Shown: one piece after another, positions 1-64,000 of the stretch
Numbering within the stretch: the first letter of the stretch is position 1
Layout of the letters: each line of letters begins with the position of its first letter
NCBI RefSeq assembly: GCF_000835495.1
Contig: NW_015622546.1
Span: 1,986,883 to 2,050,882 of the forward strand
Origin: Cladophialophora immunda
Taxonomy: Eukaryota > Ascomycota > Eurotiomycetes > Chaetothyriales > Herpotrichiellaceae
Direction of reading: 5' to 3'
DNA: 64,000 nt
Position numbers and translations under genes: made by a program
The notes under the pieces: generated by a model
The model's input: only the letters and a program-made list of their open reading frames with translations
Database searches by the model: none
Told to the model about the DNA's origin: nothing

Positions 1-3000
1 AAACAAGTCCGCCAGCAGATCCTTCCTACATGCCGCAAGATCGGGCGGTTGGAGGCTGTATGTGTCTTCAAAAGCATGGATACTCAACTGCCGGAAGAAC
101 GGGCGCAGAAGGGTAACGGGGTCCTCACTCGTTCGCGTCGTGTCTGTGCACAGCCATGGCGTCCGGGCTCCAGTGTCTGACACCGTGGGAAGCTCGGCCT
201 CGTGGCTCCCCTTGCTCACCATCAGGTCGGCGATTGCGGTGGACTTGAAGTCGTGCGGAGGGTATACTGCGTCAACCGTGTCGGTCACGAACAACCATTC
301 GTGCAGCTGGAACTCTTCTGGCTTCAGGAGAAGGAGGAGGTCCAACAACTTGGCTCCCTGCAGCTGTGAATAGCCCGTGAATACAGCCTCGCCTCCCTTC
401 TGCATGCTCATGAATAGTTCTCGAAGCTCGACATCTACTATTGGCCATAATGAGACTAGATGCATCTGAGTGAATGCCAACGTCAGAGCCCGAAGAACCA
501 GATAGACATCTCCGCGGGTGCTAGACGATGGAGACGAGGATGGGGTTGCCGTAAGGAGTTCCTCGAGTCTGTTGACAATCTGGCTGAGATCTGACACGAA
601 AGCATCCATGTCGCCAGCCAACAGAAGCAGAGCAATCCGCCTCAGGTTGAGCTGGGTCTTCCTGTCGGCCTCTGTTCGCGCAGCCGCAGCTCCAACACCA
701 AACATCAGCCCTGCCGTTGTGGGAGGTGTCAATCGGGACACAAAGTCGGCCATCAGCCCTTTATCAGAAAGCCAAAGCTGCTTCAATACTGGAAGCCATC
801 CAGTCTCAGCCAGCCAAGGAGCCGACTGGAAGAATTTGTTGTCGTTGATGGCATCCTGAATGTCTTTCTTCCAAACCTTGTTGTTCGGCTGGGATTTGGC
901 CATGAGAAGGACAAGCTGCAGGATATCCATGTTGACTGTTTGAGGAAATTGCTTCGATCGTAGAGCCGGTCCGGTAACATAGGTGGCCACGCCGGGAAGT
1001 GTGACATTTAGCCTGTCTTGATCTCCCAGTGCACTGCCGATGATAGGCAGGGCTTCACACAAGACCTCGATAGCGTTGCCAGCTTGTAACGTGCTCTTCC
1101 GCCGCATGGTTTTCGTACCCGTCGAATTGGAGACGTCCGGCAATGGCTGAGCAGTTGAGTCAAGTCCTGCAGGCCTTACCGTAAATATGGCTGTAAGAAG
1201 TCTCGCACACAGATCGCTCAGTTCTCGACGCATTTTAAAAACTTCCCCAAAATTGGTGTTTTCCATCTTCTGGCATAGGACCGCCACAAATTCCAGAAGC
1301 TTTAGCAGAATCTGACGGTGCGGCATAGGGTTGGCGAGAACCTCCCGCAGGAAGGCTGTGCAATCGGTCCAGATCTCTTCGAGCAGATCATCTTCAAGCG
1401 CGCTTGTGTAAGCAATCAGAAACGCCATCAACTCAGGTGCACTAACGTCCACTGACAAGCTGGATTTCTGAGACTGATCTAGGGCTGACGGGTTCGTCCG
1501 ATTGTAGATCGCATTAAATGTGGCAGGCATCATGAATTTCGGTCGCGCTCCGTCGAGGCTCTGCATCAAATTAAGAGTGATGTCTTGCTGGGAATCTCGG
1601 CGAGCCGCCTCAATCCACATGCCCATCAGTGTCTCAAGACATTCTTGCGGTTCAGCGTCCGCAAGATGCTCCAGAATCCTTCGGGTTCTCGTCCGCAACC
1701 GTGTGGAGATATACGCAAAGGATTTGTTGTCTGGTGCAGAATTTGATGGTATTTTGAGCATTCGCCAGGCCCAAATCTCCCCGCATAATTTGATCGTGTC
1801 TTGCATGCAGAGAATAACAGTCAGCCGATGATTCGCAATCGAGCGCGACTGAGATTTTTCTGAACTGTTCGGATTTGCCTCAACCCCTGAAGCGTGATCC
1901 ACAAGGTGCGTGTGCGCTCTTGCTAATATGTACTCAAGCCCGGCAAGTAAGTTATTGACCGATCTTTCTGGATTCCTCGCGATTCTGATAGATCTATCTC
2001 CATTAGCCTGGACGGAGACCCTCAGCCTTTCGTACAGCTGTTGCATCAGCGTAAAGTAGTCTTTAATCCGTTCACAGAAGCATGCTGTCAGTTTGAGCAT
2101 GTTCGCAAACAAATTTTGAGTCGAGTACAAGGGAATTGTGTTGCACAGAAGTGTGATCCATTTGTCAATCGTTGAATCAATAGCTGGAGAGGAGATGCCG
2201 GAAATCAAGATCGGGATTAGTTCACTGGGTGGACTGCCAAAGTTCGGTCTTGCGAATATTATCCGCAATAAATCCAGTATTTCTTCCTGCGAGGGGCTAT
2301 CCTGGGGCATGTCGGTCAGTTGCTTCAACAACAAACTTATCAGTTCATGGTGTTCCTGAACGTCCGTTTCTTCAATAATCAGTCGCAAGATTGACAAGGC
2401 AGTCGTGAATATTTCTTCCCCACTCTGTCGGTCTGCGATGTGCTCGATGCACATGTCCAGCACCACTTCTGAAAACCCCTCCCGTCCGAAGAGCTCATTG
2501 CGCTGCGCGTTCGACTGCCGCGCGAGAGCCAAGATCTTTCGAATCCTGTGCAAAGCGAGCAGGGAGAGCTGAGCGTTCGGTGTGTTGGTCGACTCGGCAT
2601 AGATGATTTTGAAGACTGGTCGAATAGAGGGCACATTGCTCAACCAGGTCCGCCTCCGGTCGTCTGGTAGAGAGGGGTCGAGCTCGTCGATAATGCTCAA
2701 GATCGGCTGCCTCAGGAGAGCCCAAGGCACTTCGTCCTCGTTGCCGTCATGCTTGGAAGAAAAAAGTTCGACATTGACCTCCGGAAAGCGAGTATGTGTC
2801 CACAGGGTCGAGAATCGCGCTAGTTGATCTTCGAGATGCTGCCCTTCCTTGTCTTGTTTGCACATTAGATCCGCTATCTTGCTATCCACGAGAAGAAGTT
2901 GCTGTGATATCATCCGGAGGTTCCAAATCTGTTCCACGGCCTCAACGTGGAATTGTGGAGTAGATGGTAGAAGAACTTCCCACAATTGTGCAATCAGCTC

Positions 3001-5019
3001 TGGTACCAGCCGGAGAAGGTATGGCTCTGTCAAAGTCGCCCTGCCAGGGTCGAATACATGCAAACTATCCACTATCCTCGCAATTGTTCGAATAGTTTCG
3101 TATTTGACAGTGATGTCTACCGCCGGGAGCTTCACTAAATCATATAGGCGATCTCCAAGTTCCAGGTCACGCAGTGGCTCAAAGTTGCTGGTTCTGGCTA
3201 TAGCTTTGACGAGACTGTTGGTGAGAGGTCCGAGTAGTGTCTTGCTGGATGGGTGATTCAGGCAGTCCAGAATGATGAGTGCGATGTTTCGGAGCAGAAG
3301 TTGAGCGGCGGCAGTTGGAGGGATCAGGTCAAAAATAGCCTTCTTCACGTAAGACGACTCTTCGTAAAGTGTCTTCAGCTTCATGAGCCAACCCTCCTTC
3401 GATATTTGGCCGAGTGCTTCGGAAGGAAGGCCTCCCGGATGAGCTGGCAATAAGCTCAGGAGAGCCTCCATGAGTCTTGCTAATCGCTCCTGGTAGAAAT
3501 CGTCTCGGTCATTAGCTTTGTGCGGTTCAGATTGCATCCTTTCAAGGAGCATTTCTGAAATTGCTAGGCACAGCATGGGTAGATGAATAGTCGTCATTTC
3601 CTCCTCTTGCAGGTTGAAATTTGAGAAGATAAATCCAATAAGATCTAGATCCCCTCGTACAAGCAGACTAAAGAGCTGATTGGTGATGAGCTGGGGTTCA
3701 ATCGCGTCGAAGAACACATTGGCACTCCGGAATACCTCGTCGAACGACGACTGCGAAGGAGCGGCTGTCTGATACTTTTGCAGATCCTGCATAGCTGGAA
3801 CGAACAGCTCTTCGACAGGTAGCTTTCCGATGATCCAGCGGTCCATCAATGAAAGCATGATGCGGAAAGGACGGGCTCTGTCGACAGGGAGCAATGAGTC
3901 TCTGTGAAGCATTTTCTCAAGACTCCGAATCACGGGCTTGAGACCATATGCAACAAAATAATCGTGCCTCGTGTGCACCTTCTCCTGTACTTTAGGGGCC
4001 GTGGGTGTTGGCACCTCGACACCAGAGCCAGGTACCATGTCTGTTGACCCCTCTCGCTTATCTTCTCTGCCGATGAACCAGGTCCACAAGCGGCGGTTGA
4101 GACTCATATCCCTTCGGAGGACGACCGACATTGCAGACATTACAAGGATGTCCAAATCCGACGGTACAACGAGTGATTGAAGCATTGGAGCGTTGAGAGG
4201 CAGATGGGATACTAAGAGATCGAGAAACCCGCGTTGAACCAAGGGTTGTTCGTCTTGGAGTCCCGTAGCAAAGCATCGAACAAGTAAACCAGGCTCAGGA
4301 GTTGTTACAGCCTTGATGGCCTCTTGCAATGCTTCGGTTGCTTCTCCTTCTTGAGAGCCGTCATCAGGTGCCTGACCTGTCACCGGACCTAGCCTGGGGA
4401 GCTGCCGTATCAGGTAGACCAATGCACCCGGACGCTTGGACGTACTCGTAATGGATGCTAGAAACAGGCTTTGCCAGAAGAACTCCTCGCTACCGTCATC
4501 TGCAAAGATCTGTCGTAAGCGGTTGACAGTGTTCAAAGTGCGGTCAAAGTCTTCGCTGTTCTCCTCTTCGATTCCCGGGAGCAGAGACAAAATGATCGCT
4601 CTTAAAGCGGGCCTCAGTGCGTGGCTGGACAATCGCAAGAGATGTTCATCGTAGAGGGAGAGGAATAGAGGCCTTGTTGTCAATGTGGCAAACGTGAGGG
4701 TATGAGATACCCCAGGAAACCAAATGGGCAGGTCTCGAGACAGTCCATCTTTCCGCAATAGAGAGAAAATTAGGCTGTAGACTTCCAAGGCTTTTTGATG
4801 CACGCCCGATGGCAGAGATGGCTTCAAACATAGTGCCAGATACTTGGCCAGAGTTGATTTGAATGGCACTTCTGCGTCAGGAGGAGATGCTTGTAAAGCC
4901 TTCGCCAACCGGCTTAAGAAGGCGATATAGTCGGCCCATTCATTTGTGGCATCCCACAAGCCCAGCGCTCTCTCAACACCCGCATGATAGCGGCGAATCG
5001 CTTTGGTGTCAGTGGTCAT
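1..5019 (-). CDS. DOP1: Dopey/DOP1 family protein, 3' end cut by window edge
   Basis: Large peripheral membrane protein of the Golgi/endosome system that works with the MON2 scaffold and phospholipid flippase in membrane traffic. The frame opens at ATG 5019 and stays open to base 1 (1,673 codons) where I checked it; no stop lies in the window, so the C-terminus is missing (fungal DopA-type proteins are about 1,800 residues). The first 45 residues carry the Dopey N-terminal signature: an ERALG.WD stretch, then EWADYIAFLSRL and KALQ. The leftmost codons still read as sensible protein (TLLRPFFRQLSIHAFEDTYS), matching the conserved Dopey C-terminal region. No intron is needed. It is divergent from MON1 across about 590 bp. 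Identity is from recognised family sequence; boundary and strand are seen directly. Confidence 0.88.
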   Translation of the reverse strand, partial: MTTDTKAIRRYHAGVERALGLWDATNEWADYIAFLSRLAKALQASPPDAEVPFKSTLAKYLALCLKPSLPSGVHQKALEVYSLIFSLLRKDGLSRDLPIWFPGVSHTLTFATLTTRPLFLSLYDEHLLRLSSHALRPALRAIILSLLPGIEEENSEDFDRTLNTVNRLRQIFADDGSEEFFWQSLFLASITSTSKRPGALVYLIRQLPRLGPVTGQAPDDGSQEGEATEALQEAIKAVTTPEPGLLVRCFATGLQDEQPLVQRGFLDLLVSHLPLNAPMLQSLVVPSDLDILVMSAMSVVLRRDMSLNRRLWTWFIGREDKREGSTDMVPGSGVEVPTPTAPKVQEKVHTRHDYFVAYGLKPVIRSLEKMLHRDSLLPVDRARPFRIMLSLMDRWIIGKLPVEELFVPAMQDLQKYQTAAPSQSSFDEVFRSANVFFDAIEPQLITNQLFSLLVRGDLDLIGFIFSNFNLQEEEMTTIHLPMLCLAISEMLLERMQSEPHKANDRDDFYQERLARLMEALLSLLPAHPGGLPSEALGQISKEGWLMKLKTLYEESSYVKKAIFDLIPPTAAAQLLLRNIALIILDCLNHPSSKTLLGPLTNSLVKAIARTSNFEPLRDLELGDRLYDLVKLPAVDITVKYETIRTIARIVDSLHVFDPGRATLTEPYLLRLVPELIAQLWEVLLPSTPQFHVEAVEQIWNLRMISQQLLLVDSKIADLMCKQDKEGQHLEDQLARFSTLWTHTRFPEVNVELFSSKHDGNEDEVPWALLRQPILSIIDELDPSLPDDRRRTWLSNVPSIRPVFKIIYAESTNTPNAQLSLLALHRIRKILALARQSNAQRNELFGREGFSEVVLDMCIEHIADRQSGEEIFTTALSILRLIIEETDVQEHHELISLLLKQLTDMPQDSPSQEEILDLLRIIFARPNFGSPPSELIPILISGISSPAIDSTIDKWITLLCNTIPLYSTQNLFANMLKLTACFCERIKDYFTLMQQLYERLRVSVQANGDRSIRIARNPERSVNNLLAGLEYILARAHTHLVDHASGVEANPNSSEKSQSRSIANHRLTVILCMQDTIKLCGEIWAWRMLKIPSNSAPDNKSFAYISTRLRTRTRRILEHLADAEPQECLETLMGMWIEAARRDSQQDITLNLMQSLDGARPKFMMPATFNAIYNRTNPSALDQSQKSSLSVDVSAPELMAFLIAYTSALEDDLLEEIWTDCTAFLREVLANPMPHRQILLKLLEFVAVLCQKMENTNFGEVFKMRRELSDLCARLLTAIFTVRPAGLDSTAQPLPDVSNSTGTKTMRRKSTLQAGNAIEVLCEALPIIGSALGDQDRLNVTLPGVATYVTGPALRSKQFPQTVNMDILQLVLLMAKSQPNNKVWKKDIQDAINDNKFFQSAPWLAETGWLPVLKQLWLSDKGLMADFVSRLTPPTTAGLMFGVGAAAARTEADRKTQLNLRRIALLLLAGDMDAFVSDLSQIVNRLEELLTATPSSSPSSSTRGDVYLVLRALTLAFTQMHLVSLWPIVDVELRELFMSMQKGGEAVFTGYSQLQGAKLLDLLLLLKPEEFQLHEWLFVTDTVDAVYPPHDFKSTAIADLMVSKGSHEAELPTVSDTGARTPWLCTDTTRTSEDPVTLLRPFFRQLSIHAFEDTYSLQPPDLAACRKDLLADLF

Positions 5020-5612
5020 GACGAACTTGTCGGCAGCACAGCACTGGCATTGCCAGTTTCAGTTACCGGCAGGTCAAGTTATTGGCCATCGAGGCTTTGT
5101 ATCAAGGGGGTGAGCAAGGTCGACACTTGACAAATTGAGAACGAGATGTTGTCGGAGCAGGCTCAAAGCTGGCATGATCTGTCTGAGATATTGAGTGAAT
5201 TCGGCGGTGTCGACTAGGGCGGCACTGAGAGGGCGGTGCAATCTTGACTTGATTTTGGCGATATATGAGGGACTTCGGTGTTGACGAAGACACGGTGGTT
5301 CTCCCCAAAAGTCGACGAGGGCGACGAGGCAGCCGCCAAGCCCAAGGCCCGCGCCCATCCTCAATCCTCCATCCTCACATCATCCATCCGCAGTCCGCTG
5401 ATTGTTGTCTGTTCCCGTTGGCATCGAGGTCGTCGTCGATCTACTCTCCGACGTGATGACAGGAGTCCTTCCCCGCGATCATGGACGCCATGAGCAATGA
5501 CCAAAACGCGGGAAAGAGCGCCTATGATGGAGGCTAGCCCCAAAATTGGACAGCCAACAACCTCACAATTAACAAGCTGACGAAGACAGCTCCCAGTACA
5601 CTGATTTTCAGA
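5020..5612. promoter_or_regulatory. Bidirectional promoter region DOP1/MON1
   Basis: 593 bp between the divergent starts of DOP1 and MON1. It contains only short overlapping frames without recognisable domains. No TATA box is obvious. It must hold both 5' leaders. Confidence 0.6.
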
Positions 5613-7442
5613 ATGGATGGTGCCGACAATACCACTTCCGGGACAACGAGGAGTCGTCAGGCTTCGACCGCCTCAGAGGGAGACCGCCCTCCCCTTCCTC
5701 CCAGACCCAGCGAATTAAGCCTCATGCAAGCCATGCCCTCTACAGGTCACTCTTCTCGTCCTCCGACTCGAGGCCTTGTTGCAGGGGCAACAACGGCCGT
5801 GTCCATGACCGACGTCAATGCTTATAACCGTCCCGACGGCTCCAAAGAGCTGCGCGTCAGTGCTTCTCGTACGCCCTCCAGCCACTCAATTCGTCCCTCT
5901 CCCAGCAACAAAACCAGTGATGTTGGGGAGGACAATTCCAGCATCAGAAGCTATGCACCAATTGGCCGGTATATCCATGACGCGGAAAGCATATTCGAGG
6001 GAGACATCCAAGAAGAACAAAATCTCTCTGCGTCGGTTAGCAGCTCCCGAGGATTGTTCGAGACAGAATCGGACAGCCTGTATGACGAGGGTGACGTCGA
6101 TTTTGATAAGGAGTTTGAAGAGGTGGACGAGAAGATTGTTGGCGAAGAGGTGGCCCAAAAGCTCTGGATATCCAAGCGCAAGCATTTTATCATCTTATCT
6201 GCAGCCGGTAAGCCTATTTATACTAGGCATGGATCGGATGCGATCATTTCGAGCTATGTTGGTATCATTCAGGCTATCATCTCCTCATACTCAGATGCAG
6301 GTGACCAGCTGGGAAGTTTCCAGGCAGGTGGCGTTCTATTTGTCGTCCTCTCACAGACAAATCTATTCCTCGTAGGAATCACAAGCCTTCCGGAAAGCGA
6401 GGCGCAGGTCCGAGTTCAGCTTGAAGCCCTTTATATGCAGATCTTGTCGACTTTGACATTACCAACTTTGACGCATATTTTCTCGGTTCGCCCGTCGACC
6501 GACCTCAGACGGCCATTGCAAGGCACCGAAGTACTGCTGTCGTCTCTGGCAGACAGTTTCACGCGAGGCTCGCCGTCTGCACTCTTGTCTGCTCTTGAAT
6601 GCTTGAAGATCAGAAAGTCGCACCGCAACATTATCAACAGTACGATGATCAAAGCCCGAGTCGACGACCTGCTCTATGGGCTTGTGGTTGCTGGAGGTAG
6701 ACTGGTCAGCGTCATCCGGCCGAAGAAACACTCGCTGCACCCAAGTGATCTGCAGTTGATTTTCAACATGCTCTTCGAAGCTGAGGGAGTCAAGGCTGGT
6801 GGAGGGGACTCTTGGATACCCGTCTGTCTTCCCGGCTTCAACAACACCGGCTATCTATACATGTATGTGAGCTTCCTTGACATGGGTGGGGAGCAGGTCC
6901 GCGAAATGGCCCAGAACGAACGCATCGCCAAAGAGGACTCGGTGGCCATCATCCTCCTGAGCGCCAACAGGGAGAGCTTCGAAGACTTGCAAAGTATGAA
7001 GAACTATCTTGTCCACGAATTTCGCCGTAACAAGAGCATGCACATCATCCATGCAGCTGTCCAGGCCGGCCGACCCGCACCTACAGACATCATCGCCGGC
7101 ACCGTCCTGAGGCATTTCCTATACAAATCAAAAGGCAACGTCCAATTTTTTATGCCGTCTTTCTCGCCGGGCTTTGAGACATTGAAACAGCGGAGACGAT
7201 TGATGTCGTTGTACCACAATCTCCATGCCAGTGTGCATGCCAAAAATGCCGCAGTTAAGGTCCACCACAGTGTTGGAGTATCGGCAACGGCGCTGGCTTG
7301 GGTCACGCCCATGTTTGAGCTCTATTGCGTGGCCGGTCCAACAGCGTCAAGGAATGCGTTGGCACAGAGTGCGAATAAGGTGGTACAGTGGGTGCAGCGG
7401 GAGGAGGAGCGGATTTTTATTATTGGCGGTGCGGTATTTTGA
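5613..7442 (+). CDS. MON1: Vacuolar fusion protein MON1
   Basis: Subunit of the Mon1-Ccz1 complex, the guanine nucleotide exchange factor that activates the Rab7-type GTPase Ypt7 on late endosomes, vacuoles and autophagosomes. The single exon encodes 609 residues. Residues 1-150 are low-complexity and Ser/Pro rich; the conserved Mon1 core begins near residue 183 with LWISKRKHFIILSAAGKPIY (longin domain) and runs through the FSVRPSTDLR and LECLKIRKSHRNIINSTM blocks to the C-terminal IFIIGGAVF. The start is the first ATG of the frame. The gene converges with the decarboxylase downstream (104 bp gap) and is divergent from DOP1. Family assignment is confident. Confidence 0.95.
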   Translation: MDGADNTTSGTTRSRQASTASEGDRPPLPPRPSELSLMQAMPSTGHSSRPPTRGLVAGATTAVSMTDVNAYNRPDGSKELRVSASRTPSSHSIRPSPSNKTSDVGEDNSSIRSYAPIGRYIHDAESIFEGDIQEEQNLSASVSSSRGLFETESDSLYDEGDVDFDKEFEEVDEKIVGEEVAQKLWISKRKHFIILSAAGKPIYTRHGSDAIISSYVGIIQAIISSYSDAGDQLGSFQAGGVLFVVLSQTNLFLVGITSLPESEAQVRVQLEALYMQILSTLTLPTLTHIFSVRPSTDLRRPLQGTEVLLSSLADSFTRGSPSALLSALECLKIRKSHRNIINSTMIKARVDDLLYGLVVAGGRLVSVIRPKKHSLHPSDLQLIFNMLFEAEGVKAGGGDSWIPVCLPGFNNTGYLYMYVSFLDMGGEQVREMAQNERIAKEDSVAIILLSANRESFEDLQSMKNYLVHEFRRNKSMHIIHAAVQAGRPAPTDIIAGTVLRHFLYKSKGNVQFFMPSFSPGFETLKQRRRLMSLYHNLHASVHAKNAAVKVHHSVGVSATALAWVTPMFELYCVAGPTASRNALAQSANKVVQWVQREEERIFIIGGAVF

Positions 7443-7546
7443 TCTGTATATAGGGAATCATTCGAAGCAGGACGGGCTCGCATCTTGCAGTGATAGTTCC
7501 GCCAACCCTCGACCGAGCCTTTGTCGTCGCCTTCCAAGCCGATGCT

Positions 7547-9232
7547 TCACCCTCGTCCCCCAGCCACCTCATCCAGAACTTTCTCGATCAATTTGCCATC
7601 TCTCTCCTGATCGACTTTCCAATTACTTATCGCAATCCTTGCTGCGGGCCTCCCATCCCAAACGGTCCCCGTCATGTAGATCTTCCCGGTTTCATTCACC
7701 TTCCTCACAAAGTCTCTCATCAGTTCCTCGTCTTTTACCCTAAACAAGACCACCATAAATGTCTTCGCCAGAGTTTCTTGTTCACTCTCCCGGCCACTCC
7801 GCGCGGGTAGGAGGTCGAACCTTGCGTCTCTGAGTAGCCAACTGCTCACCCTCCTTGCCAGTTTAACCTGGCGCGTCAACATGTCGAGATAACCGGCCCT
7901 GCCGTATGCCATGAGCGTCGCATATACAGGCAGCGCGCGGAATCTGCGCGAGTTCTCAATCCCGATGTTCAACGGGCTCTGGATCGCGTCGTAAGCATCC
8001 ACGCCAGCGTCTGCGTTGCTCGTCGAGGTGCTAGCAGGGGCGGTGGTGGTGGCGCTGGTGAGATACGCCGCGTTGCCGTTCTGGAAGACATCTTCACACA
8101 GGCCCTTGTGGCGGGTGAAGAAGACGCCGCAGTCGTAGGGGACGTTGAGCAGTTTGTGACAGTCCCCGGTGATAGAGTCGGCGAGCTCGAGGCCGTCGAC
8201 TCCACGGATTATCGCGTCGAACTCTGTCCGGCTGGCGTTGTCTGGGGGAAAGACGCGGCCAAAGAGCCCGAAGGCGCCGTCGACATGGACCCAAACTCCA
8301 AATTCGTCACAGATCCGGCGGATACGGGTCATCTGGTCGAGCGAGTCCGTGGCGAAGCGGCCGGTGTTGACTTCTCCGGCGGAGATGGCCAGGATGTTGA
8401 CGACGTCCTGTCTTGCCGCCTCCTCGCTCAAGCGGGCGAGGTCGATCTGCAGGCCGTCGCCCTGCGAAGAGGAAATCGAAATGACGTTCTTCCTTCCTAT
8501 GCCCACGATACTGGCTGCTTTGGCGATGCTGGAATGAGGCAACGTGCTGAGCACCTGGATCTTCCGGAGACCGGCTTGGTACATGAGTTCTGGGACACCG
8601 TGCTCGCCACAACTCAGGCCGGCGTCCGAGATGCCTCGCCTCTGCAGAGCCTTTCGGAGTACGAATTCCCTCCCCAGTGCCAGGCCCACGACGTTGCTCG
8701 CCGTCGCGCCGGTAGTAAACGTCCCGCCGCCCCCAGAGCTGCGTTTCCCGATCCCCCACTCCGCGTCCGGCAGCCGGAACAACTGCACGAGCAGATTCAA
8801 GGTGGCGACTTCGAGGGTCGTCGCGATGGTCTCTCGCGGTAGGTGGACCTGGACATTTTGGTCGTAGATAGAGCTGAGGAAGTCGCCTAGCAGGGCCGCC
8901 GGAGTGGCGCCGCCGGTCACGAAGCCGTAATAGTTTGGCGAGAGCGAGGAGAGATTGAGATACGGAAGAATGCTGGTCGTGAGGTGCGTTGCTAATCCTG
9001 CGAGGGCCTCGTTGCCGTCTGCCTTTCCCTGCCTATCGCCAGACGATGATGAAGTAGGGAGAACCTGATCGAGTTTGGCAAGTGGCACAGTCGGGATGTC
9101 TCGAGGCAAAACCGGAAACTTGGTTGTCGTCCCGTCCGAGGGCCCCAGGTGTTGCGAGACCGCAAGGTTAGGCGAAGATAATATATTTTGCAAAGTTCTC
9201 AAGGCCTCCGCGAGGCCCGTTCTCGGGTCCAT
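7547..9232 (-). CDS. PLP-dependent decarboxylase (group II amino-acid decarboxylase fold)
   Basis: Encodes 561 residues with the pyridoxal-dependent decarboxylase fold. Visible motifs: NYYGFVTGGATPAALLGD near the N-terminus, the TTGATASNV segment that holds the cofactor phosphate, HVDGAFG with the Asp that pairs with the pyridine nitrogen, and GDCHKLLNVPYDCG, whose Lys (about residue 360) should form the Schiff base. The frame extends upstream to a GTG at 9295, but the first ATG is at 9232 with a good context (A at -3, G at +4), so I start there. The substrate cannot be read from the sequence; relatives include glutamate/tyrosine/diaminobutyrate decarboxylases. A Ser/Ala/Thr-rich insertion lies shortly after the active-site Lys. 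No intron is needed. Confidence 0.85.
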   Translation of the reverse strand: MDPRTGLAEALRTLQNILSSPNLAVSQHLGPSDGTTTKFPVLPRDIPTVPLAKLDQVLPTSSSSGDRQGKADGNEALAGLATHLTTSILPYLNLSSLSPNYYGFVTGGATPAALLGDFLSSIYDQNVQVHLPRETIATTLEVATLNLLVQLFRLPDAEWGIGKRSSGGGGTFTTGATASNVVGLALGREFVLRKALQRRGISDAGLSCGEHGVPELMYQAGLRKIQVLSTLPHSSIAKAASIVGIGRKNVISISSSQGDGLQIDLARLSEEAARQDVVNILAISAGEVNTGRFATDSLDQMTRIRRICDEFGVWVHVDGAFGLFGRVFPPDNASRTEFDAIIRGVDGLELADSITGDCHKLLNVPYDCGVFFTRHKGLCEDVFQNGNAAYLTSATTTAPASTSTSNADAGVDAYDAIQSPLNIGIENSRRFRALPVYATLMAYGRAGYLDMLTRQVKLARRVSSWLLRDARFDLLPARSGRESEQETLAKTFMVVLFRVKDEELMRDFVRKVNETGKIYMTGTVWDGRPAARIAISNWKVDQERDGKLIEKVLDEVAGGRG

Positions 9233-11358
<2,126 letters not shown>

Positions 11359-11631
11359 TTTCGACGGCCGTAGGAGGGTGGGGAGACAGTGGACTGGTCT
11401 TAACATTCCAATGAAGCTCTACAGAGCTCGTCTGACCCGTATAGCAGCTCAGTTATCCCAGATATCACGTCCGTTTGGGATGCAAATACAGCGGAACATA
11501 TAAACAGGACATAAAGAAGGTTCACCGCGGCGACGTGGGCGACTTTGCTTCTTCTTTTGGCTACCAAAGCAATCTACCTCCCTAGTTCTTGAATCGTGGA
11601 CGCGAAGAGGTCAAACGTGAGTTGAAACACA

Positions 11632-12706
11632 TCAATAAGGCTTCATCCCCGCCACTCGCAACAGGCGATCAGTCAACTCCGGCGGCTCAAGAGGCTCGCT
11701 CCTATTCCGCGGATCGGCCGACCCGTCCGGGAGATACGCCAGCAGATCGCGGGGGAAGATGTTGTCGTGCGCCCAGTGCGTCGTGGCGCCGTGGTCGCGG
11801 AATATCTGCCGCTTGGCCTCGAGGGACTCCTCGCTCGCCAGCTTCGCGGGCGAGTACGACACGTAAATCACCGTGCGGATGGTGTTGCTCGCCGCCGTCG
11901 GCTCCGCGCCCCAATGGACGGTCCGCGAGTCCCAGAGGATCAGGTCGCCCGGGTCGACCTCGACCTTGACGGGCTCCAGCCCTTTGTCGGTGAAATACTC
12001 CATTTCCTTCTCGTCGAACGGCCGCCAGTCGATCTTCTCCCACGACGACGGGTCGGTTTGGGTGTCGAAGTATTCTTCTACGTGGTTGTTGGACCGCGGG
12101 ATCACCACCAGGGACCCATCCTCCGGCCCTGCTTTACTCAGTGCAATGATGCCTTGGACACACTGTAACCCCTTCCTCAGGGGCGACTGGTCGACATGCG
12201 GCCACGAGGGTTTCCGCGGCTTGTCCTTTCGGTTGGGGAAAGTGACGTTCAGCGAGTCAAAGGACACCAGCAGCTCTTCCGTGTCCCACAGCTTTGCAAA
12301 TGCGTCGAAGACCCCGGGTTCCAGGCGGGCGTCCCACATGAATTTCTCGTGCACGACCGAGTAGTTCTCAAAGGTGTTGATGTCGGTCAGGACCGGGAGG
12401 TTCTCCTTAACCCAGGTGTCCGGGTTGTCCAGGTCGAGGGGTGTATTGAAGGATTTCAACCAGTCGAACGCTCGTTGTTGATAGTGCTTCGCCCTCTCGG
12501 CAGGGATGGCGCCTTTGATAACGGTGTACCCGTTGTTGAGGAGGTCATCACGCCAATCTCCGCAATGAGCCGCCAACCTAAATGTGCCAGGTCAATGGAA
12601 GGCATACCAACACGTTCACTCGGGCTGATTTTCCTTACGGGATGGTTGTGCCGTGAGATGGCCTCGATGTGATTGTCTGTGTAGTGGCGCTCTGAAGACT
12701 GCTCAT
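11632..12706 (-). CDS. Phytanoyl-CoA dioxygenase (PhyH)-like Fe(II)/2-oxoglutarate oxygenase
   Basis: Two exons: 12706-12639 and 12577-11632, joined across a 61-nt intron (donor GTAAGG, acceptor TTTAG); 337 residues. The main frame begins at a TTG, and the upstream exon supplies ATG in a good context (ACC ATG) with matching phase. Motifs: NNGYTVIKGAIPAERA at the N-terminus; WPHVDQSPL gives the HxD iron ligands; RTVHWGAEP gives the distal His; NTIRTVIYVSY gives the Arg that binds 2-oxoglutarate. So all cofactor residues are present. Fungal members hydroxylate diverse small molecules; the substrate is unknown. It converges on the upstream SDR and is divergent from the sugar transporter, consistent with a shared pathway. 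Confidence 0.83.
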
Positions 12707-13807
12707 GGTAACTTTGTGATAGCGCTTAAACGTGTGGGTGGTGTCCAGAACGTTTATGGTAAATGAACTTGGGGTCTGATTGCTTCAGCTCGAATCCCTT
12801 TTATGTACTTGATAGAGTAGCCCGGCACTTGATAATGGTTGGTGTCCACCGTTTCCTGAGCCTCGATCTGGTGGAATTCTATAGAGGGGTACAAGTGCTT
12901 CGTACCCTTGCCGCCAGGGAAATGTGCGACTATTGAAACCCGCGGGTATCCCGCCGAGGGGGCAGTCGGTGGCAAAATGAGACGATGGGTTAAATGGTCC
13001 CTGCACACCGTCCTCGGATTCGAGTCGATAGAAGTCTATTCTAGATTCCACTACCACTCGTGGTGCCCTTTCGGTAAACACGTCTAAGGATCGTCTCGAG
13101 GTGGAAAGGATGCCATATTGGCTAACTCCAAGGTTCCCTCGCTCGAATTCTCGAAAGTGTCGTGTCAATGACATGTGCTGAACAGTCCCACGAACCACTC
13201 CACAGTCGGGGGTTATCTGCGCGACCCACTTTTCAACCTAGCGGCGGAATCGTGGCGGCAAACCCGCCCGCTCATAGTATGGCGAAGGGCGGCTTGTAAC
13301 TCCGTACTACCCGTCCAACTTCAACTACGGATCCTAAACGCAGCAAGTGATGCGGGCACTCACGAGTAACCCCGCGTCTCTTAGGATTGCGGGGAACACG
13401 TCGGCTACTCGATAGCCAAGGTCAATTTCCCCGGACCAGGCAAGAATGGAGAGAGATACCCCGAACCCTCACCAAACTCATGCGACGGGCGAACAGAGTT
13501 CGGCAACTTTCCTAGGCTCTATCCTCTCCAGACCGGGGCCCCAGGGAAGGCTAGCAAGGGGCCAGTATGAGTTAGTCAAAGGAAAGTGGCTTGACGCCGC
13601 CCGTGCCGTCCTTGCTGGATGTTCTTGTACGGGTGTCTGGAGATTGGCTTTTATATGCTTCGTTTCCTCCTCATATTACCACGATTGAATGTAACTCGAC
13701 TCAATTCTACCCACGTATGCTTGATAGGCTGTACTAGAGAGTCGTGAGCCTCTGCTGCTACTTTGGTCCCTTTCATATACTGTGCCTCCGCCTCACAGGG
13801 ACTCAAT
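12707..13807. other. Intergenic, 1.1 kb divergent promoter region
   Basis: Separates the PhyH-like gene from the sugar transporter. Short frames only, none resembling a protein family. A weak TATA-like TTATATG is at 13651-13657, about 150 bp before the transporter ATG. GC-rich short palindromes occur but I cannot assign factors. Confidence 0.5.
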
Positions 13808-15548
13808 ATGGTCAAGGATCAAGATATCGTGGGTGACGCGCTGGCCAAGGTGCTCCCCAAGCATGATAAACCGTGGTACAGGGTGCCCCATCTCCTGGAG
13901 CTCAACCTGATTCTCCTGGTCCCCCTACTGTCCTCCGCGACAGCGGGCTACGACGGCTCCATGATGAACGGGCTGCAAGCGACCAGTTCGTGGAAGGCCT
14001 TCTTCGGCCACCCCAGCGGCACGCGACTTGGGGTGGTGAATGCAGCACAGTCGATCGGCTCCGTGGCCGTACTGCCCATTGCCTGGCCGCTGTCGGACTG
14101 GCTGGGCCGCCGATTGACCCTGCTCATCGGGGTCGTCACCATCATCGTCGCCTCCGTCATTCAAGCCGCGTCCGTCAACTATGGCATGTTCACCTTCTCC
14201 CGAATCCTCGCCGGGGCGGGGAGTATCATCGTCACGCAGCCCTCGCCCATCCTGATATCGGAACTCTGCTACCCCACCCACCGGGGCAAGTACACCTCGC
14301 TTTTCTGGACCCTGTACTATTTCGGCTCCATCCTCGCGTCCTGGAGCACGTACGGCACGCAAAAGCACATCGGCGGCAGCAACTGGGCCTGGAGGACCCC
14401 GTCGCTTCTCCAAGGGGCTTACCCCCTGGTGCAACTGTGCTTCTGGTGGTGGGTGCCTGAGTCGCCGCGATGGCTGGTGGCCAAGGGCCGGCACGACGAA
14501 GCGCGACGCACGCTGGCCCGGTTCCACACCGAAGGCGACGAGGAACACCCGCTGATCGAGTTTGAGATGACGGAAATCTCCCGGGCCATCGAGACGGAGA
14601 AAGAAACCACCGGGACGGGATGGTCCACGCTCTTCAAGACCCCCGGCAACCGGCGCCGCATGTTCATCGTCTGCTTCATCGGCGCATTTGCTCAGTGGAA
14701 CGGCGTCAGCGTCGTGAGCTACTACCTGACCCTGGTCCTCGACACTGTCGGGATCAAGGACTCCGACACGCAGACGCTCATCAACGGGTACGTCTTATTC
14801 CCCATAATTTCACTTCTCTCGGACGTTGTATACTTAGAGACTGATACCAAACCGTCATGACAGACTCTTGCAGATCTGGAACTTCTGGGCCGCCGCCTCG
14901 GCCGCATTCCTGGTGGACCGCCTGGGGCGACGAGCCTTGTTCAAATGGTCTGGGATCGGAATGCTGCTGTCCTTCTCGTCCTGGACGGCCTGCTCGGCGG
15001 TCTTTGACATCAAAGGCGACAAGTCCGCCGGCATCGCCGTCGTGGCCTTCATCTTCATCTTTGTGAGTTTTTCACCGAATCCCACCCCGATCCTCTCTCT
15101 CCTTCGCCCCTCTAATCTCCCACCGAAACGAGGAACTAACCAATTTTTTGGTGATGCGTTGTTCGTACAGTTCTTTCACTACGACATCTGCTATACGCCG
15201 ATGCTGTACGGCTACACGACCGAGATCCTGCCCTACTCGATCCGGGCCAAGGGCCTCATCCTGGAGATGTTCGCCATCTACGGCTCCCTGATCGTGCTGG
15301 CGTTCTGCAACTCAATCGCCCTGGACGCCATCGGGTGGAAGTACTACCTGGTGTTCGTCGCCATCCTCGCCGTGGGCAACGTCGTCTCCTGGCTCTTCTT
15401 CCCCGAAACCAAAGGCTTCGCTCTGGAAGAGGTAGCCGAGATCTTTGACGGGGTCAACGTCCGCGCAGACGCCGAGTCAGTGCTCGCTCACGAAACCGCG
15501 AGCACTGCGGAAAAGGCCACCGCGACCGAGCACATTGCAAAGATATAA
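13808..15548 (+). CDS. MFS sugar transporter (sugar porter family, lactose-permease-like)
   Basis: Three exons: 13808-14787, 14864-15062, 15171-15548 (introns of 76 and 108 nt); 518 residues. The second intron keeps frame and has no stop, so read-through gives a false longer exon. Sugar-porter signatures: DWLGRRLTLLIG after TM2, PESPRWLVAKGR at the end of the first half, VDRLGRRALFKW after TM8 and PETKG near the C-terminus; about twelve hydrophobic segments. Upstream TTG at 13763 is rejected in favour of ATG 13808. It should carry a mono- or disaccharide by proton symport in the plasma membrane. Its place between polyol/sugar oxidoreductases suggests it brings in their substrate. Confidence 0.9.
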
Positions 15549-15941
15549 AGACGGGCCCCCATAGGGCTTTAACCTGGACACAACGCAGGGTCGAACCGAT
15601 AATCGTGTTGCATGTGATGCAAAGGCATGAGAGGAACGGCGATGGGGTGGTGTGCTGAGTGATCCTGTGGGAGAGGGCATGGCCCAAGACTGACTTCAGG
15701 ATCAATGCACGGATCACGGGGTTGAGCGCCATATATGTCACTGATGTGTTGAGACTTTCCATCTGTTAATAACTTACGAGATTATATCCTGCGTTACCCG
15801 ACTCGAATCGATGTAGACCGTGCATTTAGACGGGCCAAAAGATCTCTACCAGTTTGAAGGCAGATAGGAAACAAATGAAAGGGGCTTTTCTAGTGACGCC
15901 GTTTCTATTGATAAGGATATCTCTGGCTTGTCGACTGTGCT
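15549..15941. other. Convergent 3' region
   Basis: 393 bp between the transporter and the polyol dehydrogenase stops. No gene, repeat or clear terminator motif beyond AT-rich stretches. Confidence 0.45.
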
Positions 15942-17177
15942 CTAATTATGGACACCCTCTATCAGGACCTTCATAACGCCTTCGCCTCCCTTTTTTACAG
16001 TTTCGAACGCTTCTTCGGCCTTTTCGAACGGAAATCGATGGGTCACCAGCTTTTGCGGCTGGACCTTCCCACTGGCGACCAGGTCGATGGCAGTCGGGTA
16101 TACGCCAGCAACGTACCTGATTGAGCCTCGAATGGTCAAATCCCGGATACAGGCGGTCATGATCGGGAAAACGGCGTTCTGGAGCGAGGGTGTCAGAGCA
16201 GATAAAATGCGACATACAATCACCCAGGCTTTCATCGACTTACCTCTTTGCCCATGCCGGCTTGAACGTACATGCCTCCCTTCTTGCAGAGTTGGACACC
16301 GATCTGCAGGCAGCTTTGAGCTCCTGTGGCATCAATTACCACGTCCGGTCCGTCGCCTAAGTTGAATTCTTCCTTGATGAGAGCGGCAACCTTAGCATGG
16401 AACTCCATCTCTTCATCTTGACTCAGACCGGCTGGCGCTTGAGGCGGTTCAAAAACGTCGTCTGCGCTCTTCATCACACTCTTGGCCATTTCTAAACGGC
16501 CTTTATTGATGTCGACCCCAAGAACGTATCTTGCGCCAAACGCTTTGGCGACACTTTGGACAAGGAGACCGATAGGGCCGCAGCCGAAGACAACGACGTT
16601 TTGTCCCCCTCTTACCAGGCCGACTCGGCAGATTTGAACTGCGCATGCCACTGGTTCGCAGAGTGCGCCATCTTCGAGGTTTAGATGATCGGGTAGGCGA
16701 TAGCAGAAGTCTGCTGATGTCTTGTAGAACCGAGAAAGCGTCCCGTTGTGCGGAGGTGTCGCAGCGAAGACGGTGTCTGGACAAAGATTGTATGAACCTG
16801 AACGGCAGTAGTTGCAGTGACGGCACGGAACTCCAGGTTCTATCGCCACCATATCACCAGCTTTCAAACTCTTGACAGCTTTTCCCACCGAGACAATCCG
16901 ACCGGCAGACTCATGACCAAGAACAATGGGAGAGTTGAGAATGAAATCACCGATCCTGCCTCGTTGCCAATAGTGAATATCGGACCTATTGAGATAATCA
17001 GCACTCCCATCAAAGTTCGACAAAGACGCAAAGTGCTGACCCGCAGATTCCAGTCTGTCCAATATGAACTATCACATCGTACGGATCGGTGATCTCTGGA
17101 ATTGGAATATCCTCAATTGCCACCTGCTGGATTGCCTTGAGGACGAAAGAGGGGTTCGATCGCGAGTCCTGCGCCAT
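15942..17177 (-). CDS. Zinc-dependent polyol dehydrogenase (sorbitol/xylitol dehydrogenase, MDR family)
   Basis: Three exons: 17177-17041, 16985-16244, 16178-15942 (introns 55 and 65 nt); 371 residues. Joining exons 1 and 2 restores TGICGSDIHYW, which contains the first catalytic zinc Cys; GHESAG supplies the next ligand and PCRHCNYCRSGSYNLC the four-Cys structural zinc site. VVFGCGPIGLL is the Rossmann loop and the Asp in LGVDINKGR predicts NAD rather than NADP. The enzyme should oxidise a polyol such as sorbitol or xylitol to the ketose. The first donor (GTCAGC) is off-consensus but the GCTGAT branch site and acceptor are good, and no other join restores the family sequence. Divergent from the next SDR. 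Confidence 0.9.
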
Positions 17178-17947
17178 CCTCAGGATCACGATCGAAAATG
17201 ATACTGCACGACTGGGGTTTGGAATCTCTAGGCAGAGGGAGTAGCTGTAGAGGAACAACGATGAAATCCACCGAAAACGTCTGTCAAATGATTCTTCTCC
17301 CTGAGGAAGCTGCAACCGTGGCTGAGATCCGGGAATTGAAGTAGTGGTAAGAGATTTCTGGGGATTCTGGCATTGCGCAAAGACAATTGTGAATTATACC
17401 CTCAGTCCATCGTTTTAGAACATCGCAGCGGTCTGTATGGACCACGGAGGAACAGCATACTTCGGAACAGGCACGGCGAATGTGATTCCACAGGCCAAGA
17501 GATGGTGAGCGTGCTGTAGACTCACCATATACGGGCCGATTTCTCTTTCGGATGGAAGGCAGAAGGCTGAGGCGGCTCGGCCGCCCATTGCCGCGATCCC
17601 TCGCAATGAATAGGACTGGTAAGCAGCGGGTGTGCTTCCACCACCTCCCGCTAGGTTGGAACTAACCTGTCAGCAAACTTTCCTAGATGCCGTTCCTGGT
17701 ACGACACGTGCGCTACCAGAAGCGAACCATCAAGAGTCGAACGAAATCACATTTGTCCGCAAGATCCACCGGGGCTTCGAGCCGGGTATTGTGCGACGAT
17801 CGTGAAAACCCGAGGTCGTGTTGTAGTGCAATCGAGGATGGAAGGTGTCCTGCAAACGGCCACTATCCGCAGAGGGGATACTTCTATATATACTGTGTTT
17901 TAGGCCTGTTCGAAGGCCTCTCTATATCCCTTGGTCCTGCTTTCGAC
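17178..17947. promoter_or_regulatory. Divergent promoter region with TATA box
   Basis: 770 bp between the polyol dehydrogenase and the second SDR. A TATATATA-type element at 17884-17892 lies about 57 bp before the SDR ATG at 17948 and argues against the in-frame ATG at 17687, which would be upstream of it. Confidence 0.55.
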
Positions 17948-18865
17948 ATGGCTCCCGTTCGTCGTGCATTGGAGGGCAAGTTAGCAATAGTGACAGGCGC
18001 CTCACGTGGTAAGATTGCCGTTGGCAACAAGGAAGGGTTCATTTTGCTGATTGAAGCAGGTATTGGTGCTGCCATAGCGCGCCACCTGGGTGCCAAAGGT
18101 TGCAATGTCCTGGGTGTCTATACAAGCAATTCATCAACGCAACCCGCCAATGAGCTCGTCAAAGAACTCACTGAGACGCACAAAGTCAAGGCGACAATGG
18201 TTCAGGCCGACCTGAGTGAACCAGAGCTAGCAGCTCCTAAGGTTGTGGAAGCCGCCAGGGCTGCCTTTGCCTCGCCAAATGGTGATTTACTTGTCGACAT
18301 CTTGATCAATAATGCAGGCGTTGGAGGTGATTATAGGCTTGAAGACGTGCCAGTCTCCGAATTTCACCGCATGTATGCGGTGAACGTGCTGGCTCCCCTC
18401 ATGGTGACACAGGCCGTGTTACCTTACTTGCCACACGACCGGTCAGGAAGAATCGTCAACATTTCCTCGGTGGCTTCATCACTGGGTTTTGTCACGCATA
18501 CCTTGTACGGAGGGACAAAAGCAGCCTTGGAAGCAATGACAAGAACCTGGGCTCGAGAGCTGTCTGAGCGTGCCACGGTCAACGCCGTCAATCCTGGTCC
18601 CGTCGAGGGCGATATGTACCTCGCGGCTGGCGAAAAGCTCTGGAAACAGCTTGAGCCATTCCAATTGAACTGCCCACTATCAGCTATTCGAGATGGGGTC
18701 GATGATCCCGCTCTCGTCGAACTGAGCAGGGAGAAAATGGGGGGCCGACGGCCGGGATATTGGACCGAGGTCGCTGGAGTGGTGGGGATGCTCTGTAGTG
18801 AAGACTCAGGTTGGTGCACCGGTAGTGTAGTTTGTGCGAATGGAGGCTTCAAATTCACGAATTGA
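17948..18865 (+). CDS. Short-chain dehydrogenase/reductase
   Basis: Two exons, 17948-18008 and 18060-18865, with a 51-nt intron that is in frame and stop-free; removing it restores the cofactor motif TGASRGIGAAIARHLG, which would otherwise be split by 17 residues. 288 residues. Further SDR marks: INNAGVGG, NISSVASS (catalytic Ser), YGGTKAALEAM (Tyr/Lys), NPGPVEGDMY and a GSVVCANGG C-terminus. Probably NADP-dependent, similar to 3-oxoacyl-ACP-reductase-like fungal SDRs; substrate unknown. Start chosen after the TATA box. Last enzyme gene of the putative polyol cluster, tail to tail with the Zn2Cys6 regulator. Confidence 0.85.
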   Translation: MAPVRRALEGKLAIVTGASRGKIAVGNKEGFILLIEAGIGAAIARHLGAKGCNVLGVYTSNSSTQPANELVKELTETHKVKATMVQADLSEPELAAPKVVEAARAAFASPNGDLLVDILINNAGVGGDYRLEDVPVSEFHRMYAVNVLAPLMVTQAVLPYLPHDRSGRIVNISSVASSLGFVTHTLYGGTKAALEAMTRTWARELSERATVNAVNPGPVEGDMYLAAGEKLWKQLEPFQLNCPLSAIRDGVDDPALVELSREKMGGRRPGYWTEVAGVVGMLCSEDSGWCTGSVVCANGGFKFTN

Positions 18866-18946
18866 CTCGCTGCCGACGCACCGTTGCCAGCTGAGGGATA
18901 CAGGCTGAGATTATTGGCCGTGATAAAGTTAGATAAATATGCGCAT

Positions 18947-21114
18947 TCATGGCGTCTGCATATGGGCCTGTCGCTTCAGCAATCTTGTCTTCATCTGGAG
19001 GACTTTCAATATTTCCACCAATTGGTCTATCGCCGAGTCCTTTGACGCTACGCGCTGTAGCATGGAAATGGCTCGTGTCTGAAGATCATCAACGTCTGAA
19101 ACCAGAGCGCTCAGGTTCTGGTTCAGCGAACTTAACGTCAAGACTACTGTCGCAGCAAAGGCACTGTTGGACGTGTCAGCAAGTTATCAACATCTTTTAG
19201 CGAAACAACTGTAAGACGCACGAGTGGGATATGATCTCCTTGATCGACGAAGTTTGCTCAAGAAGCATTTCCGAGATGGACAGATACGCACAACAGTGTT
19301 GCACGCAAATACTGCACCGCTCGAGAATTGAGGTTGAGATAGTCCCGTTCGCAGGGAGGTTGCAGGTGTACATGACGAATGGTCGAAAAATAATATCTTT
19401 AGCAGTGTGATATCTGTGTAGGATATTCAAATGTTCGAAGGACCACGATGATGAATTTTCAAGCTCAGGCTTGATATGCTGCGGTAGAAGATCAAACCAT
19501 GTCTCCAGTTGGTGGTCTAGTTCTGCAGCCAGGTTTGTAATGGTGGACCTGAGTTCCTGCCTGAGGAAGTGGTCTTGTGCAGGGATTGTGTGGTCAGTTG
19601 TCCCAAATCTCCCGGGCGAATCTGCATACATGGTATGATGCACACGGTTGAACAGTCGCCTAGCAGAGATCTCGGCCAAAAACATCGACGCCTCTGGTGT
19701 CCAGCTATGGAAAGTGGGCAGAGGTATGTTTTCAACAACGTGCTCAATTCCACTCCGTGGTAGATGATGCTCCGCAATAAGATCGCTATCAATACCGGTA
19801 GTTAGCCAAGGCTTAAATTGTTTTCATACCAAAAATCAGGCTACATGCCATTCAATATCAAATATAGCCCATACGAGCCGGGAGAGTGCTGCTGCCGTGG
19901 CATGGTCCTCCTCCAGAGTCTGTGGCCTACCGTCCACGTTAGCTCCACTGAACTTCTACGGTGGAAGAGTAAATCAGCTGATTGAGAGATCGCTTACCAA
20001 TTCAGCAGGATCTGGACATTCGTGGAGGCTAGGTGAATAAATCTCCAGGATTTTAAGGGACGCATCAAATAGCCAAAATATTTTGCCGCGAGAAGGGTTG
20101 CCTGCGGGAGAGCTATTGTGCTCCAAAAGCTCTGCATAATGTCTGGAATCAGAATCTTTAAGGCGGCAGAGAGGTATTCGCCCCCAGGACTGGAAACTTC
20201 TGCGCTTTGGTTTGCCGCTGAAGGAGGATTCTGTACGACAGCACCAATGGCAAGGACCATTAGGCAGAGAGCAGAGTCGATATCATCCCATGCGTCTCTC
20301 TCTAGAAATCGTCTATAGCAACTCAGAAAGTGGTTCTGATCCAGAATCGGTATTTCTCGATGGGCCAATCTGAAAAAGCAATCGACCAAACCGTCCATCT
20401 CGGCGCGCTCTGTTTCTGGGAAAGCCGTGACCTGCTGATTTCCTAGGTGGACATTCTGCGGGAGAGCTCGAGCAGATTCCGTCTTCAAAAACATGCCACG
20501 GGGAAATTCTCCTAGTAAAGCTCGCACTGATGCAGTGCTGAGCAAGCTCTCTGTTGTGGTAGAATGCTGTCTAGGTATTGTCATTGCCGGAATCTCGTCT
20601 CTTGTGGTAGACGGGGACGCTGTGACCTCGACGGCGGCGGGGAGATGACTCAAAGTCTGAGAATGGAGTGTCCAATGTGCCGAAGAATGCGATGTTGACG
20701 GCAAATTTTCGGGCAACGTAGTTGTATCTTGTGCGTGGTGAGTAGTAGGTTGAGGCATTGCGTCTGAGTTGATTCGATCATGTAAATCTTCGAGCGTCAC
20801 ACTTTGCTGTGTCAACATCGCTTCGATGGTGGCCATTCGACCCAGCACTTCTGAAGAGCTAACACCGGAAAGCTGCCACAGCTCTTGAACATTTCCCTCA
20901 CCAGGGGGGAAAGACGTTTCTGGCTGCGGCAACTGTGCCACGGCATAGATACATTCCACATTTGCCTCTCTGCAGAGTCTGCATTTCGGGAGATGGCCAT
21001 CACAACGTCGTTTTCTGGACGCCGTCAGCGTTCTTTCATAAACCCGGAACGCAGAATCGACCTTTTTCGGCAGAAGTTACACGCGAGGGCGGCACGTTTG
21101 CGTCCCCGATCCAT
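18947..21114 (-). CDS. Zn2Cys6 transcription factor with fungal-specific TF domain
   Basis: Five exons: 21114-21062, 21014-19998, 19947-19849, 19785-19222, 19163-18947; 649 residues. The first intron (47 nt, donor GTCGAT, branch GCTGAC) splits the zinc cluster: CNFCRKRKRRCDG continues with KCRLC and VEC, giving all six Cys. A middle homology region follows (GLVDCFFRLAHREIPILD). The third intron appears to start with GC, not GT: TG/GCATGT with acceptor TTGATAG and branch GCTAAC restores the conserved IFDIECDLIAEHHLPRSG block, while no GT donor does. Nuclear DNA-binding regulator. Its position at the edge of the sugar/polyol genes suggests it controls them (inference). Fusion and length are normal for the family. 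Confidence 0.85.
19786..19848 (-). other. Probable GC-AG intron in the Zn2Cys6 gene
   Basis: 63-nt intron, donor GCATGT, branch GCTAAC, acceptor TTGATAG. Only this join gives the IECD.IAE motif in frame; the nearby GTATGA and GTAGCC donors give a stop or a wrong phase. Confidence 0.65.
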
Positions 21115-21827
21115 GACACCTCCCAGCAAAGGAGACGATTTAGATGTGGTTGAGGGGCTTTTGAAGCAGCATGTCCCAGATATGTGTCCCCAAGTGAGAC
21201 GCCAAAGGCGCAGCAGGATATAGTAACCTCGGGTGGGATGTCTCTAATCAGAATCCAAGCGGGAGGAATGGCGAGGTATTTTGCCGTCAGAAGGGAGCTC
21301 GACAACGTCCTTGTTGGCAAGCTTGGGGTATGGATTACGGTGTATGCCAGCCAGTTACCTGCTGAATGGAATCGAAGCATCAAAACATATCGCAAGATTT
21401 AGCAGTGCGCAAGGATAGGAGATATGTGAGGAGGAAGGGAGGAGGTTGTCGAGAGGAGAGGGTCTTACACCTCCCACGTGACTATCACGTGAAATCACCA
21501 GCATTATCACCGACAGTATCGTTGGATTGAAAGAAACAGGTCGAACGACAACAAAGGCCAGGACTAGGAGACAGACAGGACGTAGATATAGAGTCAAACC
21601 CAATGCGCGTGCAACCCCGGAACGTTTGTTTTTGATTTCAAACCCGTCGGCGTCAATGCCGTCTCTGATCCATCATTATCAGAAGCCCAGTCAGCCTAGC
21701 ACAGGTGACGGCTGGTATGCTTTGAGTTCATAATGTACAAATACATTCGGCCGACGACGAAGCATCAGCTTGCCTTCCCAACCATGTTCTATCCTTCCAA
21801 TATCCTTCGTTCAGCTGGTTACCTCCC
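21115..21827. promoter_or_regulatory. Spacer with paired E-boxes upstream of the Zn2Cys6 gene
   Basis: 713 bp holding the regulator promoter and the NAB2 3' region. Two CACGTG cores lie 10 bp apart at 21475-21480 and 21485-21492 (TCACGTGA), about 365 bp before the regulator ATG: candidate bHLH (Cbf1/USF-like) sites. No gene seen. Confidence 0.45.
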
Positions 21828-23492
21828 TTAGGTAATCACTTCCTCGCGTATCTGTGTTTCTGTACTTGTCTCTGGCTTGATGAGTTCCTCCTCTCCAGCT
21901 TGATCATCCACAAACTTCCTGTCACTGACATGTTCCTTGCTTGCGTCCTGTTCGGCCTGCTTATCCGGTGTCCAGGTGTAATCGGCGAAATTAGTCGTCT
22001 TCTGCTGTCCAGGTTCATGCTTGTACGGACATCTCAGGTTCGTGCACGGGTTGAAGCGGCAGGGTACCTGCAAGTGGGTAAACGGACAATTGGGAGTCTT
22101 GCATTGGGCTCCAAACCTGCACAAGGGCATTGTCGGGTGCTTAAAAGGACAGTTGGGCTTGGTGCAATTGGGAAAGAACTTGCATAGCTCTTGTGCCTGG
22201 AATGCCCTGACTTGCGCCGGAGAAGGATGCTTTCCAACACACTTCGAATTCTTGCACGCAGGACCGAATGTGCATGTCTCGGACATGTCAACGATGGTTC
22301 CCTCGGGCGCAGCGGGAGATTGGTGGACATATGGGCAGTCTTTGTTGGTACAGCGAAGGTTGAAGTGGCACATGGTGTTGGCCGGATCCTGTGGTTTTCG
22401 TTCACCCTCACTGGTCGTCTGCGCATCTGTCGTAGATGCTTCGGCGGCGGGCGTCTGACCATCGCCTTCCATGGCCGTGTCTTGGTCGCTTGCTTTCGTA
22501 GGAGACTTGATGTGGCCATTCTGGCTGTTGCCTCCTCGACCCCGACCCCGACCACCTCCGCGGCCACGCCCGGGCTCGACTCTATCAAACAAGGACCGAC
22601 CTTGATTGTTCGACTGGTTGGCGCCTTGTGAGAATGCAGGGTTCGGCGCTCCTGGCATCATTCCAGTAAACTGTGCCAGCATGCGCGTCTGTTGTTCCAT
22701 CATAGCCATAAATTCCATCTGTTGCTGCGGGGTCATCTGCATCATCCCTTGACCTTGTTGTGCGCCGTTCATCATCATCGGGTTCTGCATCCCTTGAGCA
22801 GAACCGGTCATGCCCATATTCAGCGCTTTTTGCATGCCAGGGCGCACATCTCTGTTCTGGATGTTGCGCGGTCCTTTCGGCGCACCGCGCATGTTGCCGT
22901 GAGAGTTTATTCGGTCGCTGCCACGGACTCGGTGTAAAGCTGAATCGCCGGACTTGTTGATTGCGCCGCCTCGCCCACCCCTACCGACAGGTCGGCCGCC
23001 GTGTAAGCCTTTAGGGCCTCGAGGTCTGTGAAGAGTGTTAGCAAGAGATTTTACGAATCGTCTGGAAAGGGGCGCAACATACGCATTTTCAGGTGCATTA
23101 TCAACCATGTCCATGTCATATGCGGCGGGTATTGAAGAATTTCCATTCTCTGCAGTGCCCAGAGATTGCGAAGTGGGTGCGGCGCCCTGTAGCGATTGAT
23201 CTGATGGCTGTGATGTAGCAGCCGGATCAGAAACTGCTGCACCGCCAGACAAAAGATTGACTTGATCGAACAGCCATTGCGCGAATTCGGTCGTTCCTTT
23301 CGCATCCTGCAATAGCTCGCCAGCAAGCTCTGATGCGATTTGATTCTGGGTCTTGCCGTTGGCAAGCATGAGGACGATATATTCGGCTAACGAGGTGTCG
23401 TCATCTTGTGTCCAGCCTTCTTCCACAATCTTGGAGTGCACAGCGCTGCTGAGCGCTTCGGCCAGCGGCGTCTCGAGCGCGATAGTTGACAT
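21828..23492 (-). CDS. NAB2: Nuclear poly(A)-binding CCCH zinc-finger protein NAB2
   Basis: Two exons, 23492-23083 and 23025-21828; the 57-nt intron (GTATGT, GCTAAC, CACAG) is in frame with no stop, so the uninterrupted frame of 554 codons overstates the protein; spliced length 535. N-terminal helical (PWI-like) region, then an Arg/Gly-rich segment (GRPVGRGGRGG), a Met/Gln-rich low-complexity stretch, a second RG-rich patch and five CCCH fingers near the C-terminus (e.g. CKFFPNCTKPNCPFKH, CRFGAQCKTPNCPFTH). The family binds poly(A) tails, limits their length and hands mRNA to the export machinery. An essential housekeeping gene in yeast. The finger spacing (C-x5-C-x4-C-x3-H) fits Nab2/ZC3H14. 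Confidence 0.92.
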   Translation of the reverse strand: MSTIALETPLAEALSSAVHSKIVEEGWTQDDDTSLAEYIVLMLANGKTQNQIASELAGELLQDAKGTTEFAQWLFDQVNLLSGGAAVSDPAATSQPSDQSLQGAAPTSQSLGTAENGNSSIPAAYDMDMVDNAPENAYVAPLSRRFVKSLANTLHRPRGPKGLHGGRPVGRGGRGGAINKSGDSALHRVRGSDRINSHGNMRGAPKGPRNIQNRDVRPGMQKALNMGMTGSAQGMQNPMMMNGAQQGQGMMQMTPQQQMEFMAMMEQQTRMLAQFTGMMPGAPNPAFSQGANQSNNQGRSLFDRVEPGRGRGGGRGRGRGGNSQNGHIKSPTKASDQDTAMEGDGQTPAAEASTTDAQTTSEGERKPQDPANTMCHFNLRCTNKDCPYVHQSPAAPEGTIVDMSETCTFGPACKNSKCVGKHPSPAQVRAFQAQELCKFFPNCTKPNCPFKHPTMPLCRFGAQCKTPNCPFTHLQVPCRFNPCTNLRCPYKHEPGQQKTTNFADYTWTPDKQAEQDASKEHVSDRKFVDDQAGEEELIKPETSTETQIREEVIT

Positions 23493-24030
23493 TGTATAGG
23501 AAAGAGGATCCGATAGATGTATGTACAGGGCGGGGAGAAGGAGATTCGCCTCACTGGGAGGGTCGAGTAGGTAGAGAGATCGCGCCTTTGCGGTGGTTGC
23601 GGCACAATGGCAGAAGAGTCCTTTGTTACACCTTGTCGAGCGATCCTTGGAGATGTCGAGATTATCTGAGCGAGCCTCTCGTTAATTTGGATAGAGTGAC
23701 AAATGCGCGCAAGGTCCTAGGATGAGATCGGGTGGATAGTTAATGTGCAATATTGATGGTAGAAACTACGAGAGGCGACAGTATTTGACGTCGGTCACGT
23801 GACTGACTTTTCTACCTAGTGTCTTAGAGCAGCCAGATATTTTTCAATGTTTTGGATTTATTAGTGAGCGAAGATTTCTCATCTTGCCCGCTGCTTTTCG
23901 ACACGCGTTTGAGGCCGTTTGTTCCAATCCATCACCCAAATCATCCAGTCATTATATCATCTTATCGTGCCGACTTCAGCACGAGATCGATCTGCCATCC
24001 TTCGATGTCATCCTTTCATCCCCCAATGAT
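23493..24030. promoter_or_regulatory. NAB2 upstream region with CRE-like and E-box motifs
   Basis: 538 bp. TGACGTC at 23786-23792 is followed directly by TCACGTGA at 23795-23802, about 300 bp before the NAB2 ATG; the rest holds the P450 3' end. Candidate bZIP and bHLH sites by motif only. Confidence 0.4.
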
Positions 24031-25777
24031 TCAAGCCTTCGCTCTTCTCTTCTCGCTCTTGCGAAATCCCACTTTCACGCCCTCTGCTGGAGTCAGGATA
24101 ATTTCTACGTGCATGACGCGTTTGCTCCCATAGTCAATGATCTGGTCGAATTCCTGCAGGATCCTGACTATTGTGTATCCCATTTCCACCATCGCAAATT
24201 GCTGGCCAATGCATATTCTGGGCCCGCCGTTGAATGGAATGAAATTCCACGCCTTAGGAGTCCATGTCGCCCAACGTTCCGGCCACCATTCCAGTGGGTC
24301 ATAGGGGAAGGATGGCGAGATTGGCGGATATAGATCTCTTCTTCGCTGCATCAGCAAAGTGCTATATCCTATCACCGTGCCCTTTGGACAGCCCACTGGC
24401 GCATTGCCGTCTTTGCCCCCACCTCGAGGCAATGTGGTGTCGGTGAGTGCTGATCGGACGTTGAATGGTACCACCGGATAGAGGCGCAAGGTTTCATTGA
24501 TGGTGTATGTCAAGTACTTCATGTCCTTGATCTCCTGATAGGTCGGTGGCCGGCCATCGTCGCCCAAGAATTCCTTTATTTCGGCACGCAGTTTCTCCAC
24601 TGCTCTGGGATTCTTGGCCAGCTCGAGGAAGACCCAGGACAATGTCCCGGCGGTAGTGTCACGACCGGCCAACAGTAAAGCTGCGAGCTGGTCGCGCATC
24701 ACCTTTCGGTCTCTTGTATATCGGGCCAGTGCATGGATAAAGGTGTCGGAGCGAGACAACTTGGTCTCCAACTCTTCCGGGCTCATAGACAGTGCCTCGT
24801 CAATGAACGGCTCAATGAAACGATCCATTGTCTTCAAGCCTTCGTAGAAAGATCTCTTACTGCGGAATTGCTTCAAGGGCCTACACAAATTGTAAGCAAC
24901 AGGGACAGGGGCCAGTGGGCGGAGGATCCGTACCCCAAGCGACCTTCCAGGGATTGGACGCGTTGGACTTCGTCAAAGGCAGCAGCGAACTCTGACTGTT
25001 CTTTGTCCAAGCTGCCAACGCTGTGGCCGAATAGGAAGTGGGTGGAAGCATCAAGGCTGAATCTGAAGAGCAGCTTGTTTAACATGACCGGGCTCCCATC
25101 ACCTGTGCCCATCAACGATATCAATTTGCGGACATGAGTCTCGATCAAGGGCAGGTCGGCGACCTTCTCGCGGACAAACATGGGGCGAATGAGCTGTCGC
25201 GAGTTATGCCATTGCTGCCCGTCGGTGGTGAAAATGCTGTCACCTAGGAAGTCCTGCCATTCATTATGAAATTCTTCACCTGTTATAATTTGCGCCAGGT
25301 TTAGCCTTGTGCAACCAGAGGAGTCCACGCCACCGTCTCCAGGGCTGATGACGCCTTACCTTTGCCAAAGTCCTGGAATTGCGTCGTTAAGATCGCTTTG
25401 GTGTTTTCTGGGTCTGCGGTGAAAAGAACGCGAATATCCACGAGTATATGGAGCTCGGCTGTATAGGAACCCGTGCCTTTGCTGTCGGTACCAGTATGCT
25501 CGTAGATCCAGTCCCAGAATTCCAGCGCCTCATTTCTCAGGATCGCCAGGGTCGAGTGAACAGGAAAGTCGAGACCTGTAGACCGGTTATTAGTATGTCT
25601 TGATCTGCCTCTGGCCTAGGTGAGCCGACCAAATATGAAGCGTGTCGTGACCCGTGGCGATTCACCACCAAGGGCCTCGACCTTCTTCCATTTTCTATAT
25701 CTTCTGACGTACACCGAGGCAACATATGCGAGGAGCGCTGCAAGCGTGAAATATTGCCACAGACGGATTTGCAACAT
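24031..25777 (-). CDS. Cytochrome P450, CYP52-like (alkane/fatty-acid omega-hydroxylase type)
   Basis: Four exons: 25777-25630, 25575-25360, 25279-24934, 24880-24031 (introns 54, 80, 53 nt); 519 residues. An N-terminal membrane anchor (LWQYFTLAALLAYVASVYV) is followed by the proline-poor hinge and FIFGLDFPVHST. Heme-thiolate signature FNGGPRICIGQQ, I-helix AGRDTTAGT and K-helix ETLRLYP are intact. Sequence around WEEF/LGDSIFTTDGQQWHNSRQLIRP is characteristic of CYP52-type enzymes, which hydroxylate terminal carbons of alkanes or fatty acids in the ER. The first donor (GTCGGC) is weak but its branch site is a perfect TACTAAT. Start at ATG 25777; the further upstream TTG is rejected. Confidence 0.88.
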
Positions 25778-26480
25778 CGTGTTCAGAGATATCTGCCCCA
25801 GTAGATGCTGGATGGATGTCAATGTTCACACGCGACACTCTGTCAGCGAGGGAGGAGGCAACAATCTACGTTATAATAAGAAGAATAACGTCTGGGATTG
25901 GGAACTCTTATGACTGGGGCGGATCTGGAGCGGCACGAGTACTTACGCATGAATAGGTGCTTCAAGGGGGGTCAGGGTCAAGGATCAAGGTTTTGTCCCA
26001 GGCGCCTTACAAGGAGGTTAGACACCCCCATTCTATGCTTGCCAGGCTTCCTACCCGAGCATCCCGCTAAACAATCCTGGACCATTGCTTATGTAGGATC
26101 ATGCCACTCCGTCTGTTATAAGGCCTTAGGTAAGGCTTGCGTCCTGTCTCCCTCTTGGTAAACCCTTGATACATTCTCGGTTGCCTGGTTGAAGCCGACA
26201 GAGCGGGAATAGACGACGTTCCAGGCGTTCTCCAACAAGAAAACGAGTTTCAGGATAGTCTCGTATCCCGTTTGCAGGTATACGAAGTACGTCCTTTTAT
26301 TTAGACCGTCTGCGCGAACCAATGACAAGAAGCCCATCTCGCAAGGTGATGCCCTTTCGAGTGGTGGATGAACTTTGGGGGTTGCCTGGCAGAGTTGAGC
26401 GCAGGCCAGGTCACCAGATATTCATACTCGCTGCGCATGCCTCGTACTTCACCACAAATGCCATTCATCGCATCGACTCG
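25778..26480. other. Intergenic, P450 promoter and GH20 3' region
   Basis: 703 bp with several short unrelated frames. Nothing supportable seen. Confidence 0.45.
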
Positions 26481-28497
26481 CTACAGGTTGCATCCACCTT
26501 CCATCAAACACCATGTCATGGTGACTGGGGACATGCGGAGCCCCAAATCTCTGACCCCTCGTTCTCTCCATTCCCCTAGTCTTCTGGTGGCGTTCTCGAG
26601 CATGGATTCGTCCCTCACTCCAGCCCACAGCACTTCTGCCGCAGCCGCAGCTCGAGGCCACAGCTTTGAATCAAGGTCGCTCGAGTCTGTCTGCTCAGAC
26701 CACATTAACACCTCGCCTCCCTCAATGCCCTCTTGCAGATCGACACTAATATTCGCCAGTGGATTATAAGTATACATCTGCCGCCAGTTGTGATACGGGT
26801 TGCAATAGTCGAGGTACGGCTTTTGCAGTCTGCTCGAATATCCGCCCGATGTATTGTACGGAACTCCAGGAGGTGACTTGCCCGATGGATAAGGGTCGAG
26901 GAAGACGCCAAAACCACCTTTCATCGTGAGCAACAGCCGTCATTCGAGCGGAGAGCACCTACAGTCGAGATACCAATAATGGTAGTCTCCGAATATTGCT
27001 CGATGACCTCGTTTCAGCACTTCTTCGATTCGCTCACTATTCCGCCAGACTTGAACTAAGGTCTGCCTCGACGGAGCACTGTCCAAGGCCGAAGGTAGCG
27101 TCAGGTTCCAGTCAAGAAGCACTAGGGTGTCGTTAGCATAGATCAAGATACCCGAGCGCTGCAAGGCTGCCACGACACCGAAACGCGCTCCTGGGAAGCT
27201 TACTCTCCTCCCAGACAATTGGCTGAAGGCCATGGCGGATGCTTGCCTCGATGACATTGTCAATGAACTTCTGAAGTAACGGTTGTAGCACTCTCGGATC
27301 ATCACTCTGGACGGTCTCATCGAGGAGATACGCCGCTAGGTTCAACTCGTCGCCACCGATATGATACAAAGAGGTATATGGTCGTGTTCGCGGCAGAAGA
27401 TCGTCGAGGACAGTGGCCACAAATTTGTGAACATCCGAGGAATTGAGCTTAAGCTGCCCGCTCAAAGGTTCGGCAGCAAATGTTGACCAATCTAGCTCGT
27501 TGAAAGCTGCAATCAAGTTTGGAAATGCATAAGCCACTGATGCCGTGTGGCCGGGCATGTCAATCTCAATGAAGACCGAAACGCCCTTTTCTGCACCATA
27601 CATCTGAATCTCCCGAAGGCTGTCGGCACCCCAAACATGATGAGGCTGATACGCCCCTTTTCGCGCCAGGTCCGGGAGAGAAGGTATCTCGAGAGGCCAA
27701 CTCTGCGAATCGGTCGCATGGATGTGCAGTCTGTTCAACTTAGCCATTGCCATTGCATCGATTGTGCGTATCAGGTCTTTTGGGGCAAAAGGGTTTCTTG
27801 CTATGTCGATACTCAACCCACGGTGACGCCATCTAGCCCTATCGGCTATGCTCAAAGGTGCAAATGGTGTGTATGAGCCGGATTTGGTCGAATGTGCAAA
27901 AAATAGCTGTTTAAGAGTTTGCAGGGCTCTAATAGTCCCAATACTGCAGTTCGACTTGATAGAAGCGATACCGTGGTCGTCGATATCAATCACATATGAT
28001 TCGTCTCCTCCAAAATAGCTTTGCGGACGGAGTGGTTCTGGTCCTGGACAATCCTTCTGTTGAATCTGCAGTGTAGAAATGTAATGACGCGGACCATGTG
28101 GATCAGGTTCAAAAGTTGAATGTCGTCTATACAGCTTCCAGGGGACGAATCTGGACTGTTGGATCGATCGAATCGTCTCGCGCACGCTATTCTGCACAAT
28201 TGACCTCTCAGAGAACCCGTGCTCAGCACTGTTGTTTCTGTTCACAAAAGTGAATTGGAGCTTATCCATCAGGCCTTGTGTTAATCCAAGAGCGCCATTG
28301 AGCACACTCGCCAGATGAATTCCCTGCGAGCTGGAAGTGCCATAGAGATCAATGGTTTGCTCTTCGCAGCGAAGAGTCGCATGGATGGCCGCATCGAGCC
28401 ACAGCACTCGATTACCAGTCTGGATCTCGGCAGGTTGCGGCCAAACAGCAAGGCAAGCCGTGATGGACCCTAGGAGAAGCAAAAGTCGGGGCTGCAT
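26481..28497 (-). CDS. Secreted beta-N-acetylhexosaminidase, GH20
   Basis: Three exons: 28497-27204, 27121-26963, 26917-26481 (introns 82 and 45 nt); 629 residues. Signal peptide MQPRLLLLLGSITACLAVWP, then the zincin-like N-terminal GH20b domain and the (beta/alpha)8 barrel: RHRGLSIDIARNPF, LHIHATDSQSWPL, EIDMPGHTASV and HIGGDELN with the catalytic Asp-Glu pair. Splicing gives PIVWEEMLLDWNLTLP and HYWYLDCGFGVFLDP, both family-conserved; the C-terminal Cys residues match GH20 disulphides. It releases N-acetylglucosamine from chitin oligomers in the cell wall or medium. The 45-nt second intron is near the lower size limit. Divergent from SCP160. Confidence 0.92.
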
Positions 28498-29049
28498 CGT
28501 AGACAGCTGTTAGCAGTCCGATCATCGGGGTCTCCTTGGGACAATAATTGAGATGACAGAGTGCCTACTCAAGTGGTGGTTTTTAGAGATACACAGCAGA
28601 ACATTGGCCAGAAAGGGGGCGAGGGGGTTGAGCCGGAGCCATGTTTTTCCATTCCGGCCAACGGCGAACAGGGATTATATTCTTCCGCCCCGACAGAGCT
28701 AGGAGGGCCTCGAGGGCGCCCGGGGACATTCTCTAGAGCAGATGCTGTGGGTGCCTTTCTCCACATCCCGGAATAACGAGACACCAACGTCCTTTTTCCG
28801 CATGGCAACTTTCCTTCGCCTTCTGTTGATCTATCACAACACTTGTCAAGTATTCTTACCACATCCTTGATAGAGTGACAGACGTCGCTGTTCACTTTCC
28901 TTTACCCTATCCTTTGAATCAGTCTGTGGTGATAGCTTCATGCTTGCCACACTCTGACCATCTAAAGCATTCTCGGTTCCCCGTCCTGCTCTTTCGGTTC
29001 CTCCCCTAACGGTTCTCTCGAGGCTTTCTTTGGAGCCACCACCACCACC
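28498..29049. promoter_or_regulatory. Divergent promoter GH20/SCP160
   Basis: 552 bp. A run of CCACCA repeats lies just before the SCP160 ATG, giving an ideal CCACC-ATG context; no other element recognised. Confidence 0.45.
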
Positions 29050-32000
29050 ATGGCCACTGCAACGGCAGATCCTGCTGCGAGTGCCGGCTCCAGCACAACC
29101 AAGACTCCTGCTCAGCTCATGCAGGAGAAACACGAGGCTGCAGAAACACATCATGTGACCGTCGAAGATGTTGTCGATGAAGACGACCTTCAACACCCTC
29201 CCCCTCACCATGCTGTTGAAGAGGCGGAAGACACCACAACCACAACCAATGGGTCTGGCAATGCTCCAATGTCGGCAAAGGCTGCGGGAAAGCAGAAGGC
29301 GACCGACAAGGCCCCAGTCCTTGACACTCAGTCTGAGGAAGCTTTCCCGGCTCTGGGAGCTGCGACGAAAACTGCCACCACTGCGTCCGCAAGACAGCCC
29401 GGCTGGATCGCCAGTGCTTCTGCCAAAGCTGCTCCAACAAACGGTTCTCCTGCCCTGGGATCTCGGCCGACCTCTTCCGGCGCTCTCACACCGAACTCGA
29501 CCCCCGGTGCGGGAACTCCTGTCACTGCACCCGGCCCACGCAGCAACGTCGTCCTTCCTGGGAGGTACCGTGACTCCTTTGAGATTGACAATGCCGATCT
29601 GGACAAGAGCAAACCCCTGTCACGAGTCTTGAACGATGTCAAGAAGAAATTCAATGTCATCGTCACTCCAAAGTCAACCAATTTCGCGACCCGAACTGAA
29701 TTCATTGCCGAGGGCCCCAAAGCCCGAGTCACGGAGGCTCTGATGTACGTCTCTAAAGAACTGACGCTCGAAAAGCAAGTTAAACTGGAAATTCCATCCA
29801 CTGTCTCCGCTCAAATCATTGGCAAAGCTGGCGCAAACATCAAAAAACTTGAAAGCCAATTCAATGTCCGCATACATATTGATCGTGATACCAAGCCCGT
29901 GACGAGCCCCGAAGATGTCAGGACCGATGTGGTCGAGATCCGCGGAAATGCTGCCCAGGTTCGACAAGTCTACGAGCAGATCTCTAACCAGGTCAAGTCG
30001 CTCCAGCCGAAGGTTGATCTTCCCGTGCGCAATATTCCCCCGGAATTCTATCCTTTTATTGCTGGTCAACACGCAGATCGTATCCAACAGTTGGAGCGAG
30101 ACCGCGAGGTTCGTATCAACGTACCACAGTATCACACATGGCAGCAACAGCCACCTCCACGCCCTGCCGAGACGGACCAGGCTCCTGCCTTTGTCCCTCA
30201 TGGAGACAATCATATCGTCATTTCGGGCGATCAAGCTGCTACACTAGAAGCACGCTTATTTCTTGAGCAGCTGGCGGAAGAACTCCAAAAAGAGCTCCTA
30301 CTCGAAGAACTTGCCGCCGAACAGATTTTACATCCCTATATTGTCGGCGAGCGCGGGATGGATCCTCTGAAGTTCTTGGAGGAGACAGGTTGTGCTGTCA
30401 TCCTACCACCACCTGATCATGAAACAGAGGATATCCACATCATTGGCCCGAGAGACAAGCTAGAAGCAGGTCGGAATCTGGCCGAAGAGCTCATGTCCCG
30501 CAAGCACAATAGAGCCGTCGATATGCACAAGCATTTCAACGACGCCCCTCAAGGCCCGGAACGCCACTCAAGGGCGCTTGCTCAGTACCTTCAACAGAAA
30601 GCTATCGAGCGTGAATTTATGAAGTCTCATGGCGCTGAAATTATCTTCCCACCAAGTAGCAGTGCTTCCCCGAGCTGGACTGTCATTAGCAATGACCCTC
30701 AGAAAGCGCTGTCTGCCCGCAACGAGCTTTCCAAAATCACTCAAGCTTATCCCTCGGCAAGGATCCAGTTGGTCGAGGTTGATCCTTTCTTCCATCCTCA
30801 CCTCGAACAAATGCATGCTTCCAATCTGCGGGATACTCTGGGTGTTCATATGATCGTGCCTGATGATGGCTCAGATCCTGTCGTGCTGGTTTACGAAGGC
30901 CCTTCACAGGAGCAGCCCTTCTCGATTCCTCGCAACAAACCCAGCAAAACTGAAATGGCCAATTTTGAGAAAGCCCTTCAGGAGGCACAAGCAATGCTAC
31001 TCAGCAACATTCCTCATCAAGGTATCTCTGTTCAGGATATTCACGTCCCGAAGAAGTTCCAAGACAAAGTCAAGAGATTTGTGAACAATGAGCCTAGGCC
31101 AATGCCTCCTGAGGCTTTTCCCGTTCAAGTAGACTTTGGTGGCGCAAGAGGCGGCCCAAGACAAGCCAATGGTCTTTCTAGAGGCTCGCCGTCCGAAAGA
31201 GTCTATCTACGTGGTCCGAGTGAGGCAGATATCGCGGAACTCCGCCAGAAGATCGAACAATTCCTGCGAGAGGCCGAAGAGGACGAAAAAGAGCGTGGCT
31301 ATACCACGACTTTTGCTTTCCCCGCCCAATACAACAAGAACTTGATTGGAAAACAAGGTGCCAACATCAGGGCTCTGCGCGAAAAGCACGATGTCGAAAT
31401 TGACACTCGCGAGGACGGCCATGTCACCATCAAAGGTCCCGCAAAGAAGGCTGAAGCGTGCAAAGCGGAAATTCAGCGGTTAGCCAAACAATGGGAAGAC
31501 GAAGTCAACTTTGCCATCAAAATTGATCCCAAGTACCATGGCATGCTCGTGGGTCGGAACGGAGAGAATCTGCAGAAAATCCAAAGCAAGGTCGACAACG
31601 CGGTGCGAATTGACTTCCCGAAGGCGCAGAGATTCAGCGATGACGTCTCTGTTGCTGACACTGCGAGCGAGGCTGGCGCTAGCCGGGGTCAGCCTCATGA
31701 TGAGATCAGAATACGAGGACCTAGAGCGAAGGCTGAGAAGGTTCGAGATGAACTGCTGAGTCTCCACCAGTACTTGGTGGATAACTCTCATACCGCCACT
31801 GTCTCGGTGGCGCAAGGGCAGATTGCCTCTCTCATTGGAAGGCGTGGCCAGGAGATGGAGAAGCTCCGAGCTGATACGGGAGCGCAAATTGATATCCCGA
31901 AAGCTGATGGCTCTGATCGTGTGACGATCCAGGTCAAAGGTACCAAGCAGCAGGTTGAGAAGGCCAAACAAGAGCTGGAGAAGCGGGCCAAGGCTTTTGA

Positions 32001-33122
32001 TAACATTGTTACGCGCACTTTGACGGTGGACAGAAAGCATCACCGTGCCCTGATCGGAGCCGGCGGTACGTACTATCTCTAAGCACAAAAGAAAATAAGC
32101 TGACTCGAACAGGCTCCAACATCCAAAACCTTGTCGCTAAAGCTGGCGGCACCGGTACCAGTGCTGAACATGTCCGATTTCCTCGTCAAGGGGACGAGTC
32201 CGATGAGCTTACTGTTAGGGGTACGGCCGACGTTGTTGAGAAGATCCTCGCCGCCATTCAAGCCTTCGTGGACGAGCGAGAGCACCAAACGACCGAGACG
32301 ATAGATGTTCCCGTCAGCCAGCACCGTGCACTGATTGGTCCAAATGGCAGTATTCGAAAGAAACTCGAAGAAGAGTTTGGCGTAACTCTGAATGTGCCTC
32401 GTGTGGGTACTGGACTCACTGAGGTCAAGATCATTGGTCGTCCGGAAAATGTCTCAAAAGCCAAGGAGCGTGTACAAGGGATGGTTTCCAAGCCTCAGGG
32501 CGAAACGATTATGGTTCCGCGATCTTTGCATCATGTCGTTTCCAGAAATGGTGCTCTGTTCCGTGAGCTTTCTCGGGACGGCATTCGGGTCGATCACAAT
32601 GGACAGAAGCCGCCGCCGAAAGCGGCTACCAACCGCGGACCACGGACACGGACGACCAACGGTGATATGCCACTGATCACAGACCAACCTGGGGAGGAGG
32701 CCTACTCATGGGACATGGTCTCTAACCAGCAGGGATTGGATAGTAATTCGGGGGAGATCCCGTGGGTGATTTTGGCGGGAAAGGACGCCTCGGAGGACAC
32801 AGTCGCCAAGGCCAAAGAGAAGATCCAGTCACTGCTCGAGAAGGCTGCCGAACCTCAACACACCGGCTTCCTCATTCTCCCGGATCCCAGACTTCACCGC
32901 CACATCATCGGGCAAGGCGGCTCGACTATCAACGCTATTCGCCGACAGTCCGGCTGTGATATCCAAGTCCCGAATAGAAATTCTGGCAAGGGCGAGGAAG
33001 GAGAAGCCATCACGATTGTGGGCAAGGAAGATGGCGTTCTGACTGCTCGGGATTTGATTCTCGAGGAGATCAAGAGAGCTGAGGCTGGACGAAACTCGCC
33101 GAGGGGTGCTGGTCGTGCTTAG
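29050..33122 (+). CDS. SCP160: Multi-KH RNA-binding protein SCP160 (vigilin)
   Basis: Two exons, 29050-32065 and 32113-33122 (47-nt intron, GTACGT...GAACAG); 1,341 residues. After a low-complexity Ala/Thr/Pro-rich N-terminus come about 13 KH modules. Eight keep the GxxG loop (GKAG, GERG, GKQG, GRNG, GRRG, GAGG, GPNG, GQGG); the others are degenerate, as in yeast Scp160. The intron falls inside one GxxG loop (GAG/GSN), and splicing restores it. The family is ER- and polysome-associated and tunes translation of specific mRNAs; in yeast it also takes part in mating signalling and ploidy maintenance. Excellent start context. Some 110 residues longer than yeast Scp160, mainly at the N-terminus. 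Confidence 0.93.
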
Positions 33123-33726
33123 AAAGCGTGAAGTGAAAGTACGTGGGCTGTTCTGAGCGAGGAAAACGTATTTGAGCCCATGAAGACCTTTGTAAGAGTA
33201 CCAAAAGACGCAATTTGGTCGAGGCTGTCGATGAGCATGGCTCTAGAGAAAAGAAAAAGTTTGCAGTTGAGTAATTTGGATTGAAAAAGAAGCACAATTG
33301 AGGATTAAGAGCAAGCAAGGCAATTCCCTGATACTACGATGAACACCCTGCGTGTCAAGTCCTAACGTTCAGCGAAAGCGAGTAGGACGATCTCTTTCTT
33401 CCAACCCCAATCCAGGCACGTATCCTTGCACAGGTGATACATGTTCCTACTCGCCTGGCTCGCCATCATGCACGAAAGCGAATGATGTAAACAGTGCAAG
33501 GCTGAGAGGGGGGGGGAGGCTTTGTGTTTAGGGCATCCTCCCTTTGTAAGCTTGGATCTAGGCGGCTAGTTGGCGATAGGGAAACTGGGAACTTTTCGTG
33601 AAGATGTTCAGCTTATTGATTGCATAAACCGGCTCTATGCGGTGCGCTATCTATGCATTCGCTCACGCGTCAAACCCCATCCGAAGCTTGCGCCGGAACT
33701 TTTTGAAATAAAAAAAAAATTGCCAT
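33123..33726. other. Convergent 3' region SCP160/MET10
   Basis: 604 bp. Contains a nine-G run at 33508-33516 and a ten-A run just before the MET10 stop at about 33710-33719. No gene seen. Confidence 0.45.
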
Positions 33727-36700
33727 TTAGTACACCTCTAGCACATATCTTCCCTCGTCCTTCAACTTCATGATCTCCCGGGCCGTGTCGATCTTCTTGA
33801 CCCCGTTGGCCTTGGCGTCCTTTGCGATGGCCTCCTCGAGAACGTTGGTGACATCGGGCACGGGCCAGGTCGGGCCGCACAGGTAGAAGGCGCCGTCCTG
33901 CTTGATGTAGGCCTCGACGATGTCGTCGAGGGTCTGCCGCATGCGGTCCTGGATGTAGATCTTGTGCGGCTGGTCCCGGCTGAAGGCGCGGCCGAGCAAG
34001 GTGATGACGCCCGCGGCCTGGTAGGCCTCCCACTCCTCGCCGTAGCAGTACTCCTCCCGCTGGTGGCGCGAGCCCATGTACAGCAGGACCGAGCCAATGT
34101 CCTTGCCCTGCGCCTTCTCCATCGCGCGGTGCTGGACGAAGGCCCGGAACGGCGCCAGGCCCGTGCCCAGACCCGCCATGATGATCGGCTGGGTCGACTT
34201 GGGAGGCAGCTTCATGACGGACGGCTTGACGCTGACCGTCACGGGAGCGCCGACCCTGAGGGCGGAGAGGTACTTCGTGGCCTGCCCGAAGCGGTCGCGG
34301 CCCTTGGGATCAACCCAGTTGACCACGACGACCATGAGCGCGACCGAGGTCGGAGTCACGGCTTGGCAGGAGGCGATCGAGTATTCCCGACGCTTCATCG
34401 GCGAGACGATCCGCGCGATGTCGTGGAACGACGGGTGTGCGGACGGGAACTCGAGCAGGACATCCGCGAACGTGACCGTGTCGACTTCGGCCCTTCTCTG
34501 GAATTCCTTGTAACCTTCCGGTCCGGCCAGCGTCAGCAGGTTCTTCTTCTCGTTCTCGTCGTCCGCAAACTCCGCCAGCGCTTCGTAGAACTTCTTGGGC
34601 GGGCGGCCGAATATGTCGACGTTTTGCATGAGCGCTTGGTAAATGGTGCGGTTCTCAAAAACGCTGGGGTCGTCGCGCGAAGCGACCTCCACGACATCCT
34701 CGGCGTTGAGGCCGTACCATTTGATGAACTCCATGACTTGATCATGGTCGTTCTCGGCGTGAATGCCGAGAGCCTCGCCGATGTCGTACTTGAGGCCGGA
34801 GCTGCCGAGATCGAATTCAATGTGGAATATGTTCCGGTCGTAGGTCAGCGGCGTCAGGCGACGGTTTTCTTTGACGTGGACAGTGTAAGTCTTCACCGGC
34901 AGGTCAGGTCGAAGGAGGCTTGAGGCGTTGTAAGCTTCCTTGAAGAGAAGTCCTTTGGCCGCCTTTTGCCAGCTGCGAAGGAGAGACGGTGGCTCCTCTT
35001 CTGTCTTGTCGAAGGAGATAAGACTGTTCGGGGAGATGTTTGTGGGCAGTGTTGATTTGGCGTCTTCCAATTCTGCCCATTCCTTTGGTACCTCGATCTG
35101 GCGCAGAGTCTTCTCGAGGTCAGCCGCCACTTGTTTGAGGGTTTCGAGATCGTTGTGGATAGTTGCCAGCTTCTGCAGACCTATCTCCTCGGACTTTCGC
35201 AATGCGACCCGGACAAACGCGACTTGAAGTATCAGCGATTCGAACTCGGGGGTTTCGGCGGAGAGAGCAGTGTTGGCTGGGTTGATCAGATACAGATGGA
35301 CTCCCTTTGCAGCGATCGATCTCTTGAATGCTGCGGGGAGTTTCTTCTCGACGTCCTCATCTTTGACACCTGGTAATAGCAGAATAATGCTGCCACCTTG
35401 TTGGACCGATTGAACTACGTCGATTTGCTCCAACAGCTTGACGTCCGTGACCACAGCAGTATTGGCATAAGTGACGGGATATGCAGCGTCGAGGCTTCGA
35501 GGGGATTTTCGAATATCGACTCTGTGAATACCTCCCTGTATGGAGTTGTCGTGGGTGGTATTCACGGTAACGTTCTGCGCCGATTCGGTGGCTAGAGCTT
35601 CAGCCAGGTAGGTGGCCGCAGATGCAGATGGCGCATCATCGATATTCCAGAAAGTGTACCGTTGGACGGAGTTGTCCAAGAATGTAGTAATGCCCTGGTC
35701 ATCAGCAGCCTTGCCCAGGAGCATCTGGAAAAGTGACGAGATGGACGACGGTGTCCACCGCTCAGCCCGGGCATATTTCAGCTCTTGCACTTCCGGGTGG
35801 TCATGAGTCGTCACTCCATACGAGACAGCAGCAAGCACGTCCTCATATAGACGGGAATGAACACCAGCCTCCTGCACAGCCTGCGAGTCAACGACCTGGC
35901 CGAGGACGCCGATCACTCTCACGCCTTTGGGGATGAGCTTCAAAAACTGTTCCTCCGCGAACGGTCGGTAGAGTCGAACATTGATGGCTCCAACCCTGCT
36001 ACCGGTTTGGGCTAGGACTGAGGCCGCCTGTGCAGCGAGCGAAGATTCGACCGAGCCGAACGAGACTAGGACGACCTCGGGTTGTTCGTGACCGAAATAC
36101 TCAAATGGCTTGTAGTCCGTGCCGAGCTCGTCATTAAGGGCCCGAAGAGTTCTCAGGACTTTACCCTCGGCACTCAAATGCTTCCTGTTCTCATCCGAGA
36201 TTGAGGCGAGGATCGAGCTGTATGTGCTGCCCAAGCCTGACTTGTCTAGGATGTCGATGACCCTTGTGGTTTCCCGCCCAACCCTCAGGCCATCATAGAC
36301 GTGTAGCGTGGGTAGGTCGTGAGCCAGTAGAGTGGCGAGCAGGGACATATGCTGTGTCTCATATGCAGATTGGCTAGCAACCAAAGCCAGACCCAGATCT
36401 TCGGCAGCAGACAAGGCAGAGACATAATCCGAAACCAGACCACCGTTCTTGTCGCCTTCGTAGTCGAGTGCCGCCACATGAGCCACGAATGGGTTGCTGA
36501 CAGAATAGAGCAGAGACAGCTGGTCGAGTACGGGCCGCAAGTACTTCAGCGCCGACGTTGGGGCAAGGAGACCTTGCGGGATATGCCTCTTCTTTAGGTC
36601 GAAGTCCTTGGAGAACATGTAACCGAGGGCGATTGATCCTGCTCCATTCCGAATCTGCATGGCTTGTACCCCGGTGGTGTATCCATTGATATTCGCCTCT

Positions 36701-36945
36701 TGCGCCTCTGCCCAGGATTTTGCGGCGACGTCGAGGTCAAATGTCTCCGGGGAGTAGGAGAAGATCTTGTCGGACAGAGCATATGCCACCTGCTGGACGA
36801 GAATCTGGGCAGTCACGTAGGTAGGGCCCGCGACCGAGGACAGGGGCGGCGCCTGGCCGAAGGGGAGGTTCCTCGAGGCACGGGAGGCCATCTTGGAGTC
36901 TCCCTCCGGCGCTGGTCCGTTGGAAGAGGGCAACTCGAGACGCAT
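33727..36945 (-). CDS. MET10: Sulfite reductase [NADPH] flavoprotein subunit
   Basis: Alpha subunit of assimilatory sulfite reductase: takes electrons from NADPH through FAD to the siroheme subunit, which makes sulfide for cysteine and methionine. Single exon, 1,072 residues, typical of Met10. Order: N-terminal pyruvate-ferredoxin-oxidoreductase-like domains (e.g. SVSNPFVAHVAALDYEGDKN, VVLVSFGSVESSLAAQAA), a linker, then the cytochrome-P450-reductase-type FAD domain (REYSIASCQAV FAD loop) and NADPH domain (IIMAGLGTGLAPFRAF, VLLYMGSRHQREEYCYGEEW) ending in YVLEVY. Start ATG 36945 is the first in frame. Two TCACGTG sites upstream fit Cbf1/sulfur-regulon control (inference). Confidence 0.95.
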   Translation of the reverse strand: MRLELPSSNGPAPEGDSKMASRASRNLPFGQAPPLSSVAGPTYVTAQILVQQVAYALSDKIFSYSPETFDLDVAAKSWAEAQEANINGYTTGVQAMQIRNGAGSIALGYMFSKDFDLKKRHIPQGLLAPTSALKYLRPVLDQLSLLYSVSNPFVAHVAALDYEGDKNGGLVSDYVSALSAAEDLGLALVASQSAYETQHMSLLATLLAHDLPTLHVYDGLRVGRETTRVIDILDKSGLGSTYSSILASISDENRKHLSAEGKVLRTLRALNDELGTDYKPFEYFGHEQPEVVLVSFGSVESSLAAQAASVLAQTGSRVGAINVRLYRPFAEEQFLKLIPKGVRVIGVLGQVVDSQAVQEAGVHSRLYEDVLAAVSYGVTTHDHPEVQELKYARAERWTPSSISSLFQMLLGKAADDQGITTFLDNSVQRYTFWNIDDAPSASAATYLAEALATESAQNVTVNTTHDNSIQGGIHRVDIRKSPRSLDAAYPVTYANTAVVTDVKLLEQIDVVQSVQQGGSIILLLPGVKDEDVEKKLPAAFKRSIAAKGVHLYLINPANTALSAETPEFESLILQVAFVRVALRKSEEIGLQKLATIHNDLETLKQVAADLEKTLRQIEVPKEWAELEDAKSTLPTNISPNSLISFDKTEEEPPSLLRSWQKAAKGLLFKEAYNASSLLRPDLPVKTYTVHVKENRRLTPLTYDRNIFHIEFDLGSSGLKYDIGEALGIHAENDHDQVMEFIKWYGLNAEDVVEVASRDDPSVFENRTIYQALMQNVDIFGRPPKKFYEALAEFADDENEKKNLLTLAGPEGYKEFQRRAEVDTVTFADVLLEFPSAHPSFHDIARIVSPMKRREYSIASCQAVTPTSVALMVVVVNWVDPKGRDRFGQATKYLSALRVGAPVTVSVKPSVMKLPPKSTQPIIMAGLGTGLAPFRAFVQHRAMEKAQGKDIGSVLLYMGSRHQREEYCYGEEWEAYQAAGVITLLGRAFSRDQPHKIYIQDRMRQTLDDIVEAYIKQDGAFYLCGPTWPVPDVTNVLEEAIAKDAKANGVKKIDTAREIMKLKDEGRYVLEVY

Positions 36946-37188
36946 GATTGCGAGCTTTGCAGAGAAGAGAGAGATGAGGAATGAGAAGAGGCAAACCTAC
37001 CTTGGAGGACGCATTTACAATGAATAGATCCCAGAGGACCGACTGCCGACCGAGTTCCATACACCTCATTCATTTTTTGAATTGCGTTATCGATCGGCAG
37101 CCAGAAAAACATGCAGTCGGAGGGAAAAATTGGTGGAGGCTCGATCACGCAATTCCACTAGCGCCAAAAAAGAAGATCTGGAACTGTG

Positions 37189-37195
37189 TCACGTG
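37189..37195. promoter_or_regulatory. E-box TCACGTG upstream of MET10
   Basis: GTCACGTG matches the yeast Cbf1 site RTCACRTG and lies about 245 bp before the MET10 ATG. Fungal sulfur-assimilation genes are classically controlled through such sites with Met4/Cys-3-type bZIP partners. Function is inferred. Confidence 0.45.
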
Positions 37196-37403
37196 GGGCG
37201 AGGCTGAAAGCCGCATCCGCCAATGGCGAGCTTGCCCGCTTTTCCCAATCGGGCCTCGAGGCTGGGAGCAGCATAGATAACTCCCGGTCTTCTTCGTGTT
37301 ACCACGTAGATTTGTGGGATAATGATGATACTGCTTGTCAGTTGATGGTCAAGTGTGTTACACCAGATGCTGTTCCACTTAGTACAGTCTCGGAAAGCAA
37401 TGC

Positions 37404-37411
37404 TCACGTGA
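37404..37411. promoter_or_regulatory. Second E-box, TCACGTGA
   Basis: Palindromic TCACGTGA about 460 bp before MET10, a second copy of the same motif in this spacer. Confidence 0.4.
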
Positions 37412-38263
37412 CGCTTGCGTGTATGGAGAGCCTTGTCAATCGGCGGCGACCACCCACACCCGAAGACTGCCTTCTGATATATATGCGCAGTTCGCTTATA
37501 TGCGACGCCCATCTGAGGTGGCTCGAAGGTTCATATGCCTCTGGTAAGGTCATTTTCAAGGATATCGACGGCGTGTTGTCATAAGAAGCCCTTGGCGATG
37601 AGTTTCAAAGATAGCAGGGATGTGAACTGTGCGAGAATCACTGAGTTCATCCAAGAGACCATAGAAAGAGTAGACAGAAGGTCGCAGTAAAGTCATCTGC
37701 AATTCATGGCCGTCGAGAGGCGTGATAGTCTTGATCATTTGTCCCGTGGTTGATTGGGCCAATGTTGGAAATTTCCGGGTTGAAGATGAGCACGAACTGT
37801 CTGTGCACGAGCTGAAAACTGCTCAAATATTGTCCGGATGATTATAATCGTTCACAGACCGTGGCGTAAGGAGACCCTGCGTCCGTCCAAGTAAAGGAGG
37901 AAGAGTGATTCTGATAGCTGATATCCATCTCAATTATCGAATCAAAGCCAGAAGCAGCGGTGTCTCTGTGGCCAAGAGCTTCTAACCGTTTTAGGCATCG
38001 CTTGCCACGACTCTCGTTGCTGCCTCGGTTGGTAGCTTCGGAGCCGTTGCAAGGCTGCGTGGCTGGTCGCAATTTGTCAAGCCTCACCGCACGTAATAAC
38101 GGATGCTGCCGGCGACTCGAGTCCGGCCGAATTGGTGCGCCTAAAGTCTCTTCCAACGGGTCTTCAGATATTAAGACGCGAGGGAAGGGAGTCTCTGAAG
38201 CGCTGAACGTCACCAAACACCCTCCACGCAACCGTCTTTGATTCTTTCATCGATTCTGAAACA

Positions 38264-39035
38264 ATGGCAAAAGCTCTTATTCTCGGCAGCACCGGCCTCG
38301 TGGTATGTCCTATGCTCATCCACACCCTTCACCACACATGCTTGCTGACACCTAGCACAGGGCTCTTTCATCCTGTCGACGTTGAGAACGCACCCGTCTT
38401 CTCAGTTCTCCAGCATCGAGGTCATTGCTCGACGATCTCCGCCAGCAGCCACAGGCCAGTCCATCCCGGTCAATGAGTTCGTCGAGAAGGACACCACCAA
38501 GTGGGCGGGTCATATATCATCCTTGTCCCCACCGGCTTCCGTCCTCTTCTGTGGTCTCGCCACGACACGTGCCGCAGCCGGTGGGTTCGACAAACAGTAC
38601 AAGCTCGAGCACGACTTGAACATCGAGCTGGCCAAAGCTGCCAAGGAGGCAGGGACGAAGACCTACGTCTTGATTTCCTCCGGTGGGGCCGACCCTCACT
38701 CCTATTTCGGATACACCAAGATGAAGGGCGAAATCGAAGAAGACGTCAAGGCCCTCGAGTACGATCACACGATTATTCTCCGCCCGGGACTCATCCTCGG
38801 GAAGCGTCAGGAGCACCGTTTTGTGGAAGGCCTTTTGCAAGGGGTTGCCTCGGGACTGGGTAGACTCCATCGGTCCCTGAAGGACAGCTGGGCCCAAGAT
38901 GCCGATGTCATTGCAAAGGCGGCTGTTGCTGCAGCGATCAAGGCTGAAAAGGGAGAGGTCAAGGACAAAGTATGGGTGCTTGGCCAAAAAGAAATCCTCC
39001 AGCTTGGACTCAAGGAATGGAAGGATACTGAGTGA
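38264..39035 (+). CDS. FMP52: FMP52-like mitochondrial outer-membrane NAD(P)-binding protein
   Basis: Two exons, 38264-38302 and 38361-39035, with a 58-nt intron (GTATGT, TGCTGAC, CACAG); 237 residues. The tiny first exon encodes MAKALILGSTGLV and splices to GSFILSTL, giving the GxxGxVGS dinucleotide loop of an atypical extended SDR. Family blocks: GLATTRAAAGGFDKQYKLEH, YVLISSGGADPHSYFGYTKM, KMKGEIEEDVKAL and TIILRPGLILGKR. In yeast, Fmp52 is a mitochondrial outer-membrane protein with an undefined oxidoreductase role linked to stress. The YxxxK-like YTKMKGE is present. Convergent with the small mitochondrial gene (198 bp gap). Confidence 0.9.
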
Positions 39036-39233
39036 GAGGGGGGAAGTTCTTTTTCCGCGACCAAGGCTGAATTGTAGGATAACCTGGAAGGTTGGAATGA
39101 TACCCATATCTGCGTTTGAAGGATAATGCAACCGACTCCGTCCGTTTCATGGATGAATATACCCCACTCAAAGTATATACAACGTCATCTTCCTACCCTT
39201 AGCTCTTTCGCCGGTGTGCCCGAGTCCGGCACG

Positions 39234-39677
39234 TCAAGTGCTCTGTTCGCCTTTTCCCGCCTCTCCTCCCCCTCTCCTCCCACCGCCGCCTTCCGACATC
39301 TTCTTCTTGGCCCCTCCTTCCTCCTCTGCCGTTCCCTGGCTGATTTCTGGATTGGCCGGGCTCGCGTCCAGCGGGTTGACCTGGTTCCCCTCTCCGGCTT
39401 TCCGCTTGGCCTCTTGGGGGTCGGTGATGTTGGGGTCGAAGGCGGCTTCCTCGTTAGCTGCCGAGGCGTCGTCGGTGCCCGACTTGGAGTACTCCGACGC
39501 CTCGGGGTTCATCTTCTCGCGGTCTAGTTGTGCATCTCGCTGGGGATGGGGGTGGCGGTCGGGGTCTTGGTCCGCAGCAAAGGCCCGGGGAGTCGTGGCG
39601 AGGGCTCGAAACGGGGAGCGGGCTGGAAAGAGCGGGCGTGCGAGGGATTGGAGGTTCCGAGGGAGACGAGGCGGCAT
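39234..39677 (-). CDS. Small conserved fungal mitochondrial protein, unknown function
   Basis: Single exon, 147 residues. The N-terminus (MPPRLPRNLQSLARPLFPAR) is Arg-rich with no acidic residue, a classic mitochondrial presequence, with a likely cleavage near FRALATTPRAFAA. The remainder is hydrophilic and largely disordered: the LDREKMNPEASEYSKSGTDD stretch, an AAFDPNITDPQEAKRKAGE block and a Gly/Lys-rich tail. This pattern resembles an uncharacterised protein widespread in Pezizomycotina. I cannot assign a function. Start is the only upstream ATG in frame. Confidence 0.7.
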   Translation of the reverse strand: MPPRLPRNLQSLARPLFPARSPFRALATTPRAFAADQDPDRHPHPQRDAQLDREKMNPEASEYSKSGTDDASAANEEAAFDPNITDPQEAKRKAGEGNQVNPLDASPANPEISQGTAEEEGGAKKKMSEGGGGRRGGGEAGKGEQST

Positions 39678-41438
39678 CTTGAAGCTGTAGGCGGGAGTGG
39701 GAAACCTAGATATAACGGCTGCTTCTCGCGTTCCTGGGGTCTGTGTCGTCCTCAGTGTAGTAACCTAGAGCTCTTCAATCAACGGAACTGCTGCGTCAGG
39801 AACGTTCGAGACACTAAAAGGGAGACCGAACGAGAGAAGTCACGAAGGAGGAGAAAATAGCAAAGCATCGTCATTCATCATCCATCGACCTACCGTAATT
39901 CCATTGGAGCTCGTCATCTCATGGACGATTCACTTTGGCGCAGATCAATGATGCCAGTTTCTGCGCCTGTGGCTGCGACGCGCCGTGACGTCATGGCATG
40001 GATTGTTGTGCCAAGCTCACTGCGTGCCACCCAGGCCGTGCCGCTTTATAACCACTCACCCCACTTCTCACCCTCGCTCTCACTTGCCAAGTACGGAGTA
40101 CTTACATTCACACTCACTCTTTTATCCTGACATCCTCTACCACGTACAGCGTGTAGCGCTAGCGAGGACCCAAATTTAGCGGCGTACTATCTACTCGGGA
40201 GTTCCCTCTTTACCGTCTTTCGACCTTCGACTGTGTTCCTATCCTCCTGTTCGGATAAACCCTTCCTAATACCAATAAAGTACAAAAACTCCCTTTCTAC
40301 CGTCTTCCGTTATACTCTTTCCCTTCATTCATCCATTATAGAACTTGAAGCGTGCCCGCTCCATTGGTAGGTTCTCGTTCTCGCCCCCTCACGCGCCGTA
40401 GCCCGCGCCCTCGAGCAAATCTTCCGCACCGGGCGAAGATGACAATGATGGCCAACCACACGCCCGGATCAGCTTCGCGGATCGGCATCCTTTACCCGGC
40501 TCGCCTCCGCCGAAAACACTAATCCTGTAACATCCTTGCATGCCTCTTGTAGTAGTATAATACTGGGACGGAGGCCGATGGAGCATTCTTTGGTCCTACA
40601 TTGAACAGTTGGAATATCTGAAGCGAATGATGAGCTTCGTTCCTGTTTGCTGCAAGTTGTGCGTTTGTCAGGAATCTCAAGTTGCAACCCTCATGCGGAC
40701 ACGTCTGGATGTTTACATGACCCAAACTCAGGGGTAGGGAGACGATGTGGAGGATGAGCCTTCCTGCCTAGGTACCGATGGCTCTGGCCCGTGAGCTATG
40801 GCGAGGAATTTACGCAGTTCATGGCGATACCCGTGGCAAATCAGCCACACAGTACTTTCCTCACCAAGTTACCGAGCTCGTTAATCCGCGGAAGGGCTTT
40901 TCGGAATGCCTCGTTGTGCAATAGGTCTTCTGGAACAGCCAATTCGACATCGGAATCTAGACACGATTACTTCCCACTTCCGCCCTCACTCGTAGTTCAG
41001 TTTTCCCCTGCTCTTATTGTAAAGTTGTTGCCGGGAAATCCGCCTCCGGGTTTGTCTCGAGGCCGTCTAAGACATATTGGTTATAAACCTTGTATAGTGT
41101 GTGGAGATAGGAGTTATAAGTTCTTTGATTTATTAGCCTTTCGCTGATCTCTGATCTCAGGCTCGGATGGTGCATTCACTTAAAGCACCTTTGATATATG
41201 CGTGCTCCTTTTTTCATGTCTTATTATTTTGATCACCTAGGCAATATTTTATTCTGCAGACCGAATAAGGCGATATGTTCTGGCGTAGGTGTCTTAACAC
41301 ATTAATACTTCAGCCGGACCCAGGACACTAGCCAATCCCTTTCGAGATGTCTTGGGCGTGCAATACTTCTAAAGGATATATTCCCGTACATTGCCAAAGT
41401 AAACAGCGACCATTGCGAAATGGCATGTTCGCGATCCT
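39678..41438. other. Gene-poor 1.8 kb spacer
   Basis: Longest gene-free stretch in the window, at the edge of the cell-death-like locus. Frames are short and mostly of random composition, apart from the zinc-finger-like fragment at 40519-40725. CT-rich around 40180-40330. No terminal repeats or transposase remnants recognised. Confidence 0.5.
40519..40725 (-). pseudogene. Possible decayed C2H2 zinc-finger fragment
   Basis: A 68-codon frame containing CPHEGCNLRFLTNAQLAANR then NEAHH. Spacing matches a C2H2 finger (C-x4-C, Phe and Leu at core positions, HH at the end) but the first zinc His is Asn. No neighbouring exon completes it. It may be a relic of a gene like the C2H2/vWA gene 1 kb away, or chance. 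Confidence 0.3.
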
Positions 41439-44400
41439 TTAGCGAAACTGCTCTCCGTATTTTCTTTGCGTTGAAGTCGTGCTGTAGCTCCTATTCACTC
41501 CACCTGATTGGTCAGCCGGGAACCCTCCGGGGAGCGAATCTCGAGGTTTGTTATCATTGGCTGGGATATGCTGAGCTTCACCACTAGATCGCCCGAACCC
41601 CGAAACTCGGCTCTGTGATGTGGGTTCGGTCTCAAACGCCGTCTCATCTTCTTCGTCCATGTCTTCCACAAAACTTCCCAGAATCATCCTCGTAACCGAT
41701 CCAGTCCAGGAAACGTGATCAATTATACCCCTTTCTCGATGTTAGTATAATGTTCGTCCACGTGGGCGCAAGATACTTACGGAATCTTGTATGCCTCCGA
41801 CAATTCATCATCCAGCCATTTGAGCCTCTTGGATGCATCTGGGTCTTCTCCGAATTGTATGAAAGAGATGCTAAACCAGCGATCTTCCAATCCATATTTA
41901 TGAACGAACGGATTTTTGACGAAGGTGGCAATCTTGTCCTCCACCGTGTTCCCCGTCGTCGTACCCCGCCATCGTCCATCAGTTAGCACCAGCAGGGTCA
42001 TTCGTTTCGATTTGGTTTGGTTGGTGTAATTGGTGAACACTCTTCCTAGAGTTTCGGCCATGTTGGTCCTTTTTTCCCCACTGGAATCTCTCACCGGCGA
42101 TGGAGCAGCTCTATCCATTTGTTTCCTGAATTCTTTGAAAGCATTTTTTCCTTTTGCATTGAACGGCATCTCGTGGCCAATGGTGAAGACCAAATCAAGC
42201 CCATCCTCGTCGAGAGGAGCTAGCTTCATGGCCAGAGTCTCTAGAACATAGGTTGCGACTTTCCAAAATGGCCCCATAGTATCTCCGTTATCGACAATGA
42301 AGATCTGTACCACAGTCAATCACGCAAGAATCGGCTAGATGATGAAACAAACAAACCATATCACGATCCGCGATGAATTTCTGTAGGTATCCGTCCACTT
42401 TTGGACTCTTGAAATACTTTGCAAGACCGCTGCGCTCAGGTTCGCGTTCAAGCTCTTCTCTCACCTTGTAGATATCGTAAGCTTTTTGGAGAGTAGGTTC
42501 CGCGGCAGTGTAAGAAGGAGACCGGTTGTGCGAACGCGATGTTTGCTCCCCAAGAATGTTCTGCGACCCAACGACAGAATTTTCCCTCAGGAGAGGCCCG
42601 AAATCTTCAGCTTTACCGGGCGGCTGCCGAGAAACCCGAGACGTCTGTGATAAATACTCTTTCAGACCTAGTGTCGCTGGGTCTGACAGAGGCGGGGATA
42701 ATGGCTGCTGTGGCTGCTTCCCCTTCCAGTCACCAGATATAAGATCCTTTTCGTAGTAGTATCCAGGGCTCTGGACATCCAAGTTGCGCATTCGAGGGTC
42801 CCGGCGATTGCGAGTAACATCAGGCACAATAGTGGGATGAGGACGTTGCTCTTGCTTCCCAGGGCTGGTGTTTCTGGCCTCGAGGAGGCGATCTAATACA
42901 GCATCTATATCGATTTCATCGGAGCCGTTCGAAGTATTCGGCACAGGGGCAGCGGCTAGTGTAAGGGAGTAATTATCTGGATGCGACTCGCTCTGATCTA
43001 GACCAGCGGACGCAGCCTCTCCATGCTGAGTCTCAGCGGAAGTCTCTGGTCCTGGGTGATATTCGAATGCCCTGAGCAAAGACGCTTCTGGAGTAGTGCA
43101 TATAGGCAAAGGGTTTCCCTCCCAGAATTGGTTCCACTGGTCTTCATCTGTTGGTGCTAGCTCGGGAATTTCAATGAGATCCGTGGAGAGCTCGTCGTCC
43201 TCGATTTCTATTTCGTCGGTGTCCACTGAGAGGCTGGTTTCCATTGCCTTTGCAATCGAACTGACCGCACTGACTCTAGTTTGAATCGTCGAGCTTGTGC
43301 CAGACGCAAAACCCTCCGAGTTCGTTGGCTCGCGGTTCTCGTCCTCCGGCAAAGAAAGAAGGGCTAGCGATATCATGTGCTCAGCGACATGATTCAGGAT
43401 ATCATTGAGAGGCATTGATTTGGCATCAAAGTCATCGAGACAGAGCGGACAATCTGTGAGTGGCTCACGTCTTGGGCGAGAGATCGCAGAGGATTCAACA
43501 AGCTCTTCAAGATCACTCTCCTCAAACTCATCCTTGTGCTCATCCCGCAAATGCGCCTCAAAATCTGTTCTCGAGTAGAAGCGAGACGGAGTACCGTGAG
43601 ATCTGTTGGTGCAAGTCCATATCGTTGTGGAATGTTGGTTGGCCATATGGGCTGTCCAGTCACCGAAAGACTCAAACAGCGTATCCGGCATGGAGCATCC
43701 ATCAAGCATGCACACATAGGGCATCAGATCCTGAATGAAGTGTCGCCTAAGCATGTTTTAGCACGGTGTCTCTGTGACAGATACAGACCTGACCATACTT
43801 CCAAAATTTTCCTTGCAACTCATTGGTGGAACAGACTAGGAAACAGTACGGACACTTGATGTAGCCACTGTCGTCCATGGGCTTCGGGGGTCGCGGCATC
43901 ATGCCATCAATTGCGTGGTATTTGCTCTCCAGAAATGTCGACGACGTACGAACGCTGTGAGTCTTGAAAACGCGCTGAACGTTGGCTGTTGAAGCGGTAA
44001 AGATGGTGGAGGTTGGTCCAACCCCTGACCTGCGTCGTTTGGAGTTGAGTTTCAGTACATCAGCAGGGCCGGAAGCAGCAGAGGCCCCCGCCGGTCTCAA
44101 AGGTAAGAGCGAAGATACACCATGGGACCCAAAAGCCGACATTCGTTTGCCCAGAGCTTCAGACGCCTTTACTTCGCGGTCGCGCAGGTAGCTGAAGTTT
44201 TGCCTCCTTAGGCTGATTGATTCAACCAACCGCAGTCTTGTTGATTTCGATGCTTTTGGGTGGCGTTTCTCCACAATGGTCTCAATACTTGCACGAAAGT
44301 GTTCAGAGAGGTCAATGAGCTTGCCATCGAATTCCAGAAGCTCGCGATAACTGGCGACCTTTGAGAGCCTGCTGAGCACTCCAGATCGATGAATGGCGCG

Positions 44401-44913
44401 GCATATATCAAACAAGCGGGTCTGGAAATCGTCAGTCTGTGCTAAATTGTGGGCAAGATGGTCGTTATCCGCGTCATGTGGGAGTCCGGGGTGGTTGACC
44501 GTCTCGAGGATGTCTGCGGCACCACTTAGATCAAGCCACTCGCGGTCAAGAATCTTCTCCAACTTACTTGACAAGGCGGTCTTGAAAGAATCCAACAGAT
44601 CCCGGACCACACTTGCGAGGACAGCAACATTTCGTAGTCGCCAATCCAAGCACATGCGGTCATTTGTGAAGACGAAGTTGTTGGCTGCCCAGAGACGGAA
44701 AAGAAAGACGGCATTCTCGGCAGATGGGAGCCCGGAAGCATCCTCGCGCCTCCATCTCTCCAAGAGCTGTAGACACTCGGCCGCTCTGTTGGATATCTCT
44801 GCTGGGATGTTCTTAGTCACCGTTAGTATTTCACATATAACCAAGAGATCATGAAGGAGAGGGGGCCAACTCTCTTCAGCTCTACCAGCCTTGGGTATGT
44901 ATCTTCTTACCAT
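41439..44913 (-). CDS. C2H2-finger and von Willebrand A-like domain protein, STAND-like N-terminus
   Basis: Four exons: 44913-43799, 43746-42357, 42304-41781, 41730-41439 (introns 52, 52, 50 nt); 1,106 residues. Residues 1-250 are a helical domain resembling the N-terminal domains of fungal NACHT/ankyrin and zinc-finger proteins (LFRLWAANNFVF, CLDWRLRNVAVL). A cluster of degenerate C2H2 fingers follows (IKCPYCFLVC; splicing gives KFWKRHFIQDLMPYVC; TDCPLCLDDF), then an acidic, disordered linker and a C-terminal vWA-like domain (MIFIVDNGDTM, LVLTDGRW). The MIDAS-like site reads DNGDT rather than DxSxS. The frame opens at GTG 44925; first ATG is 44913, and a 99-nt in-frame intron (GTAAGA, TACTAAC, CTAAG; 44910-44812) may directly follow that ATG. 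Function unknown; divergent from the S8 protease. Confidence 0.72.
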
Positions 44914-45638
44914 CTGCGCATTCACGGGACACGCCCCGCTACAGGTTGTTATTAGGAATCATCCCAAGTGAACGGTGTTCAGGAGCTTCATCAAGAGATG
45001 ATGACAGCCGGTGAAACCTGATGGAGATGTACATGACTGATGAGGCTGAGAAAGATCAACAGGTTGAACGCCAATCAAATGACGCCTCGTGGCGCCATCT
45101 TCGCGGGGCATTTTCCCGCCGAGCATTCCGAGTCTTCGACTTGGAAGCATGTATCAGATATCAGCCTCAGCCTGACCTCAACTTCCTTCTCTATTCCATC
45201 GCCATCGGAACAACTGATTCCCTATCCGTCATTTCATCGATATCGAGCTAGTCTCGCTTGGACACGATGTTCACCATATCTGTCTCACACTTTTCTGCCC
45301 TTCTCTAGGTTGGAGATGATTGATTTCACCTGCTTGGAGACCGCCTGTGGTTTCAATCTCGAAATTATGCACGCCGGGGCTCGTTGCTGTCAGCAAAAAC
45401 TGCCACAAGCAATGATTGAAGCCGAAGAAAGCTCGAAATCTATCTTGGTTGATACCTGGAGTTAGAGCCAAGGTCCAAAAGCCAATCTCAACTCGACCTA
45501 CTGTGCAGCTCCAAGGGCAAATGCGATTCGGGAGGCCTTCAAATCCACTGCAAAGCACACCACCGCGAGACCGAAGTCAACCTCAACCGCGTCTATCGCT
45601 CTGGTAAGCTTTTTGCGGGCCGGAGCAAGCCTGAGCCA
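44914..45638. promoter_or_regulatory. Divergent spacer between C2H2/vWA gene and S8 protease; possible 5' exon
   Basis: 725 bp. The frame from about 45470 to 45603 can be joined through a GTAAGC donor at 45604 and an AG at 45650-45651 to the protease frame in phase, so part of this spacer may be a protease 5' exon. An ATG-initiated frame at 45318 ends at 45465 and is not clearly connected. Confidence 0.4.
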
Positions 45639-48600
45639 ATGGCTGCCGAAGGAACTCGCCGTATAAGGACGGCTCGTCTCCGGAAACTGCTGCTAAAGCT
45701 CGCCTGGACCATTGCCACCGCAATCCAAACACTCCCCAACCAGACAGATCAACTGCGGAACCTCAAAATCTTACTCATATCGCCCTTATGGACTTCTTTG
45801 GAGAATCCGGATATCGAAAATGTGCTATCTTTGAATATTAGCATCAGCGGATGCCTGGAAGAAGTGGCCGAATCTCTGGAGATTCTCTTCGGTGGTGACC
45901 GGGAGAGCAACCTGAAAGTATGTTGCAGCCTCGCCCTTGCAGCCACTTTTCAATGCATATGCTAAGGGAATTAGACGCAAGACAGCCTTGAGAACTCGTT
46001 GCCCATGCTCCTGGAGCTCGAGAAACGCTGTGACACTACCTTTGGAGGCGAGCTCGTTCGAGAGAAGTTGTCTATGAGTCCCACTGTCGAGGATACCAAA
46101 TCTTTCTTGATCAACTGCATTGGCAAACTCGAAAAATGGAATTCCGTCTCGAAAATCAGTTCAGGGCATCATATTGATCATCCCTCTGATGATCCCAACC
46201 CGGCTACTATTGTACATCCCCTCCCGAAAATCGAGTACGCTGTCTTCGAGGGAAGCAACAGTACACATCATTTAACAGACCTACTTCACGACGTTTTGCA
46301 TGCCAATTGGCCCTGCCAAATCGGAGATCACAACCATGCCGGGAGACTCGGAGAATGCGAAGAAGCCAGGTTCTGCCTTGATTCGCGATGGAGCTTCAGC
46401 AAGACTATCGACTACTTCTCAATTGTCTTGTCAGGTCAAGGTGTTCTGCAAGAATGCAAGTTTTGCATTCTCGCAAACAGGTACGTCTCTATTAATCTAC
46501 TCGCACGGGGACAGCGTCAAGGCGCGCTATTGACTCTCACGAGAACCCACCGCTCAAACTGGTATTATCAGGCTTTTTACAAGATTGAAATACGTCTGTT
46601 TAACCGTGATCGAGAGAGGCCCAGAGCTTACCTCTACGAATAGAACTGGCATTATGCAATCATGCAAAGGGTGAATATTGAGTGTGGTTGCGAATAGCCC
46701 TCGAGAGGCAATAGCGGCACTTTTTGCTGTCCCCTGAGAGCCACCTGCAACAAGACCTGTCGCAATCAGCGATTGAACTTGATGGCTAACTGTGTGATTC
46801 TAGCTTACGTCCGAAAGGGACCAAGCAAGAAATGTGCTTAACGGTACACAGCAGTATGCGCGATTATTGTCTCAACCTCGCCATGACAGATACTACGGGA
46901 CTATGGATTCGCTGGAAGCAAAGCCCCACTTTGTTTGAATCTCATTCGATCTCCAGATGTCGAGAGATGACATTGCGGGAGCTCCTTGGCACGGTAACCC
47001 TGACAATTTGCGCCAGACGCGTGATCGGGCTGGTCCTCGCTCGAGCTGCACTCCATCTTCTTGGGGGGAAATGGGCCAGCTCACCCCTTTCGCTGGACAA
47101 TATTATACTTTATCATACAATTGTCGACGGGCGACCACTCTTCTATTTCGATAAAATCTTTGTCTCCACCCGATTTTCAGAGCCCGGCCCTGGTTCCACC
47201 CAGTCGTATGATGATGTTCCCGTTTCACCATTGTACGGTATTCATGACCTCGCTGTGGTACTCGCAAAGATCGAGTTAGGGGAAAACCTCGCTCGAGTTG
47301 AAGAGAAGATCGGACTCGCATTGGAAGCGAATCCCCTTGCTCTGGGCAAGTCTCTGCTTAAGCAATGTCGGCTCTACTCTTCATCGCCTCCTTCCACCAT
47401 CGAATTCTGTCTGGATCCGTCTTCCTTTGACGACTTTGAAGATTTGGATCAGGAAGAACTCCTGGTGAACCGAGATTTCATCAACGCCTACTACAAGGGC
47501 GTTATACGGCCTCTAGAAGGCTGGCTTATCAAATATGGCTGGACATGGAAGCAAGTCAATTGGCACCAACCTTATGTGATGGATCACAACGGCATTTGTC
47601 ACTTCGTGCAGCATGCAAAGTCAGGAGAGCCGTTTGGAAAGACGCAAACACTGAAAATACGAGAGAACACTAGACCAACCTTATCTATCGACCCTGTACG
47701 CGAAACGAACAACGATTTGCAGATTGAGTGGTCAGGACAACCACCGGGCAGCGTCATGGACTATGGCTCCTTATCTTCTACAGTGACCTATGATCGAGCG
47801 TGGGCTCCCAGCTTTCCCGACAAGTAGCAGACTCGAAGTGCTAACAACTGTTCAGGGACAATTGGTTTGTCAATCTGAAGAGAATGCTCGGCAACATTTA
47901 TCGCGACTCGCTCCTTACCTCGTCCAAAACCGAGGAGTTGAAATATCCCAAAGTGGCAATCATCGATACAGGTATTTACTTAGGGCACCCCGAGCTGCAA
48001 CCGTTTGTCAATTCTGGACACATAGCGGGATGGCACGATTTTGTACTAGGCAATGAGTCAAATGAGGACCTCGATGGTCATGGCACGCACGTTTCCCATC
48101 TCTTGCTCAAGACAGCACCTTACTTACGCTTGTATCATGCAAGGGCATTCCGACATTCCGATGCTGACGCAGACACGGCCACGCTGGTCGCGCGGGTGAG
48201 CGGTTCCGGATGACGCAAAATGATTAATGACTGACGTCGACAGGCAATCCGTCATGCCGTGGATAAGTGGAATGTGGACATCATCTCCATGTCATTCGCC
48301 TTTGAAGAACTGGATGTAGGCATCTTGAATGCGATACACCACGCGGTGGACTGCGGGGTCTTGTTGTTCGCCGCCGCATCCAACAACAGAGCAGAGAGGC
48401 GAAACCCCATCGGATATCCTGCGCGGGAGGAGAACGTTATATGCGTCAACTCGACCGATGACCAGGGGAACAAATCCACCTTCAGTCCAGAAGGGGTAGA
48501 GCGGGACTACAACTTCGCCGTCCTAGGAGAAAACCTAGAGGCAGCATGGCCACCGACACAAAACAATGGCCAGAACTTGAAGAGAGTCACGGGCACGTCG

Positions 48601-48846
48601 CAAGCGACTCCTCTGGTCGCGGGGATCGCGGCAATCATTCTTCATGTCACGAGGATGAAGCAGTTCGGCAAATTCGACATGGAAACTTTGCTCAAGCAGG
48701 CTCGGGGCATGAGAAAGGTATTGTATGAATGCATGACGAAGAAGCAGGGGGCACCTCGTTACAATTATATCACGCCTGGGGATCTCTTTAACTCGAAGCT
48801 GTCGAGTATCAGAGTCAAGATCGAGTCGGCGTTGGAGAATCTATAG
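45639..48846 (+). CDS. Intracellular subtilisin-like (S8) protease with NLR-like N-terminal half
   Basis: Model: 45639-45917, 45975-46480, 46804-47799, 47856-48195, 48244-48846; 907 residues. The N-terminal half (LRKLLLKLAWTIATAIQTLP, TLRELLGTVTLTI) resembles the helical DUF7580-type region found in fungal proteases and NLR-like proteins; no NB-ARC motif is visible. The C-terminal S8 domain has an intact triad: Asp in AIIDTGI (47965-47967), His in DGHGTH (48079-48081), Ser in GTSQATP (48598-48600). No signal peptide or propeptide, so it should act in the cytosol. Weak points: start (ATG 45639 has a poor context, an upstream exon is possible), and a 323-nt join at 46481-46803, much longer than any other intron here. 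Tandem to the gasdermin-like gene: likely its activating protease (inference from het-Q). Confidence 0.72.
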
Positions 48847-49232
48847 CCATGAGCCCTTGGGACGGGTTCTGAGGATTAGTATCTTGTTCTTTTTTTATGA
48901 GTTTGAATGAGCAAGCGGCACCTTGAGCGGCAGAGATCAAGCTAGATTCCCCGGTAGACCATCTTTTGCAGAATTCTAGCCACAGCAAAATAACTACAGA
49001 GCCCCTTGGATCCCAGCCGAAGGCTGCCGCGCAACTTGTAGAGCGGAGGCCGACCGGTTTATGTAGAAGAAACATTGACACCCAACATCCAATCACAGAA
49101 TATTTACAGTAACCACCCTCCTGCCCTGCCCGAACCTGTATTCTCCAGGCAAAATTCCAACGACGCCAACGACGGCAGGATTCTGAGCAGCCATCGACCA
49201 CTGAAACTCTCAGACTGATTCCCCACAAGAAG
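48847..49232. promoter_or_regulatory. Spacer before the gasdermin-like gene
   Basis: 386 bp between the protease stop and the next ATG on the same strand. No gene or clear core promoter motif seen. Confidence 0.4.
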
Positions 49233-50105
49233 ATGTCTCGAACCTATAAACGCTGGATCTTCACCAAATCAACCGAATACCGCCCAAACGGAGTGCTCCG
49301 GCTCGGCCAGATCCTCAGCGACCCGTTCGACCCGGCCTCCGCTCTCCATCCACAAGGTCCACTGCCCATTCCAGACGACTTGACCGTTGAAGACAGCGAG
49401 CTCTCCGGGGTCACCGTGTCCCGGGCTAGCGAGCTGTCCGCGCAGTTTGGGCTGTGGGCGGACCTGACGGGGATTGCTGGGCCCGTGGGGTCCCGCACGG
49501 AGGCGTCTATGCGCAGGGTGCAGTCCCAGGACTGGACGATTGAGAAGCTCCTCAGCCACATCTTCACGCCCTCGAACGAATACGTCGACGCATCGCTCCG
49601 CCATGGCGACGTGCCCGCTACGCTAAAGAACGTGTGGCTCTTCAAGAAGCGGCTGTACATGCTCACCGGTGTCCGCGTGGTCCAGGGTGCGCGCATGAAC
49701 ACCGCGGAAGAGCGCTCCGGGAGCACCAAGGGCAGCGTGCAGGCCGATGCAACCTCCCTGGGCGCGCCGGTCACAGTCGGAATCAGCACGGAGATCACGA
49801 ACAAACGTTCTCGGGACATGGCGTTTGAAGGAGCTACGGATTTCGTGTTCGCTTATCGACTCCAGCAGATCTTCTACTACGGCGTGAACAAAGACCCGAA
49901 GCATGCGCCGTTTAAGAAAGGCGAGACTTCGGCGGCGGGCCGGTCGTCGCAGCAGAAAGAGCAGCCGGAGGAGGTGTTTGACGACTTCGAGGTCCTGAAC
50001 GTCGATGAGGATGACTACGAAGGCGACGATATGCACGGTGTGACCGAGGTTGTGGTTCCTGGTTTCGAGAATGTGGGCGTATTAGTCCAACAAGACTCCC
50101 ACTGA
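49233..50105 (+). CDS. Gasdermin-like protein (RCD-1/HET-Q1 family candidate)
   Basis: Single exon, 290 residues. The order of segments follows the gasdermin pore-forming domain: an N-terminal strand-turn (KRWIFTKSTEY) ending in a LPIPDDL motif (compare the LIPVP of animal gasdermins), an amphipathic strand pair (SELSGVTVSRASELSAQFGL), an LKNVWLFKKRLYMLTGVRVV strand equivalent to the animal VLCVLTQKI block, a hairpin region (VQADATSLGAPVTVGISTEI) and FVFAYRLQQIFYYG equivalent to TIAYGVIELY. The last 50 residues are an acidic linker (NVDEDDYEGDD) plus a short tail, as in fungal gasdermins, where a protease removes a C-terminal peptide of about 5 kDa. Family: pore-forming executor of regulated cell death at the plasma membrane. 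Identification is by pattern recognition, supported by the S8 protease 386 bp upstream. Confidence 0.7.
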   Translation: MSRTYKRWIFTKSTEYRPNGVLRLGQILSDPFDPASALHPQGPLPIPDDLTVEDSELSGVTVSRASELSAQFGLWADLTGIAGPVGSRTEASMRRVQSQDWTIEKLLSHIFTPSNEYVDASLRHGDVPATLKNVWLFKKRLYMLTGVRVVQGARMNTAEERSGSTKGSVQADATSLGAPVTVGISTEITNKRSRDMAFEGATDFVFAYRLQQIFYYGVNKDPKHAPFKKGETSAAGRSSQQKEQPEEVFDDFEVLNVDEDDYEGDDMHGVTEVVVPGFENVGVLVQQDSH

Positions 50106-50798
50106 TCCTTGGAACTGGCGACTGCAACGAAAATGAACCCCCCTATCCAGTTGTGGACAGCAAGAAACCGGGTCTCGTTGTTCTCCAGAAGGGACCATGT
50201 TGCGAATAAGTCTTCATGCGGCCAGGAATGTTGAACCGGAGAACGAAGAAAGAACAAGAGGCGAAAGTACTCGCGAGAGAACACGTGAACGGACTGCGGG
50301 GGGCAGGGAAAATGGAACGACAGTCCACTAGGTACAGAGTACCACAGAGCACATGAATCTCCTAGATCTATATATCCCATGTACCTGCAAGGTATAGTTA
50401 CCTTGTACAATCTAAGTCTTCACTGTCCTACGGCCATAGACGACAAAGCCCCTGGGATGGATGTGCCGGCGGGGCTAGTTCTCTCAAGCTGTTTCCTTTT
50501 TCTACTCATGAAGCTGACGATCTTATCCTCTGGAGTCTCGTCTCCGTAAATTGATTCGAGATCAGAGCGGAAAAGAGAGAGAGAGAGACCACCTGAAATA
50601 CCCGACACGTCTTGAAGTGGTTGGGTATGGCCCAGCCACAGACAGGGTGTGGAGGAAGTTTTGGTGCATCTGAGATTGCATATCTAACAAACCACCTCCT
50701 TCTATCACTTTGAAGCACCTTTAACCACGTTTGTGACATATTGACAAGTGACAGCGAGAAGCAAAGCTCGAAATCGCGAGACCTTGGATTCCCCCACC
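50106..50798. other. Convergent 3' region
   Basis: 693 bp between the gasdermin-like and serine dehydratase stops. Contains a GA microsatellite of about eight units near 50573-50588; otherwise nothing supportable. Confidence 0.45.
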
Positions 50799-52982
50799 TC
50801 AACAGTCAGGCACGCTGACGGGGATGTGAAGCGGCACACTCGTGGCCAGTCCGCTCAGACTGGTCTCCTTGAACTCGTTCCTCATGCCGCGGGCAGTCAG
50901 GCGCATGGCCCGGATGGCGTCGTCCAGCCTCACCTTTTGCGTGCCGGTCTCACTGCTGAGGGCCAGGTTGGCGCTCGAAATGGCCTTGACGGCACCCAGG
51001 GCGTTTCGCTCGATGCAGGGGGCCTGGACGAGGCCACCGATGGGATCGCACGTGAGGCCCAGGTTGTGCTCGATGCCGATCTCGGCCGCCTGTTCGACCG
51101 CCTCGGGGCTGGCGCCCATGCACGCCGCAAAGGCGCCCGCGGCCATGGAACACGCGACCCCGACCTCCGCCATGCAGCCGCCCTCGGCCGCGGAGATGGT
51201 CGCGCCCCGTTTGTACAGCATGCCGATGGCGGCGGCCGTGAGCAGGAAGGTCGGCACGTCGCGTTCGGGGTCGTCGCTGATGAATTCGATCGTGTACTTG
51301 AGCACCGCGGGGATGATGCCAGCCGCGCCGTTCGTGGGGGCCGTGACGATCCGTCCCCCGGCCGCGTTGGTCTCGTTGACGGCGATCGCGTACGCGGTCA
51401 AGTAATCCATGGCCGGGAAAGTGGTGCGGCGCGGGGGAGACGGAGGGATCGGGTGGTCCAGGGCACCATGGACGATGCGGGGAGCCCGTCGCAGGCCCGT
51501 GCGATTTTGTGCCGCAGTCACCACTGCGGCTGTCGGGTGAGGTAAGGGTTCATTGGGCGTCTTTGATGATCCCGCGCGTTCGACGTCTTGGGATGCTTGT
51601 GTGTGTGAGGGATAGAGACCTCGCGTGAGCCGCCTGTACAGCGCGGGGGCTCGTCGATGCAGCTTGAGCGAGCCCGGTAGGGTCGAGTCGAGCGGAGCCT
51701 GGACTCCTTCGAGGATGCTTTCGTCCATGACCCGCCAGATGCGAAAGAGCTTCCGATACACTTCTTCTTCCGAGGACCCGTGGCTCTTTTCGTTCTCAAA
51801 CACCAGCTGCGCGATGGTCAGGTTATGCTTGTGACATAAATGCAACAAGCTGGCCGCATCGCGGAAAGGGTAACGGGGCTGGGGGGATTTGGTAGTAGTG
51901 CGGTCGCCTTCGGTCTCGATGTCTGTGGGACCACTAGTCGAGGTAGGTGAGAGGCCGCTTGAAGGAGGAGTAGTAGTGGACTCCAAACCAGTCTCAGACA
52001 CCCCGGCATCGTCGCCGTCAAGGAGTTTGACCTCGAGCCCGGTCTTGCGATCTCCAGCAGCATCTGCGCGGCGGATCTCCTTGTAAAACATGTTCTCGGA
52101 CAGATCAGCCGGATGATGTCCTGAATCTGGAGCCACCAGATCGCGGCAGTCTTCGGACGAGCCACCTTTTGGCAGGTCCTGACCTCCTCCATTGGAAGAA
52201 GCCGCCGCGGCGGCATTGTTGGACAGGGCGCCGTTGACAACAAAGCCGCCACCGACGCTGAAGAAATCGTTGGTGGCCAGCATGTCGCCGTGGGCGTCGA
52301 AGACCATCAGCCGCATGCCGTTGCTGTGGAGGGGCAACTTGCGGCCCCATTCCCAGATGAAGTCGCGTTCGTAGTCAAAGGCAATCTCCTTGCCCTTGTG
52401 ACCCCCTGGCAGGCCCTGGCCCAAGAAGAGCTTCTTGGTCGACTTGATCTCGACGAAGCGCTTGGGCACGTACGAGGTGTCGACTGTCTCGACGTCGGCG
52501 CTCTCCAGGCCGAGAAGCAGGGCCGACGGCGTCATGTGCCCCTCGCCCGTCAGGGCCAGGCTGCCGTAGATGGAGACGCGGATCTTGTCGACCCGCTGGA
52601 GTAGGTTGGCTTCCACGAGGTCCGCGACAAAGATGTTGCCAGCGCGCATGGGGCCGACAGTGTGCGATGACGAAGGGCCGATGCCGATGGAGAAGAGATC
52701 AAACGTGGAGATGACGGCGTGTTCGTAGTCCGCTTCGCTGTACGTGCCGGCATCGTCGTCGCCGTCGTCATCGGTATATCGCCTCTGCGGTGCCGTGCTG
52801 AACTGGCGGCAAGCAGGGTGCCCGTGTATGACTCGAGGCGCGTTGCAAGGAAGCCAACGGCATCCAGCTGTTGTTGCTGCGCGCCCATATCTCGCGCTGA
52901 TCAGTGGTCCACTGCGTAAGCCCAAAGCCCAAGTCCCAACGGCTCGCGGCAGAGCAAGCCTCCGCAAGCCCGTGCGCTTCAT
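50799..52982 (-). CDS. L-serine dehydratase (ammonia-lyase), iron-sulfur type, mitochondrial
   Basis: Converts L-serine to pyruvate and ammonia with a [4Fe-4S] cluster, not PLP. Single exon, 727 residues, with beta and alpha domains fused. N-terminus ([20 protein letters not shown]) is Arg-rich and looks like a mitochondrial presequence. Beta domain: [20 protein letters not shown], with the family SSSHT loop. Alpha domain: [15 protein letters not shown] and the cluster Cys in [31 protein letters not shown]. Bacterial single-chain enzymes are about 450-460 residues; the excess lies in the presequence and two low-complexity insertions (roughly residues 255-370 and 420-520). The frame extends to a GTG at 52988; ATG 52982 is used. 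Confidence 0.9.
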
Positions 52983-53376
52983 TGCCACAAACAGGCTGCA
53001 GGGGGGAACACTGGGCGAGGGCTGGCGTAAAAAAGAAAAGAGTCAACAACGAAGGAAATGTGACTTTTATGACAATATATGAATGTGATAATAGTTCGCC
53101 GACGTTCTCGGGAGTTTATGCTTCATCGGGATTGGTATGCCTTGTGGGCTATCACCAGCCTATCACCCACAATGTTGGGGCGAGCTTTGGCCACCTTCTC
53201 GTAAAGCAACTTTTGGATACAAACGGCGAAACTCTCCCTATCGCAAGCTCTACATTGTATATAAATGTCCACCCCCCGGCGCAGGGCAAGCAGCTCCCCA
53301 CCATCTGCCTTCAACAGTAAGTCATCTTATGTCCCTCCCAGGTCGAGCCCATCACCACTACCCTATCCGCCGGACA
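52983..53376. other. Spacer upstream of serine dehydratase
   Basis: 394 bp containing the dehydratase promoter and permease 3' end. A plus-strand TATATAAA at about 53258-53265 faces away from any gene and is probably incidental. Confidence 0.4.
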
Positions 53377-55557
53377 TCAAATCAAATATCGGAAATCAGA
53401 CAGTTGCCGGTCCGTCTTGCCCGACAGATCTTCTTGCAGTGCCTCATCCACGCTCAGTCTCTGGCTCTGTCCGTACCGCCGGTCCCTGCGTGCGTTTTCC
53501 CAGATGTAATACACAAGGAGACAAGCGAGAAACCAGGCGCCAAAGGCGAATCCCGAAAGCGATGCCTTGAGGCCGGTCTGTCAAAAATGTCAATGAACCT
53601 GAGTCCTTTGGTTGGGGGACCGAGATGCCACGTCCGGAGCAATGGGGGTAGGTTGGACTTACACTGTATCTTGGAGCTTCGTGGGACTTGAAGAACTGTG
53701 GGCCCGCGATATTACCGATGCAGTAGGCGACAAACAAGGTGGCGCTGGCGACTGACCGCTTGGTGAACCCGCCGACGTTGGAACTGATCAGACTCAAGGA
53801 GAGGGGAACGTTGGCCGCGAAGACGCTGGCCAGGCACAGCCCGCCCATGCGCGCTGCGCGGCCTTTGCATTCGTAGACCATGATCATGCCTGCCATGGAG
53901 GTGAGGGTGTTGATAATCATGAGCACCAGCCGGGCTGACGGAAGGAGAGTGGCCAAGCTCGAGGTCAAGAGGAGGAAAACGAGCTGCGACACCCCAACGG
54001 GCATCTGAATGAGAAGGGCTTTGAGGTTTGAAAACCCGAATCCCTTGACGACAAGTGCTCCAAACTGAACGGCAGTCAGTATCCTTCGACAAGCGACCGC
54101 CGGTCAACGCCAATAGACAAGGTCAAGGCAAGGTGCATCAAAAGACGGAAAGGACGGTGGAAGACGGGAGAACAAGGGAGGATGGAACTTACGCTGGTCA
54201 GTCCGCCGTTGGCCAGATTGACCGAGATTGTGTAGAGGACCAAGAGCCACAGCTGCGGATCAGTCAGGGCGTCCATGACCTGGCTCGGGACGAAGTTGTC
54301 GTTGTCCAGGAGACCCGTCTTGTTCTCGATCGTGCGCCTCAGCGCAATTTGCTGCTGTTTTGCGTCCAGAAACACGGCTCTATCTGGCGAATCCGGGAGG
54401 AAGAGGTACAGAACGAAAGCATAGGCCGAAGTAATACTACCGAGAATGAGGAAAAGCAGACGCCAGTCCGCAAGAGAGGACGTCTGGATCTGCCCGATGC
54501 CGTACGCCACCAGCCCACCAAAGATGTTTGCGAACGAGTTTCCTGCAAACCAAGCACCTTGTCTGTGTTTAAGAGTCTCGTCAGTTCCCGGGACGCGCAA
54601 AGAATCTTTACCAGCGACTAAATAGAGAGGAATCGCAGTTCCAGAGACCACGAGAAAGGGTATAGAGTAGTGGGTACTTACCGCAGAGGTTGTTCTTTGC
54701 GTGTGTAGAACATGCCTGTGATCAAGGCAAATCCGGGGGCAACGGCTGCCTCGCCCACACCCAGGAAGAAACGTGCCGCCATGAGTCCCCCAAAGTTGTG
54801 GACGGCGCCGTGACACATGAGAATGCCGCCCCATAAGCACCTGTGCATGTATTTATATCAGCGATTTGTCTTCTGTCTGTGCCTTGTATATGCGGGTCGG
54901 AAGGCGGATTGATTGGAAGGACGAGATGCAGAGGGGGCTGGAAGCTAGCAATCTGGAATAGGAAAATCGTCTTCTCATACACAGTGACGGCGATGTATTT
55001 CCCAGTGGGAAACCGGACAATGAGGTAGGAGCTGGGCCAGCTCCACGCGAGGTAGCCAAAGTAAAAAATGGCCGAACACCAGGAGTATTGGGAGCCGTGG
55101 AGGTCCTGTCAATAGAGAGAGCTGTGTTAGCGCGTTGAACATTCTGAGAATAAGAAGGAACAGAATGACAGGCCCGCTCAATGGAGCGCAATTTGCGGCG
55201 GTGCCTCCCTCTTTCTTACCAAATCCTGCAGCAGGCCCAACAGAGTGGCCGAACTAAGGGCCAATTTGTCCATGTATTGCAGTAGGTAACAGAATCCCAT
55301 CAAGGGAATCATGCTGAAAACCCGAATATAGTCAGCCAGGTGGATATTCATGTGAGAGGCCGAAGGCATATGCTTTTCATCACGACTGACCAGAAATCGA
55401 TCTTTCTCAAGACCTCCCTCGACTCTGACGGCGACACGGCCAAACTGTCCCCCTCTTGGACCTCCAGAATCTCCAGTGGACGCATTTTGTAGCCTAGCTT
55501 GACGTCCGAAGAACTGGCGTTGTTGTCCTTCTCCATCGTCGTGGTGGGATTTTGCAT
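53377..55557 (-). CDS. MFS anion:cation symporter, Dal5/allantoate-permease-like
   Basis: Seven exons: 55557-55391, 55313-55220, 55105-54981, 54840-54682, 54562-54193, 54064-53663, 53577-53377 (introns 77-140 nt); 505 residues. Every join is in phase and restores the family sequence: KIDF/CMIPLMGFCYLLQYMDK, QDL/DLHGSQYSW, TV/CLWGGILMCHGAV, PLR/QGAWFAGNS. Twelve hydrophobic segments; LMAARFFLGVGEAAVAPGF is the typical TM4-5 block of this family. Substrates in the family are organic anions such as allantoate, ureidosuccinate, nicotinate, pantothenate or dipeptides; which one applies is unknown. Most intron-rich gene here. ATG 55557 chosen; 55536 is an in-frame alternative. Confidence 0.88.
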
Positions 55558-56285
55558 CCTCAGTCGGGAAGAACAAGGAGGAAGTAGCCTCGTCCTGAGC
55601 GACCGTGGTCTGAACTGCGCACAGGTGGCTGGTTCTTCGCAAGGAAATTTGCAACCACTTAGTTCAGGAGATGTTGAGCGAGTCCACAGAGCATGATGTC
55701 GTGGTGTTGAGGTCTTATACTCTCCAGCTCCTATGTTCCCACGCTGGCTAGGATTTCCCAATGGAGCTGGTTATCTTTGCTTATCTGCTCCCCAATCTGG
55801 GGTTCGATAAACGTACATTGGCGACTCTCGTCGACGGCGAAATATGCCTGCACGATTCGCCGATTCGACCGGCATTGATGGGCTGATCTGGAAGCTTTGA
55901 TATGTATGTCGGCAAGGCTCTGCAAGTCGGCAAAGCAGCGAGCGCGCTGATTGGCCATATCGGCAACCATCGGAGCCCATCTCCACATCCTCCCTTATCT
56001 TTCCTGGCTGTTCGCAAATTACAGAAATTAGCGACCTTGGAGGCCGCGGGAGGCGAAGTGGGAGTGTTGCGCGCGGAATGGATGCGCATCACCCGGCCGA
56101 GGTGCAGAAGCTATGATCGCTTCCGACGAATACGCTCATCACACTTGGCTAGGTAAGGTCAGGGATATCCCACTGTTAGCAGAAGTCAAAAGGCGGCCGG
56201 GCTTAGAGAAGATAGAAGCCATATGTGCTGCAAAGAGCCCGGTAGTAACGGCGCCCGTGAACGCAATATCTTCTACCTCAAATCC
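55558..56285. other. Intergenic, permease promoter and regulator 3' region
   Basis: 728 bp; overlapping short frames only. Nothing supportable seen. Confidence 0.45.
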
Positions 56286-58130
56286 TTAGCCTCTCAATAA
56301 CCGTTGATCGGCCATCGTGGCTACTGAATGGCATGTGCGATTTGCTTCGAGAAGGAGTTGGCCGAGCAAGCCTTTACCGTCCCAGTCCGACCGAGGAAGG
56401 CCAAAGCTAGGGAGGAGGACTTGTGCTCTCAAGAGCTGGTCCTTGAGCCAGTCGCGATGGACCAAGTCTCTGGTCCGTATCATCGCAATTGCTAGAGGCC
56501 AGACCAGACGATACAGTTGCCGAGGGTCTTCTTTCACGGCCTTGTACCCAATACTGGCGACAGTTGCTACTACCCGGTCCAGCCAGGGTGGAGACTCATC
56601 ATCAGGATCCAGGCAGGAGTACAACACTTGCAGAGCATAGTACTCGAGACTAGCGTGGTAGACTGTCCATATGAGTCTCCTCGTGCCGGTGTCGACGACC
56701 TTCTCAGCCAATGCGAGAACGTCAGCAAACTCCTATCGCCAGAGGTCAGTGTGTTAGGCAAGATACCCAGTTGGCCCAGTACATACGTCTCCCAGTTTGG
56801 TCAGCTCCTTCCACAACCGTTGCCGGCCAGCCTTGTCACTGCGGCCCATATCTGAAGAGGTGGCGAGATTCAGGATGCTAAGTTTGGGTTTCTGGCACAA
56901 GTGTAAGAAGTGAAGAGGTCGGTAATTCTCCAGGTCGTCGAGTAACTCAGAGACTGGATACTGAGTGCCCCATAGCTTGGGAAGGCAAGATCTGGCGCTG
57001 TAGAAAAGCCCGTCGTAAGAGACTGGGGAGTCCGCGTCTTCTGAAAGCAAATCCATCCACAGTCTTCCACCGGCCATACTGCTAAATGCGAGATAAATGT
57101 CCATGTACCTTTGGTCGGTCGTTAGGGCGATTGTCACGAAGAGGGGCTGCCCGACTTACGATATGTAGTACAGCAACTGCTGAGACGCCAGGGGTAGTGT
57201 CGTCTTGCCCTGTTCGCCACACGATTTCAGATATGGTTTGAGAAAAGATCGAATCCCTTCCAGATGTACATGAGAAGCTCCAATGCTTTGCGAGTCGTAT
57301 AGTCCAAAATGGAGGATCAGGAACCACATAGCAAAGAGGGCATTCACGTCATCGTCGTTTCCCCCAGAGGAGGATATGTGATCTACCAAAGCAGACAAGT
57401 CTTTCAGAGCGAGGTGATAGTGGCTTGTCGCCGAGTGCTCCAACCGGCGGGCTCGCTCATACTGGTTAGAGGACAATTTGCCATCGTACTGGTCTAGGAT
57501 GGCTTTCGACCGTAGCTCCATGGAAGCTCCAGCAATAAAAATCCTCATCACACCTGCGTACTTGCTTGCAATATTCAAGTAGATGTAAGACAGGCTGCTC
57601 CATTGGAATGGCTTGCCAATTCGGAGGACCATTACAGAGTTCCGGACGTACACGAAGGATTCTTGATCCTGTGGAGTGAGCCGTAAGGAGTTGGAAAGGG
57701 GAATATGTGCCGTTGATAATGCCGACGGCACGACATTGAGAGGCGACTGTACGTCGAGGGGCAGTCTGGGTGATGAAGATGTCAAGCTCGGCCGGGCATG
57801 ATCGCTAATCACGCTTTCTGTCGAGCCTGGGCTAGGATGAGCAGCATCGGCGGGTGCGAGCAACCTGGGTGACGAAACATTGACGGTCGAGATCGCACTG
57901 CGAGCTCGTCTCACGGGTTGGTTCCAATCGCATCTGAGACGAGTCTTTGAGCATCGTCCGCAGACAGGCCTTATCTCGTCGCACTTCAGTTTTCGCGTGC
58001 GGCACGTCGTGCATCCTGAAATGAGCTGGTGTTTCAGCGCAAAGACTGTTGATCACAAAGGGAAATACGTACCGGTCTTTGATCGAGAACCACGTTTGGC
58101 TGATCCAGTGCCGCCCGTCATCGCTATCAT
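56286..58130 (-). CDS. Zn2Cys6 transcription factor (fungal_trans_2-like)
   Basis: Four exons: 58130-58073, 58015-57160, 57108-56787, 56732-56286 (introns 57, 51, 54 nt); 560 residues. The first intron falls at the front of the zinc cluster; splicing gives SKTGCTTCRTRKLKCDE then RPVCGRC and RLRCDW, a complete six-Cys set with standard spacing. A Ser/Pro-rich linker precedes the long helical effector domain (ASKYAGVMRIFIAGAS, LFAMWFLILHFGLYDSQSIG, SSMAGGRLWMDLL, VYHASLEYYALQVLYSC). Start ATG 58130; ATG 58121 is in frame three codons on. Divergent from the M20 gene with under 400 bp between them, so it may control it (inference). Confidence 0.88.
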
Positions 58131-58511
58131 TGAGTAACAATGCTGGAGAACGGTTACTCTGGGGCGGAAGACAATGATGAAGGAGAGCAAGCCGAGTGGC
58201 TGACTCGGCTATCGCTGAGGCGGAGAAGGACGATTCCCCATTTATGGCTTCATGAATGGTTGATTTTGCCGAGCGCGGGGGGACGGTGGTATGCGAGCAC
58301 GTCTCAGTGGCGACAACCACGACATTTCCCGCCGAGGGTATCAGGCAAGACAGTCGGGAGCTCTCCAATGCCTTACACCTGTAAGGCTGAGTTTATATCA
58401 ATATAAAGGGAGGCATCAATGCCACTGAAAGATGGGCCAAGACAGGCCGTTTCATCACGAAAGTGACCAACACCGAAGCCAACTTCTGCTCTGGGAGGAA
58501 CATTTGCGAAC
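58131..58511. promoter_or_regulatory. Divergent promoter Zn2Cys6/M20 with TATA box
   Basis: 381 bp. TATAAA at 58402-58407 on the plus strand lies about 105 bp before the M20 ATG. The spacer leaves room for binding by the adjacent regulator. Confidence 0.5.
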
Positions 58512-59872
58512 ATGATAGCTCCGTACGGCGGCGAGCCCTTCTCGACACAGGACCTGCACAAGAACATCTCAGAATGCATCAGCAAAAATGAAGAGCACCT
58601 GGCTGACATCTGCAAGAAGGTCTGCCCCCTTTCAGGTTTACAAAAGTAGCCTGCCGCTGACGACCTCATATCCAGATTCATGATGACCCGGAGCTCAACT
58701 ATCGGGAGTTCCACGCACATGACAATATCTGCGATTTGTTGGAAAGGTTGGGGTATCATGTCAAGCGACACACTTACGGCCTCGAAACTTCCTTCGAGGT
58801 GGAAACAGGGCATGGAGGGCGCCTAGTCGTGTTCAATGCGGAATATGACGCTCTCCCGGGAATCGGACATGCTTGCGGACATAACCTGATCGCCACCAGT
58901 TCCATCGCAGCCTTCATTGCAACAGCTGAGGCACTGCGGGATAGTGGGCGAGAGGGACGAGTCCGCCTGCTGGGAACACCAGCCGAAGAGGGCGGTGGTG
59001 GGAAAGTGCGTCTCATCCGAGCAGGTGCATATGAAGGGGTCGATGCCTGCTTGATGGCGCACCCTATGGGTTGTATGCCATCGAACCTGGATGGTGTCGC
59101 TGCTGGCAAGTCGCTTGCTCGTCGACAAGTCAAGGTCACGTTCAAAGGCCAGAATGCTCATGCTGGGGTCATCCCCTGGAATGGCAAGAATGCGCTCGAC
59201 GCCGTCGTCGCATCGTATGTCAACATCTCGCTGCTACGACAGCAGCTCGCTCCAACCGTGCGTGTACATGGAGTCGTCCGACAAGGAGGAGCGGAGCCTA
59301 ATATCATCCCGGACTCGGCCAGCCTCGAGTATTTTCTGCGTGGCTCAACCTTTGCCGAGGTTGAGCAGCTTTCGGACAAAGCGAAAGCCTGCTTCGAGGC
59401 TGGTGCACTGGCAACTGGATGCCAGGTTGACTGTGCTTGGCAACTGTAAGTATATGGCCCATTGAGAGCAAGACGTGATATTGACTCGAGTGGCAGGGAT
59501 AATGACTACAAAGACATGTGCCCGAACCTTGCCATCGCACGAGAATTCACCAAACATATGCATGACTTTGGTCGCGAGTATGTCGAGGACACGGGCAACC
59601 AGGTCATGGGAGGCTCGACGGACATGGGCAACGTCACATATGAGGTGCCCGGTTTCCATGGCGTCTTTACTATTGGTACCGATGACGCAAAGGTTCAACC
59701 ACATACCCCGGCCTTTGCAGCAGCGGCAGGGACCAGACCGGCCTTTGAGCGTGCTCTTGACTGCGCGAAGGGCATGGCAGCAACGGCCTATGGTCTGCTT
59801 ACCCAGTCCGAGCTCATGGAAGAGGTGCAGGAGAAGTTCCGGGAGCAAATGAAGCCAGAGTCGAAGCTGTGA
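58512..59872 (+). CDS. M20 family metallo-amidohydrolase (aminoacylase-like)
   Basis: Three exons, 58512-58619, 58676-59445, 59497-59872 (introns 56 and 51 nt); 417 residues. Zinc-site motifs: NAEYDALPGIGHACGHN, GTPAEEGGGG with the catalytic Glu pair, DACLMAHPMG, and VQPHTPAF at the C-terminus. The dimerisation insert begins at KVTFKGQNAHAG. Splicing of intron 1 joins DICKK to IHDDPELNYREFHAHDNI, the expected M20D start. The first donor, GTCTGC, is off-consensus. The family hydrolyses N-acyl or peptide-like amide bonds (closest in feel to PM20D2-type proteins). No signal peptide: cytosolic. Divergent from a Zn2Cys6 gene. Confidence 0.9.
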
Positions 59873-60739
59873 TCGACCCAAAATCAATTGTGGCTGAAGA
59901 AAGTGCAATAGACTTGCATATTACACAATAGCGACTTGTGTCGACGGAGAAAAGTGGGTTTCAGGGCGAAAAGACAAGGAGGATAGTTTCATCTTTCCTC
60001 CCGCTGCGCACGGACGAAGTGTCTTGAACGGTAGTATCTGTTCCTGATATCTAGGTCGAGTGGAGATGAGAAAGAATAAACAAACCAGGTTGGAGGAGAA
60101 GCAGAGACAAGGATGGGAATGAGGGAGACGTGGTTCTTACGGCGACCAATCACTAGTCTTTGACCATACCCAAAGAGGGAGGACCACCCCACCCACCTTA
60201 CATATATGCAGTATCTCGTAGACCTGTACTGTACTGGTTACGATTGCTCCGCGCCAGCTATCCATTCAAGTAGATTAGCGGGGAAAGATGAGGGCAATGG
60301 GCGGTGACAGTAGGACGTGTCATGCCATCCTCTGCCCTCCGCTCATAGGGGGTCAGATAGAAATACAAGGGTCTCCGGGTATATGCCGTGAGGCACCTGC
60401 AGTTCAGCAAAACGGTGCGGAGCACAAGACGTCCCCATTGGAGAACTGCATCCCGTCTGGATCAAACAGCAGTCAGTGGGTATTACTCGGAGTATAGGAA
60501 CCAAAGGGGAACCAGTTTATCTCCGCAGTTGTCAGACCCATCTCATGATCCGGAGACGTCATGACAACTTGATTCTGATGCATACCATGGACAGTTGATG
60601 AATTCCCCATCAAGGACATTTGGCAAGATCGTTTCAAGCCCAGAAGAAATACGGGGACCCGATCTGTCCGAGTCTCCCCCTACCAGAACTTTACAATATC
60701 AAAGGTCTCCCAGCACCAGTTCCATTCCCGGAAGAAGCC
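59873..60739. other. Intergenic, 0.87 kb upstream of aldehyde dehydrogenase
   Basis: No gene seen. The ALDH frame is open back to a TTG at 60620 without an ATG, so a short upstream exon cannot be excluded. Confidence 0.45.
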
Positions 60740-62245
60740 ATGCCTCCAACCTACCCCGAGACCTTGAAAGTGCGGTATTCCTCCGACGACGCGTCCCTCC
60801 GATTCCCAGTCCACAATCCCGCGACCGGCGAGGTAATCACCAATCTCCAGGCAGGGACGCCCGATCAAGTCGATGCCGCCGTGCTCGCCGCCCAGAAAGC
60901 ATACGACACCGACTGGCGATGGCGTTCCCCGGCGGAACGGAGCGCGTTCCTCTTCAGATGCGCCGATGCACTGGAGCCCCACAAGGACGAGCTGGCCGAG
61001 CTGCTGTGCCTGGAGAACGGCAAGCCCAAGCAGGACGCCCTGTCCTTCGACATCAGCTTCCTGGTCAACATCTTTCGGTTCTTCGCCAGTATCTGCGACA
61101 AGCTGCCGGGCGAGTTCTACCAGCGAGGCAGTGTGAACGCGACGGTCATCTACGAGCCCTTCGGCGTGTGCGCGGGAATCCTGCCCTTCAACTGGCCACC
61201 GATCCATTTCGGTGGTAAGACGGCTCCAGCCCTGGCGGCGGGCAATGTCATGGTCATCAAGCCCGGCGAGCAGGCCCCCTTGACCGTGATCAGGATGTGT
61301 GAGATCATCTCCCAAGTCCTGCCACCGGACGTGGTCCAGGTCGTGCCGGGCCTAGGGCCCGATGTCCCAACGGCATTGATCAAGCACGACCTTGTCAAGA
61401 TGGTGTCTTTCACGGGCTCGACTGTGGCTGGCGCCAAGGTGGCCGAGACAGCTGCGAAGACGGTGACGCCTGTGGTGCTCGAGCTAGGGGGTAAGAATGC
61501 GTTTGTCGTCTTTGACGACGTCGAGAACCTCGATCGCGCAGTTGGCTACGCCCTCGAGGGGGCTTTTTTCAACAAAGGCGAGGCCTGTACTGCTTCTTCA
61601 AGGATTCTCGTCCAGAAAGGAGTGTACAGCCAGTTCTGCGACAAGCTGGCCGCGGGGGTCAAGAAGCTCAAGTCCGGAAACGGTCTGGATCCCAGCACCC
61701 ACCTTGGCCCGCAGGTCAGCAAGGCACAGCAGCAGAGGGTGTTGGACTACTTGCAGAAGGCGAAAGATCTCGAGAAAGAGGGAAAGGTCAAGATCGTCGC
61801 CCAGGGTCAGCTGCCGGATGACCCGGCGTGCAAGGACGGCTTCTTCGTGCAACCCACCTTAATCACCGACGTGACGAGAGACATGGTGATCGCGCAAGAG
61901 GAGATGTTCGGTGTGCTCGTGACGGTCACGCCGTTCGCGACGGAAGACGAGGCCGTCGACATCGTCAACGAGTCCCGGTACGGCTTGACGAGCGTCATCT
62001 TCAGCCAGAACAGCGAGAGATGCTGGCGCTTCTCCAAGAAGGTCGATGTCGGGCTGGTCTATGTCAACAACTACTTCCGGAACATCCTTGGGGTGCCATT
62101 CGGAGGCGCCAAAGAGACCGGATACGGCCGGGAGCATAGCATTGACACGTTGAAGGAGTGGTGTCGCGCCAAGGTCATCAACCAGCCGAGCGGATTCGGA
62201 GAGATCCCAAGCTGGAGGGCAGTCAAGGAGGTATACGGGGCCTGA
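60740..62245 (+). CDS. NAD(P)-dependent aldehyde dehydrogenase
   Basis: Single exon, 501 residues from ATG 60740 (the frame's first codon, TTG 60620, is rejected). Motifs in order: FPVHNPATGEVI, FGVCAGILPFNWPPIHFGGK, NVMVIKPGEQAPLT (cofactor Lys), VSFTGSTVAGAKV, LELGGKNAF (general-base Glu), NKGEACTASSRI with catalytic Cys about residue 283, and VPFGGAKETGYGRE. All catalytic residues are present. Oxidises an aldehyde to the acid; relatives include betaine-aldehyde- and semialdehyde-type enzymes, and the substrate is open. Length is normal for the family. Confidence 0.92.
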   Translation: MPPTYPETLKVRYSSDDASLRFPVHNPATGEVITNLQAGTPDQVDAAVLAAQKAYDTDWRWRSPAERSAFLFRCADALEPHKDELAELLCLENGKPKQDALSFDISFLVNIFRFFASICDKLPGEFYQRGSVNATVIYEPFGVCAGILPFNWPPIHFGGKTAPALAAGNVMVIKPGEQAPLTVIRMCEIISQVLPPDVVQVVPGLGPDVPTALIKHDLVKMVSFTGSTVAGAKVAETAAKTVTPVVLELGGKNAFVVFDDVENLDRAVGYALEGAFFNKGEACTASSRILVQKGVYSQFCDKLAAGVKKLKSGNGLDPSTHLGPQVSKAQQQRVLDYLQKAKDLEKEGKVKIVAQGQLPDDPACKDGFFVQPTLITDVTRDMVIAQEEMFGVLVTVTPFATEDEAVDIVNESRYGLTSVIFSQNSERCWRFSKKVDVGLVYVNNYFRNILGVPFGGAKETGYGREHSIDTLKEWCRAKVINQPSGFGEIPSWRAVKEVYGA

Positions 62246-62578
62246 ATCAAGGTCTGGATCGCACGACAGCCTTCCGACAAGAGTCTGGTCTCTTCCAATG
62301 AAGACACAAATGACAACGAAGCAGGGTGGTAAAATATCATTGGGGACGAAGTATTCACGCCCTTCGCCGTAGCGATATTGACAGAATGCTAAATAGACAG
62401 CCAATCGGCTTTCTCTTATTTAGGGGGTAATAGCTAGCTAGTGGTGTTTTAATTCCCTAGCACGAATAGCGCCTTGGCACGATAACTTTCTCTCAAAATG
62501 CAACTCGCAGCAAAGCCTTTGCTTCTCCTTATAACTTTGGGCTTGGACCTCTCAGCTGAGCAGTGGCGAGTGACCAAC
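62246..62578. other. Convergent 3' region
   Basis: 333 bp between the ALDH and SDR stops; nothing supportable seen. Confidence 0.45.
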
Positions 62579-63625
62579 TCAATACTCGAATTTCTGTCCG
62601 ACCAGCTTCTCGCTCAACTCCCACAATCGCTCCGCCGATTTCGGATCCTGTGCCCACGCAGGAGCCTGCGCGATCTGTCCGTCGCTCAAGTAGATCCCGC
62701 TCCCGTCCTTGAGGTTGGCCGGGCCGAGGGTGTCGTCCAGTCCCGCGACCAAGGACGTGGCGGTGCCCTGGTCGATGCTCTTGAACTCGGACTTGAACTT
62801 CTCGACGATCGCTGCGAGGGCGGCGGGGTCGTAGTGGCGGCTCAGCTCCGTCAAGATCGCGCCGGGGTGCAGGGCAAAACACAGGATGCCGTACTTCTCA
62901 TAGAGACGGGAGAGCAGTCCGAGCGCGAACAGCACGTTGGCCGACTTGGACTGGCCGTAAGCCACGGTGGCGTTGTACTTCTCGTTGAGCTCGACCGGTC
63001 GGCCTGTGGTCGCCAGTGCGGCATAATCGGGTTGTTCGTCCTTGGGCAAGCTTCCCATTTCCTTGTCGAAGTTGATGTCGGAGAAACGGACAGGGCTGTA
63101 GGCCACGCCGCGAGAAGAGACGTTGACGATACGCGTGCTGCCCTTGGGGTTGGACTTTGCGGCCGCCAGGATCTTGGGCATGAGCAGGTTCGTGAAGAGG
63201 AAGTGACCGATGTGGTTGGTTGCAAATTGCAATTCGATCCCTTCGGGGCTGAGCTGTCGTTCAGGAATGCTCATGACGGCGGCGTTGTTGAACATGATGT
63301 CGATCTTCTCGACCTGTGCGTTCGAGAGGATGGAAGACGCTGCGCTGCGGCAGGACTGCTGAGACGAGAGGTCCAGCGGGACGGCAATGTACGTCGTGCC
63401 TGGCGACTTTGCGCGCGCCTCGTCGATGATCTCTTGGATCTTGGACGGCGTTCGGCTTGCCAGGATGAGGGTCTTGGGTGCATGGACGCTGAGGGTCTCA
63501 ACCAACTTTCCCCCAAGCCCGCCCTTGTTGACCCCGGTGATCACAATGGTCTTGCCCTTGATGGCCGGTGCAAACATCTCCGCCACAGATGTCCCCGTTG
63601 TCGAAAAGCCAAAAGGGCGCGCCAT
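62579..63625 (-). CDS. Short-chain dehydrogenase/reductase, retinol-dehydrogenase-like
   Basis: Single exon, 348 residues from ATG 63625. Motifs: KTIVITGVNKGGLGGKL (a cofactor loop with one extra Gly, as in fungal WW-domain-oxidoreductase/Tic32-like SDRs), FNNAAVMSIPERQLS, HIGHFLFTNLLMPKI, IVNVSSRGVAY, and YGQSKSANVLF with the Tyr-Lys pair. Probably NADP-dependent, lipophilic or aromatic carbonyl substrate. The frame continues upstream to a second good ATG at 63775 that adds 50 residues rich in Arg/Lys/Ser; a TATA box sits 36 bp before that ATG. I favour 63625 because family conservation begins there. Confidence 0.85.
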   Translation of the reverse strand: MARPFGFSTTGTSVAEMFAPAIKGKTIVITGVNKGGLGGKLVETLSVHAPKTLILASRTPSKIQEIIDEARAKSPGTTYIAVPLDLSSQQSCRSAASSILSNAQVEKIDIMFNNAAVMSIPERQLSPEGIELQFATNHIGHFLFTNLLMPKILAAAKSNPKGSTRIVNVSSRGVAYSPVRFSDINFDKEMGSLPKDEQPDYAALATTGRPVELNEKYNATVAYGQSKSANVLFALGLLSRLYEKYGILCFALHPGAILTELSRHYDPAALAAIVEKFKSEFKSIDQGTATSLVAGLDDTLGPANLKDGSGIYLSDGQIAQAPAWAQDPKSAERLWELSEKLVGQKFEY

Positions 63626-64000
63626 GTTGCTGTTTGTTCTGCTGGAACCGAGTCTTCTCCGTTGAATCGCTTGTACAGTGAGTTTCTTTGGCTTTGGGTG
63701 AATGCTGGACTCGCACGACGGCCTGATCTCGATTCGACGCAAGACTTTACAAACCCTGCTGTAGAAACAATCCATTCCGTTCCTCTCCTCCAGCCCAGAG
63801 ACACGTTCTCTTTATATACGAGTTACCTTGCTCCCTTCTGATACATGTGTACCGAGTCACTCGTACGAGCTCGCCGAAATGTGGATACAAAGAACAAGGC
63901 TGAGACGTCCTCCAATGGTTGTCAGGGCCGGAGTTTAGCTCCTCGATTACCTCCGGGCGCGAATGGACATAAATCCGAGGTTTCATGGCGGTTAAAATCC
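63626..64000. promoter_or_regulatory. SDR upstream region with TATA box
   Basis: Minus-strand GTATATAAAG at 63811-63820 is a strong TATA element. Nothing else recognised to the window end. Confidence 0.55.

Follow-up and report, generated by a model that had tools for sequence, protein, structure and literature searches.

A gasdermin gene, a DUF7580-S8 protease gene and a divergent C2H2-type gene as a putative cell-death cassette in Cladophialophora immunda

The placement of a gasdermin gene beside an S8 protease gene is a known arrangement in fungi, and two-gene clusters of a Q2-like protease and a fungal gasdermin are reportedly the subject of Clave et al. 2022. Reviews put the share of fungal gasdermin genes that adjoin a protease gene at ∼80%, and PMC10197012 gives about 63% as the proportion of fungal gasdermins with an S8 protease gene nearby. 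In Podospora anserina, the gasdermin HET-Q1 (278 aa) is cut at F238 with the loss of 40 residues, and its S8 protease partner HET-Q2 has 388 aa (excerpts of PMC10989679). RCD-1 of Neurospora crassa acts by allelic pairing without cutting, according to sections of PMC12881547, which also mention kinase-like fusions for Q2-like/gasdermin systems and MLKL-like proteins in which HeLo/HELL domains are fused to kinase or pseudokinase domains.

The locus studied here lies within a window of 64,000 nucleotides (the whole stretch of DNA analyzed) from Cladophialophora immunda, where a gasdermin gene is preceded by an S8 protease gene that stands head-to-head with a C2H2-type gene (Table 1). The three genes probably form a cell-death cassette, in which a DUF7580-S8 sensor-protease would cut the gasdermin after Phe252 and a divergent C2H2-type protein would take part. 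The coordinates, strand, single exon and 290-residue length of the gasdermin gene, and the 386-bp gap before it (48847-49232), are all as the earlier note had them; for the protease, that note had given a span alone, and the working model has five exons. As in the P. anserina pair, the partner is an S8 protease, and the gasdermin is of comparable size (290 versus 278 aa) with a Phe ∼40 residues before its end. Unlike that pair, both genes occur in tandem in one genome with a C2H2-type gene adjoining, and the protease has 907 residues with an N-terminal DUF7580-like region, against 388 in HET-Q2 (PMC10989679, in part). The designation "het-Q-type" given earlier is therefore loose, while the accompanying reading of the pair as probably a cell-death executor and its activator stands. 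No defence island was seen around the cassette, since ten other large open reading frames (ORFs) scanned in the window match ordinary metabolic or cellular families.

Table 1. Features of the gasdermin locus (positions within the window)
Feature	Position	Strand	Basis
Gasdermin gene, single exon, 290 aa	49233..50105	+	Sequence homology and fold
Codon of Phe252, the predicted P1 residue for cleavage, within the D-F-[E/D] motif	49986..49988	+	Analogy with HET-Q1 F238
Predicted inhibitory C-terminal tail of 38 residues (4.19 kDa), expected to be lost on cleavage	49989..50102	+	
Protease exon 1	45639..45917	+	Working model and identical public protein
Protease exon 2	45975..46480	+	Working model and identical public protein
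Protease exon 3	46804..47799	+	Working model and identical public protein
Protease exon 4, with Asp631 and His669	47856..48195	+	Working model and identical public protein
Protease exon 5, with Asn754, Ser826 and stop	48244..48846	+	Working model and identical public protein
DUF7580 match, residues 198-430, split by intron 46481-46803; possible degenerate kinase	46287..47308	+	Profile, 24.9 bits
Peptidase_S8 match, residues 624-842, split by intron 48196-48243	47944..48648	+	Profile, 104.8 bits
Upstream coding segment of C2H2-type partner gene; its 5′ end is uncertain	43799..44913	-	
Downstream coding segment of C2H2-type partner gene, carrying the zinc-finger-like array	42288..43746	-	
C2H2-type partner gene, proposed intron	43747-43798	-	
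Divergent intergenic region between C2H2-type and protease genes, ∼0.7 kb	44914..45638	.	

By sequence and modeled fold, the ORF at the 3′ end of the cassette is a fungal gasdermin (fGSDM). Using phmmer, its product matched the HET-Q1 pore (9uv9; E value, 1.4e-9), RCD-1-2 (E value, 1.1e-6) and RCD-1-1 (E value, 9.8e-5), and structure comparison of a moderate-confidence model (pLDDT 63.8) identified a gasdermin N-domain fold, with TM-scores to RCD-1 of 0.34 to 0.40 by query length across the ten best rows. The best sequence match was thus HET-Q1 and the best fold matches were RCD-1 chains. An assignment made by eye in the earlier note is upheld by both approaches, and the predicted fold is that of a gasdermin. 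A chance or misread ORF was ruled out by the homology, the fold and the public protein identical to the adjoining protease. No Pfam family matched the gasdermin at an E value of ≤1, and one scan of viral contigs with the gasdermin alignment found no viral relatives. A search of titles and abstract openings found no relevant work on gasdermin in Cladophialophora.

The C-terminal tail is conserved and putatively inhibitory. Its acidic nature, noted previously, was borne out by a net charge of −15 over residues 240 to 290; in the model, residues 219 to 252 were unconfident and residues 253 to 290 formed strands (block pLDDT about 61 to 83). A D-F-[E/D] motif was present in all but one of 27 aligned gasdermins, and in 24 of the 26 motif-bearing rows the motif Phe was followed by 34 to 43 residues. 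Because this motif is conserved and the 38 residues that follow Phe252 resemble the 40 lost from HET-Q1, a cut site can be predicted; by analogy with HET-Q1, Phe252 is the predicted P1 residue for the neighboring protease.

The working model of the protease is identical over 907/907 residues to a public annotated protein, PV07_10257 of C. immunda. The Asp/His/Ser triad reported earlier is present (D631, H669 and S826) and is joined by Asn754. The absence of a secretion signal, stated in the earlier note, was assessed by hydropathy alone: the N terminus shows a single stretch of mild hydrophobicity (highest 19-residue mean, 0.74). The Pfam matches of the protein include no propeptide family. 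The gene falls well inside the ≤10 kb from a gasdermin gene that is used to recognize Q2-like proteases, and as a 907-residue multidomain protein the protease is closer to these sensor proteases than to HET-Q2.

Residues 198 to 430 of the protease matched DUF7580 (PF24476; E value, 1.9e-5) at a score under the curated cut-off of 27 bits, a threshold cleared by the matches next to the other three clear gasdermins of this genome; PF24476.2 is also precomputed in the protein database for the identical protein P0027. This region is possibly a degenerate kinase. Alignment of DUF7580 with kinases by hhalign gave probabilities of 6.5 to 7.5% (P about 0.005, from overlapping alignments; P 0.3 for one control), and three of four weak matches to the PDB were kinases (E values, 0.66 to 1.4). 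With Foldseek, both runs of the protease model returned subtilisins first, and kinases came up only in the viral library, at E values of 0.69 and 1.3. Neither of the HRD and DFG strings used as active-kinase motifs was found in residues 156 to 585. All 17 listed PigL_N places were more than 10 kb away from the listed DUF7580 places. Two DUF7580 matches in the genome were close to a HeLo match of the same open-frame length, which recalls the HeLo/HELL-kinase fusions; the cassette differs from these in having a protease and a gasdermin, not a helical bundle. The sets assembled for this region comprised 77 of 85 DUF7580-S8 proteins (set A3; the 85 being 84 of 120 rows listed together with P0034, from which six metagenome proteins, a very long protein and a short one were omitted), 12 of 14 kinase loci (set A5; two with inner stops omitted) and 10 of 25 DUF7580 loci (set A6). 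No literature was found under DUF7580 in titles and abstract openings.

Pairing of gasdermin and S8 protease genes, proposed for this locus in the earlier note, recurs across the genome and exceeds chance. At least four clear gasdermins were identified among the best candidates, each 466 to 687 bp from an S8 match, against about 0.0016 expected per gene if genes fell at random beside any of the 15 S8 loci (merged by hand from 17 S8 matches). At each, a DUF7580 match in the same orientation lay 120 to 493 bp beyond the S8 match. Genome searches kept only the best candidates, and all genome counts are lower bounds. For the fifth DUF7580-S8 gene and the S8 loci lacking DUF7580 described next, the search profile was alignment A1 minus P0020 plus three paralogues, which match by construction because they were included in it. 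Two weaker gasdermin candidates were not beside an S8 match: C8:732315 lies about 15 kb from a fifth DUF7580-S8 gene, which had no gasdermin within the 9.9 kb examined, and C2:2310879 had no S8 match near. Three S8 loci lacking DUF7580 (L016, L018 and L019) had neither gasdermin nor C2H2 matches. Homologues of the two genes are also neighbors elsewhere, with gasdermin IL306_005884 and protease IL306_005886 of Fusarium sp. DS 682 each on a contig of 22,947 bases; P0019 and P0043 of Dendryphion nanum, on contigs of equal size, were counted for linkage.

The cassette appears to include the divergent C2H2-type gene as a third member. Among the 19 best matches to the C2H2 family, 17 had a DUF7580 locus no more than 5 kb away, in 16 cases divergently oriented, against a mean of 0.12 in a random control that ignores relatedness. 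The 16 divergent pairs were spread over seven contigs of this one genome, and the other C2H2 matches shared 23 to 47% identity with the C2H2 protein of the window. Two matches were omitted from the count, C3:806368 because it fell outside the finger region and C6:1541774 because it is the same gene as C6:1540482, and the DUF7580 place of the window, missing from the genome listing, was added by hand. Among the DUF7580 loci listed, 8 of 25 had no C2H2 match; at four of these eight, a HeLo or kinase match lay close by in an open frame equal in length, and each is read as one fused gene. Distances within the two families were correlated across 13 loci (Mantel r, 0.39; p, 0.007). As seen in this genome, the pairing of C2H2 and DUF7580 genes has the appearance of a control unit that is used repeatedly, and the linkage could also stem from an old duplication of the unit.

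Known Q2-like protease/gasdermin clusters share with the cassette an S8 protease gene near the gasdermin gene, and differ in that the divergent C2H2 partner goes unmentioned in the sections covered of PMC12881547 (where "c2h2" and "zinc" occur 0 times), PMC10197012, PMC10989679, PMC11138114, PMC12258605 and PMC9262711. The titles and abstract openings listed, in a search that did not extend to Clave et al. 2022, yielded no published account of the C2H2/DUF7580 pair.

Plant paired NLR receptors consist of two head-to-head divergent genes, one a possible sensor and one a possible executor; their layout is like that of the cassette and their proteins are unrelated to it, so the comparison is an analogy only. 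That the C2H2/DUF7580 pairing reflects no more than block duplication or a bidirectional promoter serving both genes, with the C2H2 protein an ordinary transcription factor outside the death switch, is a real possibility that we lean against. The codivergence of the two families is as expected from block duplication, the random control is blind to relatedness, and the intergenic region of about 0.7 kb also speaks for this reading. Against this, the pair has stayed together at the 16 divergent loci despite the low identity among C2H2 proteins, and half of the C2H2-less DUF7580 loci have the nearby HeLo or kinase match.

It is also conceivable, though unlikely, that the gasdermin works uncut in the manner of RCD-1, through an antagonistic allele after cell fusion, with the neighboring protease acting on another target. 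RCD-1 is cleavage independent (PMC12881547, in part), so cleavage is not required of every fungal gasdermin, and RCD-1 chains lead the fold comparison; the leading sequence match to HET-Q1, the near-invariant tail motif and the protease linkage at four clear gasdermins and in Fusarium sp. DS 682 all count against this reading. A pore serving secretion or septal sealing instead of death is more improbable still: the review names secretion among processes to explore for two-gene clusters, but both characterized fungal systems kill the cell (PMC12881547 and PMC10197012, in the sections covered).

Under the preferred reading of a three-gene cassette, the gasdermin would be made as an inactive pore former restrained by its acidic tail. 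The DUF7580-S8 protein would be an intracellular sensor-protease triggered through its N-terminal helical and kinase-like part, whereupon the subtilisin domain would cut the gasdermin after Phe252 and release the 38-residue tail. The remaining gasdermin could then oligomerize in the plasma membrane and kill the cell. The C2H2-type protein would most likely control or sense for the DUF7580 protein, as sensor, decoy or inhibitor, and is less likely to be solely a transcription factor. The cassette may serve in defence or in the recognition of non-self, as put forward in the earlier note.

A review (PMC12881547) names as a major open question what kinds of stimulus switch on the putative sensors of fungal death pathways, and if the sensor-protease and the C2H2-type protein are coupled, the gene for the latter would be a concrete candidate for that question. 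The conserved Phe motif offers a residue-level prediction of how a whole branch of fungal gasdermins may be switched on. The shared DUF7580 part would link gasdermin and HeLo-type death under one control design, and the head-to-head arrangement of zinc-finger-like gene and protease gene, a pattern that recurs in this genome, could represent a control module used generally in fungal cell death. More tentatively, and with some doubt on our part, the C2H2-type/DUF7580 pair might serve fungal immunity as a general control unit, made up of a pseudokinase-like switch and a sensor or decoy, that drives different executioners: a fused S8 protease firing a gasdermin in a pyroptosis-like manner, or other domains in the remaining copies in a necroptosis-like manner. 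If so, a larger paired-receptor system would count gasdermin genes among its outputs, and it would have gone unrecognized because its second gene lies on the other strand.

The earlier note had paired the gasdermin of the window with an S8 protease, and searches of the Cladophialophora immunda genome bore this out. Three queries recovered four clear gasdermins, each with an S8 match 466 to 687 bp away; by placement alone, the chance of a gasdermin near S8 is about 0.0016 per gene. A DUF7580 match on the same strand lay 120 to 493 bp from each of these S8 matches, and on contig C6 a single open frame contained both. For the window, the DUF7580 position was taken from the domain match in the protease itself, and all others came from the genome-wide list. 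As two pairs were co-oriented and two convergent, linkage is kept rather than one fixed gene order. Four of the five DUF7580 loci with S8 had one clear gasdermin each, and the 20 loci lacking S8 had none of the four (probability under blind placement among the 25 loci, 0.0004), and a gasdermin profile scan of 8 of these 20 loci identified none.

Two weaker gasdermin candidates were identified in the same genome. C8:732315 (E value, 0.042) carried three stretches in gasdermin-profile order (24.0, 17.5, and 13.9 bits) and may represent an intron-split or decayed gene; the fifth DUF7580-S8 gene is about 15 kb from its surroundings (L043; C8:731500-733500). In that gene (L017; C8:711500-721400), the triad appears intact on visual inspection, and the 9.9 kb examined around it yielded no gasdermin. 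C2:2310879 (E value, 0.0017; 14.0 bits against the gasdermin profile) contained one inner stop, with no S8 match nearby among the matches listed. Including both candidates, four of six gasdermins adjoin an S8 match.

The expectation that homologues would be neighbors in other genomes held in Fusarium sp. DS 682, where both genes lie on one 22,947-base contig, separated by two locus numbers. Gasdermin and protease matches from Dendryphion nanum were each on a contig of 4,805,646 bases, and no further shared contigs were identified when 26 gasdermin matches were compared with 13 protease matches. According to reviews, a protease gene is clustered with about 80% of fungal gasdermin genes and an S8 gene with about 63% (PMC10197012). 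Because such clusters are widespread in fungi, the window pair is a further case of a known arrangement, confirmed and ordinary for its kind. A protein identical to the product of the gasdermin open reading frame (49233-50105) was not returned (best match, 90%), while for the neighboring protease an annotated protein matched at 100%; public annotation may lack the gasdermin gene.

Features of the protease and of the divergent C2H2-type partner gene
Feature	Position	Strand	Remark
C2H2-type partner, coding part	42288-43746	minus	joined by proposed intron
C2H2-type partner, coding part	43799-44913	minus	joined by proposed intron
Protease, predicted helical N terminus	residues about 1-155		structure model
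Protease, DUF7580 match (middle part)	residues 198-430		24.9 bits, below cutoff of 27
Protease, linker	residues 531-572		low confidence in structure model
Protease, C-terminal S8 domain	residues 624-842		104.8 bits

The protease comprises 907 residues coded by five exons. Asp631, His669, and Ser826, the complete triad previously claimed for it, were invariant in an alignment with three relatives, as was Asn754. The DUF7580-S8 layout is common, judging by domain matches, because 84 of 120 listed relatives of a Fusarium S8 domain (175 found in all) have both families. When the DUF7580 profile was compared with 12 kinases of the genome, three overlapping alignments agreed in their landmarks and in the order of these, at low probability (6.5 to 7.5%; P about 0.005; one control, P of 0.3). 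Searched against the PDB, the DUF7580 profile gave four weak matches, three of them kinases (E values, 0.66 to 1.4), and neither HRD nor DFG motifs were present in protease residues 156 to 585. According to a review, the proteases that control gasdermins may carry fused, predicted kinase-like domains (PMC12881547). That DUF7580 is a degenerate kinase is our leading guess rather than a result.

HET-Q1 of Podospora anserina (278 residues) is described as cut at Phe238, with 40 residues lost (PMC10989679). The window gasdermin likewise has a Phe near its end, Phe252 of 290, and a cut there would free a predicted tail of 38 residues (4.19 kDa). This Phe lies inside a D-F-[E/D] motif, which 26 of the 27 aligned sequences retain; the remaining one (P0023) stops earlier. 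In 24 of the 26, the Phe is followed by 34 to 43 residues, the outliers being P0020, a fused protein with 196, and P0026, a short one with 16. From this family pattern, Phe252 is the predicted cut site. In the structure model, residues 219 to 252 were unconfident and the tail beyond was strand-forming, as might be expected of a hinged inhibitory tail.

Upstream of the protease lies a divergent gene with a C2H2-type array, its coding parts separated by a proposed GT-AG intron of 52 bases. No Pfam family was identified in either part at an E value of ≤0.1; in a relative at L024, C2H2 zinc-finger matches fell below the cutoff (20.0 versus 27 bits), and the Cys/His pattern was largely kept at the 13 loci compared. 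The L024 gene (C2:3057000-3062500, minus strand) also has a paired amphipathic helix (PAH) match after the fingers (29 bits; cutoff, 21.3), and therefore the C termini of the partner proteins are variable. The divergent C2H2-type gene at L017 gave a weak phosphorylase (PNP_UDP_1) match of 14.8 bits.

Searching the genome with the partner returned 17 matches; two more, both in the finger region, came from a second query, and a third query yielded nothing further. For 17 of these 19, a DUF7580 locus was 2.1 to 4.6 kb away, in divergent orientation in 16 cases. When 19 points were placed at random 20,000 times, an average of 0.12 points and at most 3 fell near DUF7580 loci; this control ignores gene density and relatedness. 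The two others were C3:3627615 and C7:2084408. The former is head-to-head with a PigL_N match 3.7 kb away (C3:3627615-3632047), possibly a variant in which the C2H2 gene is paired with another death-type domain. Conversely, 17 of the 25 DUF7580 loci had a C2H2 match. Among the remaining eight, two neighbored a HeLo match and another two a kinase match; in each case the open-frame lengths were equal, and these four are read as putative fused genes. Kinase and DUF7580 matches at C5:2470405-2472726 and C7:3309057-3311237 (open frames of 1027 and 1026 amino acids) are probably such fusions; the genome-wide partner search placed no C2H2 match near either.

Sequence distances within the C2H2-type and DUF7580 families were correlated (Mantel r, 0.39; P = 0.007; 13 loci), as expected for partners traveling together; ancient duplication of a block would produce the same correlation. 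The words "c2h2" and "zinc" do not occur in the text of PMC12881547, and neither a zinc-finger-like partner nor a repeated head-to-head unit was found in the literature covered (passages of several papers, and the titles and abstract openings of others; the primary paper, Clave et al. 2022, excluded). C2H2 fingers occur in 34 cases among Sordariales NLRs, and the authors propose zinc-finger domains as sensors (PMC12258605). This fits, rather than shows, a sensing role for the partner. The proposed cassette with its C2H2 partner appears as a new variant, strong as linkage within one genome.
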